A DNA stretch of 64,000 nucleotides from Firmicutes bacterium AF25-13AC (GTDB lineage Bacteria; Bacillota; Clostridia; Lachnospirales; Lachnospiraceae). The DNA is taken from the NCBI GenBank assembly GCA_003478935.1, contig QUFP01000018.1, positions 16,805 to 80,804 of the forward strand, given 5' to 3'. A model generated the notes under the pieces. It saw nothing but the letters and a program-made list of their open reading frames with translations, was not told the DNA's origin and searched no databases. Made by a program: the position numbers and the translations under genes. This document shows, in pieces, positions 1-64,000 of the stretch. Every line of letters begins with the position of its first letter. The stretch's first letter is position 1.

Positions 1-34
1 ATGGAGATAGGTAGAAAGCAAGAAACAGGATTAA

Positions 35-226
35 AAGGAGAACAGAAATGGGAATAGATCGGGAAGCTGTGTGCTGTATGAGGATGATTTTGTATCATTT
101 AATTATGAATCTTTGGCTGCAAAGAAGCAGATTAACGTCACTGTCGGTGACAATGGTGAATTTATTGTATCTGGTGCGAAAACAAGTACAAAATATCACT
201 TTTTGAACTGTATCGTAAAAGATTGA
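35..226 (+). pseudogene. C-terminal remnant of a possible GH31-like glycosidase
   Basis: An open frame runs from just after an in-frame TAA at 32-34 to a TGA at 224-226 and has no plausible start. It encodes about 63 residues containing VLYEDDFVSFNYE, then a short beta-rich stretch ending in CIVKD. An LYEDDG-type motif followed by a YE turn is typical of the C-terminal beta-sandwich of GH31 and related glycosidases, so this looks like the last part of such a gene. The body is either upstream of the window in another frame or lost. Its position before sugar permeases fits a glycan locus. Identity is tentative. Confidence 0.3.
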
Positions 227-250
227 ACTGTAAAGTAAGATATTTATAAA
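223..250 (+). promoter_or_regulatory. Candidate sigma-A promoter for the sugar permease pair
   Basis: TTGAAC at 223-228 and TATAAA at 245-250 are separated by 16 bases. They overlap the end of the upstream remnant and lie about 140 bases before the first permease start. Both boxes are imperfect, so this is a candidate only. Confidence 0.3.
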
Positions 251-388
251 CATCGGCGCCTTGTAAAACGGGCGCAGAATTTGTTATGAAATCTAACGGA
301 CTGTAAAAGGCGGTAGCTTTTGGGATTTTTTTTCAGCAAAGAGTGCGCTACAATGCAGACAAGAAAACAAAAAGAGAGGTGGAGCTTT

Positions 389-1354
389 ATGAAAGCAAAA
401 ACAAAAACAAACCCTCGCAGTAAAAAGGGGGATGGTATCATCAAAAATCTTCTGTATGATATCCGCTACAATCCATATCTGTGTCTGTTGGCACTACCGG
501 CAGTCATCTGGTTCTGCGTATTTTCTTACGCACCATTAGTGTATTTGATAGCTTCCTTTAAGAAGTACTCAGCCGTTAAGGGACTGTGGGGAAGTGATTG
601 GGTTGGCTTTAAGAACTTTAAGGCATTCTTTGGTTCCAAGAACTTCTATACGGTAACGTTTAATACCTTATATTTAAATGCACTTTTTATTATCAGTTCC
701 ATGCTGGTATCAATTTTGATTGCAATTGCGCTGTCTGAGGTATCAGGAAAGTGGTTTAAGAAGATTACACAGTCAGTTGTCATTCTGCCGCACTTTATTT
801 CATGGACAGTCGTTGCACTTCTCTGTGAGGCACTTTTAAAGACAAACAATGGTTTTATTAATAACATCTTAGCAACATTGGGATTTGAGAGAATCAACTT
901 CTATCAGAATGCAGATGTATGGCCGGCACTTCTTACATTCTTAAAAGTATGGCAGGGTGCAGGTTATGGCTCTATTGTGTATCTGGCAACTATCACAGGT
1001 CTTGATCAGGAGATGTATGAGGCTGCCAGAGTGGATGGTGCAACAAGAGGTAAATGTATCCGTTACTTGACACTTCCTTTGTTAAAGTCAACTGCAGTCA
1101 TGCTGTTTATCATGAGCATCGGAAAAATCTTCAATGGTGATTTCGGTATGATATACAACTTGGTATTAAATAATACAATGCTGTACCGTACAACAGATGT
1201 AATTGATACATATGTATACCGTATGTTAGTTGAGTCAAGTAACATCGGACAGTCCTCTGCGGTATCCTTGTATCAGTCTATTATGGGTCTTGTGATCGTT
1301 CTTGGAACAAATGCATTAACGAAGAAGTTAGACCCAGATTCTGCATTATTCTGA
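389..1354 (+). CDS. Sugar ABC transporter permease, LplB family
   Basis: Encodes 321 residues of an integral-membrane permease for carbohydrate import of the LplB type (COG4209). About six hydrophobic segments begin near residue 30. The cytoplasmic EAA loop that contacts the ATPase is clear in the second half (EMYEAARVDGATRGKCIRYL). The ATG at 389 follows GAGGTGGAG at good spacing, so I prefer it to an upstream in-frame ATG at 320. The partner permease follows after 18 bases. No ATPase gene is nearby, which is usual for such systems because they share a general MsmK-type ATPase. Substrate inferred from the neighbouring lyases: uronic-acid oligosaccharides. Confidence 0.92.
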   Translation: MKAKTKTNPRSKKGDGIIKNLLYDIRYNPYLCLLALPAVIWFCVFSYAPLVYLIASFKKYSAVKGLWGSDWVGFKNFKAFFGSKNFYTVTFNTLYLNALFIISSMLVSILIAIALSEVSGKWFKKITQSVVILPHFISWTVVALLCEALLKTNNGFINNILATLGFERINFYQNADVWPALLTFLKVWQGAGYGSIVYLATITGLDQEMYEAARVDGATRGKCIRYLTLPLLKSTAVMLFIMSIGKIFNGDFGMIYNLVLNNTMLYRTTDVIDTYVYRMLVESSNIGQSSAVSLYQSIMGLVIVLGTNALTKKLDPDSALF

Positions 1355-1372
1355 TGAGGGAGGGAAAGTAAA

Positions 1373-2308
1373 ATGGCAAAGAAAGAAAAACAAAAGAAGC
1401 AATATGATGCGAAAAAGCATATTCAAATGACAGGAAGCGACCGTGTGATGAATGGAGGCTTTTATCTGTTTATCACAGTGTTCTCGATCATTTGTCTGAT
1501 TCCGTTTTTGTTAGTTTTAGGTTCCTCATTTACTGCAGAGCGTGCATTGACACAGAATGGTTACAATATCTGGCCGTCTGAGTTTTCGCTGGATGCGTAC
1601 AAGCTTGTATTCGTCAGTGGCGATATCCCGCAGGCATACCTTATAACTGTTGGAACAACAATTGTCGGAACTTTTTTCTCAATGGTATTTACATGTGGTG
1701 CGGCATATGCGATGTCTGTAAAGAATTTTAAATCAAGAGGCGTGCTGGCACTGTTTATCTACTTTACTATGCTGTTTAACGGCGGTTTAGTAGCAAATTA
1801 CCTTCTGACAACAAAGTTTTTACATTTGCAGAATAACATTCTTGTTTTGCTGCTTCCTAGCTTTTGTAATGCATGGAACATTCTTCTGATGAGAAATTTC
1901 TTCAGCGGAATTCCAGCTTCTCTTGCAGAGTCTGCAAAGATTGATGGTGCAAACGATATCACAATTTTGATTAAGATTATAATTCCGATTTCCCTTCCGG
2001 GAATCGCTACGATTGGTTTGTTCTACGCACTGACATACTGGAATGAGTGGTATAAGTGTCTTCTTTATATCGACTCCAGCCACAGCCAGTACTACACCTT
2101 ACAGTATTTGATTCAGCAGATCTTACGTCAGGTAAACTATGCAGCAAACCAACCGGCAGAGGCAGTAGGTCTTAATTCGCTTACACTTCCGACTTATGCA
2201 TATCGTATGGCAACCATAATCGTTGCAATTGGACCAATTATCCTGCTGTATCCATTCTTACAGAAGTATTTTGTACAAGGTTTGACAGTTGGTTCTGTAA
2301 AGGGTTAA
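1373..2308 (+). CDS. Sugar ABC transporter permease, LplC/YtcP family
   Basis: Encodes 311 residues of the second permease of the pair (COG0395, MalG-like). It has a charged N-terminus, a first membrane segment near residues 27-50, several more segments, and a conserved EAA loop (AESAKIDGANDITILIKIII). Its C-terminus VQGLTVGSVKG is characteristic of LplC/YtcP proteins. It lies 18 bases after the first permease with GAGGGAGGGAAAG as ribosome binding site, so the two are co-transcribed. A strong hairpin terminator follows. The matching binding protein is 2.8 kb downstream, on the far side of the regulator. Confidence 0.92.
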   Translation: MAKKEKQKKQYDAKKHIQMTGSDRVMNGGFYLFITVFSIICLIPFLLVLGSSFTAERALTQNGYNIWPSEFSLDAYKLVFVSGDIPQAYLITVGTTIVGTFFSMVFTCGAAYAMSVKNFKSRGVLALFIYFTMLFNGGLVANYLLTTKFLHLQNNILVLLLPSFCNAWNILLMRNFFSGIPASLAESAKIDGANDITILIKIIIPISLPGIATIGLFYALTYWNEWYKCLLYIDSSHSQYYTLQYLIQQILRQVNYAANQPAEAVGLNSLTLPTYAYRMATIIVAIGPIILLYPFLQKYFVQGLTVGSVKG

Positions 2309-2369
2309 GAGAGAATAAGAAGCAGAAATGCAATGTAATTTTAATGAAAAAGATAAGCATTGAAAGCAT

Positions 2370-2401
2370 AAAAAAGAGCATCCGTCAGGGTGCTCTTTTT
2401 G
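2370..2401. terminator. Bidirectional rho-independent terminator
   Basis: AAAAAGAGCA and TGCTCTTTTT form an A/T-flanked stem around TCCGTCAGGG. It separates the permease pair (plus strand) from the convergent regulator (minus strand) and has a U-tract in both directions. Confidence 0.85.
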
Positions 2402-2439
2402 CGTGATGGAAAAGTTTTGAGTAATTTAACTCGTTGAAT

Positions 2440-4743
2440 TTACTGCGCATTCTGCTTCTTTTCTTTTCGGTACTCATTTGGCGTGGTGCCCATATGCTTT
2501 TTAAAGAATGTGAAGAAATAGTTCTTTGTTGAAAATCCAAGTTGGTCGCTGATATCTTGAAGATTTGTGTTTGTGTCTGCAAGAAGATGGCAGATCAGTT
2601 CAAGCTTTTTTTGAATGATGTAGTTTGAAAGTGAATCGCCAGTGTTTTCCTTGAAAATGCTTCTAAGATAGTTGACGGATAGATGAACCTCGCCTGCTAA
2701 GAAGACAACGGAAAGATTTGGGTTAGACAAATTGGAATCAACTAGCTCTAAAATTGTATGAATAAGCTCTGGCTTTTCGCTGCTGTGACTCTTAATCTCC
2801 GCAAGCTCTTCAATATCTTGTTTTCCACGATTCAGAAGATAATTTTGAATCGTGTTGATATCAAGCTGAGTTAAAATTGCGATCTCCCAGGGGAGCGTCT
2901 GAACCATCAGCTCATTTGCATTTTCAAAACGTTGCATTGCAACCTCAAGCTGAAGAATAGAGCGAATCGTCTGATTAAGATGAAATTGCCTAATAATATT
3001 GAACAAGTCAGTCAGTGCATTTGAGAATGCGTCAAAATCTGTATTTTTTAGAGCTGCGATTACGGCAGAATCCAGTTCATATGGATAATGCTCGGCTGCT
3101 GGCGATGGCAGAGAGAGTTCATCAGCAAAATGGATGGAGCCATTTCCAGTTAAGAAACGCCTGTTTAATGCATCCTGAGCACTGCGGTTTGATAGGGACA
3201 ATTCATCAAGGTCACTAACACGTTCGCCAACACCGATGGACAGTGTAATATTAAACGTATTTTGCATAAATTCCTGTCCTTCAAGTAAAATGCTTCGCAG
3301 CGTCTCGTTTGTCGCATCATCGTGATTGACAAAATAGATAACGCTTGGGAAGAACATATCCATATTGATAAAGAGAACCTTAGATTCCATTAGCTCATTA
3401 AAAACATTGCTGATGGAGTAGCGAAGAAGACCAATTCCGCCTGAATCCTCCTTTTGGCGGGAGGAAAAGTCGATGCTTATGACAACGATTTGGCTATATG
3501 CGTGGCAGAAATACTGGTTTAGTGCTTTGTATTCCTGTGGATAAATCTGGTTTGCATTGCTTCCGTTTGTCATAAGGCGCTTTAAGGTAATGCGATCCTT
3601 TTCCTTTAGCCAGTTGTTGCTCATCGCCTGAAGGTGTGCATTTGCTGTAGTAATATTTTGGTAAATGCCTGACAAATACGTAAAATCATCCATGCCTGCA
3701 GTTTGTACAGTTGTTTCAGTAAGTGCAGAGCTGTTTGTAATCGTTTCCTTGAACTGGCGAAATGGTTTGTAGACGATCACGCTAACACCGAAAGTAACTA
3801 GCATGCCAAGTACGATGAAACATACACCATAAAGCAGCACAATCCAGATCAGATGATTTGATGTGTAGAGTGCATTTTGATTGAATACAGAGTAATATGT
3901 CAAATTCATGCCGCTGTTATGTAAATAGACAACTCGATTTTTTAGCAGTCCAGAGCCTTCCAAGAAATAACCCGTTTTTGAAACACGCTCTGTGATTTTT
4001 TTGTAGGTATCATCATCATTTACATTTGTACCCCATAGTTCTGGATCAGACGAAATCAGCACATCGCCGTCACCGCAGGCTTCAAGGATGTTGATATAAT
4101 CGCTTGACTCAAGCTGAATAAGTTCCTCATAAGCATCACAGTCGATATTTACAACGATTGCTCCCAGTTTTGACGTATGGATAATTAGTGAAAATACGCG
4201 CTGAGAGGCAAATTTAGGACCACGGGAAATCCATCTTGGCAGACCACAGTAGAAAGCGATGCTCGGCGTGTGATCTTGCAAAAAGGTGAGAAGTGTCTGG
4301 TCGTAGTGCGTTTTGATTGGGCTGCGATTATAGGCATCAAGTATCGTTTCAGTTCGAAAATTAATGAAATACAGAGAGTGTATTAATGAACTAGTTTGTT
4401 TAATTTGGTCGTAGATTTGACGTCCCTGTAGTCCCGTTGTTGCAGTATAATCGGCAGAGTATAAAAGAGCTGACATATCGGCATCTTCCATAATCTTAAA
4501 ACAACTGCTTGCAATATCTTGCAGGACAGACTGATTCAGCTGATAGGCGCGATTGATGCTTCGTTCCTGCATGTCTGATAGTGTATGCCTGTAGTCATCA
4601 TTTACATAGTATGTGATTAACGCAGAAAAGAGCAAAAATAAAGCGGCCGATACCAGTGCATATGTGTGAAAAAGCTGTTTAAAATAAGAGTGCTTTTTTA
4701 GCTCCTGCCGATATAAGGCGAGAGGGGAGTGATGTTGTTTCAT
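2440..4743 (-). CDS. Membrane-bound AraC-family regulator (YesN-like sensor)
   Basis: Encodes 767 residues. One membrane helix lies near residues 22-46, an extracellular sensor region of about 230 residues follows, then a second helix near 278-307, a cytoplasmic linker, and a C-terminal AraC DNA-binding domain (about 660-760; NYLRSIFKENTG and GFSTKNYFFTFFKKHMGTTP are the two helix-turn-helix segments). This architecture matches one-piece transmembrane AraC regulators that sense extracellular sugars and activate LplB/LplC/SBP operons. It sits between the permeases and the binding protein, transcribed divergently from the latter. It probably activates the binding-protein/lyase operon; that role is inferred from position. 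Confidence 0.88.
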   Translation of the reverse strand: MKQHHSPLALYRQELKKHSYFKQLFHTYALVSAALFLLFSALITYYVNDDYRHTLSDMQERSINRAYQLNQSVLQDIASSCFKIMEDADMSALLYSADYTATTGLQGRQIYDQIKQTSSLIHSLYFINFRTETILDAYNRSPIKTHYDQTLLTFLQDHTPSIAFYCGLPRWISRGPKFASQRVFSLIIHTSKLGAIVVNIDCDAYEELIQLESSDYINILEACGDGDVLISSDPELWGTNVNDDDTYKKITERVSKTGYFLEGSGLLKNRVVYLHNSGMNLTYYSVFNQNALYTSNHLIWIVLLYGVCFIVLGMLVTFGVSVIVYKPFRQFKETITNSSALTETTVQTAGMDDFTYLSGIYQNITTANAHLQAMSNNWLKEKDRITLKRLMTNGSNANQIYPQEYKALNQYFCHAYSQIVVISIDFSSRQKEDSGGIGLLRYSISNVFNELMESKVLFINMDMFFPSVIYFVNHDDATNETLRSILLEGQEFMQNTFNITLSIGVGERVSDLDELSLSNRSAQDALNRRFLTGNGSIHFADELSLPSPAAEHYPYELDSAVIAALKNTDFDAFSNALTDLFNIIRQFHLNQTIRSILQLEVAMQRFENANELMVQTLPWEIAILTQLDINTIQNYLLNRGKQDIEELAEIKSHSSEKPELIHTILELVDSNLSNPNLSVVFLAGEVHLSVNYLRSIFKENTGDSLSNYIIQKKLELICHLLADTNTNLQDISDQLGFSTKNYFFTFFKKHMGTTPNEYRKEKKQNAQ

Positions 4744-4800
4744 AAAAAAACCATGCCTTTCCGTTCTATGTGTAGTTTTTTGCCGAACTTGATTATTGTA

Positions 4801-4829
4801 ATTGTATCATTGGTGTAAAAATTTGACAA
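4801..4829 (-). promoter_or_regulatory. Sigma-A promoter for the YesN-like regulator
   Basis: Reading the minus strand, TTGTCA (4829-4824) and TACAAT (4806-4801) are separated by 17 bases, 58 bases upstream of the regulator start codon. Confidence 0.6.
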
Positions 4830-4924
4830 GCATTTGTATCTTAAAAGTGAACTTCAATTTTCAACACTGGGAAAAATAGTTAAAAAATCAACTCATAGTG
4901 CATTTTTATACTTGTTATACGATT

Positions 4925-4961
4925 TAGCATTCATTTTATATGATAAATGGTATAAATGCTA
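4925..4961. promoter_or_regulatory. Palindromic candidate operator upstream of the binding-protein gene
   Basis: TAGCATT (4925-4931) is repeated inverted as AATGCTA (4955-4961), with an AT-rich, partly self-complementary centre. It lies 31 bases upstream of the candidate -35 box of the binding-protein gene and within the divergent region shared with the YesN-like regulator. An activator-binding site is a reasonable inference. The rest of the 4744-5079 gap is AT-rich and shows no gene. Confidence 0.35.
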
Positions 4962-4991
4962 CTGAAAAGCACAGTCTGTTAGTTTGTGGTG

Positions 4992-5019
4992 TTGAAAATC
5001 AAAAATTTTTAGCTAAAAT
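4992..5019 (+). promoter_or_regulatory. Candidate promoter for the binding-protein/lyase operon
   Basis: TTGAAA (4992-4997) and TAAAAT (5014-5019) with a 16-base spacer lie 60 bases before the ATG at 5080. The ribosome binding site AAAGGCGG is at about 5062-5069. Confidence 0.45.
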
Positions 5020-5079
5020 GGAGCCATACCCAAACAGGGAGCCCCAAGAGGGGACAAACCAGAAAGGCGGATTATAAGA

Positions 5080-6708
5080 ATGAAGAAGATGACAGGAAAA
5101 ATGGCAATGGCGATGGCAGGTCTGATGGCATTTGGCACAATGGGCACAGGCGTAACTGCAATGGCAGCAGAAGATGGAGACGTGGTAACAATCAAGTTTA
5201 TGCATAAGGGACCAAAGCCGGACAACTGGGATGCTGTATATGCAAAGTACGAAGAAGAGTACATGGATGAGGTTGGTGTAGCACTTGACATCACATGGGT
5301 TGAGCATGCTGATTATAAGGATAAGTTAAACCTTGAGATTACAAGTGGAAATGACTGGGATCTTGTTTTTGACGCATCATGGGTTCAGTTAAAGAATCTG
5401 GCACCGGAAGGCTACTATGCAGACCTTTCTTCCTATTTTAACAATCCAGATGAGTATCCAGGACTGGCAAAGGCATTCTCAGAGGAAGTAATGGAAGCAA
5501 ATGTTTGGTTTGATAAGATGTGCTACATTCCATTGTTTGAGACTTATGGAAATGGTATTCCGGTTGTCTGGTATCGAAAAGACTGGGCAAAGGATTGGGG
5601 AGTAGGAACAGACGGTCAGATCAACAGCTATGATGAGATGGAGCAGTACTGGCAGGCAGCAAAGGATGCGAGCGTAATTCCTTATGGTGCATCTCAGGCA
5701 AGAGGATTCTTCCAGCAACTTTCTGTTCGTGGTGAGTCCTATGAGGGAGCAGCACAGGCAGGACTTCAGTCATTCTCATCTGCAGGCTTGACCATTTGGA
5801 CTTATGTAAAAGATGGCGAGTTAGTAAGCTATGCTGTTGAAGGTTCAGGCGATGAGAACTTCAAGGATTTCCCAGAGGGATGGAACCATGACTTTGTTGC
5901 TGATCGTTATGAAAAGTTTGCCAAGTGGCAGGATGCAGGTTATATTGATCCAGATTCCTTGAGTGTAACCGATTATAACACTCCATTTGAGGGTGGACTG
6001 AGTGCATCTATCGTTGGTACATTGGATGATTACGTAACAAATATGAAGTATGTAGACTCTTGGAACGCTGCTGGTGATGATGATGCTGAGCTTGGATACT
6101 TTATATATGTAGATTCTATTCGTAATATGGAAGAGGGAGCGATTCCAACTGACCGCTCCGGCAACAATGGTCTGGCAATTCCAGCAACTTCTACGAAGAT
6201 TGACGCAACAATGAAGTTCCTTGACTGGATGTTCGGTTCTAAGGAAGCACATGATCTGATCCAGTATGGTATTGAAGGAACAGATTTTGCGTATGGTGAG
6301 GAAGAGGGAACAGTAGATGTTCTGAGTGATTACAATTCTCAGTTTGGTGGATATGGCATGACTTGGAACCCGACCTATGCGCTTCTTGGAACATACTATG
6401 ATGATGAGACACTTGCTTACAGACGTTATGAATTGGAAGATTCCACATTTGTAACCATGCCTGTAACTGGTTTCCACTTTGATACCTCTGATGTTGATTT
6501 AGCTACCTCTGTTGCACAGTGTAAGGCTGTTACCGATATGGTTGCAACTGTTAAGCTGCATGGTATCCGCGTAGATGGCTATGGTAACTCCTACGATACA
6601 ATTAAAGAGATGCTGAAGGCAAATGTTGATGAGGCAATGGAGAATGGCGGACAGGAAGTTGTTGATGCGCTTGTTGAGCAGCTGACTGCATATTTGGCAA
6701 GCAAGTAA
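5080..6708 (+). CDS. Extracellular sugar-binding protein of an ABC transporter
   Basis: Encodes 542 residues. The N-terminus has a basic stretch and a hydrophobic core ending in GVTAMAAEDGD, a type I signal peptide cut near residue 30. The rest resembles LplA-type solute-binding proteins that work with LplB/LplC permeases (many aromatic and acidic residues, and WYRKDWAKDWG after a conserved GIPVVWYRK stretch). Unlike most Gram-positive binding proteins it has no lipobox cysteine, so membrane anchoring is unclear. It is the first gene of the lyase/glycosidase operon and is followed by a GC-rich hairpin, a common way to express the binding protein more strongly than downstream genes. Confidence 0.9.
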   Translation: MKKMTGKMAMAMAGLMAFGTMGTGVTAMAAEDGDVVTIKFMHKGPKPDNWDAVYAKYEEEYMDEVGVALDITWVEHADYKDKLNLEITSGNDWDLVFDASWVQLKNLAPEGYYADLSSYFNNPDEYPGLAKAFSEEVMEANVWFDKMCYIPLFETYGNGIPVVWYRKDWAKDWGVGTDGQINSYDEMEQYWQAAKDASVIPYGASQARGFFQQLSVRGESYEGAAQAGLQSFSSAGLTIWTYVKDGELVSYAVEGSGDENFKDFPEGWNHDFVADRYEKFAKWQDAGYIDPDSLSVTDYNTPFEGGLSASIVGTLDDYVTNMKYVDSWNAAGDDDAELGYFIYVDSIRNMEEGAIPTDRSGNNGLAIPATSTKIDATMKFLDWMFGSKEAHDLIQYGIEGTDFAYGEEEGTVDVLSDYNSQFGGYGMTWNPTYALLGTYYDDETLAYRRYELEDSTFVTMPVTGFHFDTSDVDLATSVAQCKAVTDMVATVKLHGIRVDGYGNSYDTIKEMLKANVDEAMENGGQEVVDALVEQLTAYLASK

Positions 6709-6739
6709 AACAAAATTTAAAATCGAAATAAGTAACGCG

Positions 6740-6780
6740 AAGGTGGGCGGTGTGTTAGAGAAATACCGCCCACCTTTTCC
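6740..6780 (+). terminator. Intra-operon hairpin after the binding-protein gene
   Basis: AAGGTGGGCGGT (6740-6751) pairs perfectly with ACCGCCCACCTT (6765-6776), followed by only a short T stretch. Partial termination or 3-prime-end mRNA protection is likely, since the lyase gene begins 19 bases later. Confidence 0.6.
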
Positions 6781-6798
6781 ATAGGGAGGACAGGCAGA

Positions 6799-9700
6799 AT
6801 GATCTCAGATGATAACGATTTTTTTTATCGAGGGCTTTTTCAGTATAATAAAAATACAAAAGACTACTTTCATAATCCAGTATTGGCAGTGTGCCTGACA
6901 TGTGAGGCAGAGAAACTGCCGTTATTTGTCACCGTTGAAATGACACTGGAAAAGCTGATCGGCAATGCGAGCGTACATCACATTCCGGTTACGGCGCAGG
7001 TTTGCATGACACAGAGCAGACAGTGGTTTTATTTAAGAAAAGAAGATTTTTCTTTGCCGCTTTCACGGTCACGTGAGTATCGTTTTGTAAGGCAGATTCG
7101 AATCTATGCAAAGCAGGATGGGCAGCAAACTATAGCAGAGGAATGCGCATGTGTCTTGTTTGATGAGTCTAAATCAACTATAAATATTTCTGACGAGAAG
7201 AAATGTAACAATGTGCTTTTTGTCGAGGCACTTTCCTTCCAGAAATCTGATGGTATTAGTATCAGTACGCCAGTGTGTTCAAAGTGGACAAAGCCAGGCG
7301 AAACAATTGAGTATTCGGTTACGGTAGAAAATGAGTGCAGGACACCTGTTATGGTTCATTTATCAGCAGAGGACGATGGCTGGAAAGAGTTAAAGCCACA
7401 GATTAAAATTGCGGATGGATCAGAATCAGGAATGCAGATTTCAGATTCAGATGGTGGTTGGCTGCATTTGGAAACATCAGAAAGCAAAAATGTGACAGTA
7501 ACTATTTTTATGACTGATACGTTGGCAGCAGGCGGCTGTGAAAAATTTCCAATTCATGCGAAGTGGAAAGTAATTGGAAATACAGACGAAAAAAACGAGG
7601 GAGACAGCACAATTACACTGTATGCAATGCGAAAATTGCCGCATCCATGCGTTATTTTCGATGATGATCTATTAAATGAAATTCGGCATAAAATCAGTCG
7701 TGCAGATTGGGCAAAGGCAGCATATGAAAAGGCATATAAGGCATCAGAGGAATGGTCGTATCCATCAATTGATTTTAACAAAGACTATTTGTTTGACACT
7801 TCTCATGCGCATCATGCAAGAGACTGTGCAATTATATATCAGATCAGCGGCGAGATTCGTTTTGCACAAAAAACAGCAGCATTTTTAAGAGAGTGGAGTG
7901 CACCAGATGGATATCGCAGACTTCCACGTGCCGGTAATCAGGAGCTTGTGCATGATGGAGAGTTTTTTAAAAGTGCAGCTTGTGCATATGATTTGATCTA
8001 TGACTGGGATGGTTGGACAGAAAAAGATCGAGAGAATATAGAGCAGACAATGCGTTTTTATATGGAATATATTGACGTAGAGATTTGCAGCGGTGAGGCA
8101 TCAAACTGGCTGCTTGCTGAGATTGCGGGAGCCGTTTATAGTGCAGCTGTATTAGGCGATAAGGAGCGTATGGAGCGTTTCTTATATGGACCTGGCGGTG
8201 CTGCCGACGAACTAGCAAAGGGTGTGCTTGATGATGGCTGGTGGTATGAGGCTTCCATTGGCTACAATTTGATGTGTGCAGGACTAATGTCCGAATTGTC
8301 TGTTGCAGCATCACACTTTGGCATGAATTTTAAGGATATTAAGGTTACACCAGCTTACCGAAGAACAAACTGCGTGGCAGAGGCGCGCTTAGATGGTCTG
8401 TCTAATGATATCTGGGGTGAAAATACAAAAAACTACAGAAGCATTGAGATGCTTTGGGACAGCCTGATTCCGTTCTATGATTATCGAGGAGTTGTCATGG
8501 GAATCAATGACTCTGCCGAACAAAAAAGCAACGCACAGACAAAGGCATTTTATAAGCTTGATTATGAATTGGCTTATCGCTTGTACAAGAAGCCAGAGTA
8601 TGCTTATATGATTTCAAGACTTGGCGATGATGAGCGAAATGTACTGTTTGGAGAAGAGGTGCGTCCTGCATATGAGTTAGATGAACTTCCATATGAAAAG
8701 AGCTGCTATGCGCAGAATGCAGGATCTGTTGTGCTTCGTTCTCATAAAAAGGATCGTCCAATCCGTGAGCAGATTCAGGTGGGTCTTAAATATGGCTCTC
8801 ACGGCGGTGCACATGGTCACTATGACAGAGCAAGCATGAATGGACTGATGCGCTATGGTCGCTCATTAACCAATCCGGAGAATATCTGGTACAGCTATCA
8901 TACATTCATGTATAAATTTTATTGTCAGACATCAATCACTCACAATATGGTCACGGTCGATCTCAAGCAGCAGGAGGCCGCACCGCCAAAGCAGCTTTTG
9001 TTTTATGCAGGTGATGCAATGCAGGCATTTGGTGTAGAGAATAACAGCAGATGGAGCTATCCGCCGTATGGCGGCTGGCCGGTAGGCAAGCAAAAGACAA
9101 TTGAAGAGCGCCAGTGGATGGAGGGTAGGAGCTTTCCAATTCCAGAAAAGCATCCAGAGTATGCAATGCGAAGCGGCTTCACAGAGCCTGTTATTACAAG
9201 ACGAGTAACAATCCTTACGGATGACTATGTTGTTAATTTTGATTATGCAAAGAGCAGTCAGCCAGAGAGCAATCATGATTTCCAGTGCATTTACCATCTG
9301 CAGGGTCTTACAAAAGTGGATGATGCGCTGTCGATTGAACGTCACACTGCGCAGTTGTCAGATGATCCGCTTGGAAGTGCACAATTTATCACAGACTGTG
9401 ATTGGTATGAGACAGATAATAAGAGAAATAGAGGCAGTCAGGCAGTCGATGGAAGAAAAGATAAAGCTGCTATAAAGTTCCAGTTTCATACTGAGTATGC
9501 AGAAAAGAAAAACAATTTTTGGCGCTACGACTGGAAATGGCAGAATCGCACTGCGTATAACGAGTATGGAACACTCGATACCGATCTGTATTTTGTTCCG
9601 ATGAAGCAAGATGATAATATGCAGTTTGCCATTGCCTGTCCACCAGAATTTGCTCTTGTAAATAAGCGTTTGTACTGGAAGGTATGCGCAGTAATGGAGA

Positions 9701-10430
9701 AAGATAAGGCATCTGGTGAACAGGAAGTTGTTCTTGCAGAGGGAAAATTTGGTGCTTGGATTCTTGGAAAAGAGATTGTTGATGTTGCACTTGACGGTGT
9801 AAAAAAGCTGTATTTAAAGGTATTTACCGAGGATGGACGTCAGGGTGATTTGTATGAGTATAAATCACTAAAGACAATTTTCTGGGGGAATCCGGTGATT
9901 GAGACAAAAAATAAAAAGAAGCTTGATATGTCTGAATTGGTATATCTTTGTGAGAATACCGATGAGGCCGCGGCGTCGGAAAAGACTATGAGGGTGGCCG
10001 CGTGGCCATACAGGCAGAGGAGTTTGATAAAGCTATTCCAGCAGAGCCGAAAGACAAGAAGAAGTGGGGAGTTATCACGTTTGATCTGGAAGGACTGAAT
10101 GCGGCACGCTTCCATGCAGTAATCGGTGGTGATTATCCGGTTGGTGACGAAAGTGGCAAGAGACGTACTGTTTTCCAGCAGCAGACAGGCACCAGCGCAT
10201 GTTTTGCAAGTGTCATTGAGCCACATGAAGGCGATGCAATGGTACAGTCTGTGCAGTATGCAGGAGCGTGGAGCATCAAAGTAACACTTGCGGATGGCAG
10301 AGAGCAGATTATTTCTGTAAAGGGAATTGAAAATACGCAGGAAAGTGACACGACGAAGAATAGTGTCCGAATTTTGTTAGAAGAATATCAGGAAGGAACA
10401 CTTATAAGAAGTGAGGAGACAGCCAGATGA
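6799..10430 (+). CDS. Heparinase II/III-like polysaccharide lyase (frameshifted)
   Basis: A lyase of about 1210 residues if one missing base is restored. Layout: an Ig-like N-terminal region (to about 280), an alpha/alpha toroid beginning near residue 288 ([20 protein letters not shown]), then the heparinase II/III beta-sandwich with [14 protein letters not shown] (about 665) and [11 protein letters not shown] (about 710), which hold candidate catalytic His and Tyr residues. Such enzymes beta-eliminate uronic-acid polysaccharides. There is no signal peptide, so it is probably cytoplasmic. The frame breaks at an A4 run (9980-9983); one added A gives [18 protein letters not shown] and continues to TGA 10428-10430. 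The uncorrected frame stops at 10098. Its end overlaps the GH43 start (ATGA). Exact substrate is unknown. Confidence 0.8.
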
Positions 10431-12075
10431 AAGTAAAAAATCCGATCTTAAGAGGTTTTTATCCAGACCCGTCCATAGTTCGGGTGGGGGATGATTATTA
10501 CATAGCAAATTCAACTTTTGAGTGGTGGCCGGGCGTAAGCTCCACCATTCAAGAGATCTTGTGCACTGGGAGAAATTGCCGTCACCATTAAATCGCCAGT
10601 CACAGCTAGACCTGCGCGGTGTTGGTGCCTCACAGGGCATATGGGCACCATGTCTTACCTATGACAATGGAACATTTTATTTGGTTTATACCGTGGTAAA
10701 ATCTTTTTATTGCAACATGTACGATACTGCCAATTTTCTTGTGACTGCCACTGACATTCTTGGTCCATGGTCAGAGCCAATTGCACTCAACAATTTTGGA
10801 TTTGATCCATCGCTGTTTCACGATGACGATGGAAGAAAATATATGGTCAGCATGGTGACTGATCATCGCGTGCCGAAAAAATATGTAGGGCGTCTTGTAT
10901 TGCAGGAGTATGATGACGAGCAAAAGAAGATGGTAGGACCTGTCAGGGAAATTTTCTGCGCAGATAAAGTCTATCTGGAAGGTCCGCATATTTTCAAGCG
11001 AAAGGATTGGTATTATCTGTTTGCAGCAGATACTGGAACCGGAGAATTGCACGGACAGTCGATTCTTCGCTCCAAAAATGTCTGTGGATCATATGAGTGG
11101 TATGAGGGAAATTCTATTTTGACAGCAAGAGAGCATCCAGATTTCCTGCTTCAAAAATCTGGACACTGCGATCTTGTTGAGACACAAAACGGTGAGTGGT
11201 ATGCAGTTCATCTGTGTGGTCGTGCACTTGAGAATAGAAATCCAATGGATGCACCGCGCTTTGCAGGGGCAAGACGTTACACACTAGGAAGAGAAACGTG
11301 TATACAGAAAATGAAATGGACAAAGGACGACTGGCTGGTGTTGGCAAATGGAACAACGCTTCCTGATTTGGAGACAGAGGTGCCGGATGAACTAGCTGAC
11401 AAGGCTCAGGCAGAGCAGAAAAATCAGCAGAAGCAGCACGATCAGCAAGAATTTGGTGATGGCATGTTTGATGATTTTGATGATCCGTCAGGTCTGTCGG
11501 TGGTCTATCAGACACTTCGCCAACCGCTAACACCGGGCTATTGGTCACTCACCGAGCGTTCTGGCTATTTACGTCTTCGTGGACAGGAAGGTCTTTCCTC
11601 AAAATTTAATCAGAGTCTGATCGCAAGAAGATGGGAAGAGTTTTGCTTCGAGACTGCGACATGCGTGGAGTTTGAGCCAGAGGTGTTTAAGCAGATGGCA
11701 GGACTGATTTTGATGTACGATCAGGACAACTATTTTTATCTGCATGTCACATTTGATGAGGATGAGGGAAAATGTATCACACTGTTAACTGCAGAGAATA
11801 AAAAATATGAATATCCTGCTGGGTTCGTGCCGATTGAATCAGGAAAACCAGTCTATTTAAAGGCAGCCGTTGATCACGACAAGGCACAGTTTTTCTATGC
11901 TGTAGGTGATCAAAATTATAAGGCGATTGGACCGGTACTCGATGCAAGCATTTTGTCCGATGAGGCATGTAATGAAGGCTGGTTTACAGGAGCAATGGCA
12001 GGAATTTGTTGTCAGGATCTAACTGGATTTGGAAGAGCCGCGGATTTTGACTGGTTTTCATATAAAAATGTGTGA
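10427..12075 (+). CDS. GH43 beta-xylosidase/arabinofuranosidase-like enzyme (frameshifted)
   Basis: About 549 residues after restoring one base. The start ATG (10427-10429) overlaps the lyase stop. The N-terminus [13 protein letters not shown] followed by [17 protein letters not shown] is the classic GH43 five-bladed propeller opening, with the base Asp in [16 protein letters not shown] carries the pKa-modulating Asp, and [15 protein letters not shown] the acid Glu. From about residue 345 a concanavalin-like C-terminal domain ([20 protein letters not shown]) matches beta-xylosidase GH43 proteins. The frame breaks at 10531-10540; one extra base joins WWPGV to [12 protein letters not shown]. 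No signal peptide, so intracellular trimming of xylose- or arabinose-decorated oligosaccharides is likely. Confidence 0.83.
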
Positions 12076-12129
12076 TTACTCATAGACTTGAAAATGCAAC
12101 TTTGCAAATTTTAGGGGGAAGATTTGGAT

Positions 12130-15120
12130 ATGATAGAAAATGAGTTGAGAAAGCTTATTGGTGAGGCAAAAATGTGTCTTACTGACTTGCGCCCTTATAC
12201 AACACATGTTGCGCAGCTTGCATTAGAAGATATGATACAGCAGGCAGAGGCAGCAGTAAATCAGGACGAAAATGATGCATGTGGTTTATTACCGTTCACA
12301 ACAAAACGCGAGTTTGGAGATTGGCATTGGAACAAAGAGGATGCCTGCCAGTTTGCAAAGAAGCGCTATACGATGGCGTCTGTCTTTTTTGAGCCGGGAA
12401 AGGTTTATAGTACATATGGACTAGAGGATGCACTGGCATGGTTTAAAACGCAGGATTTGAGAAAGCCGCTTGCTGCATCTGAGATTAACGAAAAAAGTTA
12501 TGAAAAACAGGCATGTGAATTTTTGTCTATGGCAGAGACCTGCGAATACTATGAAAAAATATGCCGTGAATTTTTGAACAATATCACCTATGGAAATTCA
12601 ATCGGTCAGTGCAGTAACTTGGCAGGAGAGGCACTTTCACAGGCATTAAATCAGCTGACAAAAATTCGAGAAGAAAATACCGATATAACTGCAATTGCGA
12701 AGGCACTGGCTGCTTGCCTGAATGCATTGTGGGAACTTCGCTTATCACGAGTAGTTTGCAGCGAAAGTAATTTAGAATCTGGCGGCAACATTCTTCTTAG
12801 TGCAGCTCAGATGGAGGAAATTCGCCATAAAATCGAGTCCGATTCTCTCACGAAGGGTCAGTACGAGCAGATAAAAGCGCTTGCTGACATTGCGTCTCTT
12901 GAACAAAGAAAATCTGCGTACAGCGCACTTTTTGCCACAAGAGATGATTATGAACAGTTAAACCGCGAATTTGTCATTGAGACAAGCGCAGGCAATCGCC
13001 CAAGTTTTGCAGTTCCGAAGGGAACTGTGTCAGCATCGTTTGCACTTCGACTGCCTCGCGAGGACAATGAGCGCGATGACCTTGGTCACATTCAGGTTTG
13101 GAATATTGGCTTAAAGGTTTCAGAGGGAGAGAATATCCATCTTGATATTGAGACAGCAAATAGTTTGGAAGTGAATGAACGTGAGACAGCAGTTTGCAAA
13201 GTAACACTGTGCAATAAAACATCCGATCATGAGGCTGTGTGGATCTATGACAAGGCGATTGCAATGCGTGATGATGCAATTTATACGGTAATGTTTGATG
13301 CAAAGCAGGATGGAAAGTTAAAAAAGGGTATGCAGATTGAGCTGACATTCTTTGACAAAGAGGGAAATAAGCTTGGCACACACGAGGAAAACTTTAATCG
13401 CAAGGCATGGCTTGATGTGAAAAAATATAATATGTATACCCAGTGTGATGCAATTTGTTATTGGTATACAAAAGATACGGCATATGCAGAAAAGTCAAAG
13501 ATTGAGATGCTTCATTTCTTAGATGATTTCTGTCAGGGTGCGCATCACTGGCTGCGTTACAACGAGCGTCCGGAGGGAAGCGATGCTTACGGCGGAGTGC
13601 AGGGAGGAAGAAGCCTATTTACAATAGCTGTAGCATATTCGATGATTCGTGACAGCGGAGTATGGAATAAGGAAGAAAAGGATCGTTTTTATGGTCTTGT
13701 TTCCTATATGCTGCGTTATCTGGCAGATCTTCGTGACCGTACACTTCTGACAAAGGAGCGGGCACAGCGTGGAAGCAGCAACTGGCAGACCGATATGCAC
13801 ATCGGAAGCGCAGCCATTATGATGGCAATTCCTGATTTTCCAAATCGAAAGCTTTGGATGTATAATTCCGAGGCAGTGCTTAGGGCACAGTTAGATTATA
13901 AATTAAATGCAGATGGCTCATGGCCGGAATCACCTCGTTACCATTTTGCTTCGCTGGAGCATTTTTCATTGTATGCAAGACTGTGGGAGCGTGAGTCTGG
14001 AGAAAATTGGTTTATCTCAAGGAATGCTAATATGCCGGGACTTATTGATATGTTTCGTTATCCACTGTACACACAGACACCGCCATATGCATATTTTAAT
14101 GACTGCATTGCCACACCGCCATTTGGCGATCATAAGCTTGGAAATGGAACCGAGTTTGCGTTATATGGTTTGTACTGTGATCAGGTGGCACAGTATGATC
14201 GTGACATTGCACAGAAAATGTACGCGACATGGTGTCGTGCAAAGAAGCCAGTGAAGGGCTTCTGGGGAGAATCGGTAACATTAGAGAATCTGATGTATTC
14301 GTCTACACTGCAGGGTAGGGCAAATGCACAAGCTAGTCTTGATCTTAAATCATGTGCATCATTCCCAAATTCAGGAATCTATGTATTTCGCGATCATTTT
14401 GGCACGCCGCAGGAAAATTACTTGGCTGTAATGTCCAGCCCGAAAAATATTGGACATGGTCATAAAGATCAGGGTGCTTTCATTTATTATTATCATTGTA
14501 TTCCTGTTATAATGGATTCTGGAATTGAAGGTTATTTTGAGGCAAGCACTCCATGGCATATATGCTCCTACTCACATGCTGTCATGCAGTTTGAGGCACC
14601 ACCGCATGGACCGATTGAAAAGACAGCAGGCTTTATAAATCTGAGCGCAGGCACGTACAGTTTGGAGCGCGGATGGAATGATGGCCCGGATTGCAGCAAA
14701 GTCACACAGCTTTGCCTTAATGATACGAATGACAGCTGCGAAAGCATCTCAATGGAAATTAAAAATCCAAAGGGATGCGGTGTGCAGCATCGCACGATCA
14801 CAATTAACCATCTTGCAGAGACAGTTACAGTACAGGATACCGTTATGGATTTTTCTGGACAAGTATTATTTAATCTTCCGATTCTGGCAAAATCGGCAGT
14901 ACAAAATGGAAATGAAATTTTTGCAGACGGATATTATGGTGTGAAAATTAAGATTACAATTCACTCAAATGCAGAGTTTGTTGTGATTGAGTCAGGACGC
15001 GCAACGCCGATGGCACCGGGAGCAAACGATCATACCGACCTTTTGTATCTTCGCATAAAGGCAACGGCAGAGGATGGAGTTGCAATTACGATTGCACCGT
15101 ATAAGGAGCATTCTAAGTAA
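12130..15120 (+). CDS. Second heparinase II/III-like polysaccharide lyase
   Basis: Encodes 996 residues. I use the ATG at 12130 because AGGGGGAA (12113-12120) is correctly spaced to it; a TTG two codons earlier is too close. An all-helical N-terminal segment of about 250 residues is followed by a sugar-binding-like beta region, an alpha/alpha toroid (TDMHIGSAAIMMAIPDFPN near residue 552) and the heparinase II/III C-terminal domain (GHGHKDQGAFIYYYH near 774, then SYSHAVMQFE). It is not a close copy of the first lyase, suggesting a different linkage or chain position. No signal peptide is present. It follows the GH43 by 54 bases in the same operon. Confidence 0.83.
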   Translation: MIENELRKLIGEAKMCLTDLRPYTTHVAQLALEDMIQQAEAAVNQDENDACGLLPFTTKREFGDWHWNKEDACQFAKKRYTMASVFFEPGKVYSTYGLEDALAWFKTQDLRKPLAASEINEKSYEKQACEFLSMAETCEYYEKICREFLNNITYGNSIGQCSNLAGEALSQALNQLTKIREENTDITAIAKALAACLNALWELRLSRVVCSESNLESGGNILLSAAQMEEIRHKIESDSLTKGQYEQIKALADIASLEQRKSAYSALFATRDDYEQLNREFVIETSAGNRPSFAVPKGTVSASFALRLPREDNERDDLGHIQVWNIGLKVSEGENIHLDIETANSLEVNERETAVCKVTLCNKTSDHEAVWIYDKAIAMRDDAIYTVMFDAKQDGKLKKGMQIELTFFDKEGNKLGTHEENFNRKAWLDVKKYNMYTQCDAICYWYTKDTAYAEKSKIEMLHFLDDFCQGAHHWLRYNERPEGSDAYGGVQGGRSLFTIAVAYSMIRDSGVWNKEEKDRFYGLVSYMLRYLADLRDRTLLTKERAQRGSSNWQTDMHIGSAAIMMAIPDFPNRKLWMYNSEAVLRAQLDYKLNADGSWPESPRYHFASLEHFSLYARLWERESGENWFISRNANMPGLIDMFRYPLYTQTPPYAYFNDCIATPPFGDHKLGNGTEFALYGLYCDQVAQYDRDIAQKMYATWCRAKKPVKGFWGESVTLENLMYSSTLQGRANAQASLDLKSCASFPNSGIYVFRDHFGTPQENYLAVMSSPKNIGHGHKDQGAFIYYYHCIPVIMDSGIEGYFEASTPWHICSYSHAVMQFEAPPHGPIEKTAGFINLSAGTYSLERGWNDGPDCSKVTQLCLNDTNDSCESISMEIKNPKGCGVQHRTITINHLAETVTVQDTVMDFSGQVLFNLPILAKSAVQNGNEIFADGYYGVKIKITIHSNAEFVVIESGRATPMAPGANDHTDLLYLRIKATAEDGVAITIAPYKEHSK

Positions 15121-15181
15121 TACATAAAAACTTCAAGTAACAAAAATATAAAATAAATTGGAAAGAGAGGAAATTTGAAAA

Positions 15182-16398
15182 GTGGAACACACAAAGAAAT
15201 TTGACGCACTTACAAAATTTGCTGAGGCTGATGCCGTACAGCTGGAATCAACAGAAAAGGAATGGCTGGATCAGGTTTATGAAAAGATCGAAACAAAAAT
15301 TCAGTGGGTCAGCGAAAAGTCAAAGGATAAGATCCCATATCTGACAATTAATGGAACACATGATGATCGCAGTGATCTGTCAAAAGAGTGGAGAGCAGAT
15401 GATGGCCTAAACTGGTGGACGAATGGTTTCTGGGGCGGCATTTTATGGATGCTGTATCAGGCTTCCGGACGCGAGCGCTATGCTGAGATTGCGCGAATCT
15501 CTGAAAAAAGATGGATGCATGCCTTGATAGTTACTATGGACTTCATCACGATGTTGGTTTTATGTGGAGGCCAACCGCGGCAGCAGATTATGACTTGACA
15601 CACAATAAAGAGTCAAGAAAGCGTGCGCTTCATGCAGCAAATCTTTTAGCAGGACGTTTTAATCCGGTTGGTCAGTACATTCGTGCATGGAATGATATTC
15701 CGGGATCAGATGACGATACAAGAGGCTGGGCAATTATTGACTGTATGCTTAATTTATCTCTTCTTTACTGGGCATCTGAGGAGACTGGAGATCCTCGTTT
15801 TCGTCAGATTGCAATGCTTCATGCCGATACCGTACAGAAATATTTTGTACGCCCAGATGGATCTGTAAATCACATCATAGAGTTTAATCCAGAGACTGGC
15901 GAATTTGTTCGAGCTTACGGCGGTCAGGGGTACTGCGAGGGATCAGCGTGGACACGCGGTCAAGGCTGGGCGGTATATGGCTTTATGATTAGCTATATTC
16001 ATACTGGTAAGCAGGAATATCTTGATACCGCAAAGCGTATTGCACACTATATTATGGCAAATATTCCGGACAGTGGCATCATTCCAGTTGATTTTAGACA
16101 GCCAAAAGAGCCGGCATGGGAGGATTCCTGTGCAGCATGCGTTATTGCAAATGGATTAATTGAGATTGCAAAGTATGTGCCAGAATTAGAAAAAGATATG
16201 TACATAAGAGCGGCAGTTAAAATCTTAAAGGCAATTGATCAGACAAGAGCAAACTGGGGAACAGATTGTGATTCCATCGTATTAAATTGTACGGGTGCTT
16301 ACCATAGTCCAGATCATCATTTTACAATGGTGTATGCAGATTTTTATTTTATCGAGGCTGTATTAAAGCTTAGAGAAAATGACTACTTTATGTGGTAA
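15182..16398 (+). CDS. Unsaturated uronyl hydrolase, GH88/GH105 family (frameshifted)
   Basis: About 405 residues after restoring one base. GTG start at 15182 with AGAGAGG at 15164-15170. It resembles the intact paralogue at 49205: TNGFWGGILW, then a six-hairpin barrel with HHDVGFMWRPTA, GWAIIDCMLNLSLLYW, GQGYCEGSAWTRGQGWAVYG and IPVDFRQPKEPAWEDS. These enzymes hydrate the C4-C5 double bond of unsaturated uronides released by lyases, which fits the two lyases upstream. The frame breaks in an A6 run (15504-15509): SEKRWMHAL becomes SEKKMDACLDSYYG with seven A. No signal peptide. Last gene before a terminator. Confidence 0.85.
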
Positions 16399-16423
16399 CA
16401 AAATAGACATGTAATACATTACA

Positions 16424-16485
16424 AAAAGATCTCTGAATTCAAAAAAATCAAAACTAAGATTGATATAGAAATCCAGAGATCTTTT
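16424..16485. terminator. Bidirectional terminator between GH88/105 and YesL genes
   Basis: AAAAGATCTCTG (from 16424) pairs with CAGAGATCTTTT (to 16485) across a long AT-rich loop. It is flanked by A and T tracts and serves the two convergent genes. Confidence 0.65.
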
Positions 16486-16495
16486 ATATTTATTT

Positions 16496-17155
16496 TCATT
16501 TTGCATCATTCATCACAGCTACACTTCCAGGCGTAAACTCATGGTCAGGAAGATACTGGCGAAAAATTCTGTTAAAAATATAAGACTGTAAAAATGCAAT
16601 TAACGGAAATCCGAATATAACAAGCGGATAAAACTTTAATACCATCAAAGCGCTACCGCCAAATAAAAGAATAACAAGGCAGATGCTCCAGTGAATATTT
16701 TTGAGTGAGATAAAAAGGCTACAGCGAAGCAGTTCTATTATTCGCATGTCGAACTGGGACAATAGCGGAAAAAAATAAATAGAGATCAGCGCAAAGATCA
16801 CAAACAGGCTTAAAAATAGGTGTGAAGCAATGCGAAGCAGATCATTTGGACTGCCAGAAAGGTTCCACCAGTTAAAACAGATCATGCCAAAGAAGGCAAG
16901 CACGATCAGCCATACACCAGTCGCCTGCAAGAAGTTTTCTTTAAATGAGTGAAAGAAATCTTTTGCAATATAACCTTCATCATCTCGTGTCATGCGCATC
17001 GCAGTGTAGTAAACTGCAGTTGTGGAGGCACCGATCGTTATGATGGGGAGACTACAGATCAGCCATAAAAAATTGAGCCATGCCAGATACATGATTTTCG
17101 TCAGAAAATTTGCAATCTTATTATCTGGATTAAAAATGTTAAACAGGTTTTTCAT
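16496..17155 (-). CDS. yesL: YesL-like membrane protein (DUF624)
   Basis: Encodes 219 residues with about five membrane segments and the DUF624 opening (NLFNIFNPDNKIANFLTKIMYLAWLN begins the protein, then PIITIGASTTAVYYTAMRM). The ATG at 17155 follows AGAAAGGAAT; upstream codons in the same frame are low-complexity Lys/Arg and probably untranslated. YesL proteins are found beside YesN regulators and LplB/LplC transporters in Bacillus and Clostridia glycan loci. Their molecular role is not established; participation in the sensor or transporter complex is only a suggestion. Confidence 0.85.
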   Translation of the reverse strand: MKNLFNIFNPDNKIANFLTKIMYLAWLNFLWLICSLPIITIGASTTAVYYTAMRMTRDDEGYIAKDFFHSFKENFLQATGVWLIVLAFFGMICFNWWNLSGSPNDLLRIASHLFLSLFVIFALISIYFFPLLSQFDMRIIELLRCSLFISLKNIHWSICLVILLFGGSALMVLKFYPLVIFGFPLIAFLQSYIFNRIFRQYLPDHEFTPGSVAVMNDAK

Positions 17156-17375
17156 AGTAAATAATTCCTTTCTATTTGCTTTTTGTTCTTGTCGAGCTTT
17201 GCTTGTCGCATTTTTGCTTTTCTTCCATTTCTTCTGCTTTCTAGTATAAAGAAGACAGAGAGAAAAACAAGACAAAAAGTTTATGAAAGAGCTGATCTGT
17301 AAAAAACAAACTACCAAATATCAGTCATCTGTGATAAAACAAATAAAAACTATGAAAACAGAAAGGTGGCAGAAC

Positions 17376-18233
17376 ATGAAACTTGCATTGATTCAGACAA
17401 AGCAAAATGAACTTTACAATTTTCCGGGGACACGGACTTTTGATACAGAAGAGGTATTGCAGCTGCGACATGAATACATGGAAGAAGTATTTCGCATGGC
17501 AGAAGAAGCGGCAAAAGAGGGAGCTGACTTGATTGCTACAACAGAAGTAGTAAATTACAGTGGTCATTTTTCAAAAATAAAAGTGCCATATGCTGATTTG
17601 TATCAGGAGATGAGCCAAGAGCAGGAAGAGATATCAAATGAGAAAAATAACAAATCCGATTATAATGTGCCAACAAATGAGGAGGCTCGTTTTGCAGCAA
17701 TTGCAGCAAAGTACGGTGTAATGATTCTTGCTGGACTAGCGCGAAAGGAAAACGGAAAACTCTATAATAGTACGGTTTTCTGGGGAAGAGACGGCAAGGT
17801 GCTAGATATCTATCATAAGATTCATCTGGCAGGAGATGAGTCAGAAGTGTTCACACTGGGTGATAGACTTCACACCATTGATACCGAATTTGGGCGAATC
17901 GGAATGGCGATCTGCTGGGATATGCAATTTCCTGAGATGGCAAGAAATCTCGCAAAGATGGGCACTGATCTAATTGTGTGTTCGACATGGGGATGGGAGT
18001 GGATTTATGGTCCGGCAAGAGCCTATGAAAATGGTATTTTTGTAGCGGCAGCAATGGCAGTTCCGTATTGGATGCCAATTGAAGATCTAAGGCGACCGAG
18101 TATGGTTGTTTCACCAGATGGAAAGATTTTGTCAGAAGGTCCGACTGACAAGGCAGCAATTGTGTATTGTGAGATTAATGATATTCACTGCAAACAAAGC
18201 AGGGAGTTTCGCCTGAACACACCACTTCGGTGA
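17376..18233 (+). CDS. Carbon-nitrogen hydrolase (nitrilase superfamily)
   Basis: Encodes 285 residues with the Glu-Lys-Cys triad of the nitrilase superfamily: Glu near 57 (IATTEVVNYSG), Lys near 148 (DIYHKIHLAGDE) and Cys near 179 (GMAICWDMQFPEMAR). The ATG at 17376 is preceded by AAAGGTGG; an in-frame ATG at 17283 has no good ribosome site. Members hydrolyse amides, N-carbamoyl groups or nitriles. Next to a lyase locus it might process an N-acylated or amidated sugar product, but substrate cannot be read from sequence. It has its own short unit between convergent and divergent neighbours. Confidence 0.85.
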   Translation: MKLALIQTKQNELYNFPGTRTFDTEEVLQLRHEYMEEVFRMAEEAAKEGADLIATTEVVNYSGHFSKIKVPYADLYQEMSQEQEEISNEKNNKSDYNVPTNEEARFAAIAAKYGVMILAGLARKENGKLYNSTVFWGRDGKVLDIYHKIHLAGDESEVFTLGDRLHTIDTEFGRIGMAICWDMQFPEMARNLAKMGTDLIVCSTWGWEWIYGPARAYENGIFVAAAMAVPYWMPIEDLRRPSMVVSPDGKILSEGPTDKAAIVYCEINDIHCKQSREFRLNTPLR

Positions 18234-18268
18234 ACAAGATTTGCAATTTGTAAAAAAATGCAATAAAA

Positions 18269-18296
18269 CAGGCGGCAAGAAAGTCGCCTGAAAAAT
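18269..18296 (+). terminator. Terminator after the carbon-nitrogen hydrolase
   Basis: CAGGCG (from 18270) and CGCCTG (to 18290) form a short stem around GCAAGAAAGT, followed by A-rich rather than T-rich sequence, so termination strength is uncertain. Confidence 0.35.
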
Positions 18297-18321
18297 AATA
18301 GTAAATTTACTTTGCCCAAAG

Positions 18322-18348
18322 AAAAATAAGGCGGCCATTGGCCGCCTA
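18322..18348 (-). terminator. Terminator of the deacetylase gene
   Basis: On the minus strand AGGCGGCC-AAT-GGCCGCCT (18347-18329) is followed by TATTTTTC. It begins just after the deacetylase stop codon at 18351-18353 and is a canonical terminator. Confidence 0.75.
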
Positions 18349-18350
18349 TT

Positions 18351-19820
18351 TCATTTCGCCCACGGAAAGATAATCGAGAGACTGTCATCTGAGGAATTGC
18401 TTTCTGAAGTAGTATCTGGTGCAGATTCAGCAGTTTGTGAGCCTTCGGTCTGATTTTCGCTTTGAGATTGTCCTGCCGTCGGTGCTTGTGTTTCGACCTC
18501 GGATTGCTGCACTTGTGTTTCAGCTGACGTATTTGTCTCTGGCTGAATCTCAGTGGACTCCTGTGTCTGTCCAAGCGCTGGATCAAAGTAATTATAAACC
18601 TGACCTGGTACCATGCCGCCTCTTGCAGCTGCCATTTCACTGACTGTAACGAGCTCATAGCCGGCAGCAATCAGTTCTGGGATGATAATTTGGGATGCCT
18701 GCGCAGAGGATGCTTCCATATCGTGCATAAGCACAATGGCGCCGTCTTTTACCTTGCTTCTTATCGTATCGCATGTGGTTGCCACATCATGATGCTGCCA
18801 GTCAATTGTGTCCACGCACCACATGATAAGCGGATAACCGTCATCAACAGCTGCTACATTGGCACATGATGCATCATCAGTTGCGCCTGTCGGCGGTCTC
18901 ATGATGCATGGGCGGTTTCCTGTAATCATCTGCACATAGGAGCTTGTACTGCTGATTTCCTGATCTGTTACCTGTGCATCCATATTTGTAATTTTATAAT
19001 GATTGTAGGTATGATTTCCAATTTCAGAACCTGAATTTTCAATATTTTGGATAATATCCGCGCAGCGTTCTACATTCCTGCCAAGAACAAAGAATGTAGC
19101 ATAGGCACCATTTGCCGTCAGAGTATCAAGAATAATCTGTGTATTTTGCGTGGAAGGACCATCATCATACGTCAGTGCAACCATCGGCTTTGTGGCGTCA
19201 ACAGTGTGCCTAAGCTTTCCCTGTGAGGTAAAATCGTAGACGAGATCACCGATACGGTGGCAGCCTACATATACATGTCCATTTTCATCTGTCATACCAG
19301 TAGCGCCGTCAGGAAAAGTAAAATTCCCTGTCACAGCTTTTCCATCTTCACCGAAATAGTAATAATAGCCATCATCGCATTTTACAGTAGAGCAAAAATA
19401 TTGGCGGCCATCATCAGTAAAACAATATGTATCACCATTTTCATCTATATAGCGACCTGTCTGCATTATGCCGTCATCAGAAAAAAGATAGCGTGAATCA
19501 TCGATCATTTGATATCCAGTCAAAAGATAGCCATTCTGGCAGTAGCCCATCGTGCCGTCAGCATTTGTAATCCAGCCCTCAGCAGGCTTGTTGTCATCAT
19601 CAGTTCGGTAAAGTGCTTCTCTGTCAAAAGTCTCAGATTCTGTTTCATAAAAGCTCTCGGATTCATTGGCAGCCAAGTTCGCTTCATAGTCATCTGTAGA
19701 TGTAGCGATAGTTTGATTAGAAGGTGCATTTGAAGTACATGCGTTTAAAAAGAACGTGCCAGACAGTCCAAGAGCAAGTGCCAGCTTTTTTAGCTGGCCT
19801 CTTTTTGTAATATTATGCAT
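18351..19820 (-). CDS. Lipoprotein polysaccharide deacetylase (NodB domain) with cell-wall-binding repeats
   Basis: Encodes 489 residues. A lipoprotein signal ends at Cys28 (SGTFFLNACTS). Residues about 70-205 hold several aromatic repeats (GWITNADGTMGYCQNGYLL, then similar units), like choline/glucan-binding repeats. The NodB domain follows: TYDDGPS (metal Asp pair), GNHTYNH (metal His pair), MRPPTGATD, WCVDTIDWQ and IVLMHD, so all five motifs are present and the enzyme should be active. A Ser/Thr/Gln-rich low-complexity tail of about 75 residues ends the protein. It probably removes N-acetyl groups from peptidoglycan or another surface glycan. Ribosome site GGGGGAT precedes the ATG. Confidence 0.88.
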   Translation of the reverse strand: MHNITKRGQLKKLALALGLSGTFFLNACTSNAPSNQTIATSTDDYEANLAANESESFYETESETFDREALYRTDDDNKPAEGWITNADGTMGYCQNGYLLTGYQMIDDSRYLFSDDGIMQTGRYIDENGDTYCFTDDGRQYFCSTVKCDDGYYYYFGEDGKAVTGNFTFPDGATGMTDENGHVYVGCHRIGDLVYDFTSQGKLRHTVDATKPMVALTYDDGPSTQNTQIILDTLTANGAYATFFVLGRNVERCADIIQNIENSGSEIGNHTYNHYKITNMDAQVTDQEISSTSSYVQMITGNRPCIMRPPTGATDDASCANVAAVDDGYPLIMWCVDTIDWQHHDVATTCDTIRSKVKDGAIVLMHDMEASSAQASQIIIPELIAAGYELVTVSEMAAARGGMVPGQVYNYFDPALGQTQESTEIQPETNTSAETQVQQSEVETQAPTAGQSQSENQTEGSQTAESAPDTTSESNSSDDSLSIIFPWAK

Positions 19821-19928
19821 TGGATGAAATCCCCCATTAATCGAAATTTAGATTTCTACTAGTATAGCACGCAGTTAAAAAAAAGGGAACATGAGAAAAA
19901 TCACTTTCAGCAAAAAATGTTATTTTCA

Positions 19929-19950
19929 ATCAAAAAAAATATAGTATAAT
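19929..19950 (+). promoter_or_regulatory. Candidate promoter for the diguanylate cyclase gene
   Basis: TATAAT at 19945-19950, with a weak TTTTCA -35 element 16 bases earlier in a run of A. The leader to the ATG at 20033 is about 75 bases. Confidence 0.4.
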
Positions 19951-20032
19951 GAAAAAAAGGAAACTTGTAAAAGAGTGGAATTAATTGTGCGAGTGCTCTT
20001 AGAAGTAAAGATACATGAGAGGAGGCAAGAGG

Positions 20033-21907
20033 ATGATAAGAAAGAAGTGGAAGCATTTTTTGATATCAGCTGCATTGCTTACAATTATATTTGTTAGTAT
20101 TGAACGTTACAATAATTATATTGGTCAGAAGTTTTATAAGGAAAGTACGCAGGGGCTGTTTGCTACATATGAGCAGCTTGATAAGACCTTTTTGATGTTT
20201 GTGCAGCGCAATTGGAATGCACTTGAGGACTGGTGCAATTATTTGAATTATTGTGTAGAAGAACAGGATAAAAAAGAACGAAATGCAGAAGATGGATGGG
20301 GTGATTTTGTAAATGACCGTAAAAATTGGCAGTACAGCGATTTTTATGTTTTTAATGAAGATTGTGAGTTCTGGACTATTGATGGACGAAGAGGAACGGC
20401 AGAGCACGTGAAGACCGCTTTTAAAGAGCTTTATGAAAAAAAGGGTCCTATTGTGTCAAGCTATGTTGCAAGCGATGGAGAAACTAAAATCGTATTTGCA
20501 GTTCCTTCAGATCCCATTGAGTTAAATAACGTGACATATACAGCGTTTGCAGTTTCATATGATAACAGTGTTGTAGAAAAGATGATTGGAGGTGGTGTAT
20601 ACAATAATAAAAGTGATTGTTACATAGTTGATTCTGATGGAACAGTGCTTATGTCACTTGAACCAGAGACGCAGATCACAGATGACTTTGACAATATTTT
20701 TGATTTTATTCAGAAAAAAACGCAGTCATATAACAAAGATTATCTGGAGCGCATGAAGAAAACTGTGCCAACAAAGGGCAAAGGAAGTATTTCATTTAAA
20801 TATCAAAAATCAGAGTATTATCTTGTCTATCAGCCGGTAGGAATTGACGACTGGTCAATTGTAGGTATTGTGGAAAAGAGTGTTGTTGACTCTGGTATGA
20901 GAATGGTTCAGGGAACGACTATCGTTTTGTTGTGCATGATGGCAATATGTATAATGATTGGAGTTGTCATTTTAATGAAGCAGCGTGCAAATGCACAGCT
21001 CCAAAAAGAAGCAGACGAGCGCATCAAAGCGGAAAAGAAAAAGGAAATTTCCGAGCAGCTGTTTTTGGGAATTTCGCAGATTGTTGACTGTTTTGCAATT
21101 TGCGATTTAGAAAATAACAGATATGAATATGAAGACAAGCGAGGCGAATATCTTTATCCGAAAAAAGGAGCTTATGACCAATTTATTAAGGAAATTTCTG
21201 ATCAATATACGATATTGACAGATGGAGAAAATGCAAAGTTTACGAATATGCTTTCTGTTTGGAATGTGCGGCAGCTGATAAAGGGACAGAAGGATTCTTA
21301 TTGTTTGGAGTATTGCGCCAGAGATAAAAGCAGATTCTTTATTATGAGTGTGATTCCGGTTGAGTGGGAAGGGGATATGCTTACAAAAATCATGCTTGTT
21401 ACACAGGATATGGGACAGCAGCATGAGCTTGAAAACCTTGCTAATACAGATGCGCTTACAGGACTCTTTAATAAACGTTATTTTGAAAAAATGATGGAAA
21501 TAAGAGATGAAAAGAAAAAACCGTATGCTCTGTTTTATATGGATCTTGATTTTTTTAAGCCTGTGAATGATACATATGGCCATGAGATGGGTGATAAAGT
21601 TCTAAAGGAAGTGGCAAAAAGACTTCTTAAATGTATCAGAAGCAATGATTATGCTTTCCGCATTGGCGGTGACGAATTTATGCTCATCTTAAACGGAAAT
21701 CTGGATGCACAGCTTTGTGAAAAGAGAATTGAGCGTATAAAAAAGCTGATTGGAGAACCGTATGAGTTTGATGGTCATACGATCAAGATAGGAATTAGCT
21801 GCGGAAGTGCTGTCTATCCTGATGATGCCGACTGTGCAGCAGATATCCAAAATCTTGCAGATAAACGCATGTATGAAGATAAGAAAATTAACCATGCACA
21901 GCGGTGA
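20033..21907 (+). CDS. Membrane diguanylate cyclase with extracellular sensor and GGDEF domain
   Basis: Encodes 624 residues; ATG at 20033 after a strong GGAGGCAAGAGG. One membrane helix near 8-25, a Cache-like extracellular domain of about 260 residues, a second helix near 290-315, a cytoplasmic PAS-like region, and a C-terminal GGDEF domain (LTGLFNKRYFEKM to RIGGDEFMLIL at about 545). The catalytic GGDEF signature is intact. RSND lies five residues before it and matches the RxxD inhibitory site, so product feedback is expected. It should make cyclic di-GMP in response to an external ligand. No EAL or HD-GYP partner is in the window. Confidence 0.9.
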   Translation: MIRKKWKHFLISAALLTIIFVSIERYNNYIGQKFYKESTQGLFATYEQLDKTFLMFVQRNWNALEDWCNYLNYCVEEQDKKERNAEDGWGDFVNDRKNWQYSDFYVFNEDCEFWTIDGRRGTAEHVKTAFKELYEKKGPIVSSYVASDGETKIVFAVPSDPIELNNVTYTAFAVSYDNSVVEKMIGGGVYNNKSDCYIVDSDGTVLMSLEPETQITDDFDNIFDFIQKKTQSYNKDYLERMKKTVPTKGKGSISFKYQKSEYYLVYQPVGIDDWSIVGIVEKSVVDSGMRMVQGTTIVLLCMMAICIMIGVVILMKQRANAQLQKEADERIKAEKKKEISEQLFLGISQIVDCFAICDLENNRYEYEDKRGEYLYPKKGAYDQFIKEISDQYTILTDGENAKFTNMLSVWNVRQLIKGQKDSYCLEYCARDKSRFFIMSVIPVEWEGDMLTKIMLVTQDMGQQHELENLANTDALTGLFNKRYFEKMMEIRDEKKKPYALFYMDLDFFKPVNDTYGHEMGDKVLKEVAKRLLKCIRSNDYAFRIGGDEFMLILNGNLDAQLCEKRIERIKKLIGEPYEFDGHTIKIGISCGSAVYPDDADCAADIQNLADKRMYEDKKINHAQR

Positions 21908-21925
21908 AAAACATCAAGGCAGGTC

Positions 21926-21934
21926 GGGGGGGGG
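21926..21934 (+). repeat. Nine-base G tract
   Basis: Nine consecutive G lie between the diguanylate cyclase stop codon and the pheST promoter. A second G9 tract occurs at 63888-63896. Such tracts are length-variable and error-prone in sequencing. Confidence 0.9.
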
Positions 21935-21962
21935 TTGACTTCTCTTTGAAAACTGTTATAAT
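21935..21962 (+). promoter_or_regulatory. Sigma-A promoter of the pheS-pheT transcription unit
   Basis: TTGACT (21935-21940) and TATAAT (21957-21962) with a 16-base spacer, directly upstream of the T-box leader. Confidence 0.7.
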
Positions 21963-21968
21963 AAACGA

Positions 21969-22245
21969 TGACTGAGAAAATGTGTAAGTAGTCTGTACCA
22001 TTCGGTTTTCCAGAGAGGCCGCATAACCTGCTGAGAGTGCTGCCATCCGCCTACAGATGAATTTCAGCATTGGAGTCTTCCACGAAAATTTTGTTTCTGA
22101 CAAAAGCTAAGTGGATGCAGCTGCTGCATTATGGCAGATCAAGTGCGGATTGTAATAATTTTTATAATCCGAACATGGGTGGTACCGCGGATTTATTCGT
22201 CCCATAAAGGTTTTTTTAAAGCCTCTATGGGACTTTTTTATTTGG
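21969..22245 (+). promoter_or_regulatory. T-box leader (phenylalanine) upstream of pheS
   Basis: The leader contains the T-box core GGGTGGTACCGCGG (22177-22190), which base-pairs with the acceptor end of uncharged tRNA in the antiterminator. A stem I region with GAGAG-type bulges precedes it. The proposed specifier is TTC (22063-22065, in GAATTTCAGC), matching tRNA-Phe and the pheS gene downstream. A terminator ends the leader. Low charged tRNA-Phe should allow read-through into pheST. Confidence 0.9.
22199..22240 (+). terminator. T-box terminator of pheST leader
   Basis: GTCCCATA-AAGG pairs with CCTCTATGGGAC, followed by TTTTTTA. It is the alternative to the antiterminator containing the T-box core. 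Confidence 0.85.
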
Positions 22246-22250
22246 TGATT

Positions 22251-22300
22251 TTTCAGAGCCTCGCAGAGGCATTTTGCGAAGGGGGGTTCTGAATAGTTAC
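22251..22300. repeat. Short copy of a MITE-like repeat
   Basis: TTTCAGAGCC...TTTTGCGAA...GGTTCTGAATAGTTAC. The right 30 bases match the right end of the element at 43475-43617, and TTCAGAGCC matches its left terminal repeat. The copy is internally deleted. It sits between the T-box terminator and pheS, so it lies inside the read-through transcript. Confidence 0.65.
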
Positions 22301-22367
22301 GATATTTGTTCGCCCCATAGAAAAAGCAACATTTAAGCAACATTTAAGAAAGCAGAGGAAAGGTTAT

Positions 22368-23414
22368 ATGCAGGAAACACACAAGCTGTCCGACAATCTT
22401 GCTGCTCTGAAGGAGAAGATTGAGACCGGACTGGAAGGATTGTCCAATTCTAAGGAACTGTATGAGTTCAGAAGCTCTTATCTGGAAGGAAAAAAGAGTA
22501 AGATCAGCGAGCTGATGAAGGAAATGAGAAATCTTGCACCAGAAGAGCGTGCAGGATACGGAAAGTCAGTAAACGAGTTAAAGGAGTGGGCGATTGATCG
22601 TTTCTCCAAGATGGAAGAAAAAATGAAGCAGTTAGAGTTACAGCGCCGCTATGAGTCTGAAAAAATCGACCTGACACTTCCGGCAGATGAGACTGGCATT
22701 GGAAATCTTCATCCGATTACACTTGTTCGCAACCAGTTAATCGATATCTTTGCAGGCATGGGCTTTGAGATCTATGAGGGCGCAGAGATCGAAAATGATT
22801 ACTATAACTTTACGGCATTGAACACACCGAAGGATCATCCGGCAAGAGATATGCAGGATACTTTCTATCTGTCACCAGAGTTCTTGCTTCGCACACAGAC
22901 CTCATCAGGTCAGATTCATGTTATGGAGAACAAGAAGCCGCCGATCAAGATTTTATCACCAGGAAGAGTATTCCGTTCTGATGATGATGCGACTCATTCT
23001 CCAATGTTCCATCAGATGGAAGGTCTTGTTGTTGACAAGGGAATTACTCTGTCTGATTTAAAGGGTATGCTTGATCTGTTTGTAAAGAAAATTTACGGAG
23101 AGGGAACTGTGACCCGTCTTCGTCCGTCCTACTTCCCATTTACAGAGCCGTCTGTAGAGGTTGACTGCAGCTGCTTTGAGTGCGGCGGCAAGGGCTGTAA
23201 TTTGTGTAAGGGAACTGGCTGGATCGAAATTCTTGGTGCTGGCGTAGTAAATAAGAAAGTCCTTGAAAACTGTGGCATCGATTCCGAAGAATACAGCGGT
23301 TTTGCATTTGGTATCGGTCTTGAGCGTACTGCAATGCTTAAGTATGGTATCAACAACATCAAGATGCTGTTTGGATCGGATCTGCGTGTCCTGAAACAGA
23401 TTAACGAGAAATAA
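22368..23414 (+). CDS. pheS: Phenylalanyl-tRNA synthetase alpha subunit
   Basis: Encodes 348 residues, normal for bacterial PheS. An N-terminal coiled coil (to about 90) is followed by the class II core: motif 2 region [18 protein letters not shown], which binds Phe and ATP, and motif 3 [18 protein letters not shown]. It pairs with PheT as an alpha2-beta2 enzyme that charges tRNA-Phe. ATG at 22368 after GGAAAGG. Expression is under the Phe T-box leader. pheT follows after 18 bases. Confidence 0.98.
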
Positions 23415-23432
23415 GAAAGGACGGAAACGAAT

Positions 23433-25877
23433 ATGTTAGTACCATTAAGTTGGCTTAAAGAATATGTAGATATTGATGTAACACCGCAGGAGCTTGAAAA
23501 AAAGCTGTTTGACGGCGGATTTGAGGTAGAGGAGCTGTATCAGGTTGGTCATGACATCGATAAGATTGTAGTTGGTCTTGTTGAGACTTGCGAGCCGATT
23601 CCAGAGACACATCTTCATGTGTGTCAGGTTAATGCAGGTGAGTATGGCACTATGCAGATTTGCTGCGGCGCTGACAATGTACAGGCAGGCGGCAAGTATC
23701 CAGTAGCACTTGTTGGTGCAACTGTTTATGCAACAGCAAAGGATCATAAGACAATCGAAGGCGTGATGACAATTAAAAAGGGTAAGCTTCGCGGTTTTGA
23801 GTCATATGGTATGCTTTGCTCTGGAACAGAGCTTGGCTTAACAGAGGATCTGTATCCGGGTGCAGGCTACAATGGTTTGTTAGAGATGCCGGCTGATGCA
23901 CAGCCTGGTGCAGATGTAAAGGCTATCACAGGTCTTGATGACTGGATGTTTGACATCTCATTAACTGCAAACAGACCGGACTGCCAGAGCATCTTAGGAA
24001 TCGCAAGAGAGGTTTCTGCAATGCTTGAGAAGCCATTAAAGATGCCGTCAACCGATTATACAGAGACTGATGTAAAGAAGGATGGCTTTAAGGTAAGTGT
24101 TGAGGCACCAGATCTTTGCCCGCGTTACAGTGCACACTATGTATATGATGTAAAGATGGGTGAGTCTCCGGCATGGATGAAGCGTCGTCTTGCACTTGTT
24201 GGTATTGGATCAATCAGTAACATCGTAGATATCACAAACTATGTATTAAAAGAGATCGGACAGCCAATGCATGCATTTGACTGCTCTTACCTTGAGGGCA
24301 ACGAGATTTGCGTAAGAAGAGCACATGAGGGTGAGAAGATTGTTACACTTGATGAGCAGGAGTACACAATGTCACCAGCTAATCTTGTTATCTGCGATGG
24401 CGTAAAGCCAGTTGCATTAGCAGGTGTTATGGGCGGATTAAATTCCGAGATTCGTGACACAACAGAAAGTGTTATGTTTGAGGCTGCCAAGTTTGCAAGA
24501 GATAATGTCAGAAAGACTGCAAGAGCACTTGGAAAGTCTTCTGATTCAAGTTCAAGATTCGAGAAGGGTGTGGATGAGTATTCAACTGTTCTTGGTATGA
24601 AGCGTGCACTTCATTTAATCGAGGAGCTTGGCTGCGGAAAGGTATCTTCTACTCATGTAGATGTTAATGTTGGAAACAGCATCGAGCCACAGCCGATGCA
24701 GGTAAGCATCCATAAGGTAAACAGCGTTCTTGGAATTGAGGTTCCGGCAGAGGAGATTGTACGCCTGATGAAGAATTTAAACTTCAATCCGACAATTGAC
24801 GGTGATGTATTGACTCTTCAGGTACCAGCTTACCGTGAGGATATGTTGCCAGAGGGTGAGAATGATGTAGAGCGTTATCCAGATGTGGCAGAGGAAGTAA
24901 TTCGTATGTATGGTTATGACCATATTAAGTCAACATTTATGCCATCTGCACAGGTAACAGCAGGCGGATATAACAAAGAGCAGAAGGGCGAGCTTGCATT
25001 AAAGCGTACTCTTTGTACTATGGGTGCATATGAGTGTATGCATTACTCTTTCTTCTCTCCGTCTGATTTGGATCTTTTGAAGTTCCCGGCTGATGCGAAG
25101 GAGCGTTTCGCAATTCAGATCATGAATCCAATCAATATTGATCTGTCATTAATGCGCACCACACTTGCTGCATCAATGCTCAATGCTATTTCAAGAAATG
25201 AAAAGCAGGGTATTCTTGATGGAAGACTTTTTGAGGTTGCAAATATCTTTATTCCGAAAAATCTGCCGCTTACCGAGTATCCGGATGAGAGAAAAACACT
25301 TTGTGTTGGTACCTTCGGTGCAAAGGAATCCTTCTACACAATGAAGGGCATTGCAAACGGAATCGCAGACAGCTTAGATGTTGAATTTACTTATGAGCCA
25401 ATTCAGAAATCCTTCCTGCATCCGTATCAGGCAGTAAAGGTATTATGTGAGGGCGAAGAAATTGGTTATTTCGGTAAGGTTGCGTACGATATTCAGGACA
25501 AGTTAAGCATGCGTGCAAGCGCATATGTTATGGAGCTTGATCTGGAGATTCTGTCCAAGTGGTATGATAAGAAGAGAACCTTCATTCCGCTGCCAAAGTT
25601 TGCAGAGGAGAAGCGTGACCTTGCATTCGTAATGGATAAGGCAATCACATGTGGCCAGATCGAGGACTGCATCCGCAAGGAAAATAAGTATGTAAAGGAA
25701 ATCAAGCTGTTTGATATCTACGAGGGAGGCCAGATTCCGGAAGGAAAGAAGAGTATGGCATTCTCTATCACATTCGTTCCAAAGGATGAGGCATTTGACG
25801 ATGCACGCGTTCAGAAGTTCGTTGACAAGATCTGTGCAAAGTTAAACGAGGAGTACGGCGTCGAGCTGAGAGCGTAA
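23433..25877 (+). CDS. pheT: Phenylalanyl-tRNA synthetase beta subunit
   Basis: Encodes 814 residues, the usual full-length bacterial PheT. Domains in order: tRNA-binding OB fold (about 40-150; ETCEPIPETHLHVCQVNAG), B3/B4 editing domain (about 210-385), B5 domain (about 405-480), the class II-like core, and the C-terminal FDX-ACB anticodon-binding domain (KEIKLFDIYEGGQIPEGKKS onward). It has a good ribosome site (AGAAAGGACGG) and is followed by a terminator, so pheST is a two-gene unit. Confidence 0.98.
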   Translation: MLVPLSWLKEYVDIDVTPQELEKKLFDGGFEVEELYQVGHDIDKIVVGLVETCEPIPETHLHVCQVNAGEYGTMQICCGADNVQAGGKYPVALVGATVYATAKDHKTIEGVMTIKKGKLRGFESYGMLCSGTELGLTEDLYPGAGYNGLLEMPADAQPGADVKAITGLDDWMFDISLTANRPDCQSILGIAREVSAMLEKPLKMPSTDYTETDVKKDGFKVSVEAPDLCPRYSAHYVYDVKMGESPAWMKRRLALVGIGSISNIVDITNYVLKEIGQPMHAFDCSYLEGNEICVRRAHEGEKIVTLDEQEYTMSPANLVICDGVKPVALAGVMGGLNSEIRDTTESVMFEAAKFARDNVRKTARALGKSSDSSSRFEKGVDEYSTVLGMKRALHLIEELGCGKVSSTHVDVNVGNSIEPQPMQVSIHKVNSVLGIEVPAEEIVRLMKNLNFNPTIDGDVLTLQVPAYREDMLPEGENDVERYPDVAEEVIRMYGYDHIKSTFMPSAQVTAGGYNKEQKGELALKRTLCTMGAYECMHYSFFSPSDLDLLKFPADAKERFAIQIMNPINIDLSLMRTTLAASMLNAISRNEKQGILDGRLFEVANIFIPKNLPLTEYPDERKTLCVGTFGAKESFYTMKGIANGIADSLDVEFTYEPIQKSFLHPYQAVKVLCEGEEIGYFGKVAYDIQDKLSMRASAYVMELDLEILSKWYDKKRTFIPLPKFAEEKRDLAFVMDKAITCGQIEDCIRKENKYVKEIKLFDIYEGGQIPEGKKSMAFSITFVPKDEAFDDARVQKFVDKICAKLNEEYGVELRA

Positions 25878-25971
25878 GGTGTTCGCTGTATTTCGGTGAA
25901 TCGCATTCATGTATAAAATTTATATTGAAATTGCAAATATATAAAAACAAAAGAATTCGATAGGATTAAAT

Positions 25972-26015
25972 AAAATCTCCCGCGTAGTTCGTATGAATTG
26001 CGAGGGAGATTTTTC
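25972..26015 (+). terminator. Terminator after pheT
   Basis: AAAATCTCCCGCG pairs with CGAGGGAGATTTTT around a 15-base loop, with A and T tracts at both sides. The remainder of the 25878-26218 gap is AT-rich and holds the candidate ECF promoter only. Confidence 0.8.
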
Positions 26016-26077
26016 GTTAAGGTGCAGATGGGATACGTTTTTCCTTTGGTTTATTATTGATTTTCTTTCGAATTTTT

Positions 26078-26104
26078 TGTAAGATAATAAAAAAAATCTT
26101 GTCT
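26078..26104 (+). promoter_or_regulatory. Candidate ECF-type autoregulatory promoter
   Basis: TGTAAGAT (26078-26085) and TTGTCT (26099-26104) resemble the conserved -35 and -10 elements of ECF sigma promoters rather than sigma-A boxes, and they lie upstream of an ECF sigma gene. Autoregulation is inferred. A leader of about 105 bases follows. Confidence 0.35.
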
Positions 26105-26218
26105 ATATAAATGAAAACGTCTTTAAAGGAAAGAAAATATGTAGAAATGCATATTAGCATTCTAGAGTCTGGTGATGGTGGAACGATAAAGGAAAACATA
26201 GCGAGAGGAGGGATTTTT

Positions 26219-26779
26219 ATGCGCGATCAGGAAATCACAGAGCTATTCTGGGAGCGAAAAGAGCAAGCAGTAACAGAGTCCAACATTCGATACGGCGCGT
26301 ATTGCCGGCGAATTTCCTATAATATACTGGCAAACAAGGAAGATGTTGAAGAGTGTATGAATGATACTTGGTATCAGGCGTGGAACGCAATTCCTCCGCA
26401 GCGCCCATTGTGTTTAAAAGCATTTTTCGGGAAAATTATTCGCAATCTTTCTCTCAACCGTTGGAAGTGGGATCGGGCAGGAAAACGGATTCGACCAGAA
26501 GCAATGCTTGTGCTAGATGAATTAGGCGAATGCGTGTCGGGGCGTGAACAGCCAGAGGACGTGGTACTCGCAGAGGAACTCAAAAAAGAAATTAACCGAT
26601 TTTTGCATGGACTTTCCACTCGTGAACAAGGCATGTTTGTTCAACGATATTTTTATCTGGAGTCAATTAAAAGCATTGCGCGATATCATGGCATTACCGA
26701 AAATGCAGTTTCGGTAAATTTAAACCGTGTGCGCAAACAGTTAAAGCAGTATCTCTCAGAAAGGGGGTACAACTTATGA
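26219..26779 (+). CDS. ECF-type RNA polymerase sigma factor
   Basis: Encodes 186 residues. Region 2 is visible as YCRRISYNILANKEDVEECM followed by NDTWYQAWN, and region 4 as FLHGLSTREQGMFVQRYFYL followed by SIKSIARYHGITENAVSVNL. There is no region 1 or 3, as expected for extracytoplasmic-function sigma factors. The ATG at 26219 follows GAGAGGAGGG; in-frame codons from 26111 lack a ribosome site. Its stop overlaps the next gene (ATGA), which encodes a membrane protein likely to hold it inactive. Confidence 0.9.
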   Translation: MRDQEITELFWERKEQAVTESNIRYGAYCRRISYNILANKEDVEECMNDTWYQAWNAIPPQRPLCLKAFFGKIIRNLSLNRWKWDRAGKRIRPEAMLVLDELGECVSGREQPEDVVLAEELKKEINRFLHGLSTREQGMFVQRYFYLESIKSIARYHGITENAVSVNLNRVRKQLKQYLSERGYNL

Positions 26780-27981
26780 AGAAAGAAGATTTTTTAAAAC
26801 TTATGGATGGCATCGATGATCGCTTAGTCGAAAAATATGCAATTTCAGACGAGGCAGAGGCAAGACAAAAACAAATTAGGAGACAGAGACGACAGCGATG
26901 GCTCAACCAAGTAACAGGGTGTGCAGTTGCAGCGATAATTCTTGGCGTGATTGGTGTTGCAATGCTGTGCGCTTCCTTTGGCATTGTAAGAATGGACAGA
27001 CAAAGCCAAAAAACTCCAGTATCTCTTGGTGATGGCAACGATTCTCAAAATAATGAGAATAATGGAGATGAGGAAAAAGAGCTTTTGTTACAGGCATACC
27101 TTTCTTATATTGGAGTGGAGGAGCAGGACATTCAGGAAATCCAAAAGATGAACCAACAGATAGAAACGATTATTCTTACAAAAGGGGACAGTGAGCAGCA
27201 GTCAGTATCTATTGAAACAGCGGTATATTTGGTGTATACCACAAATCAAGATAAGGTATTAGCAGTGCTTGCAGTTGATCTGCCCGATAAGGCAGTTCAA
27301 TATGGATGCAGTGAAATCGAGATTGTGGATAACTGGAAGCAATATGAGGTCTCACAGGCGAATGCAGTACTTTATTCAGAGGAGACGCAGGAGTTTCAGT
27401 CACTCAGATGTGATACGACGAATGAGTACCAGCTTGCAATTTCAGGTATAAGTAGTGCGAAGGGGAATACTAAAAGCACGTCTCGAATGGTAGTCAGCTT
27501 TACGGTTGACAGGACAAGGCGCAGCCTAAATTTAGAGGGGTATCGGGTTCTATTCCACCTGAAAAGTACATTTTTGTGGGTGCTGGCAGCGTGGACCTTG
27601 GCCGCAGCTATAGTAATTGCTGCAGCATTGTGGTTCTTAAATCGCTCAGTAAAATTAAAAGAAGGCACAAAAGCAGGTCGCTTCCTGTTTGGTAAAGAAA
27701 TAGAATATGGAGCAGTCGTAGAAAAGATAGAGAATATTGATCTTTTTAACCCATCTCAATATATAACGAAAAACGGAGTTGTTAGTCCAGGTTCATCTGG
27801 GCGCTACCATGTAGAGTTTCGCTTGCAGGATGATACACATATTGAACTGAGTGTATCGGCTAAGCAGGCAGGAAAATTTGAACCGGGTATGCGCGGAACA
27901 CTTGTCCATCGAAGAAATATTTTGATGTCCTTTGTGCCAGAGGATGTGGAAAAATCGGAGTATCATGAAACCAAAAGATAA
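26776..27981 (+). CDS. Membrane protein, probable anti-sigma partner with DUF2500-like C-terminus
   Basis: Encodes 401 residues. A cytoplasmic N-terminus of about 40 residues is rich in Arg/Lys, a membrane helix spans about 44-66, then an extracellular region of about 195 residues, a second helix near 263-285, and a C-terminal cytoplasmic beta domain (YHVEFRLQDDTHIELSV and GMRGTLVHRRNILMSF) resembling DUF2500 domains. It is translationally coupled to the ECF sigma gene. I infer that its N-terminus binds the sigma factor; I do not recognise a zinc anti-sigma motif. Confidence 0.6.
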   Translation: MKKEDFLKLMDGIDDRLVEKYAISDEAEARQKQIRRQRRQRWLNQVTGCAVAAIILGVIGVAMLCASFGIVRMDRQSQKTPVSLGDGNDSQNNENNGDEEKELLLQAYLSYIGVEEQDIQEIQKMNQQIETIILTKGDSEQQSVSIETAVYLVYTTNQDKVLAVLAVDLPDKAVQYGCSEIEIVDNWKQYEVSQANAVLYSEETQEFQSLRCDTTNEYQLAISGISSAKGNTKSTSRMVVSFTVDRTRRSLNLEGYRVLFHLKSTFLWVLAAWTLAAAIVIAAALWFLNRSVKLKEGTKAGRFLFGKEIEYGAVVEKIENIDLFNPSQYITKNGVVSPGSSGRYHVEFRLQDDTHIELSVSAKQAGKFEPGMRGTLVHRRNILMSFVPEDVEKSEYHETKR

Positions 27982-28001
27982 TTAAAATTTCGTCAGCTAT
28001 A

Positions 28002-28076
28002 CTGCCACTTGTTATTGATCATTCGGTCACATTGGACTATGAATTCAATGACAAGTGGCAGAATGCATGGTATAAT
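28002..28076 (+). promoter_or_regulatory. Promoter overlapped by a 17-base inverted repeat
   Basis: CTGCCACTTGTTATTGA (28002-28018) and TCAATGACAAGTGGCAG (28045-28061) are inverted copies with one mismatch and a 26-base spacer. ATGACA (28048-28053) and TATAAT (28071-28076) form a promoter with 17-base spacing, so the -35 box lies inside the right arm. It could be an operator, or a terminator for the sigma operon combined with a promoter for the ATPase gene. Confidence 0.5.
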
Positions 28077-28140
28077 GATTTTACCATAAGAAGTGCCGTA
28101 TTATGGTGATTTAAAAGAAACAGGAAGGAGTGTCAGCAGA

Positions 28141-29735
28141 ATGGGATATTATGTTAATCCATCAGCAGAAAGTTTTGCGGCGATTGCAAGGAGCAAGACA
28201 TATGTAGATAAGACTGGGTTAATCGAATATATGAATGCAGTTGTACAGACAGATCGTATGTTAGTCTGCTCAAGTAGACCAAGAAGATTCGGAAAATCAT
28301 TTGCAGCAAAAATGCTTGCGGCATACTATTCAAGAGGTGCAGATTCAAAAGATATTTTTCAAAATTTGAAAATTGGAAAAGAAACAAAATGCGAGCATCA
28401 AAATCAATACGATGTCATTTTTCTTGATATCACGCTTTTTCTTTCGATTGCGGATACTCCGGATCTTGTGGTAAAGGAAATTCAAAAAGATGTAATTCAA
28501 GAGTTAAAATCAGAATTTCCAGAATCAATTCATGATGAAACAGAGTCCTTATTAAAAGCATTGATGCAGATTCACTCAGCTACAAAACGTAAGTTTTTCA
28601 TCATTATTGATGAGTGGGATGCATTGTTTCGAGAAGCAAAACAGGATACAACTATTCAACGAGAATATATACAGTTGTTGCGCAGCTATTCAAAAACAAT
28701 GTGACGCCTCAGATCATCGCAGGTGCGTATATGACAGGTATTTTGCCTATAAAAAAATATGGAACACAGTCAGCTTTAACGGATTTTCGCGAATATACAA
28801 TGTTAGAGCCAGGACCACTTGCGCCGTTTGTTGGTTTTACACAGGTGGAAGTTAAGAGACTTTGCGAAGAATATCCGCTTGATTTTGATCAGGCTCAGAA
28901 ATGGTATGATGGATATATATTTGAACAAGCAGGGCATATCTATAGCCCAAATTCGATTATAGAAGCCATTCAAAATAAGAGTTTTGCAAATTATTGGACG
29001 CAGACAGAAACTTATGAGTCGCTTATGACATATATTGACTTGAATTTCGATGGACTAAAAGATTCTGTAATTGACATGATCGGAGGAATGCGGTGTAAGG
29101 TTGATGTTGGCTCCTTCCAGAATGATATGACCTCTCTTAGGAGTAAGGATGATGTACTGACATTGTTTGTTCATCTGGGATATTTGGCATATGATAGAAA
29201 AACGCGGGAAGTATTTATCCCAAATGAAGAGATTCGAGAGGAATTTATTCGTTCAATAAAAAATGGAAGCAGAAAAGAATTGGTTAAGGCAGTAGAATTG
29301 TCAGATAAGTTGCTCCGTGCGACAATCAATAAGGATGAGTCAACGGTTGCAGAGATTATAGGAGAGGCACATCAGGCAAATACTTCTCCAAAATTTTACA
29401 ATAATGAGCAGGCATTACGCAGTGTTGTTATAATGGCATATTTGAGTAGTGTAGATGATTATATCCGTTTTGAAGAATTAGCAAGTGGAAAAGGATATAT
29501 TGACTTATTATTTTTACCAGCATTGCAATCATCAAAGCCGGCACTTATAATCGAGCTTAAGTGGAATAAGAGTGCAGAAAAAGCAGTACAGCAGGAACAG
29601 GATCAGCAGTATTGGAAATTTGCAAAGCAGTTTCGATACAAAGGGAAAATACTGTTAGTCGGAATTAACTATAATTCGAAAACCAAAAAACATACTTGCA
29701 AAATTAAAGAAATTGAGTCTTTAGAAAAAAATTAG
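28141..29735 (+). CDS. AAA-ATPase with C-terminal PD-(D/E)XK nuclease-like domain (frameshifted)
   Basis: About 531 residues after restoring one base. N-terminal AAA-ATPase-like domain (ETYVDKTGLI-type motif here as KTYVDKTGLIEYM; Walker A-like SSRPRRFGKSFAAKML; Walker B FFIIIDEWDALF), then YMTGILPIKKYGTQSALTDF, and a C-terminal PD-(D/E)XK-like domain (YIDLLFLPALQSSKPALIIELKWNKS). The family (PF09820/PF08011) occurs in many copies in gut Clostridia and Bacteroidia; function unknown. ATG at 28141 after GGAAGGAG. The frame breaks near 28686-28690: LLRSYSKTM becomes LLRSLFKNNVTPQII with one extra T. The first frame stops at 28704. Confidence 0.82.
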
Positions 29736-29752
29736 GGCTAATAGGTACAAAA

Positions 29753-30529
29753 ATGACTAGCAGATTTTATCAATATTGTAAATCGAATATAAAGCAAAAA
29801 AAAATCCAAGAAGTATCAATAAAGACTGCTTTTGCTTTTCTAGCAGAAGGAAAACATATTGTTTCGTTTGTTGGAGCAGGAGGAAAAAGTTCTCTTATTG
29901 ACGCAATTGCAAAGTGGAGCAGCAATCAGGGAAAAAAAGTGCTTGTGACGACTACAACTCATATTTTCAGACCGCAGGATGAATTTTTAGCAATGAACGA
30001 AAAACAGTTACAGGAAATCTGGGCAGCAGGACATTGGGCGGTGATCGGAGCAACTGAGGAAAAAGATCAGCAAAAGTTAAAGATGCCAGAGATTGACTGG
30101 ATGAGACAGGCAATGGAGCTTTCTGACCTTGTACTCATTGAGGCTGATGGCTCAAAGCGTTTGCCATGTAAAGTGCCAGCTGATCATGAGCCTGTACTTT
30201 TGCCAGAGTCGGATATAGTGGTGGCTGTTTTGGGGCTTTCAGCCTTAGGGCGTTCACTTAAAGAGTGTTGTTTTCGACTGGAAAAAGCAAAAAAGCTATT
30301 GTCAGCGGATGAAAATCATTTATTGACAGAAAAAGATATGGCAGCGATTTTGTTATCTAATCAGGGGCTGCGAAAAGATGTAGGAGACAGAAGATACATT
30401 GCCGTCTTAAACCAGTGTGATGACAGGATTGTGCGAGAAAGTGCAGAACAGGTTAGGAAAATGCTAATCAATTCAACTGGGCAGAATAGTGAAACTATAG
30501 AAAAAATAGTATTTGCAAAACTGCAGTGA
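29753..30529 (+). CDS. yqeC: Selenium-dependent hydroxylase accessory protein YqeC
   Basis: Encodes 258 residues. A P-loop is at 41-47 (GAGGKSS), followed by KKVLVTTTTHIF and DLVLIEADGSKRLPCKVP, the hallmarks of the YqeC family. In genomes it tracks with selD, yqeB and molybdenum hydroxylases that carry a labile selenium. It is the first recognisable gene of a 12-kb collinear operon. No promoter is obvious in the 17-base gap to the upstream ATPase, so transcription may read through or start inside that gene. Biochemical activity is not established. Confidence 0.88.
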   Translation: MTSRFYQYCKSNIKQKKIQEVSIKTAFAFLAEGKHIVSFVGAGGKSSLIDAIAKWSSNQGKKVLVTTTTHIFRPQDEFLAMNEKQLQEIWAAGHWAVIGATEEKDQQKLKMPEIDWMRQAMELSDLVLIEADGSKRLPCKVPADHEPVLLPESDIVVAVLGLSALGRSLKECCFRLEKAKKLLSADENHLLTEKDMAAILLSNQGLRKDVGDRRYIAVLNQCDDRIVRESAEQVRKMLINSTGQNSETIEKIVFAKLQ

Positions 30530-30582
30530 ATATGGCAAACTAGTCAATAGACTATAAACCATTTTTGGGGGAGATATAAACG

Positions 30583-31059
30583 ATGAGTGGATTTACACAT
30601 TTTGATCAAAAAGGAAATGCCGTGATGGTGGATGTGCATGAAAAGGCAGATACATATCGGGTAGCTGTTGCTACGGGAACAATCACCGTGAATGAGGAAG
30701 TTTTTCAGGCTATTACTAATCATACGGCAAAAAAAGGTGATGTGCTTGGAATAGCCAGAATTGCAGGCATTATGGGGGCGAAAAAAAATTCAGAGCTGAT
30801 TCCTCTATGCCACATTATTGCATTGACAGACTGCGAGATTTCTTTTGAGCTAGATGAAATGCATCGTCAAATTAAGGCAACATGTAAAACCTCCTGTATC
30901 GGAAAAACAGGTGTGGAGATGGAAGCTATGACGGGCGTTAGTGTTGCATTGCTGACAATTTATGATATGTGCAAAGCTATGGATCGCGGCATGGAAATAT
31001 CAGGGATTCATCTAGTGGAAAAATCTGGCGGCAAAAGCGGTCATTATAAAGCAAATTAG
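30583..31059 (+). CDS. moaC: Cyclic pyranopterin monophosphate synthase
   Basis: Encodes 158 residues, the normal MoaC length. It carries out the second half of the first step of molybdopterin synthesis with MoaA, which is encoded 6 kb downstream. Conserved stretches are [54 protein letters not shown] and [12 protein letters not shown] at 30583 after GGGGGAG. Confidence 0.97.
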
Positions 31060-31071
31060 AAAGGCACTATC

Positions 31072-31587
31072 ATGGAACAAAAAAAACATAATCAAAAATA
31101 TAGAGTAGGAATTGTAACTCTTAGTGATAAAGGTTTTAAAGGCGAGCGAGAGGATTTAAGCGGTCCAAAGATCAAGTCACTTCTTCCTACAGAAAAGTAT
31201 GAAGTGATATCATATTGCATTTTACCTGATGATCAAAAAGCAATCGAAAAAGAGCTTTGTCGATTAGCAGACGAAGAACAATGTGCACTTGTACTGACAA
31301 CAGGCGGCACTGGTTTTTCTAAAAGAGATGTGACACCAGAGGCAACGCTTGCTGTGGCTGATCGCAATGCACCGGGAATTGCAGAGGCAATACGCGCCTA
31401 TAGCTTGACTATCACACCGCGCGCAATGTTAAGTCGTGGAGCTAGTGTTATTCGTAAGCAGACGCTTATTGTGAATCTGCCGGGAAGCCCAAAGGCAGTT
31501 GAGGAGAGTCTTACTTATATATTGGATTCAATGTCTCATGGACTTGATATTCTTTTAGGAACAGCATTTGAATGTGCCAGAAAATAA
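31072..31587 (+). CDS. mogA: Molybdopterin adenylyltransferase (MogA/MoaB family)
   Basis: Encodes 171 residues. It has the MoCF-binding signatures GIVTLSDKGFKGEREDLSGP, LTTGGTGFSKRDVTPEAT and LPGSPKAVEESL. It adenylylates molybdopterin ahead of molybdate insertion. It lies 12 bases after moaC. MoaB and MogA are hard to separate by sequence alone, so the symbol is approximate. Confidence 0.93.
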   Translation: MEQKKHNQKYRVGIVTLSDKGFKGEREDLSGPKIKSLLPTEKYEVISYCILPDDQKAIEKELCRLADEEQCALVLTTGGTGFSKRDVTPEATLAVADRNAPGIAEAIRAYSLTITPRAMLSRGASVIRKQTLIVNLPGSPKAVEESLTYILDSMSHGLDILLGTAFECARK

Positions 31588-31602
31588 AGAAAGTGTGCCA
31601 AT

Positions 31603-32646
31603 ATGAGTGAAAAAGAAATTATATTTTGCAAAAGCGGCGGCTGTACGGCAAAGCTTGGAGCTGGTGTGCTGGAGCATATTTTGGAACGACTTCCAAAAGG
31701 ACAAAAAGATGAAAATCTGCTTGTAGGCTATGACAGCAGTGATGATGCGGCAGTTTATAAGCTTAATGATTATCAGGCATTTGTGCAGACACTAGATTTT
31801 TTTCCGCCTATGGTGGAAGATCCTTACCTGTTTGGACAGATAGCAGCAACAAATGCCTTAAGTGATATATATGCTATGGGCGGTGATGTAAAAACTGCAC
31901 TAAATATCGTCTGCTTTCCTGAATCAATGGATTTAAATATACTTGGAAAGATTCTTCAGGGCGGTGCAGAGAAGGTACAGGAAGCAGGCGGAAGTCTCGC
32001 CGGCGGCCATTCAATTGCTGACAGTGATGTCAAATATGGATTGTCAGTTACGGGTGTAGTTAATCCGAAAAAAATCTGGAAAAACAATGGTGCAAAATCT
32101 GGAGACAAACTGATCTTAACAAAAAGACTGGGTGTAGGAATTATATGTGCGGCAAACCGTGTAAAACAAGCACCTGAGGGAGCCATGGAGCAGGTGATTG
32201 CTTCTATGACAACACTTAACCGCACAGCATCTGAGATTGCAAGAAATTTTTGCATACATGCCTGTACAGATGTGACAGGCTTTGGGTTTTTAGGCCATCT
32301 TCATGAGATGATGGATGGAAGGCTCTCGAGTGTAATCTATGCTGATCAGGTTCCAGTATTTGATGGTGCAGTGGAATGTGCTGAAGAATTTTTATTGACT
32401 GCAGCAGGTCAAAAAAATAGAAACCATCTCGAAGGATATGTGAAGTTTGAGGATATATCATTTGGAATGGAAGAAGTGCTGTATGATCCACAAACGTCAG
32501 GCGGTTTATTGTTTGCTGTACCAAAAGCACAGGCAGATGACTTGTGTGAAAAGCTGCAAATGGCAGGTCTTCCAGCTGCTATCGTAGGAGAAGTGACAGA
32601 ACAAAAAAAATCAGAAATTTTTGTAATTGATTATAAGAAAAAATAG
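31603..32646 (+). CDS. selD: Selenide, water dikinase
   Basis: Encodes 347 residues, full length. SelD makes selenophosphate from selenide and ATP. The active-site loop is [11 protein letters not shown] with Cys14 and Lys17, so this is the Cys form and not a selenoprotein. Downstream motifs [20 protein letters not shown] and [11 protein letters not shown] and the C-terminal DPQTSGGLL are present. No selA or selB is found in the window, so this copy probably supplies selenium for molybdenum hydroxylase maturation. Confidence 0.97.
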
Positions 32647-32668
32647 CGAAAATAGGAGAAAAAACATT

Positions 32669-33306
32669 ATGAAAAAAGAAGTAAATGCAATTGGCGATAT
32701 CTGTCCAATTCCATTAGTGAAGGCAAAAGAAGCAATCAAAGAATTAAATGGAGCAGGTGTAGTAGAGGTATTAGTCGATAATGAAATTGCTGTACAGAAT
32801 TTAACGAAAATGGCGCAGCAAAAAGGATATGGCTGTGCATCTAAAAAGGTAAAAGATCAGGAATATCGTGTAACGCTGACAGTTGGAGAGGCAGATGAAC
32901 AAACAACACAAAAACCTGATAGTGAAACTGCAAAGAATATAGAAGAATGTATTCCATGTGCACCGGCAAAGAAGACTAGTCTTGTTGTTATTTCTTCTAA
33001 AACTATGGGAGGTCCAAATGAGCAGTTGGGCGCAACATTGTTAAAGGGCTTTATTTATGCGCTGACACAGCAGGATGAGCTGCCGGATCAGATACTTTTT
33101 TATAATGGCGGTGCATTTTTAACGTGTGAGGCTCAGAATCATTAGAAGATCTTAAAAGCCTAGAAGCACAGGGGGTAGAGATTCGCACATGTGGTACATG
33201 TCTGAATTTTTATGGACTGACAGAAAAGCTTCAGGTTGGAGAAGTTACAAATATGTATGATATAGCAGAGCGAATGAGCAAAGCAGACAGGATTATAAAA
33301 CCATGA
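32669..33306 (+). CDS. yedF: Selenium metabolism protein YedF (frameshifted)
   Basis: About 212 residues after restoring one base. The N-terminal TusA-like domain has DICPIPLVKAKEAI with the conserved Cys, and the C-terminal DsrE-like domain has ILFYNGGAFLTCEG and VEIRTCGTCLNFYGL. YedF is found with selD and may carry selenium or sulfur. ATG at 32669 after AGGAGAAA. The frame breaks at GG 33130-33131; a third G gives LTCEGSESLEDLKSLEAQG and continues to a TGA (33304-33306) that overlaps the next ATG. The uncorrected frame stops at 33145. Confidence 0.85.
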
Positions 33307-34445
33307 TTTATCTGGATAATGCAGCAACTTCTCTGCAAAAGCCAAAAGAAGTAGAAGAAGAAATTATTAGAGCCCTACATACGATGGGCAATCCTGGGCG
33401 TGGTGCGCATGATGCCACGCTGCAGGCAGGAAGATGCGTTTATCAGGTTAGAGAGCAGTTAGCACAGCTTTTTAACGCAGAGAGTGCTGACTGCATTGCA
33501 TTTACATCAAATGCAACCGAAGCCTTAAATACAGCGATTTTAGGGTTGTTTCAAAAAGGTGATCATGTTATTACAACAGTGTGTGAACATAATTCGGTGC
33601 TGCGTCCGCTTTATCGTCTGCAAAAGCAGGGAGTAGAAATAAGCTTTTTATCTGCAGATGAACAGGGAATATTAGACTACGACAAGCTTCCAGCACTGAT
33701 AAAAGAAAATACAAAAGCAGTTATTGTGACACATGCATCGAATCTTACAGGAAATATCACGGATCTAGAATGCATAAAAAAAGAAATATCACATAAAGAT
33801 ATCCTTCTTATTGCAGATGCCTCTCAGACAGCAGGAATTTTGCCAATTGATGTGCAGAAAATGGGGATCGATGTCCTTTGCTTTACAGGACATAAGGGTC
33901 TGATGGGACCGCAGGGAACAGGCGGACTTTATGTGCGTAAAGGAGTAAAAATAAATCCCTTAAAGGTCGGAGGAAGCGGTATTCACAGCTTTGACCATGA
34001 TCATCCAAAGGCAATGCCAGAGCGCCTTGAAGCCGGCACCTTGAACGTACATGGAATCGCTGGCCTTGGCGGTGCACTGAACTATTTAAGTGAGATTGGC
34101 ACAGAAGCGATTATAAAAAAAGAAAGATCACTTATAAAACGATTAGAGGATCAGATTCGTGATCTGCAAAATATTCATCTGTATGGAAATCCTGACAGCA
34201 GCCAGAGAGTGGGAATCCTTTCATTTAACATGGGGGATGAAGATTCTGCTTATGTTGCAGACTGGCTTTTTGAAGAGGAAGAAATTGCTGTTCGTTCAGG
34301 TGCTCATTGTGCACCGCTCATGCACGAGACATTGGGCACAAAAATGCAGGGAGCAGTTAGAATATCTGTGTCTCATAAAAATACAGAGGAAGAAATTGAC
34401 AGAACAGCAAAAGCTATTAAAAAGTTGTCGCAGCTGCTTGAGTAA
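33303..34445 (+). CDS. Cysteine desulfurase family protein (selenium/sulfur delivery)
   Basis: Encodes 380 residues of a class V aminotransferase-fold enzyme. The PLP-binding Lys is in CFTGHKGLMGPQGTGGLYV (about 198) and the catalytic Cys in VRSGAHCAPLMHETLG (about 336). It begins in the yedF stop (ATGA). This subfamily sits beside selD/yedF in selenium-hydroxylase loci, where it probably releases selenium or sulfur from selenocysteine or cysteine. Not the general IscS/SufS by context. Confidence 0.93.
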   Translation: MIYLDNAATSLQKPKEVEEEIIRALHTMGNPGRGAHDATLQAGRCVYQVREQLAQLFNAESADCIAFTSNATEALNTAILGLFQKGDHVITTVCEHNSVLRPLYRLQKQGVEISFLSADEQGILDYDKLPALIKENTKAVIVTHASNLTGNITDLECIKKEISHKDILLIADASQTAGILPIDVQKMGIDVLCFTGHKGLMGPQGTGGLYVRKGVKINPLKVGGSGIHSFDHDHPKAMPERLEAGTLNVHGIAGLGGALNYLSEIGTEAIIKKERSLIKRLEDQIRDLQNIHLYGNPDSSQRVGILSFNMGDEDSAYVADWLFEEEEIAVRSGAHCAPLMHETLGTKMQGAVRISVSHKNTEEEIDRTAKAIKKLSQLLE

Positions 34446-34463
34446 TGGGAGAGTCAATCTGAT

Positions 34464-34700
34464 ATGAGAATAAAAAAGAAAACCTGGATTTTAACATTTG
34501 AAAGTACTACGCAGGCAATGGCAGCTGATAAATTTGGCATAGAGCAAAAATTGCCGGGGCGACTGATTCCGATTCCACGGGAAATCACCGCAGGATGTGG
34601 TCTTTGTTGGAAAGCTGACCCAAAAGAAAGAGAAAAAGTGTTAGAAACGTTACAGGCAGATGGGTATCACTGGGAGGCAGAATATATTTTAGACTTATAA
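34464..34700 (+). CDS. DUF3343 small protein
   Basis: Encodes 78 residues. The pattern FESTTQAMAADKF, LPGRLIPIPREITAGCGLCW fits DUF3343 proteins, which carry a conserved CGxCW-like pair (here CGLCW) and occur beside cysteine desulfurase and yedF in selenium loci. A thiol carrier for selenium is a plausible inference. It lies 18 bases after the desulfurase and 20 before yqeB. Confidence 0.85.
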   Translation: MRIKKKTWILTFESTTQAMAADKFGIEQKLPGRLIPIPREITAGCGLCWKADPKEREKVLETLQADGYHWEAEYILDL

Positions 34701-34720
34701 AAAGTGAAAGGAAACTTCCG

Positions 34721-35557
34721 ATGAAAAAAAGTGATCTAATTATAGTGCGCGGTGCTGGTGATCTGGCAACGGGAACGATTCATAGATTAAAAAAGAGTGG
34801 ATTTCGTTTATTGGTGCTGGAAACGGATCATCCGGCTGCCATTAGGAGACAAGTCGCATTAAGCGAGGCTGTTTATAGCAAAAGTGCCTGTGTGGAAGGT
34901 GTGGAGGCAGTTCGTGTAGAAGATGAAAAACAGATGATTGATGCATGGAAAAACGGCAAAGTACCAGTAATGGTTGATCCAAAGGGCGAAAGCATTGCTT
35001 CAATGCAGCCAAAAGTCATAGTCGATGCGATTCTTGCAAAGCGTAATCTCGGAACTAATAAAAATATGGCACCACTTACTATTGCACTTGGTCCTGGCTT
35101 TACTGCAGGTGTCGATGTGGATGTTGTAATTGAGACAAAGCGTGGTCACAATTTGGGCCGGGTGATTCGTGAAGGAAGTGCATATCCAAATACTGGAATA
35201 CCTGGCATAATCGGCGGTTACGGAGTTGAGCGTGTCATTCATGCATCGGCAGACGGCATATTAAAAAACAAGAGTAAAATTGGAGATATCGTAGAAAAAG
35301 GTCAGGTGATAGCTGTAATTGAAGCATCAGACAAAGAAAACGAAAGCGTCGCAGATATAAAAAAAACAGAGGTGACAGCAACTATTGACGGTCTTCTTCG
35401 TGGACTTATTCGAGACAATTATCCAGTCACAAAAGGCTTTAAGATTGCTGATATCGACCCAAGAAAAGAAGAATTGGCAAATTGCTTTACGATTTCAGAT
35501 AAGGCAAGATGCATTGCAGGAAGCGTTTTAGAAGTTATCTGCGAAACATTGGAGTAA
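34721..35557 (+). CDS. yqeB: Selenium-dependent molybdenum hydroxylase system protein YqeB
   Basis: Encodes 278 residues. It opens with VRGAGDLATGTIHRLKKSGF, a Rossmann-like motif, and has MVDPKGESI, ALGPGFTAGVDVDVVIETKRGH and PGIIGGYGVERVIHA, the signature stretches of the EF2563/YqeB family. The family is a marker of selenium-dependent molybdenum hydroxylases and is inferred to act in their maturation. ATG at 34721 after AAAGGAAAC. Confidence 0.92.
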   Translation: MKKSDLIIVRGAGDLATGTIHRLKKSGFRLLVLETDHPAAIRRQVALSEAVYSKSACVEGVEAVRVEDEKQMIDAWKNGKVPVMVDPKGESIASMQPKVIVDAILAKRNLGTNKNMAPLTIALGPGFTAGVDVDVVIETKRGHNLGRVIREGSAYPNTGIPGIIGGYGVERVIHASADGILKNKSKIGDIVEKGQVIAVIEASDKENESVADIKKTEVTATIDGLLRGLIRDNYPVTKGFKIADIDPRKEELANCFTISDKARCIAGSVLEVICETLE

Positions 35558-35580
35558 ACAAAGAAAGTAAGGAAAATATT

Positions 35581-36615
35581 ATGAAACTAATGAAAACAGA
35601 AGAAGCTGTGGGACAGGTATTGTGCCATGATATCACACAGATTATTCCAGGTGTGACAAAAGATGCGGTATTTCGAAAGGGTCACATAATCACAAAGGAG
35701 GATATTCCGGTTCTTTTAAGTGTTGGAAAGGAACATATATATATTTGGGAAAAAGACGAGCATATGCTGCACGAAAATGAGGCAGCGAAAATTCTTTATG
35801 AGATGTGCCAAAACGAGCATATGCATCCATCTGATGTAAAGGAAGGAAAAATAGAGCTTATTGCGGATTGTGACGGTCTTTTTAAAGTTGATCGCGAGAA
35901 GCTAAGGAAAGTCAATAGTCTGGGAGAAATGATGATTGCGACACGTCATGGCAACACTTTTGTAAAGAAAGGTGATAAGTTAGCTGGGACGAGAATCATT
36001 CCGCTTGTGATTGAAAAAGAAAAAATGGAGCGCGCAAAAGAGATTTGTAATGACGGGTCTATTTTGGAAATAAGGCCGCTGCAGCCAAAAAAAGCTGCGA
36101 TTTTAACAACAGGAAGTGAAGTTTATCACGGACGCATTCAGGATAAATTTACGCCAGTTCTAGTAGAAAAATTAAAGGAATATGGCAGTGAAGTGATATT
36201 CCACGAGATTTATGATGATGACCATGAGGCAATTACTAAGGGCTGTATTAGTGCTATAGAACAGGGAGCTGAGATTGTTTTATGTACAGGCGGCATGAGC
36301 GTAGATCCAGATGACAAAACACCGCTTGCCATCAAAAATACCGGGGCAAGAATTGTTTCTTACGGTGCACCAGTTCTTCCAGGAGCAATGTTTTTAGTAT
36401 CTTATTATGAATATAAGGATAAAACGATTCCGATTGTGGGACTGCCGGGCTGTGTTATGTATGCAAAAAGAACGATTTTTGATCTGGCGCTGCCGCGTCT
36501 GTTAGCAAACGATTTCATCACAGCAGAGGAACTGGCATTACTTGGAGAGGGCGGACTATGCTTAAACTGTCCAGTTTGTACTTATCCTAATTGCGGTTTT
36601 GGAAAAGGCTGGTAA
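35581..36615 (+). CDS. Molybdopterin-binding protein with Cys-rich tail (MoeA-like)
   Basis: Encodes 344 residues. ATG at 35581, with GTAAGGAAAAT upstream; in-frame codons further upstream lie inside yqeB. N-terminal part resembles MoeA-type insertion proteins (EEAVGQVLCHDITQIIPGV, VFRKGHIITKEDI). The second half has a MoCF fold (AAILTTGSEVYHGRIQDKFT, VLCTGGMSVDPDDKTPLAI, VVGLPGC-like IVGLPGCVMYAKRT). It ends with CLNCPVCTYPNCGFGKGW, four Cys in CX2CX2CX4C spacing that could bind a metal or cluster. It probably handles molybdenum cofactor for the hydroxylases. Confidence 0.85.
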   Translation: MKLMKTEEAVGQVLCHDITQIIPGVTKDAVFRKGHIITKEDIPVLLSVGKEHIYIWEKDEHMLHENEAAKILYEMCQNEHMHPSDVKEGKIELIADCDGLFKVDREKLRKVNSLGEMMIATRHGNTFVKKGDKLAGTRIIPLVIEKEKMERAKEICNDGSILEIRPLQPKKAAILTTGSEVYHGRIQDKFTPVLVEKLKEYGSEVIFHEIYDDDHEAITKGCISAIEQGAEIVLCTGGMSVDPDDKTPLAIKNTGARIVSYGAPVLPGAMFLVSYYEYKDKTIPIVGLPGCVMYAKRTIFDLALPRLLANDFITAEELALLGEGGLCLNCPVCTYPNCGFGKGW

Positions 36616-36620
36616 GCAGC

Positions 36621-37673
36621 ATGCTGGATCAATATGGAAGAAATATTACTTACCTGCGTATTTCAATCACAGATCGATGTAACCTGCGCTGTAAGTATTG
36701 CATGCCAAACGAAGTTACAGATGTAGGAATGAAAAATATTCTTACATTTGAGGAAATCTGGGAGATTGTAAGGGCTGGCGTCAGCCTTGGCATTACACAT
36801 GTCAGAATTACAGGTGGTGAGCCGTTAGTGCGAAAAGGCTGTGCAGATCTCATTCGAGGGATTAGGGCAATTCCAGGTGTAGAAACGATCACAATGACCA
36901 CGAATGGAGTTTTACTTAGAACTTATGCTGCTTCATTAAAGGACGCGGGCCTGGACGGATTAAATGTGAGTCTGGATACTCTTGATTTTGAAGAATTTGC
37001 ATCACTTGCAGGAAGGCAAAATTTAAAAGAAGTACTTGATGGGATACAGGCGGCAAAAGAAATTGGGCTGCCTGTGAAAATCAATGCAGTCAATCGAAAA
37101 GAGCTAAATCCTATTTCTCTTGTTTTGTATGCACAGCAGGAAAAAATACCGCTTCGTTTTATTGAGATGATGCCGGTTGGCTATGGAAAACAGTATGTAG
37201 GAAGAAGTAATGATGAACTGAGAGCATGTCTTGAAGATGAGTTTGGAAAGTCAGAAATGATCACGTATCAAGCAAATCAAAAAAAACAGATATCACACAT
37301 GGTTCAGACATTACATACAAAAGAAGTCCCAATAGGAAGCGGCCCGGCAGTGTATTATAAGTTTTCTAAATTAACAATTCCAGTTGGCTTTATAAGTGCA
37401 ATTCATGGAAAGTTTTGTGAAAGCTGCAACAGAGTTAGATTGACGGCACAGGGGTATTTAAAGCTGTGTCTTTGCTATGATAAAGGAATTGATCTGCGTC
37501 AGATTCTGCGAGGAGAAGAAACTGGGCAAAACGAAAAAAATATACAAAAAGCGCTAAATGAGAAACTAACAACTGCAATGAGAGCAGCTATTTATAAAAA
37601 GCCGGCAGCCCATTGCTTTGAGCATCCAGAGGAGATGACTGAAATCAACGAGATGGTCAAAATTGGTGGGTAG
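36621..37673 (+). CDS. moaA: GTP 3',8-cyclase (radical SAM)
   Basis: Encodes 350 residues. The radical SAM motif is C20-X3-C24-X2-C27 (TDRCNLRCKYCMP) and the C-terminal second cluster motif is FCESCNRVRLT with a further Cys in KLCLCYDKG. MoaA turns GTP into 3',8-cyclo-dihydro-GTP for MoaC. I use the ATG at 36621 (LDQYGRNITYLRISIT follows), although the ribosome site is weak; an upstream ATG at 36591 overlaps the previous gene. Confidence 0.97.
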   Translation: MLDQYGRNITYLRISITDRCNLRCKYCMPNEVTDVGMKNILTFEEIWEIVRAGVSLGITHVRITGGEPLVRKGCADLIRGIRAIPGVETITMTTNGVLLRTYAASLKDAGLDGLNVSLDTLDFEEFASLAGRQNLKEVLDGIQAAKEIGLPVKINAVNRKELNPISLVLYAQQEKIPLRFIEMMPVGYGKQYVGRSNDELRACLEDEFGKSEMITYQANQKKQISHMVQTLHTKEVPIGSGPAVYYKFSKLTIPVGFISAIHGKFCESCNRVRLTAQGYLKLCLCYDKGIDLRQILRGEETGQNEKNIQKALNEKLTTAMRAAIYKKPAAHCFEHPEEMTEINEMVKIGG

Positions 37674-37723
37674 CACCCGACAAAGTCAAAAGAATGCAGC
37701 GCAACAGGAAAGGAACAACAAAA

Positions 37724-38176
37724 GTGGGAGTTATTAAAGGAATCTGTATCAGCGAAAAGCGTGGTACGGCAAAACAGGAAATTGAAGAAGCAGTTTTTGT
37801 GAAGGACTGGGGAATTGAGAAAGATGCACATGCAGGTCACTGGCACAGACAGGTGAGCCTTCTGTCATATGAAAAAATAGAGGAATTTAGAAAAAAAGGA
37901 GCACAGATTGGGCTTGGTGCTTTTGGCGAAAACCTGATCGTAGAAGGCTATGATTTTCGAAATCTTCCAGTGGGAACACGATTTCAATGCGGTGATGTCA
38001 TTTTAGAGATGACTCAGATTGGAAAAGAATGTCACAGCCACTGTGAAATTTATAAGAGAATGGGCGAGTGCATCATGCCAAGAGAGGGCGTATTTGCTGT
38101 TGTAATTCATGGTGGAAAAATCAAAAAAGGCGATATTCTTGAAAAGGTAGAAGAAACAGAAGCACATATAGATTGA
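37724..38176 (+). CDS. MOSC-domain protein (MoaB/MogA-associated)
   Basis: Encodes 150 residues. I choose the GTG at 37724, which follows AAAGGAAC at 9 bases and gives the typical MOSC start GVIKGICISEKRGTAK; an in-frame ATG at 37694 has no ribosome site. MOSC features are DAHAGHWHRQVSLLS, GAFGENLIVEGYDF and a conserved Cys region GKECHSHCEIYKRMGECIMPREG. MOSC domains carry sulfur or bind molybdenum cofactor. The next gene begins 17 bases later. Confidence 0.9.
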   Translation: MGVIKGICISEKRGTAKQEIEEAVFVKDWGIEKDAHAGHWHRQVSLLSYEKIEEFRKKGAQIGLGAFGENLIVEGYDFRNLPVGTRFQCGDVILEMTQIGKECHSHCEIYKRMGECIMPREGVFAVVIHGGKIKKGDILEKVEETEAHID

Positions 38177-38193
38177 TAAAATCGGAGGAATAT

Positions 38194-39189
38194 ATGAAAA
38201 CACTTTATCAATTGTTATTAGATCGCTGGAATCAAAATTGTGATACCGTTCTGGTCACTATTGTGGAAGGAAATGGTTCAATTCCGCGCACGACTGGAGC
38301 CTATATGGCGGCAGATCAGACAGGCAGAATTTATGGAACAATCGGCGGCGGAAATCTGGAATATCAGGCCGTAAAAAAAGCAATGACGATTGCTGGAAAG
38401 GATGCTCATTTTGTCGAGGATTTTGACTTGGGAACAGGAGAAAATGGCGGCCTTGGAATGGTCTGCGGAGGTAAAGTAAAGGTTTTATTTTACAGCGTGA
38501 AAAGTCAGGATACAAAGATTGCATCTTTTTTAAAGGAAGCATTAAAGATGGAAGAAGAGAAAAAGTCATATTGGCTGCTACTTCCATTTTCAAAAGGATA
38601 TCCTAAAATAGAGTCTCATCTTGAGGAGGGACGAGGTCATTGCCGAATACTTGAAAAATACGAGAATGATGAAACTCAAAAGATTTATGCCGAAGAATTT
38701 AACTTTGATGGAAAGGTTTATATTTTCGGAGGGGGTCATCTTGCACAGGAGCTTGTTCCAGTACTCAGTCATTTGGGCTTTTGGTGCATGGTAATGGATG
38801 ACAGAGAGGAGTACACAGCCCCTAATTTATTCCTAGGCGTACAGGAGACAAAAACTGTTGATTTTACTTTGCTTTCTGATATTTTGGAAGTAAAAAAGGA
38901 AGATTATCTTGTAGTTGTTACAAGAGGACATAGATGTGATGCGGATGTTGAGCGGTTTGCGCTGCGCACACCTGCTTCTTATATAGGCGTAGTGGGAAGC
39001 AAACGAAAGACTCAGTACGTCAGAGAAAAACTACTAGCAGAAGGCTTCACCAATGAAGAACTTGATCGTGTACATGCACCAATCGGAATAGACATTGCAA
39101 GTGAGACACCGGCAGAGATAGCTATCAGTATTGCGGCACAGCTGATACAAATTAGAGCAGAAAAAGCGGGAGTAAGAAGAAAAAAATGA
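38194..39189 (+). CDS. xdhC: XdhC-family molybdenum hydroxylase maturation protein
   Basis: Encodes 331 residues. ATG at 38194 after CGGAGGAAT. N-terminal XdhC motif VEGNGSIPRTTGAYM and IGGGNLEYQAVKKA; C-terminal Rossmann domain begins at VYIFGGGHLAQEL (about 177), with VVTRGHRCDADVERFALRTP and YIGVVGSKRKTQYV. XdhC binds and inserts sulfurated cofactor into xanthine dehydrogenase-type hydroxylases. Its stop overlaps the modA start (ATGA), linking cofactor insertion to molybdate uptake. Confidence 0.95.
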   Translation: MKTLYQLLLDRWNQNCDTVLVTIVEGNGSIPRTTGAYMAADQTGRIYGTIGGGNLEYQAVKKAMTIAGKDAHFVEDFDLGTGENGGLGMVCGGKVKVLFYSVKSQDTKIASFLKEALKMEEEKKSYWLLLPFSKGYPKIESHLEEGRGHCRILEKYENDETQKIYAEEFNFDGKVYIFGGGHLAQELVPVLSHLGFWCMVMDDREEYTAPNLFLGVQETKTVDFTLLSDILEVKKEDYLVVVTRGHRCDADVERFALRTPASYIGVVGSKRKTQYVREKLLAEGFTNEELDRVHAPIGIDIASETPAEIAISIAAQLIQIRAEKAGVRRKK

Positions 39190-40037
39190 GAAAGAAACAT
39201 GCAGGAATAATACTGACAACTATTTTAGCGGCATCCATATTTGCAGGATGTGGTTCTAAGGCATCAGACAAAAAAGAAGAAGTTACAATCACTGTATTTG
39301 CAGCTAAGAGTCTGAATCAGGTAATGGAGGAACTGATCGCAGAGTTTCAGAAAACACACGAAAATGTAAGTGTACAGGGAAGCTATGACAGCTCAGGAAC
39401 TTTGATGGTTCAGATTGAAGAAGGCGCAGCTTGTGACGTATTTTTCTCAGCAGCAGTTAAGCAGATGAATCAGCTTGATGAGACAGATGGTCTTGTGGTA
39501 GATGGAACACGTCACAATGTTGTAAACAATCAGGTTTGTGTGGTAACTTACAAGGGAAGCAACACCAAGGTAACAGGTCTTAAGGATATTGAAAAGGCTG
39601 GCAGCATTGCGCTTGCAGATGGCTCAGTTCCTGTTGGAAAATATACACGTCAGGCAATGGTAAATTCAGGAATGTTAGAAAAGGCAGATGATGTATCAAA
39701 GATTTCAACAACAGACATTTCAGAAGCACTTGGCGGTGTGGAAATCAATGAATGTGCAAATGTAGGTGTTGTTACGTCAGCAGTGGCAGAGGGATCAAAT
39801 GAGGTAGGAACTGTTTATTATTCCGATACATATGGATTAGAAGATCGTATTGAGATTTTAGAGAAGATTCCTTATGATCTGACAGGAGATGTTATTTATC
39901 CGGTAGCACAAATTCAAAATTCAGAGGCAGATGAGCTTGAGGCATCCACAGCAAAGGAATTTGTCGATTTCTTAATTACAGATGATGCAAAAGAAATTTT
40001 CCAGAAGTATTATTTCGATACTGATGTAGAAGATTAA
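39186..40037 (+). CDS. modA: Molybdate-binding lipoprotein of ABC transporter
   Basis: Encodes 283 residues. Lipoprotein signal with Cys22 (LAASIFAGCGS). The mature region opens VTITVFAAKSLNQVMEEL, the ModA hallmark, followed by GSYDSSGTLMVQIEEGAACDVFFSA and TNxKVTGLKDIE. It captures molybdate or tungstate outside the cell for ModB. It is coupled to xdhC by a four-base overlap. The gap to modB (82 bases) holds no strong hairpin. Confidence 0.96.
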   Translation: MRKKHAGIILTTILAASIFAGCGSKASDKKEEVTITVFAAKSLNQVMEELIAEFQKTHENVSVQGSYDSSGTLMVQIEEGAACDVFFSAAVKQMNQLDETDGLVVDGTRHNVVNNQVCVVTYKGSNTKVTGLKDIEKAGSIALADGSVPVGKYTRQAMVNSGMLEKADDVSKISTTDISEALGGVEINECANVGVVTSAVAEGSNEVGTVYYSDTYGLEDRIEILEKIPYDLTGDVIYPVAQIQNSEADELEASTAKEFVDFLITDDAKEIFQKYYFDTDVED

Positions 40038-40119
40038 AAGTAAATTTCCATGTTCATTTGGTGCATTGCTTCTGTGGACGTGGTACTCTTACTAAATTGA
40101 TGGAAATAATGGTGGCACA

Positions 40120-40824
40120 ATGGAAGAATTGATGGAATTTATGAGAGGGCTTGATTGGAGTCCTTTGCTGATCTCATTAAAGACTGGAGTGGTGGCAACC
40201 ATTCTTTCTTTTTTGGGCGGGATCTTTGCAGCAAGACAGGTAATAAAAGTAGGACCTAAAACAAAAGCAGTATTGGATGGTATTCTTACACTGCCAATGG
40301 TACTGCCGCCAACGGTAGCCGGTTTTTTTCTTTTACTGATTTTTAGTCTGCGCCGTCCATTTGGTGCTGCGCTTTATGAAGGCTGTGGAATTAAGGTCGT
40401 ACAGACTTGGCTTGGCTGCGTGCTTGCAGCAACTGTGATTGCTTTTCCTCTTATGTATAGAAATGCCAGAGCAGCATTTGAGCAGGTAGATGCAAATTTA
40501 ATCTATGCAGCCAGAACACTTGGTATGTCGGAAATGAAAATTTTCTGGAAGGTTGTGATTCCATCGGCGCGTCCAGGAATACTTTCTGGAACGATTTTGA
40601 CATTTGCAAGAGCCATGGGAGAGTATGGAGCTACATCTATGCTTGCAGGAAATATTCCGAAAAAGACAGGAACGATTTCTCAGAAAATTGCGATGGTAAT
40701 TCAAAATGGAGATTACAAGACAGCCGGTTTTTGGGTAATGGTGATCATGGTGATTGCATTTGTCGTTGTGCTGTTAATGAATCTTTTAGGATCAGGAAAA
40801 AACAAACAGAAAAAACAATGGTAA
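40120..40824 (+). CDS. modB: Molybdate ABC transporter permease
   Basis: Encodes 234 residues with five to six membrane helices. The EAA loop is AARTLGMSEMKIFWKVVIPSARPGI. PMVLPPTVAGFFLLL and FARAMGEYGATSMLAGNIP are strongly conserved in ModB. ATG at 40120. It partners ModA and ModC. Confidence 0.96.
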   Translation: MEELMEFMRGLDWSPLLISLKTGVVATILSFLGGIFAARQVIKVGPKTKAVLDGILTLPMVLPPTVAGFFLLLIFSLRRPFGAALYEGCGIKVVQTWLGCVLAATVIAFPLMYRNARAAFEQVDANLIYAARTLGMSEMKIFWKVVIPSARPGILSGTILTFARAMGEYGATSMLAGNIPKKTGTISQKIAMVIQNGDYKTAGFWVMVIMVIAFVVVLLMNLLGSGKNKQKKQW

Positions 40825-40845
40825 TGATAGGGGCAAAAGACAGAT

Positions 40846-41703
40846 ATGTTGCAGGTAACGATAAAAAAGAAACTGGGAAATTTTTTGCTGGATGTGGACT
40901 TTTGCATGGATGGCGGCGTATTTGCAATCCTGGGTGCATCTGGATGCGGAAAAAGTATGACATTAAAATGCATTGCAGGTATTGAGCGTCCTGACGAAGG
41001 AAGAATTGTTTTAAATGACAGAGTGCTGTTTGATTCGAAAAAAAAGATAAATTTGCCGCCTCAAAAAAGGAAAGTCGGATATATGTTTCAGGACTATGCA
41101 TTATTTCCTAACATGAATGTGGTACAAAATATACAGGCAGGAATGGGCAGAAAGCCAGATCAAAAAAAGGTGCAGGAATACATAACAGGTTTTCATCTGA
41201 CAGGTCTTGAAAAACACATGCCAGATCAACTCTCAGGAGGTCAAAAGCAGCGCGTCGCGATGGCCCGTATGTTAGCGGCAGAACCAGAGCTTCTTCTTTT
41301 AGATGAACCATTTGCCGCATTAGACAGCTATCTTAAGTGGAAGATGGAGCAGCAGATGATGGATTTGTTAAAAGATATTCAAAAGCCAGCCTTGTTTGTA
41401 TCGCACAGCAGAGATGAAGTGTATCGCCTTTGCGATACTGTAAGCTGTATCAATCAGGGAAAGATGGAAGTGATTGAGCCGGTAAAAGAATTTTTTAAGA
41501 ATCCAAAGACAAAAACAGCAGCTCTTTTGTCAGGCTGTAAAAATATTTGCAGTGTGGAACTGGTAAAGGATTTAGAGCCGACAGAAACACCGATGCAAGA
41601 TAAATCATTCGGTAAACTTTGGGCAGCAGAATGGGGTGTGGCGTTTGATGTATCAAAGGAAGCACTTACGGCGCGTACTGTTGGAATCAGGCTCATTATC
41701 TGA
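40846..41703 (+). CDS. modC: Molybdate ABC transporter ATP-binding protein
   Basis: Encodes 285 residues. Walker A GASGCGKSM, signature LSGGQKQRVAMARML, Walker B LLLLDEPFAALD and the switch His in ALFVSHSRDEVYRL. The C-terminus is shorter than classical ModC; the TOBE-like region ends at TARTVGIRLII. The stop (41701-41703) overlaps the start of the next small gene. Confidence 0.94.
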   Translation: MLQVTIKKKLGNFLLDVDFCMDGGVFAILGASGCGKSMTLKCIAGIERPDEGRIVLNDRVLFDSKKKINLPPQKRKVGYMFQDYALFPNMNVVQNIQAGMGRKPDQKKVQEYITGFHLTGLEKHMPDQLSGGQKQRVAMARMLAAEPELLLLDEPFAALDSYLKWKMEQQMMDLLKDIQKPALFVSHSRDEVYRLCDTVSCINQGKMEVIEPVKEFFKNPKTKTAALLSGCKNICSVELVKDLEPTETPMQDKSFGKLWAAEWGVAFDVSKEALTARTVGIRLII

Positions 41704-41921
41704 TGCAAAAAAAGCCAAAAGAAGGTCATATAACTGAATTGACAGTTGGCGAATACAGGATATTAGAGGATCCATTTGAGTGGAATATTTCATTTAGAAA
41801 AGATGAGAACTGTGAGTGGCTGCAGTGGAAGATCAGTAAAAGTGACTGGAATCCTTCTGTGGGAGTGCCAAAAGTGCTTTACGCAAGAGAGGAAGATCTG
41901 CTATTATTAGATAGAGAATAA
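41703..41921 (+). CDS. Small protein coupled to modC, unknown function
   Basis: Encodes 72 residues, starting in the modC stop (TGATG). It is acidic and rich in Trp (EDPFEWNISF, EWLQWKISKSDWNPSVG). No Cys pair, signal or membrane segment is seen. The frame coupling and lack of a gap suggest a real gene of the operon, perhaps a modC partner, but I do not recognise the family. Confidence 0.6.
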   Translation: MQKKPKEGHITELTVGEYRILEDPFEWNISFRKDENCEWLQWKISKSDWNPSVGVPKVLYAREEDLLLLDRE

Positions 41922-41945
41922 ATAGCAGTAAGCAGAGGTATGTAT

Positions 41946-42782
41946 ATGAGAAATAAAAAAAATATAATCAAGGCTTCATCAGCACAGCTTCAAGAATTAG
42001 AATGGTATGTTGGAAATAAAGAAGTGCATCTTCTTCGTTATTATGAGCCAGAGCCAGGCATTTTTATTGCAGAAAGCAAAAATGTTATTGATATTGCTCT
42101 TCGCAAAGGCTACGAGCCGCTAAGTGTTGTCTGTACTGAAAAAATGGAAAACGATGAGATTTTAGATCGTGTGGGAGAGGCACCTATTTACATAGTAGAT
42201 CCAGAGGATGCCAAAAGAGAGTTTGGCTATGTATTGACAGGTGGAATTTCATGCGCGATGCGAAGAAAAGAAAATTTTGATTATAAAAAAGTGCTTGAAA
42301 ATGCAAAGCGTATTGTTGTGCTTGAGGATGTAGAAAATCCAACAAACATCGGTGCAATCTTTAGAAGTGCCGCAGCATTTGGCATAGACGCTGTATTATT
42401 GTCACCAGCCTGTGTAGATCCGTTTTATCGCCGTGCAATGCGTGTAAGTGTAGGAAATGCACTTCTTGTTCCATGGGCTTATATTGGAAGCAGTGAGGCA
42501 AAATGGAAGGAAGAGGGCATTGGATGGCTGAAGGAGGAAGGCTTTCAGACAGTTGCAATGGCACTTCGTTCAGATAATATTCGAATTGATGATCCAGTTT
42601 TAAAACAAAAAGATCGACTCGCAATCATCATGGGAAACGAAGGACAGGGACTTGCAGAGTCCACAATCAATGCAGCTGATTATGTAGCTAAAATTCCAAT
42701 GATGAACGGAGTCGATTCTCTTAATGTAGCAGTCGCAGCCGGACTAGCAATGTGGGAAATCACCCAACACCGAAATCAGTGA
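41946..42782 (+). CDS. SpoU-family RNA methyltransferase (TrmH-like)
   Basis: Encodes 278 residues. I prefer the ATG at 41946 because AGCAGAGG is too close to the ATG at 41940. A substrate-binding N-terminal domain precedes the SPOUT knot with three motifs: NPTNIGAIFRSAAAFGIDAVLL, AIIMGNEGQGLAE and DSLNVAVAAGLAMWE. It methylates 2'-O ribose in rRNA or tRNA; the exact site cannot be told. The last 23 bases overlap the convergent queL gene. Confidence 0.93.
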   Translation: MRNKKNIIKASSAQLQELEWYVGNKEVHLLRYYEPEPGIFIAESKNVIDIALRKGYEPLSVVCTEKMENDEILDRVGEAPIYIVDPEDAKREFGYVLTGGISCAMRRKENFDYKKVLENAKRIVVLEDVENPTNIGAIFRSAAAFGIDAVLLSPACVDPFYRRAMRVSVGNALLVPWAYIGSSEAKWKEEGIGWLKEEGFQTVAMALRSDNIRIDDPVLKQKDRLAIIMGNEGQGLAESTINAADYVAKIPMMNGVDSLNVAVAAGLAMWEITQHRNQ

Positions 42783-43458
42783 TATCGTATAATACTTCAA
42801 CAGAAGGATCGTCAAGCAGCCAGTTATATTCCTTCATAAACCAGCGAACAAGCTCTTCATCACGTTTGATTGGTGTAGTATTATTGTTGTATACATTTAC
42901 TGTTCCAAGCTTAAAATAGCGCTTTAGGCAGTCAATGTCGTGCGCGATCATTTCCTTTGTCTGCCCCTTTATGCCGACCATAAGACATGGAGAGTCAAAA
43001 TATTTGGCTACCTCTTCAGGTGACTGAAAGTCGGCATGCTTATTAAGAACATGCTCACGAAAATCGCGGTCAAATGTCTCTACGCCAATCTTAAAAATGA
43101 TTGGCACTGGCATGCGGCTTCGCATTGCAGCGAGGTGCTTTCTATACATCCAGTGCGATTCAAAAAAGAGCTTATGGATGTTTTTTGTTTTTATTACATT
43201 TTCAATATCATCAAGTGTCTGCTTTGGAAGTTCAAAGCAGCTTCCTGAATTGATGACCTCTAAAACACCAAATTCGCCGGTGACTTGATCTAAAATGCTT
43301 TTATTTAATGAAATCATAGCTGCTTCATCATGTCCGTTGTCTTCGATATAATCACAAAATGTGCATTTTCCCCAAGCACATGGAAAAGCACGCAGCAGAC
43401 AAATTTCACGGTTATTTTTATCAGTAATTTTACTGTAGCGTTCAACAGGGATTCCCAT
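42760..43458 (-). CDS. queL: Radical SAM queuine lyase
   Basis: Encodes 232 residues. The cluster motif is C27-X4-C32-X2-C35 (FPCAWGKCTFCDY), one residue longer than the classical CX3CX2C. It is small for a radical SAM enzyme. It is third in a queK-queT-queL operon controlled by a preQ1 riboswitch. In Clostridioides difficile a radical SAM enzyme in this context converts queuine to preQ1, and I assign this gene on context plus radical SAM features. Ribosome site AAGGAG precedes the ATG. It converges on the SpoU gene. Confidence 0.82.
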   Translation of the reverse strand: MGIPVERYSKITDKNNREICLLRAFPCAWGKCTFCDYIEDNGHDEAAMISLNKSILDQVTGEFGVLEVINSGSCFELPKQTLDDIENVIKTKNIHKLFFESHWMYRKHLAAMRSRMPVPIIFKIGVETFDRDFREHVLNKHADFQSPEEVAKYFDSPCLMVGIKGQTKEMIAHDIDCLKRYFKLGTVNVYNNNTTPIKRDEELVRWFMKEYNWLLDDPSVEVLYDITDFGVG

Positions 43459-43474
43459 AAATTTCTCCTTATAT

Positions 43475-43617
43475 GTAACTATTCAGAGCCATGCAAAATT
43501 GCTTTCTGTGAATGCTTGCATTCAGACAGAATAGCAATTTTATATGGCGAGGTAACCACATGAGCAAAATAGAAGCATCGAAGATGCGATTTTGCGAATG
43601 GGGTTCTGAATAGTTAC
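43475..43617. mobile_element. MITE-like element with 16-base terminal inverted repeats
   Basis: GTAACTATTCAGAGCC (43475-43490) and GGTTCTGAATAGTTAC (43602-43617) are inverted at 15 of 16 positions and bound a 143-base element between queT and queL. Inside are two nested hairpins, one from AAAATTGCT/AGCAATTTT and one from GCAAAAT-GCATC/GATGC-ATTTTGC. There is no coding frame. The right end recurs at 22272-22300. Confidence 0.65.
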
Positions 43618-43629
43618 CCGTATATTACA

Positions 43630-44265
43630 TTAATTCGCGGCAAGGCGCTGCTTAATAGAAACAGGAAGCACGCGAACCATTGCCATGACAAGCGCAAGAC
43701 TTACTGCGCGGTCACAAAAATCAGTTAAAAACTGAACAAGAATGATGCTTGCTGTCAGTCCAAGCGGTGTCTTTGCAGCCAGAAACTGAACAAGAATTGC
43801 AGAGCCAGATGAGGTCACTCCGCCAAAAAGAACTGTGCAGATAAAAGCGCTGACAACTGTTCCTGGAAGAGAGATCATAAAGGCACGTCCTATCATGATT
43901 GCGGCATCCTTAACGGTACTTATATGGCCGAGTGACAAAATGCGCTGAAGCTTAGCACCGCCGCGAAGACCTGAAAAACCTGTATGAGCAAGACCGCTCA
44001 TAAAACCAACGATCATGCCGACAGGTGCAAAATACAGTGAGTAAATATCACCAGTAAAAGCCATGATCAGACCACCAAGCAGACCAGGGATTAAGCCGCA
44101 CCATGGTCCAAGCATGGCACCGATCATGATGGTTCCGATGCTGTCTAAATAAATTGGAAGACGAAGAGCAAGCGCAATCTGTCCGCCTATTACATTCATA
44201 ACAATTGCCAGTGCAATCAAACAAATCTGATAAGTTCCAAGTTTTCTTCTATTATTATTTTCCAT
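43630..44265 (-). CDS. queT: ECF transporter substrate-binding S component for queuosine precursor
   Basis: Encodes 211 residues with about six membrane helices and the S-component style helices (TYQICLIALAIVMNVIGGQI, SIGTIMIGAMLGPWCGLIPGLLGG). Energy would come from shared EcfA/EcfT elsewhere. It lies between queK and queL under the preQ1 riboswitch, so it most likely imports queuine or another queuosine precursor, as reported for gut Clostridia. ATG after AAGAGG. Confidence 0.86.
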   Translation of the reverse strand: MENNNRRKLGTYQICLIALAIVMNVIGGQIALALRLPIYLDSIGTIMIGAMLGPWCGLIPGLLGGLIMAFTGDIYSLYFAPVGMIVGFMSGLAHTGFSGLRGGAKLQRILSLGHISTVKDAAIMIGRAFMISLPGTVVSAFICTVLFGGVTSSGSAILVQFLAAKTPLGLTASIILVQFLTDFCDRAVSLALVMAMVRVLPVSIKQRLAAN

Positions 44266-44338
44266 TTCAAATACCTCTTTTTTATATAAGTTTTTGTATT
44301 ACAGTTTTGATTACATTAATTTGATAAAATGATACAAG

Positions 44339-45340
44339 TTACGAATTAATACGTACCTGCTTTGGACTTCGCACCATATCGGATAGAAGATCAAGCTCAT
44401 CAGGAGTCTTATTAAGCAGGCGCGAGAAAAAGAAGGTAAAGAAACGGACAGGATCAGTCTGTGTCAACACCACGCTATTAGATTCCTTTTTATAGAAATT
44501 CATAGAGTCAACAACTGTTTGACCGATGCTTATGCCTCCTGTTTCAACAGCTGTGTAAGCATCAAAACCACTGCAAATTGAATGATCAGCAAAATAGGCA
44601 ACCGCAAGAGGATCATTGATGACGCATCCAATCATATGCTCCCATTCCCAATGAAAATCAAGGTAGAATTTAGTGATAGCCTCAACAAATGAGCCAGTTT
44701 TGCTGTCGAGACGCTTTAAATAAGAGATAAGATCTGGTGTAAGAACGATCTGTCTTGTCACGTCGAGGCCAACCATATGGATAAGACGCTTTTGTCTGGC
44801 AGCCGTCTCATAGACAAGCGCAGCAGCATCAGGATCTGCCCAGTAGTTATACTCAGCGACAGGAGAACAATTGCCGTGACTCTTAAAAGCACCGCCCATA
44901 GATACCAGTTCATCAATTGCAGCAAATGCTGCAGGATTTTTCTGGATGAGACGTGCAAGATTTGTCATCGGACCAAGTGCGATGACGCTGCAGTGCGTGT
45001 TAAGAATCGTTTCCTCAAGAAATGAGACGGCATCAGTGTGGAAAGAAAAGTTTTCCACTGGCTCAAGAAAGCTTTCGCCTAAGCCGTCAGCGCCGTGTGT
45101 GTCAAGCGCGTTTACATAGTCGCGCTTTAGTGGTGTGCGTTCACCAGTAAAAATTGGAATGTCAAGGCGATTCATTTGACGAAGCACCTTTGCAGCATTG
45201 CCTGCCCCCATTTCAGTCGGGGAATTTCCACAGACAATTGTGATTCCAAGCACCTCAATCTGATCGCAGGAGAGGGCAAGCATGATCGCAAGGCTGTCGT
45301 CGATGCCTGGATCACAGTCGATAATTACTTTTTTTCGCAT
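44339..45340 (-). CDS. queK: Queuosine nucleosidase, inosine-uridine hydrolase family
   Basis: Encodes 333 residues. The IUNH metal motif is IIDCDPGIDDS (Asp8, Asp10, Asp14, Asp15), followed by ITIVCGNSPTEMGAGNA. The start at 45340 has AGAAAGGAAC upstream; a longer frame from 45367 lies in the riboswitch terminator. Other IUNH enzymes split inosine or uridine, but placement directly after a preQ1 riboswitch and before queT/queL points to hydrolysis of queuosine to queuine. Confidence 0.86.
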   Translation of the reverse strand: MRKKVIIDCDPGIDDSLAIMLALSCDQIEVLGITIVCGNSPTEMGAGNAAKVLRQMNRLDIPIFTGERTPLKRDYVNALDTHGADGLGESFLEPVENFSFHTDAVSFLEETILNTHCSVIALGPMTNLARLIQKNPAAFAAIDELVSMGGAFKSHGNCSPVAEYNYWADPDAAALVYETAARQKRLIHMVGLDVTRQIVLTPDLISYLKRLDSKTGSFVEAITKFYLDFHWEWEHMIGCVINDPLAVAYFADHSICSGFDAYTAVETGGISIGQTVVDSMNFYKKESNSVVLTQTDPVRFFTFFFSRLLNKTPDELDLLSDMVRSPKQVRINS

Positions 45341-45374
45341 AATAAGCTGTTCCTTTCTTTTGCGCAAAAGTCAG

Positions 45375-45437
45375 CAAAAAAAGCGCTGCCTTCGCACGAA
45401 TTTGAACACCTCAAAAACTATAGCGAAAACAGCGCTC
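45375..45437 (-). terminator. Riboswitch-controlled terminator upstream of queK
   Basis: On the minus strand AGCGCTGTTTTCGC pairs with GCGAAGGCAGCGCT, followed by TTTTTTT. It lies between the preQ1 aptamer and queK and forms the expression platform. Confidence 0.75.
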
Positions 45438-45459
45438 TTAAAAAAGAACGCTTCATCAG

Positions 45460-45496
45460 CCTAGTTTTTTATACTGGGAGGGTTTCGAACCAGTAG
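45460..45496 (-). promoter_or_regulatory. preQ1-I riboswitch aptamer
   Basis: On the minus strand: ACTGG (45494-45490), the loop TTCGAAACCCTC, CCAGT (45477-45473), and then AAAAAACTAG (45470-45461). This is the compact H-type pseudoknot of class I preQ1 riboswitches (GGTTC, CCC, A-rich tail pairing). Ligand binding should favour the terminator downstream and reduce queKTL transcription. Confidence 0.9.
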
Positions 45497-45514
45497 GCAA
45501 ATAGCCTGTGCCCT

Positions 45515-45543
45515 ATTATACTGACAAAGTTCGGATTTGTCCA
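45515..45543 (-). promoter_or_regulatory. Sigma-A promoter of the queK-queT-queL operon
   Basis: On the minus strand TGGACA (45543-45538) and TATAAT (45520-45515) with a 17-base spacer, about 20 bases before the aptamer. It overlaps the last codons of the AraC gene. Confidence 0.65.
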
Positions 45544-46385
45544 GTTTTTTTGCAGCGATATTCACCGGGAGTCATTTTTGTATAGCGGCGAAAGACTTTA
45601 GCGAAATAATTGCCATTTGCAAAACCGTTTTTGACAGCAATGACTTCTATAGTGTCATTGCTTCCAAGAAGATCATTCATGGCAGACTGAATACGCATTC
45701 TATTTAAATATTGAACAGGAGCAATGCCCCATTCGCTGTGAAAAGAGCGGGACAGATGCTCAGAAGAAATATGGAGACGTTTTGCCACCTCATCAATACC
45801 GCCAATGGTTGCAAATTCCTTTTCCATTAAAAGAGCTGCCTGACTGGCAGTGCTTTCAGTGTGAAAAGCAGCTGGATGAAGAACATGACGAAGCAGTCCG
45901 CAGAGAAAGCCGTATAAAAATTCACCGCCCTCATATGGCTGCAAATGACCGCCGCTAATCATGCGTGTATGAAGAGCAAGCGCCTTTTGAATGCAGCTTG
46001 TCTGCGCGTCAATTGAAATAATACCGCCGCAGTGTTGCGTAAGCTTTTCAAAAAAAGGAAAAACAGCGCTTCCATCGAAATGAAGATAGAGAAAATCCCA
46101 TGGTTTATCAGCTTTTTCAGGAAGATAATAGCAGCTTTTTTCGGGAATCACAGCAAAAAAGGCTGTGCCAGGAGTAAGAAAAATAGTTTTGCCATTAGAT
46201 TTATAAGCGCCGCACCCAGACAGTGTATATTGAAAAAGATAACCGTGATAATTGGAGCGGCAGCTGTTATCAAAAAAGTAGTCTTCCTTATAGCGGCTTT
46301 CAATTCCACCGTCAAGAAGAACCATTGGTTCATCTGGCAAGCTTTCAAGATTTAATACACCAAATACGCCTTTTGTATAGTACAT
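45516..46385 (-). CDS. AraC-family transcriptional regulator next to GH27
   Basis: Encodes 289 residues from the ATG at 46385. An N-terminal cupin-like sugar-binding domain (YLFQYTLSGCGAYKSNGKTIFLTPG, DFLYLHFDG) and C-terminal AraC helix-turn-helix domain (RLHISSEHLSRSFHSEWG, NGFANGNYFAKVFRRYTKMTPGEY). It is divergent from a GH27 gene, so it probably activates it in response to a galactoside. Confidence 0.92.
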   Translation of the reverse strand: MYYTKGVFGVLNLESLPDEPMVLLDGGIESRYKEDYFFDNSCRSNYHGYLFQYTLSGCGAYKSNGKTIFLTPGTAFFAVIPEKSCYYLPEKADKPWDFLYLHFDGSAVFPFFEKLTQHCGGIISIDAQTSCIQKALALHTRMISGGHLQPYEGGEFLYGFLCGLLRHVLHPAAFHTESTASQAALLMEKEFATIGGIDEVAKRLHISSEHLSRSFHSEWGIAPVQYLNRMRIQSAMNDLLGSNDTIEVIAVKNGFANGNYFAKVFRRYTKMTPGEYRCKKTGQIRTLSV

Positions 46386-46484
46386 CAAAAAATTACCCTT
46401 TCATATCAAGATTGTATTCTTTTATTTTTACATGAAGTGATTATAATAAAAAGTAAGAAAATACACAATAGTAAGGAGGATATC

Positions 46485-47801
46485 ATGAACAAGAATGATT
46501 ATGCACCGATTGCACCTATGGGCTGGAACAGCTATGACTATTATGACACTACAGTAAATGAAGAGCAGGTAAGAGCAAATGCTGCTTACTTGGCAGAGCA
46601 CTTAAAGGATGCCGGCTACGAGTATGTAGTAGTTGATATTGAGTGGTACGCAAAGAAGGCAGGCTCACAGAGAAATACTTACCAGTATATTCCATATTCT
46701 GATTTGGCAATTGACGAATATTCACGCTTACAGCCAGATCCAGAGCGTTTCCCATCATCGGCAGATGGCACGGGCTTTAAGGCACTTGCAGATTATGTAC
46801 ATAGCCTTGGCTTGAAGTTTGGTATTCACATCATGCGTGGTATTCCAAGAATTGCTGCACATACACATATGGCAGTAAAGAAAACTGACTGGACTGCAAA
46901 CCAAATTGCTGATCCAAGCTCCATCTGTGGCTGGAATCCAGATATGTACGGTGTGAGAAATTGCGAGGCAGGACAGGCATATTATGATTCTTTGCTTGAA
47001 ATGTATGCTGAGTGGGGAGTTGATTTCATCAAATGTGATGATATTTGCAACACAAATATTTACCCGCACAATCCATATTCTGCATCTCATGAGGTTGAAA
47101 TGCTTGCAAAGGCAATCAAAAAGTGTGGAAGAAGTGTTGTATTGTCTCTGTCACCGGGACCAGCACTTATCGAGAAGGCATGGCACTATGAGAATAATGC
47201 CAACATGTGGAGAATCACAGATGATTTCTGGGATGATTGGAAGCTTTTGAAAAACATGTTTGAGCGCTGTGAACTGTGGCAGAATCAGGTATCAAGAGGC
47301 AATTATCCAGATTGTGATATGCTTCCTATTGGAAAGCTAGGCAAAGGTTTTGGCGAAGAACGTGACACACGTTTTACAAAGGACGAGCAGCGCACAATGA
47401 TGACACTTTGGTGTCTGTTTGGTTCACCGCTTATGATCGGTGCAGAGCTGACAAAGCTTGACGAGTGGACACTTGGTCTTTTAACAAACAAAAAGGTGCT
47501 TTCAATGCTGACACCAGACTGCAAGCCACACCAGATCGCAAGAGACGACAATCAGGCAGCATGGTCTGCACATAACGAAAAGACAGGTCAAACCTATGTT
47601 GCATTGTTTAACCTGTCTGAAGAAGTACAAATTGTAAATGCCGACATTGAAAGTATCATTGGGGTAGACGGCAGATGTCTATTCGAGCCAGACGCAGGAC
47701 TTTCCTTAGAAGAGCTGTGGACAGGCAAGGTAGACAGCGCAGAAACAGCAGTAAGTGCAGAGCTAGCACCGCATAGCTGTGTTGTATATGAGGTAAAGTA
47801 A
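46485..47801 (+). CDS. Alpha-galactosidase-like glycosidase, GH27
   Basis: Encodes 438 residues. The GH27 opening APMGWNSYDYYDTTVNEEQ is clear, followed by YEYVVVDIEWY and VDFIKCDDI, where the nucleophile Asp is in KCDD. The C-terminus GDGR and LAPHSCVVYEVK is the beta-sandwich end of GH27/GH36. No signal peptide, so it acts in the cytoplasm on imported alpha-galactosides. ATG at 46485 after AAGGAGG. It could also be an alpha-N-acetylgalactosaminidase. Confidence 0.9.
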   Translation: MNKNDYAPIAPMGWNSYDYYDTTVNEEQVRANAAYLAEHLKDAGYEYVVVDIEWYAKKAGSQRNTYQYIPYSDLAIDEYSRLQPDPERFPSSADGTGFKALADYVHSLGLKFGIHIMRGIPRIAAHTHMAVKKTDWTANQIADPSSICGWNPDMYGVRNCEAGQAYYDSLLEMYAEWGVDFIKCDDICNTNIYPHNPYSASHEVEMLAKAIKKCGRSVVLSLSPGPALIEKAWHYENNANMWRITDDFWDDWKLLKNMFERCELWQNQVSRGNYPDCDMLPIGKLGKGFGEERDTRFTKDEQRTMMTLWCLFGSPLMIGAELTKLDEWTLGLLTNKKVLSMLTPDCKPHQIARDDNQAAWSAHNEKTGQTYVALFNLSEEVQIVNADIESIIGVDGRCLFEPDAGLSLEELWTGKVDSAETAVSAELAPHSCVVYEVK

Positions 47802-47815
47802 TAAAATAGTGGTAA

Positions 47816-48286
47816 TTAGAGAGAAGCGATATCATCAGCAAGCTCTTGCAGCGGCTTAGCATCCCAATCTTCCTTTACCATGAAAAGTGCATGATACAGG
47901 CGAGGAATGGTTCCTTCGGGAATCTCCTCGCTTTTTGTCTGCATTAATTTTTCAGCGAGTGCTTGGGCATTTTCCAAGATGGAAAGCTTTGCCTTGCGTA
48001 TATCATCAGGTGCATTCCACAAAAGTGACATATCATAATTATCAGTGTTGCCGCAGCGTGCAGTGCAGGTCGCGCAGCCTGGAGAGATGATCGCTTTTTC
48101 TTCATTTACGCGGTGAATCATGGCAGCGAGTGTTTGCTCATTTGCGCTTTTGTTTGCAGACACGCGAAGAGCTGTAAAAATAAGACGGTCGGTGTCATCA
48201 GTCTTTGGATTGTTGGCACATGTACGGGCGAGGCCGATCACTGCGCCAAGCAGTTCATCGTGCAGTGGTGTATTGGTACAAGACAT
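47816..48286 (-). CDS. Cys-rich helical protein, possibly hybrid-cluster related
   Basis: Encodes 156 residues, mostly helical, with a compact cluster PGCATCTARCGN near residue 93-100 (CX2CX3C). No signal or membrane segment. It overlaps nothing but starts seven bases after the ferredoxin-like gene, so both are one operon. I do not recognise the family; a relation to hydroxylamine reductase-like cluster proteins is a guess from the Cys pattern and helical character. Confidence 0.5.
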   Translation of the reverse strand: MSCTNTPLHDELLGAVIGLARTCANNPKTDDTDRLIFTALRVSANKSANEQTLAAMIHRVNEEKAIISPGCATCTARCGNTDNYDMSLLWNAPDDIRKAKLSILENAQALAEKLMQTKSEEIPEGTIPRLYHALFMVKEDWDAKPLQELADDIASL

Positions 48287-48293
48287 AATTTAA

Positions 48294-49079
48294 TTAGTTC
48301 CTTTCTGTGCGAATTATCTCACCCTGTGGGGAAATCGTGGTAATCGTGCATGGAATTTGTTTGCCAGAGGCAGCGATTGCATTTGCTACGGCTTTTGACA
48401 GTCCGCCGCAGCACGGAACCATCATGCGCACCAGATGAATGCTTTTAATTTCATTTGATGTAAAAATTTCAGTCAGCTTTTCACTGTAGTCACCGTCATC
48501 AAGTTTTGGACATCCAATTAATGTGATGCGTCCTTTAATGAAATCCTCATGAAAACGGCTGTAAGAATATGCTGTACAGTCGGCAGCAATTAAAAGATCG
48601 GCATCATTAAAATAAGGAGCATTTACAGGAACAAGCTTAATCTGAATAGGCCACTGGGACAGGGCAGATGAACCGACAGCATCCAGATCGCGTGAAGCAG
48701 AGCTCGGGCAGGCATGAGTCGGAGCCTGCTGTGTAAAAGATTGAGCGCGAGAACCAGGACAGCCGGTGTGAACTGGCGCATCAGTTAATTTCAGCCCAGA
48801 GATAATGGAGGAAGTGACAGCAGCTGGTGTTTTCGCAGCTTTTTCTAGCTTAGCAGCTTCCACAGCAGCCGCATCATATGCAGGCGCCTCACGTGTCACA
48901 AACGAAATCGCGTCCGCAGGACATGCTGGAAGACAGTCGCCAAGACCATCACAGTAATCCTCCCTCATCAGCTTTGCTTTTCCATTAACCATCGCAATCG
49001 CACCCTCGTGGCAGGCATCTGCACAAAGGCCACAGCCAATGCATTTTTCTTCATCGATATGTATAATCTGTCTAACCAT
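48294..49079 (-). CDS. 4Fe-4S ferredoxin-type protein
   Basis: Encodes 261 residues. Two ferredoxin motifs at the N-terminus: C13-X2-C16-X2-C19-X3-C23 (EEKCIGCGLCADACHEG) and YCDGLGDCLPACPADA. A variable Ala-rich linker follows, then a domain with ADCTAYSYSRFHEDF, LIGCPKLDD and MVPCCGGLSKAVANAI, which carries more Cys. It probably transfers electrons to, or assembles a cluster in, the next protein. The partner is the Cys-rich gene immediately downstream. Confidence 0.8.
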   Translation of the reverse strand: MVRQIIHIDEEKCIGCGLCADACHEGAIAMVNGKAKLMREDYCDGLGDCLPACPADAISFVTREAPAYDAAAVEAAKLEKAAKTPAAVTSSIISGLKLTDAPVHTGCPGSRAQSFTQQAPTHACPSSASRDLDAVGSSALSQWPIQIKLVPVNAPYFNDADLLIAADCTAYSYSRFHEDFIKGRITLIGCPKLDDGDYSEKLTEIFTSNEIKSIHLVRMMVPCCGGLSKAVANAIAASGKQIPCTITTISPQGEIIRTERN

Positions 49080-49113
49080 AACAATTCTCCAATCTTAGGT
49101 TTTTTACACACTT

Positions 49114-49142
49114 ATAGTACCTAGAAAAAGGACTTTTTGCAA
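49114..49142 (-). promoter_or_regulatory. Promoter of the ferredoxin/Cys-rich pair
   Basis: On the minus strand TTGCAA (49142-49137) and TACTAT (49119-49114) with a 17-base spacer, 34 bases before the start codon. Confidence 0.5.
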
Positions 49143-49204
49143 TGGTATTTTTTGCACTTCTATGTTACAATGATCTAAGCAAAAACAGAAAGGTGGATGC
49201 GAAA

Positions 49205-50326
49205 ATGGATTATCAGAAATGGGCGCAGGAGGTTGCGCAGAAAATCAAGATAAAGGAGCTTGAGGTTGCAAAAAGAAACCGTGGAAAAATTCCATACACG
49301 GCAGAAAATGGTGCATGGAATGATTGCTCTGGTGAAAAAATCGGCTGGTGGACAAATGGCTTCTGGGGCGGCATGATGTGGCAGCTCTACAAGGCAACTG
49401 GAGAGGAAATTTACCGTGAAAATGCAGAGGAGACTGAGGAAAAGCTGGATGCGGCGCTGAATAATTACTGGGTTATGGATCATGACAGCGGATTTCGCTG
49501 GCTGCCGACGTCTGTTGCCAAGTATCGTCTGACTGGTGACAAAAAGTCCGAAAACAGAGCTCTGATGGCTGCGTCTAACCTGGCAGGACGCTTTAATCCA
49601 GCAGGAAACTTTATTGTTGCATGGAATGGAAATGTTGATCCGAGAAGAAATGGATGGGCAATAATTGACTGTACAATGAATCTTCCGCTTTTATATTGGG
49701 CGTATGATCAGACAGGAGATCCGAGATATTACCACATCGCAACAAAGCATGCAGATACTGCAATTAAGGCATTTATCCGCGAGGATGGCTCTGCGAGACA
49801 TATTGTTGAGTTTGACCCGGTAACAGGTGACATTAACCGCTCCTACGGTGGTCAGGGCTATGCGAAGGGTTCTTCCTGGACAAGAGGTCAGAGCTGGGCG
49901 TTGTATGGCTTTACTTTAAGTTTTCTTCATACAAAGAAGGAGCGCTATCTGGATACTGCAGAGAAGGTAGCAGATTACTTTATTTCCTGCATTCCAGAGA
50001 GCGGCTTGATTCCGGTTGATTTTCGTCAGCCGTCCGACTGCAGCTGGGAGGATGATATCGCAGCAAGCGTGGCAGCGTGTGGTCTGATTGAGCTGTCTAA
50101 GGTGGCAAAAGAGTGGAAAAAGAAAAATTATCTGGATGCAGCAGTTCGTATGTTAAAGGCGCTTGACGAAAAGAGCTGCAGCTATGATATAAAGACAGAT
50201 TATTTGCTGGAGCGCTGCACTGCAGCTTACGGTGATGAGAAACATAACTTCCCGATTGTATACGGTGATTACTATTATATAGAAGCAATTTGGAAGCTGA
50301 CAGGAGAAGAATTGTTCATCTGGTAA
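49205..50326 (+). CDS. Unsaturated glucuronyl hydrolase-like enzyme, GH88
   Basis: Encodes 373 residues. ATG at 49205 after AAAGGTGG. Six-hairpin barrel with WWTNGFWGGMMW, MDHDSGFRWLPTSV, GWAIIDCTMNLPLLYW, SYGGQGYAKGSSWTRGQSW and IPVDFRQPSDCSWEDD; Asp residues in MDHDSG and IIDCTMN are likely catalytic. It is the intact paralogue of the broken gene at 15182. It is in the cytoplasm by lack of a signal peptide and opens a cassette with DUF2264. Confidence 0.93.
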   Translation: MDYQKWAQEVAQKIKIKELEVAKRNRGKIPYTAENGAWNDCSGEKIGWWTNGFWGGMMWQLYKATGEEIYRENAEETEEKLDAALNNYWVMDHDSGFRWLPTSVAKYRLTGDKKSENRALMAASNLAGRFNPAGNFIVAWNGNVDPRRNGWAIIDCTMNLPLLYWAYDQTGDPRYYHIATKHADTAIKAFIREDGSARHIVEFDPVTGDINRSYGGQGYAKGSSWTRGQSWALYGFTLSFLHTKKERYLDTAEKVADYFISCIPESGLIPVDFRQPSDCSWEDDIAASVAACGLIELSKVAKEWKKKNYLDAAVRMLKALDEKSCSYDIKTDYLLERCTAAYGDEKHNFPIVYGDYYYIEAIWKLTGEELFIW

Positions 50327-50351
50327 AAACAAAAATGGGAGGAAAATAATC

Positions 50352-52388
50352 ATGGCATTTGTACCAAAAACATTGGATTACACAGTAAGCCCATATACGG
50401 GACTGACACGTCAGTCTTGGATTGAGGCAGGAACGTATCTCTTAGAGGGCGTATTTCAAAATATTGCTCACTTTGAGGATCCAGTTGTTATGCCTCGAAA
50501 AGAGACAAAGGTAACTTACCCGCACAGCGCTGACGCTGTATGGGAGTTTAAGGCAGAGTATTTTGAGGGACTTGCACGTTCCTTCTTTATCGCAGCACCG
50601 CTGATTCACGACAATCCAGACCTGAATCTGTGCGGCTATTCCATTCGCGATTATTACAAGTCACATGTACTTCGTGCATGTACAAAGGGCGATCCAGTAT
50701 CAGTAGGTCGCTATGAGGAGCTTCAGGAGATGGCTGGCGATTACAACAGAGCTTTTCAGCAGACAGTAGAGACATGTGCACTTGTCATTTGTCTGTGGGT
50801 TTGCAAGGAGGAGATCTGGGATACATACACAAAGGAAGAAAAGGATGTAATCGCTGAATTTTTAAGAGGTTATGCAGATGGAAATACAGTTCCGCAGAAC
50901 TGGCGTCTGTTTAACATGCTCGATATGGCTTTTCTTGACATGGAAGGCTACGAGATTGACGAAGAAATCATGCTTGATCATGCACAGAGTATTCTTGCCT
51001 ACTATGCAGGCGATGGCTGGTACAGAGATGGTCATTCGTTTGACTACTATTCCTGTTGGGCATTTAATGTTTATGCACCAATATGGAATTTGTGGTATGG
51101 CTATGAGAAGCAGCCGTATATCGCAGCAAAGTTTGAGGAGCACTCCAATAAATTGATGGAAACATATGCGGATTTCTTTGACCGTGATGGCTTCACCAAT
51201 ATGTGGGGCAGAAGCAATATTTACCGTAACGCAGCAACAAGCGCTTTTGACGGCAACTTAATGCTTCATAACAGCACAGCCGATCCAGGCCTGGCAAGAC
51301 GTATTTCTTCTGGCTCTTTGCTTCAGTTTATGACAAGAGATGACTTCTTATTTAAGGGTGTTCCAACACTTGGATTTTATGGTCAGTTTACACCTCTTGT
51401 TCAGGGCTACTCATGTGCAGAATCTCCATTCTGGCTTGGCAAGGCATTTCTTTGTCTGCATCTGCCGGCAGATCATCCATTCTGGACAGCAACAGAAAAT
51501 AATGGTACTTGGGAGACACTTGGAAGCAAAGGCACCAAGGTTACATCATTAAACGGACCGGCACTTTGCTTCTCAAATCATCAGGCAAATGGTGAGACTA
51601 TTCTTCGTACTGGAAAAGTAGTAAAGAATAAAAAAGATGAGCATGGCATGTGGAACTATTCAAAGCTTTGCTTTAACACCAAGTATCCGTGGGAGTCAGC
51701 TGTTGCACAAGATATCGAAGCACAGCAGTATGTTCTTTATGATGGTGTTTCAGATGAAATTAAAAAGGGCAATGTAACATATTGGCACGGTCTTAAAAAT
51801 GATGTGTTATATCGCCGTCAGTTCTTTAACTATGATTTAGAGAATGAGTGTCACTGGATTCAGGCAATTAATCTGGCTGATTTTACAGTGCCTTATGGTG
51901 TTATTCGTGCAGACAAGCTTCGTTTGTTTAGCTGTCCAATTCGCCTGACACTTGGCTCTTATGGTTTCCCGGACAATGGAACACAGATCATCGAAAAGAC
52001 TGCAGATGGTGCAAAGGCAATTATCTTAAAGGGTCATGATCATACCGGAAGAGAAAAGCAGATGGCAATGACGATTTATGATGGATGGGATGAGCTGGAG
52101 ATTGTTAAGAGCACAGGAACAAATCCAGATTCAGAAAACTCTATCGTGATTTATGCAAAAACTGCAAGAGAAAAGAAATATGGCTATCAGCCGTATGTAC
52201 TTATTTCACAGGTTATCACAAAGGAAAGTCTTGAGGATTTCACAGACGATGAGATTTTCCCAATTGAAAAAGTACATTATACAGATACAAAGAAGTGCGG
52301 AGGCTACGGCCCTGTAACCATTACACTAAAGGATGGAACAACACGCACTATTGATTTTGAAGGTATTGAGGGACAGCTGATTAGATAA
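50352..52388 (+). CDS. DUF2264 family protein
   Basis: Encodes 678 residues. The N-terminal half is an alpha/alpha barrel (WEFKAEYFEGLARSFFIAAPLI, GWYRDGHSFDYYSCWAFNVYAPIW, RSNIYRNAATSAFDGN) and the C-terminal half is beta-rich (SKLCFNTKYPWESAVA, GYQPYVLISQVITKES). The family lies near GH88, GH105 and lyases in glycan loci; its reaction has not been established to my knowledge. It starts 25 bases after the GH88 gene, and a terminator follows. Confidence 0.9.
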   Translation: MAFVPKTLDYTVSPYTGLTRQSWIEAGTYLLEGVFQNIAHFEDPVVMPRKETKVTYPHSADAVWEFKAEYFEGLARSFFIAAPLIHDNPDLNLCGYSIRDYYKSHVLRACTKGDPVSVGRYEELQEMAGDYNRAFQQTVETCALVICLWVCKEEIWDTYTKEEKDVIAEFLRGYADGNTVPQNWRLFNMLDMAFLDMEGYEIDEEIMLDHAQSILAYYAGDGWYRDGHSFDYYSCWAFNVYAPIWNLWYGYEKQPYIAAKFEEHSNKLMETYADFFDRDGFTNMWGRSNIYRNAATSAFDGNLMLHNSTADPGLARRISSGSLLQFMTRDDFLFKGVPTLGFYGQFTPLVQGYSCAESPFWLGKAFLCLHLPADHPFWTATENNGTWETLGSKGTKVTSLNGPALCFSNHQANGETILRTGKVVKNKKDEHGMWNYSKLCFNTKYPWESAVAQDIEAQQYVLYDGVSDEIKKGNVTYWHGLKNDVLYRRQFFNYDLENECHWIQAINLADFTVPYGVIRADKLRLFSCPIRLTLGSYGFPDNGTQIIEKTADGAKAIILKGHDHTGREKQMAMTIYDGWDELEIVKSTGTNPDSENSIVIYAKTAREKKYGYQPYVLISQVITKESLEDFTDDEIFPIEKVHYTDTKKCGGYGPVTITLKDGTTRTIDFEGIEGQLIR

Positions 52389-52413
52389 CGAGTGTAACCC
52401 GGAAGTTCTACGA

Positions 52414-52450
52414 AGGCGTCTCGGCGAAGAACATTCGCCGAGGCGTTTTC
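52414..52450 (+). terminator. Terminator after DUF2264
   Basis: Inverted arms around CGTCTCGGCGAA and TTCGCCGAGGCG with a GAACA loop, followed by TTTTC. Confidence 0.8.
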
Positions 52451-52483
52451 ATGGAAAATGTGTAATAGAAAGAAGGCATAAAA

Positions 52484-53365
52484 ATGCGTTTTTATACAGG
52501 AAAATTAGAAGGAACACAGCTGCTTTTTGCTGGCTTTGAGAAAGATCCTTTTTTATATAGAATAGAAGATTATGGAATGAAATTTTCTGATATGACTGAG
52601 CTTGTGTGCACGATTACTGATGAGCAAAAGGATAGGCTTTTAAATGAGAGAGAGGGTAAGCGTGCCTATGCGTTAGATGAAATTCAGATTTTAGCACCGA
52701 TTGTGCGTCCGAGACAGGATGTGGTGTGTCTTGGAATCAATTATTCTGAGCATGCAAAGGAAGCAAGTGCATTTTCTAAAGAAGCATTTACAAAGGACAA
52801 GCCATACACTATTTATTTTTCAAAGCGTGTAAGTGAGGCTGCTGGAGATAAGGAGACGATTCCAAGCTATAAAGGCTTAGTGGACAGTTTGGACTATGAG
52901 GCAGAGCTTGGCGTTGTGCTTGGCAGGGATGCAAAGGGCGTAAAGGCAGAGGATGCAGAGAAATTCATCTTTGGCTATACGATCATTAATGATTTCAGTG
53001 CGCGCAATTTGCAGACACGTCATAAGCAGTGGTATCTTGGAAAGAGCCTTGACAAGCTGACTTCCATTGGCCCATGTATCGTGACAAAGGATGAGATCGG
53101 CAATGTTGCAGATCTTGGAATCAGAAGCTATGTAAACGGTGAGCTTCGCCAAAACAGTAACACAGGATTCATGATTCAGACAATCGGTGGTGCAGTTGAA
53201 GAATTGAGCGAGGGAATGACGCTTCTTGCAGGAACATTGATTGCGACAGGAACACCTGCTGGTGTGGGAATGGGCTTTAATCCACCGAAATTTTTAAAGA
53301 CAGGAGATAAAGTGATCTGCGAGATAGACAAGATCGGACGTCTTGAAAATATAATTGGAGAATGA
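52484..53365 (+). CDS. Fumarylacetoacetate hydrolase family protein
   Basis: Encodes 293 residues. Metal-binding core DYEAELGVVLG, GYTIINDFSARNLQ and the Thr/Gly-rich TLIATGTPAGVGMGFNPPKFLKTGD are diagnostic of the FAH fold. It hydrolyses or decarboxylates 2-oxo acids, including 2,4-diketo-3-deoxy sugar acids in sugar catabolism. Close to uronide genes, a sugar-acid role is plausible but not shown. ATG after GAAAGAAGG. Confidence 0.9.
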   Translation: MRFYTGKLEGTQLLFAGFEKDPFLYRIEDYGMKFSDMTELVCTITDEQKDRLLNEREGKRAYALDEIQILAPIVRPRQDVVCLGINYSEHAKEASAFSKEAFTKDKPYTIYFSKRVSEAAGDKETIPSYKGLVDSLDYEAELGVVLGRDAKGVKAEDAEKFIFGYTIINDFSARNLQTRHKQWYLGKSLDKLTSIGPCIVTKDEIGNVADLGIRSYVNGELRQNSNTGFMIQTIGGAVEELSEGMTLLAGTLIATGTPAGVGMGFNPPKFLKTGDKVICEIDKIGRLENIIGE

Positions 53366-53407
53366 ATTATTGACAGAAAAAGAAGACATAATTAGAAAAA
53401 AGATTTT

Positions 53408-54763
53408 ATGAAAAACAACAAAAAATATGAAATAGATATGACAAATGGCACGATCATGGACAAGCTCATTACATTTTCGCTGCCACTTATGCTGTCAGGC
53501 ATTTTACAGCTGATGTTTAATGCTGTGGATATTATCGTGGTGGGACAATTCAGCGGCAGCCGACCGTTAGCAGCAGTCGGCTCAACGAGTGCGCTGATAA
53601 ATTTGTTTACTAACTTTTTTATCGGTATTTCACTTGGAACTAATGTGCTGGCTGCACGTTTTTTTGCTTCTGGCAAGATAAAGGAAATGTCTGATACAGT
53701 CCATACTTCAATTCTTTTTGCTGCAATAAGCGGTGTTGTGATGATGATTGTAGGACTTTTATTTTCGCGTTTTGCACTTGAACTGATGGAAACACCTGAT
53801 GAGGTCATTGATATGGCTGCACTTTATTTGAAAATCTATTTTGTCGGTGTGCCATTTTTTATGCTTTATAATTACGGTGCAGCTGTGCTTCGAGCCGTCG
53901 GAGATACAAGACGTCCACTAGTCTTTTTAGTGATATCAGGTGCAGTCAATGCCATTTTAAATATGGTATTAGTTATTTTATTTCATCTTGACGTAGAGGG
54001 AGTTGCAATTGCAACAGTGATTTCCCAGATGATTTCCTGTGTTCTTGTACTTCGCTGCCTTTGCAAAACAGATGCATGCTATCAGCTTCATTTTTCAAAG
54101 CTGTCAATAAATGGAAAATATTTACGGCAGATTTTTCAAGTTGGAGTGCCAGCAGGAATACAGAGTACCGTAATTAATTTCTCTAATGTACTGCTGCAGT
54201 CATCCGTCAACTCATTTGGCTCAATTGCGATGGCAGGCTATACGGCAGCCAACAATTTGCTTGGATTTTTATATACCTCAATCAATTCTGTCACACAGGC
54301 GTGCATGAGCTTTACCAGCCAGAATTATGGAGTTAAAAAGACAAAGCGAATGGATCGTGTCCTAATTGACTGCATCATTTTGTCAATTCTCATAGCAACA
54401 GTCATGGGCGGTGCATTTTATGTTTTTGGACCGCAGATATTAAGTGTCTACAATAAAGAGCCGGATGTAATTAAAAGTGGAATGGAAATCCTTTCATTTA
54501 CAACGCTGACATATTTTTTATGCGGAATAATGGATCTTTTTCCAGGCGCGATGCGTGGAATGGGTCGCTCAGGCGTGCCAATGATCCTATCAATCATCGG
54601 AACAGTCGGCACCAGAATCTTCTGGATTTATGTTGTCTTTCCAAGAAACCGCGCACTTGACGTATTGTTTATCTCATATCCGGTATCATGGGGACTCACA
54701 ATAGCAATGCAGGTATGCTGCTTTATACTTGTCAGAAGAAAAGTCCATAGAGAGATACAATAA
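53408..54763 (+). CDS. MATE-family multidrug efflux transporter
   Basis: Encodes 451 residues with twelve membrane segments. Family features: LPLMLSGILQLMFNAVDIIVVGQF, GTNVLAARFFASGKIKEM, a symmetric second half starting near GVPAGIQSTVINFSN. Exports drugs or metabolites by Na+ or H+ antiport; substrate unknown. It starts 43 bases after the FAH gene and may share its transcript. Confidence 0.93.
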   Translation: MKNNKKYEIDMTNGTIMDKLITFSLPLMLSGILQLMFNAVDIIVVGQFSGSRPLAAVGSTSALINLFTNFFIGISLGTNVLAARFFASGKIKEMSDTVHTSILFAAISGVVMMIVGLLFSRFALELMETPDEVIDMAALYLKIYFVGVPFFMLYNYGAAVLRAVGDTRRPLVFLVISGAVNAILNMVLVILFHLDVEGVAIATVISQMISCVLVLRCLCKTDACYQLHFSKLSINGKYLRQIFQVGVPAGIQSTVINFSNVLLQSSVNSFGSIAMAGYTAANNLLGFLYTSINSVTQACMSFTSQNYGVKKTKRMDRVLIDCIILSILIATVMGGAFYVFGPQILSVYNKEPDVIKSGMEILSFTTLTYFLCGIMDLFPGAMRGMGRSGVPMILSIIGTVGTRIFWIYVVFPRNRALDVLFISYPVSWGLTIAMQVCCFILVRRKVHREIQ

Positions 54764-54803
54764 TATTTAACTAGGACTTTACATTATTTTTGCAATTCAC
54801 GGG

Positions 54804-54832
54804 TTGAAAAACAGAAAGTGAGAGATTATAAT
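54804..54832 (+). promoter_or_regulatory. Sigma-A promoter of the mgtE unit
   Basis: TTGAAA (54804-54809) and TATAAT (54827-54832) with a 17-base spacer, directly before the leader described below. The 54764-55076 gap holds this promoter, one hairpin (AAGCAAA/TTTGCTT, 54845-54863) and the leader ORF. Confidence 0.7.
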
Positions 54833-54893
54833 AAGGAGTTGTGAAAGCAAACTAATTTTGCTTGTAAATTAGAAATAACGGAGGTGAAGTTTT

Positions 54894-54992
54894 ATGGATG
54901 GTTGCGATAGTATAGGGCGAAGTAGAAACTGTAGTGTGAATGATTGCGATACAGCGAAAAGCCGCAGTATGCTGCAATTATCCAAAAACTGA
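54894..54992 (+). CDS. Possible 32-residue leader peptide upstream of mgtE
   Basis: An ATG at 54894 follows GGAGGTG at ideal spacing and encodes 32 residues (MDGCDSIGRSRNCSVNDCDT to the C-terminal SKN). It lies between the mgtE promoter and mgtE. It has three Cys, four Asp and three Arg but no membrane segment. A strong ribosome site with nothing else in the leader suggests translation-based control of mgtE, or a small functional protein. Confidence 0.5.
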   Translation: MDGCDSIGRSRNCSVNDCDTAKSRSMLQLSKN

Positions 54993-55076
54993 TCGTTTTG
55001 TATTGCTGTTTGCACTGCAGACACTTTGTCCTTTTTTATCACAATAAATTAATTGGATAAATAAGGAGGCAAAACA

Positions 55077-56474
55077 ATGAAAACATTTAATGACAGCAAA
55101 AGCCAGCATCTTGAAGAGCTGGAAGCGCTCATCTCCAGTTCATTAAGTGAGAAAGAGCTGGAAGATCGCCTGTCAGATTATCATGACAATGATATTGCTG
55201 AGATTTTGGAAAAGCTGACGCCTCAGGAGAGACTGCGTTTGTATCGCATCCTTGGTGTAGACCGTACTGCTGAGATTTTTGCATATCTTGATGATGCAGG
55301 TCCGTACATGGAAGAGCTTTCACTAGAGAAGGCTGCAAATGTTGTATCTCACATGGACTCTGATGATGCCGTTGATGTTCTCGAGGATATGGACGAGTCG
55401 AGAAAGGCCGAGATCGTTAAACGTTTGGATCATGAGACATCAGAGGATGTCAAGCTGCTGTGGTCATATGACGATGATGAGATCGGAAGCTGCATGACCA
55501 CAAATTATATCTGTATTCACAATGACTTAACTATTCGTCAGGCAATGAGAGAGCTGATTCGTCAGGCTGGCGAAAACGATAATATTTCTACCATTTATGT
55601 TGTGGATGAACAGGATAAATATTATGGTGCAATTGACCTTAAGGATTTGATTGTTGCAAGAGATACTGATACGCTTGAAAGCATTATCAGTCGTTCCTAT
55701 CCGTATTTGCTAGATAACGAAAAGACAGATGACTGTGTCGACCGTATTAAGGAATATGCAGAGGATTCACTGCCTGTTTTGACACAGGAAGGAAAAATCG
55801 CCGGTATCATTACTTCTTCTGACGTAGTAGAGATGGTCGATGATGCAATGGGCGACGATTATGCAAAGCTCGGTGGTTTGACTGCAGAGGAAGATTTAAA
55901 TGAAACAACAGTCGAGAGTATGAAAAAAAGACTCCCATGGCTTGTTGCATTGTTATTTTTAGGAATGCTTGTTTCTTCTGTAGTCGGTATGTTTGAAGCC
56001 GTTGTAGCTGTCTTACCAGTTGTCATTTGTTTTCAGTCCATGGTACTTGATATGGCAGGTAATGTCGGAACACAGTCACTTGCTGTTACTATCCGTGTAC
56101 TTATGGATGAGAATTTAAAAGCAAAGCAAAAGCTTGGTCTAATTTTAAAGGAAGCAAGAATTGGTTTAGCAAATGGTCTTGTGCTTGGTGTTATGACACT
56201 TGCGGTACTTGGCATATACATTCATTTCTTTAAGGGTTATGATTGGGGACATGCATTTTTGATAGCGGCCTGCGTTGGCGGTGCGCTCATTACAGCTATG
56301 GTAATTTCAAGTATCGTAGGAACAGTTATTCCTATGTTTTTTCATAAAATTCACGTCGATCCGGCCGTTGCGTCAGGACCACTTATCACCACTGTCAATG
56401 ACCTTGTTGCAGTTATAACGTATTATGGATTATCACTTATCATTTTAATTGACATGTTCCATATTGTGGGGTAG
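55077..56474 (+). CDS. mgtE: Magnesium transporter MgtE
   Basis: Encodes 465 residues, a normal MgtE. N-terminal superhelix (DNDIAEILEKLTPQERLRLY), two CBS domains (about 140-255, MTTNYICIHNDLTIRQAM and DSLPVLTQEGKIAGIITSSD) that sense Mg2+, and a five-helix C-terminal channel (LPWLVALLFLGMLVSSVVGM, DMAGNVGTQSLAVTIRV). It imports Mg2+ and closes when cytosolic Mg2+ is high. The long leader before it may add expression control. Confidence 0.96.
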   Translation: MKTFNDSKSQHLEELEALISSSLSEKELEDRLSDYHDNDIAEILEKLTPQERLRLYRILGVDRTAEIFAYLDDAGPYMEELSLEKAANVVSHMDSDDAVDVLEDMDESRKAEIVKRLDHETSEDVKLLWSYDDDEIGSCMTTNYICIHNDLTIRQAMRELIRQAGENDNISTIYVVDEQDKYYGAIDLKDLIVARDTDTLESIISRSYPYLLDNEKTDDCVDRIKEYAEDSLPVLTQEGKIAGIITSSDVVEMVDDAMGDDYAKLGGLTAEEDLNETTVESMKKRLPWLVALLFLGMLVSSVVGMFEAVVAVLPVVICFQSMVLDMAGNVGTQSLAVTIRVLMDENLKAKQKLGLILKEARIGLANGLVLGVMTLAVLGIYIHFFKGYDWGHAFLIAACVGGALITAMVISSIVGTVIPMFFHKIHVDPAVASGPLITTVNDLVAVITYYGLSLIILIDMFHIVG

Positions 56475-56494
56475 AGTCACTAGGGACAGATATT

Positions 56495-56521
56495 GAGCCA
56501 CCGTACCTGTCACGGTGGCTC
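56495..56521. repeat. Perfect palindrome between mgtE and a zinc ribbon gene
   Basis: GAGCCACCGT-ACCTGTC-ACGGTGGCTC with T/A flanks extending it to 12 pairs. It overlaps the stop of the minus-strand gene. No U-tract follows on either strand, so a REP-like role or mRNA 3-prime processing is likelier than simple termination. Confidence 0.55.
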
Positions 56522-56738
56522 AAAGAAACAGCGTGCATCCCATCGCCTTAAATTCTTCAATTTTCTTTTGAAGAAGTGTGACGGGAACATCAAGATATTG
56601 GCTGCTGCAGTCAATGCAAAAATATGAGGCAGCGCCGCGGTTATAAAGTTTTTTGTGAAGGCCAATCTCATCCTTTGTAAGGATGCGGCCGCACTGCTTG
56701 CATTTGCTGCAGGCAGCAGTTGAAAGAGTAGTATCCAT
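56520..56738 (-). CDS. Small zinc ribbon-like protein
   Basis: Encodes 72 residues. Cys10, Cys13, Cys16 (ACSKCKQCGRIL) and a later FCIDCSS pair suggest a treble-clef or zinc ribbon. The rest is basic to neutral with a helical C-terminus (LLQKKIEEFKAMG). Family and partner are not recognised. Confidence 0.65.
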   Translation of the reverse strand: MDTTLSTAACSKCKQCGRILTKDEIGLHKKLYNRGAASYFCIDCSSQYLDVPVTLLQKKIEEFKAMGCTLFL

Positions 56739-56766
56739 AAGTTTGCCTCAAAATATATTAAATGAG

Positions 56767-56799
56767 TTACCCTCTGCCAGTATTTGCGCTGGCAGGGGG
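56767..56799. terminator. Hairpin after the second GH27 gene
   Basis: ACCCTCTGCCAG pairs with CTGGCAGGGGGT around TATTTGCG. It is followed by TTTGTTTTTT on the plus strand and only a weak AT tract on the minus strand. It probably ends the minus-strand GH27 transcript. Confidence 0.5.
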
Positions 56800-56812
56800 T
56801 ATTTGTTTTTTA

Positions 56813-57945
56813 TTATTCTGGGAAAATAAGCTGTGCAATGATTACCTTTGACTCATCAGGAGCGATTTTTGTAGTATAGCTGTCTTCATAGATGCCAAGA
56901 TCCTCACCAGTGATCGCATCTGTCAGCTGAAGGCGAATGCCAGACTCTGAGTGAATACCAAGATCATCGAAACAGATACCTACATTCTGGCTCCACTGAT
57001 CCTCAGCAGCAAGATTAAAGAATGCAATCGCAATACGGTTTCCAGACAGAAGCTTTGCGAAGGTGTACTTTCTTGTGTCAGCATGATCTACTAAAAATGG
57101 CGGGCGGCACTCATCATCCTGATTAATATCAATCAGTCCCTTACAGAAGAGGATTTTCTTATTTGCCTCGTCAAGCTTTCTAAGGTCAGCACCGATGATA
57201 AGCGGAGAGCCTAAAAATGCCCACATTGCGAAGTGCTGCAGATACTGAAGGTCGCTGCAGCCGCCAATTCCTACATTTCCATTTCCGTGCATACCAACGA
57301 TCAGCATGTCCATATCATTCCAGCAGCCTGGTGCATTGTTTTCCACGTTTTCTACCTGACTGATGAAAAGATCCTTGTAGCTCTTTGGACCATCAAAGAT
57401 ATCTCCGGTAGAGCGGTAGCTGTGAGCACCATGAGAGCGCATCCAGCCAGATGGGTCATACATACCCCAGTTGCAGGCTGCAAATAAGATATCGCGTCCA
57501 GTACTGCGAAGTGCCATTGCCATGGTCAGGTAGGCATTCTTTGCATCACCGCTAACAGGAAAATTGCAGAAATCATATTTCAGATAATCAACACCCCACT
57601 CAGCAAACTGCTTTGCATCAGAAAATTCATGACCATAGCTGCTTGGATAGCCTGCACAAGTCTTTGTTCCAGCGCAGGAGTACATACCAAACTTTAAGCC
57701 CTTTGAGTGAATATAGTCGGCAAGTGCTTCATACCATTTGGAAACAGTGCCGGGTCAGCAACGAGCTTTCCGTCAACACGCTCACGAAGAGACCAGCAGT
57801 CATCAATAATAACATATTCGTAGCCAAGATCACGATAGCCGTCCTCTACAATACGGTCAGCCATCTCCTTAATCAGCTGCTCGTTGATTTTGTCTCCGAA
57901 AGTATTCCATGAGTTCCAGCCCATAGGCGGTTTTTTTGCGATCAT
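56813..57945 (-). CDS. GH27 alpha-galactosidase (frameshifted)
   Basis: About 377 residues after restoring one base. The start KKPPMGWNSWNTFGDKINEQ and YEYVIIDDCWSL, then GMYSCAGTKTCAGYPSSYGHE and VDYLKYDFCN (nucleophile Asp), are a full GH27 series. The frame breaks near 57727: the aagcactt stretch on the minus strand needs one more G to read MKALADYIHSKG. Ribosome site AAGGAGAAA precedes the ATG. It is divergent from an AraC gene and is not a close copy of the GH27 at 46485. Confidence 0.83.
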
Positions 57946-57978
57946 AATTGTTTCTCCTTTTTAAAATTTATAGTTGGA

Positions 57979-57999
57979 TTGCCTTTATAATAAAGGCAA
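57979..57999. promoter_or_regulatory. Perfect palindrome in the GH27/AraC intergenic region
   Basis: TTGCCTTTA and TAAAGGCAA flank TAA. It lies 33 bases from the GH27 start and could be an operator or part of the GH27 promoter. Confidence 0.35.
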
Positions 58000-58016
58000 A
58001 GTAAGAAAAAAGGAAT

Positions 58017-58047
58017 AACATATCATATTGTTTCCTTAACATATCAT
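58017..58047. promoter_or_regulatory. Direct-repeat operator candidate for the AraC regulator
   Basis: AACATATCAT occurs at 58017-58026 and 58038-58047, exactly 21 bases apart, which is two helical turns. Tandem sites with this spacing are typical of AraC-family activators. It lies between the divergent GH27 and AraC genes. Confidence 0.45.
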
Positions 58048-58163
58048 CAGATTGCTTAAAAATGGAGAAAATCTAATTTTCTGGACAAATATATAAGTAT
58101 CTATTGAGCAAAACGAAAGATTCGTGTATAGTAAAGACTGGAACACAACAGGAGGCAAAAAGT

Positions 58164-58961
58164 ATGTTTTATACGTATGCAGTAGGGATAGACAGCCGCC
58201 ACAGAAAAGGCGAAATTGTTTATCATTATGAAAAAAGACAGCACTATATTTTAATCTATACAAGAACAACAGCTCAGTTTCAGATTGATGATGAGGAGAT
58301 TCCAGTAAAAAAGGGAACACTTCTTTTGATCAGTCCAGATAAGCGTGCATCTTATACAGGAGTTTGGGAGGGCTACTGCGATGACTGGATTAATTTTTAT
58401 GATCCAGACAATCAGCTTGCAAATTTTCGGATTCCGATAAATAAACCAGTAAGCCTCCAGGAAAATATTCCAGTGTCTCAATATATGCAGCTGATGATGA
58501 ATGCATTTCATTCAGGAATGGCACAGCGTGACAATGTTCTGTCACAGCTTATGATGGCCTTCTTTACATTGATCGATAATTACTTAAATTCATCGCTTCC
58601 ACAGATTGCACACTATCAAAAGCTTTTGGAGCTTCGAGAGGAAATCTATGCATTTCCGGCGCGTCCATGGTCAATACAGGAGCTGGCAGATCAGGTTAGC
58701 TTAAGCCCTGCTTATTTCCAGGATCTTTATAAAAAGGCGTTTCAGGTATCATGTGGGGCTGATATTATTCAGAGCCGTATCGGACAGGCTAAGCGAATGT
58801 TGGCACAGACAAACCTGACGATGGAAGAGATTGCAGACAGATGTGGATATAACAGCCCAGTGCATTTCTCAAGACAGTTTCGCAAGTGTACAGGATATGC
58901 ACCATCCAAGTGGCGTGAGAATGCGCTGGGAGAAAATATGATGGTTACAGATCATGGATAA
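58164..58961 (+). CDS. AraC-family transcriptional regulator next to GH27
   Basis: Encodes 265 residues from the ATG at 58164, which follows AGGAGG. N-terminal cupin-like domain (EIVYHYEKRQHYILIYTRTTAQF, KGTLLLISPDKRASYTG) and C-terminal AraC domain (VSLSPAYFQDLYKKAFQVSCG, DRCGYNSPVHFSRQFRKCTG). By position it should activate the divergent GH27 gene. It does not resemble the regulator at 45516 closely. Confidence 0.92.
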   Translation: MFYTYAVGIDSRHRKGEIVYHYEKRQHYILIYTRTTAQFQIDDEEIPVKKGTLLLISPDKRASYTGVWEGYCDDWINFYDPDNQLANFRIPINKPVSLQENIPVSQYMQLMMNAFHSGMAQRDNVLSQLMMAFFTLIDNYLNSSLPQIAHYQKLLELREEIYAFPARPWSIQELADQVSLSPAYFQDLYKKAFQVSCGADIIQSRIGQAKRMLAQTNLTMEEIADRCGYNSPVHFSRQFRKCTGYAPSKWRENALGENMMVTDHG

Positions 58962-59044
58962 ACCATTGCACCGAAGGGCTTTTGTAGTATGACGCATGAA
59001 TTGTAACGATAACTCTGTGAACAGAAAAATGATAAAAATCACAC

Positions 59045-59073
59045 TTGACAAATAGGAAAATGCGTTATATAGT
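59045..59073 (+). promoter_or_regulatory. trpE: Sigma-A promoter of the trp operon
   Basis: TTGACA (59045-59050) and TATAGT (59068-59073) with a 17-base spacer, at the head of the Trp T-box leader. Confidence 0.75.
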
Positions 59074-59079
59074 AGCGCT

Positions 59080-59385
59080 ATAATTAAATAACAAAGTAAC
59101 ACTTCAAACCGTTGAAGCGGAGATAAAAATAGGAAATGCGCAGTACAGAGAGTTTGGGATGATGAGAACCAGACAGAGAGCAGCTTATTAAATGGACCGC
59201 TGAGGGTATGGTCAAAGGCGTAAGCCAAGTATTCCATAACGTGTGCGCATACGTTAGTTGCGAGGGATATGCTGGTATCCTAAAAAGAGCCCTGAAAAGG
59301 GAAACAAGGTGGCACCGCGGAAAGTAGAATTTTATCCGTCCTTGGCAGATTCATAACAATGAGTCTGTCAGGGACTTTTTTTGTT
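59080..59385 (+). promoter_or_regulatory. T-box leader (tryptophan) upstream of trpE
   Basis: The core AAGGTGGCACCGCGG lies at 59306-59320. A stem I region with GATGAGAACC and ACAGAGAGC motifs precedes it. The likely specifier is TGG (59193-59195, in AAATGGACC), fitting tRNA-Trp. The remaining bases before trpE are the terminator and its AT-rich tail. Uncharged tRNA-Trp should stabilise the antiterminator and raise trp expression. Confidence 0.9.
59338..59383 (+). terminator. T-box terminator before trpE
   Basis: GTCCTTGGCAGA pairs with TCTGTCAGGGAC, followed by TTTTTTTG. Confidence 0.85.
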
Positions 59386-59504
59386 ATACCAAGTTTCCAA
59401 AGTCAAAAACGTTCGTGCTTGCACGATAAGTTTTATGATCTTGGAGTAGATATATAGAAAATAAAAAGCTCCGCATACCGGCATGACAGCAAAGGAGGAT
59501 CACA

Positions 59505-60968
59505 ATGCAGATTATTACATCACTAGAAGAATTAAGACAAAAAGCAGTTGGATATCGTGCCGTACCGGTTGCAGGAGAACTGTTTTCAGATGTGCGAACA
59601 CCAATCGAGGTCTTACGTATATTAAAAAATGTCAGCAGCCATTGCTTTTTATTTGAGAGTGTGGAAAATCAGGAAATTTGGGGACGATACACATTTCTTG
59701 GATTTGACCCGAAGGAAGAGATTGCATTTACAGGAGGCAAAAATCCAAGAGGACGAATTGAAGAAGTTTTAAAGGAATATAAAAGTCCGCGCATGGAAAA
59801 TCTTCCTTCTTTTACAGGAGGATTGGTCGGTTATTTCTCTTATGATTACGTAAAGTACAGTAATCCAAAGCTAAAGCTTGATGCGAAGGACGAGGAAGGC
59901 TTTAAGGATGTCGATGTGATGCTGTTTGACAAAGTCATTGCATTTGATAATGTAAAGCAAAAGATCATCATTATGGTGACAGTCAAGGCAGATGAGCTTG
60001 AGAAAAATTATGAAAACGCTGTACAGACAATAAAGAAAATTGCAAAGCTGATCATTCGTGGAGAGATGAAAAAAGAGCAGCCGGGATGCTTAAAAACAGA
60101 ATTTAAGCCGTTGTTTCAGAAAGATGAATATTGCAGGATGGTAGAAAATGCAAAAGAGTATATCTATCAGGGTGATATCTTCCAGGTCGTGCTGTCCAAC
60201 CGTTTGGAAGCTGAGTATGAAGGAAGCCTGTTAAATACCTACCGCATCATGAGAACCACAAATCCATCACCGTACATGTTCTATTTTAGCAGCGACGATA
60301 TGGAGGTAGCAGGAGCTTCACCAGAGACACTTGTTAAATTAGAAAATGGTGTGCTTCATACATTTCCGCTCGCAGGAACAAGACCAAGAGGAAAGGACAG
60401 ACAGGAAGATCTGGCACTTGAAAATGATTTGCTTGCTGATGAAAAGGAATGTGCCGAACACAACATGCTAGTTGATCTGGGACGAAATGACATTGGAAAG
60501 ATCAGCAAGTATGGCACTGTTGAAGTAGAAGAATATATGCAGGTGCTTCGCTACTCACATGTTATGCATATCGGTTCAACTGTCAGGGGACAGATTAGAG
60601 ATGACAAGACAGCGCTTGATGCTGTAGAGGCAGTACTTCCGGCAGGAACACTTTCAGGTGCACCAAAATATCGTGCAATGGAAATCATAAATGAACTGGA
60701 AAATAATAAGAGAGGCATTTATGGCGGTGCAGTTGGTTATCTTGATTTTACCGGAAATTTAGATACTTGTATAGGAATCCGTTTGGCGTACAAGAAAAAT
60801 GGGAAGGTATTTGTCAGGTCAGGGGCAGGAATAGTGGCAGACAGCATTCCAGAAAAAGAATTTCAAGAGTGCATAAATAAGGCAAAGGCAGTAGTAGAAG
60901 CCATAAAAAAAGCACAGCAGATGGCAGCTTATGAGGGAAAGGAGAACGATTATGATACTATTGATTGA
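59505..60968 (+). CDS. trpE: Anthranilate synthase component I
   Basis: Encodes 487 residues. N-terminal LFESVENQEIWGRYTFLG holds the tryptophan feedback site (LLES analogue LFES). The chorismate-binding core has DIFQVVLSNRLEAEYEG, GASPETLVKLENG, VDLGRNDIGKIS and FVRSGAGIVADSIPEKE. It turns chorismate to anthranilate with TrpG. ATG at 59505 after AAAGGAGG. Its last codons overlap the trpG start. Confidence 0.97.
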   Translation: MQIITSLEELRQKAVGYRAVPVAGELFSDVRTPIEVLRILKNVSSHCFLFESVENQEIWGRYTFLGFDPKEEIAFTGGKNPRGRIEEVLKEYKSPRMENLPSFTGGLVGYFSYDYVKYSNPKLKLDAKDEEGFKDVDVMLFDKVIAFDNVKQKIIIMVTVKADELEKNYENAVQTIKKIAKLIIRGEMKKEQPGCLKTEFKPLFQKDEYCRMVENAKEYIYQGDIFQVVLSNRLEAEYEGSLLNTYRIMRTTNPSPYMFYFSSDDMEVAGASPETLVKLENGVLHTFPLAGTRPRGKDRQEDLALENDLLADEKECAEHNMLVDLGRNDIGKISKYGTVEVEEYMQVLRYSHVMHIGSTVRGQIRDDKTALDAVEAVLPAGTLSGAPKYRAMEIINELENNKRGIYGGAVGYLDFTGNLDTCIGIRLAYKKNGKVFVRSGAGIVADSIPEKEFQECINKAKAVVEAIKKAQQMAAYEGKENDYDTID

Positions 60969-61524
60969 TAATTATGACAGCTTTTCCTACAATCTATATC
61001 AGTTAATCGGTACGATTGAGCCAGATATCAAAGTCATCCGAAATGATGAGATGACGGTCGAGGAAGTAAAAGCATTAAATCCACAGCTTATAATCCTTTC
61101 TCCGGGACCGGGACGTCCAGATCGGGCAGGCATATGTGAGGAAGTAGTAAAAAAGCTAGGCCCAAGTATTCCAATTTTAGGTGTGTGTCTTGGCCATCAG
61201 GCAATCTGCGAAGCCTATGGCGGCAAAATCATTCACGCAAAGAAGCTGATGCATGGAAAGACTTCAATCGCACGTTTAGACAGATCAGGAGTTTTATTTA
61301 AAGAAATGGATGCAGAGATTAAAGTTGCAAGATATCATTCCCTTGAAGCTGATCCAGATACGCTGCCGGCTGAGCTTTTTGTGACAGCAATGGCAGATGG
61401 TGAAATCATGGCAGTCGAGCATGAAAAGTATCCGGTTTATGGATTGCAGTTTCATCCGGAATCAATCCTCACACCAAAAGGAATTGATATTTTACGAAAC
61501 GTAGTAGAGAGTATAAGAAAATAG
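60952..61524 (+). CDS. trpG: Anthranilate synthase component II (glutamine amidotransferase)
   Basis: Encodes 190 residues. Class I amidotransferase triad with Cys in GVCLGHQAICE, and His/Glu in GLQFHPESILTPKG. Opens with MILLIDNYDSFSYNLYQL. It releases ammonia from glutamine for TrpE. It starts 17 bases inside the trpE end with GGAAAGGAG upstream. Confidence 0.97.
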   Translation: MILLIDNYDSFSYNLYQLIGTIEPDIKVIRNDEMTVEEVKALNPQLIILSPGPGRPDRAGICEEVVKKLGPSIPILGVCLGHQAICEAYGGKIIHAKKLMHGKTSIARLDRSGVLFKEMDAEIKVARYHSLEADPDTLPAELFVTAMADGEIMAVEHEKYPVYGLQFHPESILTPKGIDILRNVVESIRK

Positions 61525-61596
61525 AAAAAAATAGAAGAATATAAATATATATAGCAACAGACAGCAGCAAGCAACAACAGCAAGGGAGATAACGCT

Positions 61597-62604
61597 ATGA
61601 TAAAAGAAGCAATCGCAAAACTGATAAAGAAAGAAAACCTGACGACAGAGATGATGGAGCAGGTTATGGAAGAAATCATGACAGGAGAGGCAACTGATGC
61701 ACAGAAGGCATCTTTCCTCACGGCAATGACGATGAAAGGTGAGACAATCGATGAAATTACATCAGCGGCAAAGGTCATGAGAAGTCATTGTGAGAAGTTC
61801 TTGAATGATATGGATGTATTAGAGATTGTTGGAACTGGCGGAGACGGTGCAAACACGATCAACATTTCGACCATCGCATCTATTATTGTATCATCGACAG
61901 GAATACCGGTTGCAAAGCATGGAAACCGTGCAGCATCAAGTAAATGCGGCACAGCAGACTGCCTTGAGGCACTTGGAGTAAACATAAATCTCTCTCCAGC
62001 TGAAAGTGCTATACTTTTAAAGGAACATAATATGTGCTTCTTATTTGCTCAGAAATATCATCCGGCAATGCGCTTTGTAGGTTCAGTCAGAAGAGAGATC
62101 GGTATTCGCACAATATTTAATGTGTTAGGACCTCTGGCAAACCCGGCAGGTGCCTCCATGCAGCTGCTTGGCGTATATAGTGAGGCGCTTGTAGAACCGC
62201 TTGCAAGAGTCCTTTACAACCTGGGTGTTAAGCGTGCAATGGTTGTTTATGGACAGGATGGCATGGATGAGATTTCGCTGAGTGCACCGACAACAGTGTG
62301 CGAGGTAAGAAACGGAAACTTCAAGAGTTACGTAATTACACCAGAGCAGTTTGGATTTAAAAGATGTAAAAAGGAAGATCTTATTGGCGGCAACCCACAG
62401 GAAAATGCAAAGTTTGCATTAGATATTTTAAATGGAGTCAAAGGTCCAAAAACTGATGCAGTACTATTCAATGCCGGAGCTGCCATTTACACAGCAAGAG
62501 AAGACATCACAATCGAAGATGGTATTAAGATTGCTAGAGAGGCACTAGAAAGCGGTCTTGCAGCAAAACAGTTAGATGATTTTGCAAAAGCAACAAAGCA
62601 GTAA
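61597..62604 (+). CDS. trpD: Anthranilate phosphoribosyltransferase
   Basis: Encodes 335 residues, full length. Conserved [58 protein letters not shown]. It joins anthranilate to PRPP. Separated from trpG by 72 bases rich in CAA/CAG steps. Confidence 0.97.
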
Positions 62605-62638
62605 AAATAAGAAAATATGGCAGTGAGGTGAAAGCAGC

Positions 62639-63445
62639 ATGGCAGAGAATATATTAGAGACGATTGCAGCGAAGCGTCGCATTTATATAGAAGAAAAGAA
62701 AAAGCAGGTGCCACTAAAAAACTTGATTTCGCAGGCAGAGGCACTTTTGCAAAAGGAAGCAGCTGGCGAAGTATCAGCAAAGCCAAGCTTTTACGACAGT
62801 CTGGCAGGCGATAAGCTTTCATTTATCTGCGAGGTAAAGAAGGCATCTCCGTCAAAGGGACTTATAGCACCAGATTTTCCATATCTTACCATAGCTAGAG
62901 AATATGAATCGGCGGGAGCCGCAGCTATCTCAGTTTTGACTGAGCCAGAATATTTTCTTGGAAAAGATGAATATTTAAAGGAAATTGCTAAGACGGTACA
63001 TATTCCGGTGCTTAGAAAAGATTTCACAATAGATGAATATCAGATTTACGAGGCAAAGCTTCTCGGTGCATCAGCAGTACTTTTGATTTGTTCACTGCTT
63101 GATAAGAAAATATTATCTAAATTTTTAGATATGGCGAATGAGCTTAAACTTGATGTACTCGTTGAGGCACATGATGAAGAGGAAGTGCACACAGCACTTG
63201 AATGTGGAGCAAAAATCATAGGTGTGAATAACAGAAACTTAAAGAACTTTACGGTAGATGTGAGAAACAGCTTGAGGCTTAGGGCACTTGTCCCAAAAGA
63301 TGTAGTATTTGTCTCTGAGAGCGGCATCAAGACAAGAGAGGATACAAGACAGCTTGCAGCATATCATGTAAATGCCGTGCTGATCGGGGAGACTTTAATG
63401 CGAAGCCCAGACAAAAAGACAGCACTTGATTTGCTTCGGCCATAA
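62639..63445 (+). CDS. trpC: Indole-3-glycerol phosphate synthase
   Basis: Encodes 268 residues. TIM barrel with SFICEVKKASPSKGLI, SVLTEPEYFLG, LRKDFTIDEYQIYEA, VEAHDEEEVHTALECGAKII, GVNNRNLKNFTVD and SESGIKTREDTRQL. It acts after TrpF and before TrpAB. It is monofunctional: no TrpF domain follows, and no separate trpF occurs before trpB. Confidence 0.97.
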   Translation: MAENILETIAAKRRIYIEEKKKQVPLKNLISQAEALLQKEAAGEVSAKPSFYDSLAGDKLSFICEVKKASPSKGLIAPDFPYLTIAREYESAGAAAISVLTEPEYFLGKDEYLKEIAKTVHIPVLRKDFTIDEYQIYEAKLLGASAVLLICSLLDKKILSKFLDMANELKLDVLVEAHDEEEVHTALECGAKIIGVNNRNLKNFTVDVRNSLRLRALVPKDVVFVSESGIKTREDTRQLAAYHVNAVLIGETLMRSPDKKTALDLLRP

Positions 63446-63591
63446 CCAAAACGAAAACAAGCAATAACAAACAAGCAAATAAAACAGGCAGCAACAAATA
63501 GTTGTAGAAAAAATAATATAACTATTTAAATAGATATAATAAGCGAATAATAGACAAATTCAAAAATGACATACAGAAAGGAACTAGACAG

Positions 63592-63890
63592 ATGAGCAGA
63601 GGAAGATATGGAAAGCATGGCGGCCAGTATGTGCCAGAAACATTGATGAATGAAATCATACGCTTGGAGAAAGCGTATGAGCATTATAAAAACGATCCCG
63701 AATTTGTTCAGGAATTAGATACTTTATTGAAGGAATATGCAGGAAGACCATCACTTCTTTACTATGCAGAGCGCATGACAAAGGATTTGGGCGGAGCTAA
63801 GATCTATCTAAAGAGAGAAGATTTAAACCACACAGGTGCTCATAAAATCAACAACTGTCTTGGTCAGGCACTTCTTGCAAAGAAGATGGG
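63592..63890 (+). pseudogene. trpB: Tryptophan synthase beta chain, interrupted by an insertion
   Basis: Starts at ATG 63592 (ribosome site AAAGGAAC). Typical N-terminus [20 protein letters not shown] and the PLP-Lys motif [24 protein letters not shown]. It matches TrpB through codon 100 (63889-63891), then passes into a G9 tract and IS sequence, and stops at 63922-63924. The rest of trpB and trpA may lie beyond the element or be lost. Confidence 0.88.
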
Positions 63891-64000
63891 GGGGGGTGCG
63901 GACGCTTTCTTGGACCTGAATTAAGCAATTCCAAGACTGCGTCTATACTCCATCGGACTCAAACCCCCTAATGATAGTTTGATCCTTTTATCTCTATACC
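63889..64000 (-). mobile_element. Right end of an IS3-family insertion sequence
   Basis: The sequence after trpB codon 100 is foreign. The end is G-rich (TGCGGACGCTTTCTTGGACC) and next to a G9 tract (63888-63896), so the exact boundary is blurred. A transposase reading frame on the minus strand runs off the window. The target duplication cannot be read because only one side of the element is present. Confidence 0.75.
63921..64000 (-). CDS. IS3-family transposase OrfB, C-terminal end (partial)
   Basis: On the minus strand the frame reads [21 protein letters not shown], then a TAA whose complement is at 63921-63923. [18 protein letters not shown] is a standard ending of IS3/IS150-group OrfB integrases. 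The N-terminal part lies beyond position 64000. Confidence 0.82.

Follow-up and report, generated by a model that had tools for sequence, protein, structure and literature searches.

The window, by which we mean the whole 64,000-nt stretch of DNA analysed, carries on its minus strand three open reading frames, queK, queT and queL, behind a promoter-like site and a leader with a preQ1-I riboswitch aptamer. In order of transcription the features run promoter, aptamer, antiterminator/terminator, queK, S component gene and queL, which fits the operon span of 42760-45543 given in the original prediction. A Clostridiales-1 element, which that prediction does not mention, lies in the gap between queT and queL. 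The features are:

45515..45543, minus strand: promoter of the sigma-A type, TGGACA-17 nt-TATAAT, 11/12 consensus positions
45455..45499, minus strand: preQ1-I riboswitch aptamer (RF00522, 43.1 bits)
45413..45469, minus strand: predicted antiterminator, AAAAACTA pairing with TAGTTTTT around an inner hairpin (fold -21.2 kcal/mol)
45376..45436, minus strand: predicted intrinsic terminator, 14-pair stem and six T (stem-loop fold -27.2 kcal/mol)
44339..45340, minus strand: queK, predicted queuosine (Q) nucleoside hydrolase, 333 aa (PF01156 and similarity to operon QueKs)
43630..44265, minus strand: queT/qrtT, predicted ECF transporter S component, 211 aa (NF045596 match under cut-off, predicted fold, operon position)
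43475..43617, unstranded: Clostridiales-1 element, 143 nt, in the queT-queL gap (RF01699 55.2 bits, inverted repeats, fold)
42760..43458, minus strand: queL, predicted radical SAM queuine lyase, 232 aa (PDB 6p78 match)

We took the ATG at 45340 as the start of queK; a 342-aa version of the frame begins at an upstream TTG. The end of queL shares 23 nt with a convergent SpoU-family methylase gene, and the upstream neighbour of the operon is an AraC-type regulator gene that ends at 45516. A sigma-A promoter had been proposed ahead of queK, and the site at 45543-45515 is the best of the 6 promoter-like sites (at least 9/12 positions) in 42600-45700. Because the number of such sites is at chance level (6 against a mean of 6.2 in shuffles), the promoter call is based on score and position. 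The closest QueL relatives among the matches listed come from Eubacteriales and Lachnospiraceae-type assemblies, with a best identity of 81%.

The preQ1-I leader

The aptamer proposed ahead of queK passed the Rfam covariance model for RF00522, scoring 43.1 bits where 39 is the gathering score, at a window-wide E of 2e-5. It begins 15 nt past the promoter-like site and covers the full model (1-45) with 0 model pairs broken. Between aptamer and queK, where a terminator had been expected, fold prediction gave a 14-pair stem (arms 45436-45423 with 45395-45382) followed by six T. Inside the A-rich tail of the aptamer, AAAAACTA (45469-45462) is predicted to pair with TAGTTTTT (45420-45413), and the terminator and antiterminator folds are predicted to compete for this tail. 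Free folding of the growing leader, without ligand and without the pseudoknot, alternated: the antiterminator formed from 96 to 120 nt, gave way to the terminator at 128-144 nt, returned at 152 nt, yielded to the terminator again at 160 nt and was the fold of the full 168-nt leader.

By analogy with a system described in a review, preQ1 should turn the operon off. When preQ1 is plentiful, the aptamer would fold into its pseudoknot and withdraw the A-rich tail from the antiterminator; having lost the tail, the antiterminator would give way to the terminator, and transcription of all three genes would stop. When preQ1 is short, the tail would pair with TAGTTTTT and the operon would be read.

Leaders of related operons varied in what follows the aptamer. 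With a script of our own, run without a shuffled control, we found a hairpin and T run 3' of the aptamer in 10 of 17 leaders (the window and 16 relatives), a weak hairpin (-8.8 kcal/mol) in the leader of locus L016, and no terminator in those of L008, L012, L013 and L015. At L007 and L010 the hairpin has AGGAGGT in its 3' arm, just ahead of queK, and therefore looks like translational control. Judging from these leaders, some species may use the aptamer ahead of this operon to control translation and others to control termination.

The encoded proteins and related loci

QueL aligned with the queuine lyase of PDB 6p78 over residues 5-232 (228 residues gapless; E 5.3e-80, 271 bits) and differs from that solved enzyme in sequence divergence only. 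Three cysteines, C27, C32 and C35, which we take to be the ligands of the radical SAM cluster, are common to both proteins and are invariant across the window QueL and 13 relatives, chosen for alignment from the 33 with ORFs drawn. The full-length similarity and shared cluster cysteines bear out the assignment of QueL to the radical SAM queuine lyases, with lyase activity predicted.

The QueK protein matched PF01156, the IunH-family hydrolases, at 277.9 bits. It shares 52-74% identity with the operon QueKs of 15 related loci, against 31-35% with four nucleosidase paralogues, which come from three of the related genomes. We built a tree from the window protein, these 15 operon QueKs and the four paralogues (L041, L043, L044 and L047). 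Not included were the operon QueKs of L001 and L004, whose frames are broken or short; L045 and L048, which are the two pieces of the queK of L001; and L046 and L049, which match the family weakly. Groups of four and nine operon QueKs that take in the window protein had support of 100/100 and 99/99, respectively. The branch that separates the QueKs as a whole from the paralogues was supported at just 50/79, and the paralogue branches are long, two of them over 7. Grouping with the operon QueKs and not with the four paralogues, and placed by its operon context, the protein is consistent with the earlier view that it is linked to queuosine and is not a generic purine nucleosidase.

Matches of QueK to the NCBIfam models RihC, RihA, UriH and ribosylpyrimidine nucleosidase all fell below their cut-offs. 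Among the names shown for its homologues (120 matches listed of 6018, up to 99% identical and most of them unnamed), none was QueK, and the few source names shown among the matches listed were nucleoside hydrolase or purine nucleosidase. In two related operons the queK frame is disrupted, being in two pieces in L001 (8174-9278) and cut short in L004 (1060-1128); each is either an assembly error or a decayed gene.

The product of the middle gene scored 68.2 bits against NCBIfam NF045596 (CD3073), under the cut-off of 180, and had no Pfam match at E 0.001, PF06177 QueT included. Its AlphaFold model has a pLDDT of 86.4. In a Foldseek search with this model, the 14 best-ranked PDB matches were all ECF transporter entries (for thiamin, biotin, folate, riboflavin and pantothenate), at E values of 0.015-0.29, none at 0.001 or below, and query TM-scores of 0.40-0.61. 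The model thus has the predicted fold of an S component, and the original call of an ECF S component as the middle gene stands on this ranking, with the curated family cut-offs not reached. The name queT/qrtT is given for the operon position, not from the family models PF06177 and NF045596.

At least 37 QueL loci were found on genome contigs. The order queK-queT-queL was found in 17 of the 37 listed (including L001, with its queK in two pieces), and queT-queL without queK in 2 (L028 and L030); the other 18 had neither neighbour at the threshold used, L037 among them having no match at all. In Rfam scans of 34 of the 37 listed loci at the gathering threshold (L023, L024 and L025 were left out), preQ1-I was found in 16 of 17 full operons and in none of the 17 other loci. 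The full operon without it, L018, is on a contig that ends 127 nt above queK, and L017, counted among the other loci, starts within queL, which leaves no leader to be found.

We listed the neighbours of ten loci without queK. At five of these, a gene for a PF02592 transporter, a family named QPTR in the available part of PMC10723273, lies directly upstream of queL (queL at L006 7827-8549, L031 9316-9996, L033 9279-9959, L035 9255-10004 and L036 9243-9962). These loci resemble the window in that QueL adjoins a transporter of the queuosine-precursor type, but differ from it in that no queK, S component or preQ1-I match was found at any of the five. At L029 a PF02592 gene lies two genes off from queL on the opposite strand, and at L026 a PF06177 QueT gene follows queL. 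From this pattern of neighbouring genes, QueL seems to change its transporter partner between lineages.

Pathway completion and competing readings

The original prediction required TGT and QueA/QueG to be supplied from outside the window. A tblastn search of the window with TGT, QueA and QueH of one relative found none of them (best E 1.5), as expected if those genes lie elsewhere. In the 31 genomes with related QueLs, matches over cut-off were found for tgt in 30, queA in 29 and queH in 29, whereas queG passed in 1 (G029, where it has two in-frame TAG codons and where QueH had no match); in G015, QueG fell just short at 198.5 against 200 bits. Single absences mean little here, because many of the 31 genomes are, by their titles, MAGs of unstated completeness. 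The partner pair should read QueA/QueH, not QueA/QueG, and the related hosts appear to be salvagers with QueH as the last step. We infer from these relatives that the window's host would have tgt, queA and queH of its own.

Synthesis of preQ0/preQ1 was represented in the search of the relatives by queC alone. No related genome had a queC over the cut-off (0 of 31); 29 had a match below it, the best at 36.2 bits. Among the 14 control genomes, by comparison, matches over cut-off were found for tgt in 10, queA in 9, QueH in 2, QueG in 7 and queC in 9.

The original work on queK-qrtT-queL of C. difficile is reportedly that of Yuan et al. 2019. As described in the available part of PMC11477304, C. 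difficile has a preQ1-I riboswitch ahead of a three-gene operon of queK, qrtT and queL (CD1682, 84 in a table there), in which QueK converts queuosine to queuine and QueL converts queuine to preQ1. The claim that the three families together form a reported Clostridia queuine system agrees with that account. Compared with this published description, the window likewise has preQ1-I before a nucleoside hydrolase, an ECF S component and a radical SAM queuine lyase, and differs in its 143-nt Clostridiales-1 element between the S component gene and queL.

With these sequence parts and family matches, a conserved operon and no queC over cut-off in the related genomes, we read the window operon as one for indirect queuine salvage of the C. 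difficile type, with a probability of about 0.93. Import of the queuosine nucleoside and/or queuine would fall to the S component together with an ECF core whose genes lie elsewhere; QueK would strip ribose from queuosine, and QueL, by radical SAM chemistry, would cut queuine to preQ1. TGT, QueA and QueH, encoded elsewhere in the genome, would then put preQ1 into tRNA and rebuild queuosine. In this scheme we infer which substrates are used, what the enzymes do, that an ECF core is present and which way the switch works.

Two other readings of the gene set were weighed. QueK might be a general purine/pyrimidine nucleoside hydrolase that stands in the operon by chance, leaving the S component and QueL alone to serve queuine salvage. 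Its Pfam family is a general one, its NCBIfam matches are all under the cut-offs, the names shown for homologues among the matches listed point the same way, and 19-20 of the 37 listed loci have QueL without QueK at the threshold used, or with no match at all. We nevertheless regard this as very unlikely, since the three-gene order is kept in the 17 listed loci, 16 of them with the same riboswitch, the protein is far closer in identity to the operon QueKs than to the paralogues, and PMC11477304, in the part available, describes the homologue from the corresponding C. difficile operon as a queuosine hydrolase. Alternatively, the S component could import preQ1 only, with queuosine or queuine, the substrates of the queK and queL products, entering by another route. 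One of two C. difficile QrtT proteins transports preQ1 only, according to the available text of PMC11130926, and the nearest NCBIfam model of the window protein is the CD3073 family; its 68 bits are, however, well under that family's cut-off, and, in the account of PMC11477304 at hand, preQ1, queuosine and queuine are all taken up by the QrtT encoded with queK and queL in C. difficile. This second alternative is unlikely in our judgement, and indirect salvage through import of queuosine or queuine is the reading we keep.

The Clostridiales-1 element and the meaning of the operon

The queT-queL gap is 171 nt and would be 28 nt without the 143-nt element. RF01699 matched at 43480-43612 on the plus strand with 55.2 bits against a gathering score of 48, and the ends of the element (43475-43617) are perfect 13-nt terminal inverted repeats, GTAACTATTCAGA. 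Either strand of it folds into a branched hairpin, at -59.9 and -57.7 kcal/mol, the latter for the operon strand. Among 19 related loci measured, 17 have the queT stop at most 16 nt from the start of the queL match or beyond it; the wider spacings are 76 nt in L001 and 158 nt in L010. At the Rfam gathering threshold, RF01699 was found in none of the operons of 17 relatives, L001 and L010 included.

Elsewhere in the window, the 13-nt end occurs once more, on its own, at 22288-22300, some 80 nt past a T-box leader. That leader (21965-22207) scored 91.9 bits, just under the gathering score of 93 (E 1.6e-20), and was missed at the default threshold because its score is below Rfam gathering.

When 11 of the 31 related genomes were searched at E 0.001, the match counts for RF01699 were 52 in one genome, 13 in two, 7, 3 and 2 in one genome each, a single match in four and zero in one; in 7 of the 11 there were matches over the gathering score. 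The 14 control genomes had no match. Ends differ between copies, and GTAACTATTCAGA of the window element is not the common end elsewhere. At L029 (2854-2942), which belongs to a Clostridia MAG with a QueL of 56% identity, an 89-nt stretch has the same 13-nt terminal repeats as the window element. Inspection by eye found no clear target-site duplication flanking the window element, and no empty site was seen in a close strain. In the part of PMC2864571 available, Clostridiales-1 occurs in one table line, and the words transposon, transposable, mobile and 'repetitive element' are absent from the main text.

A dispersed repeat fits RF01699 better than an RNA gene does, although a simple repeat story has against it the four genomes with a single copy, the differing ends, and the lack of any empty site seen in a close strain or clear target duplication. 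The dispersed copies, 52 in one related genome, suggest that the Rfam Clostridiales-1 'sRNA' is a MITE-like or REP-like repeat, with the terminal inverted repeat forming its closing stem. A copy would have landed between queT and queL, where its hairpin may lower or uncouple queL expression; we put this account as a whole, tentatively, at slightly short of an even chance. The element could instead have a function within the operon, for example in RNA processing or stability, by which QueL is set apart from QueT, and it does separate the two genes and does form a strong branched hairpin on the operon strand. That explanation seems quite improbable to us, given the close queT-queL spacing in all measured loci except L001 and L010, the absence of RF01699 from the operons of all 17 relatives at the gathering threshold and the dispersed nature of the family. 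On the repeat account, a copy within an operon is a small reason to re-examine what RF01699 is.

The riboswitch and genes are already in print for C. difficile, as far as the published descriptions available go, and the window is an ordinary new example of them. Across the loci scanned, preQ1-I goes with the queK-S component-queL form of the system and was not found with the queL-QPTR form. The operon ties a generically annotated nucleoside hydrolase and a radical SAM gene to queuosine, and the usual last gene in the related hosts is queH, not queG.
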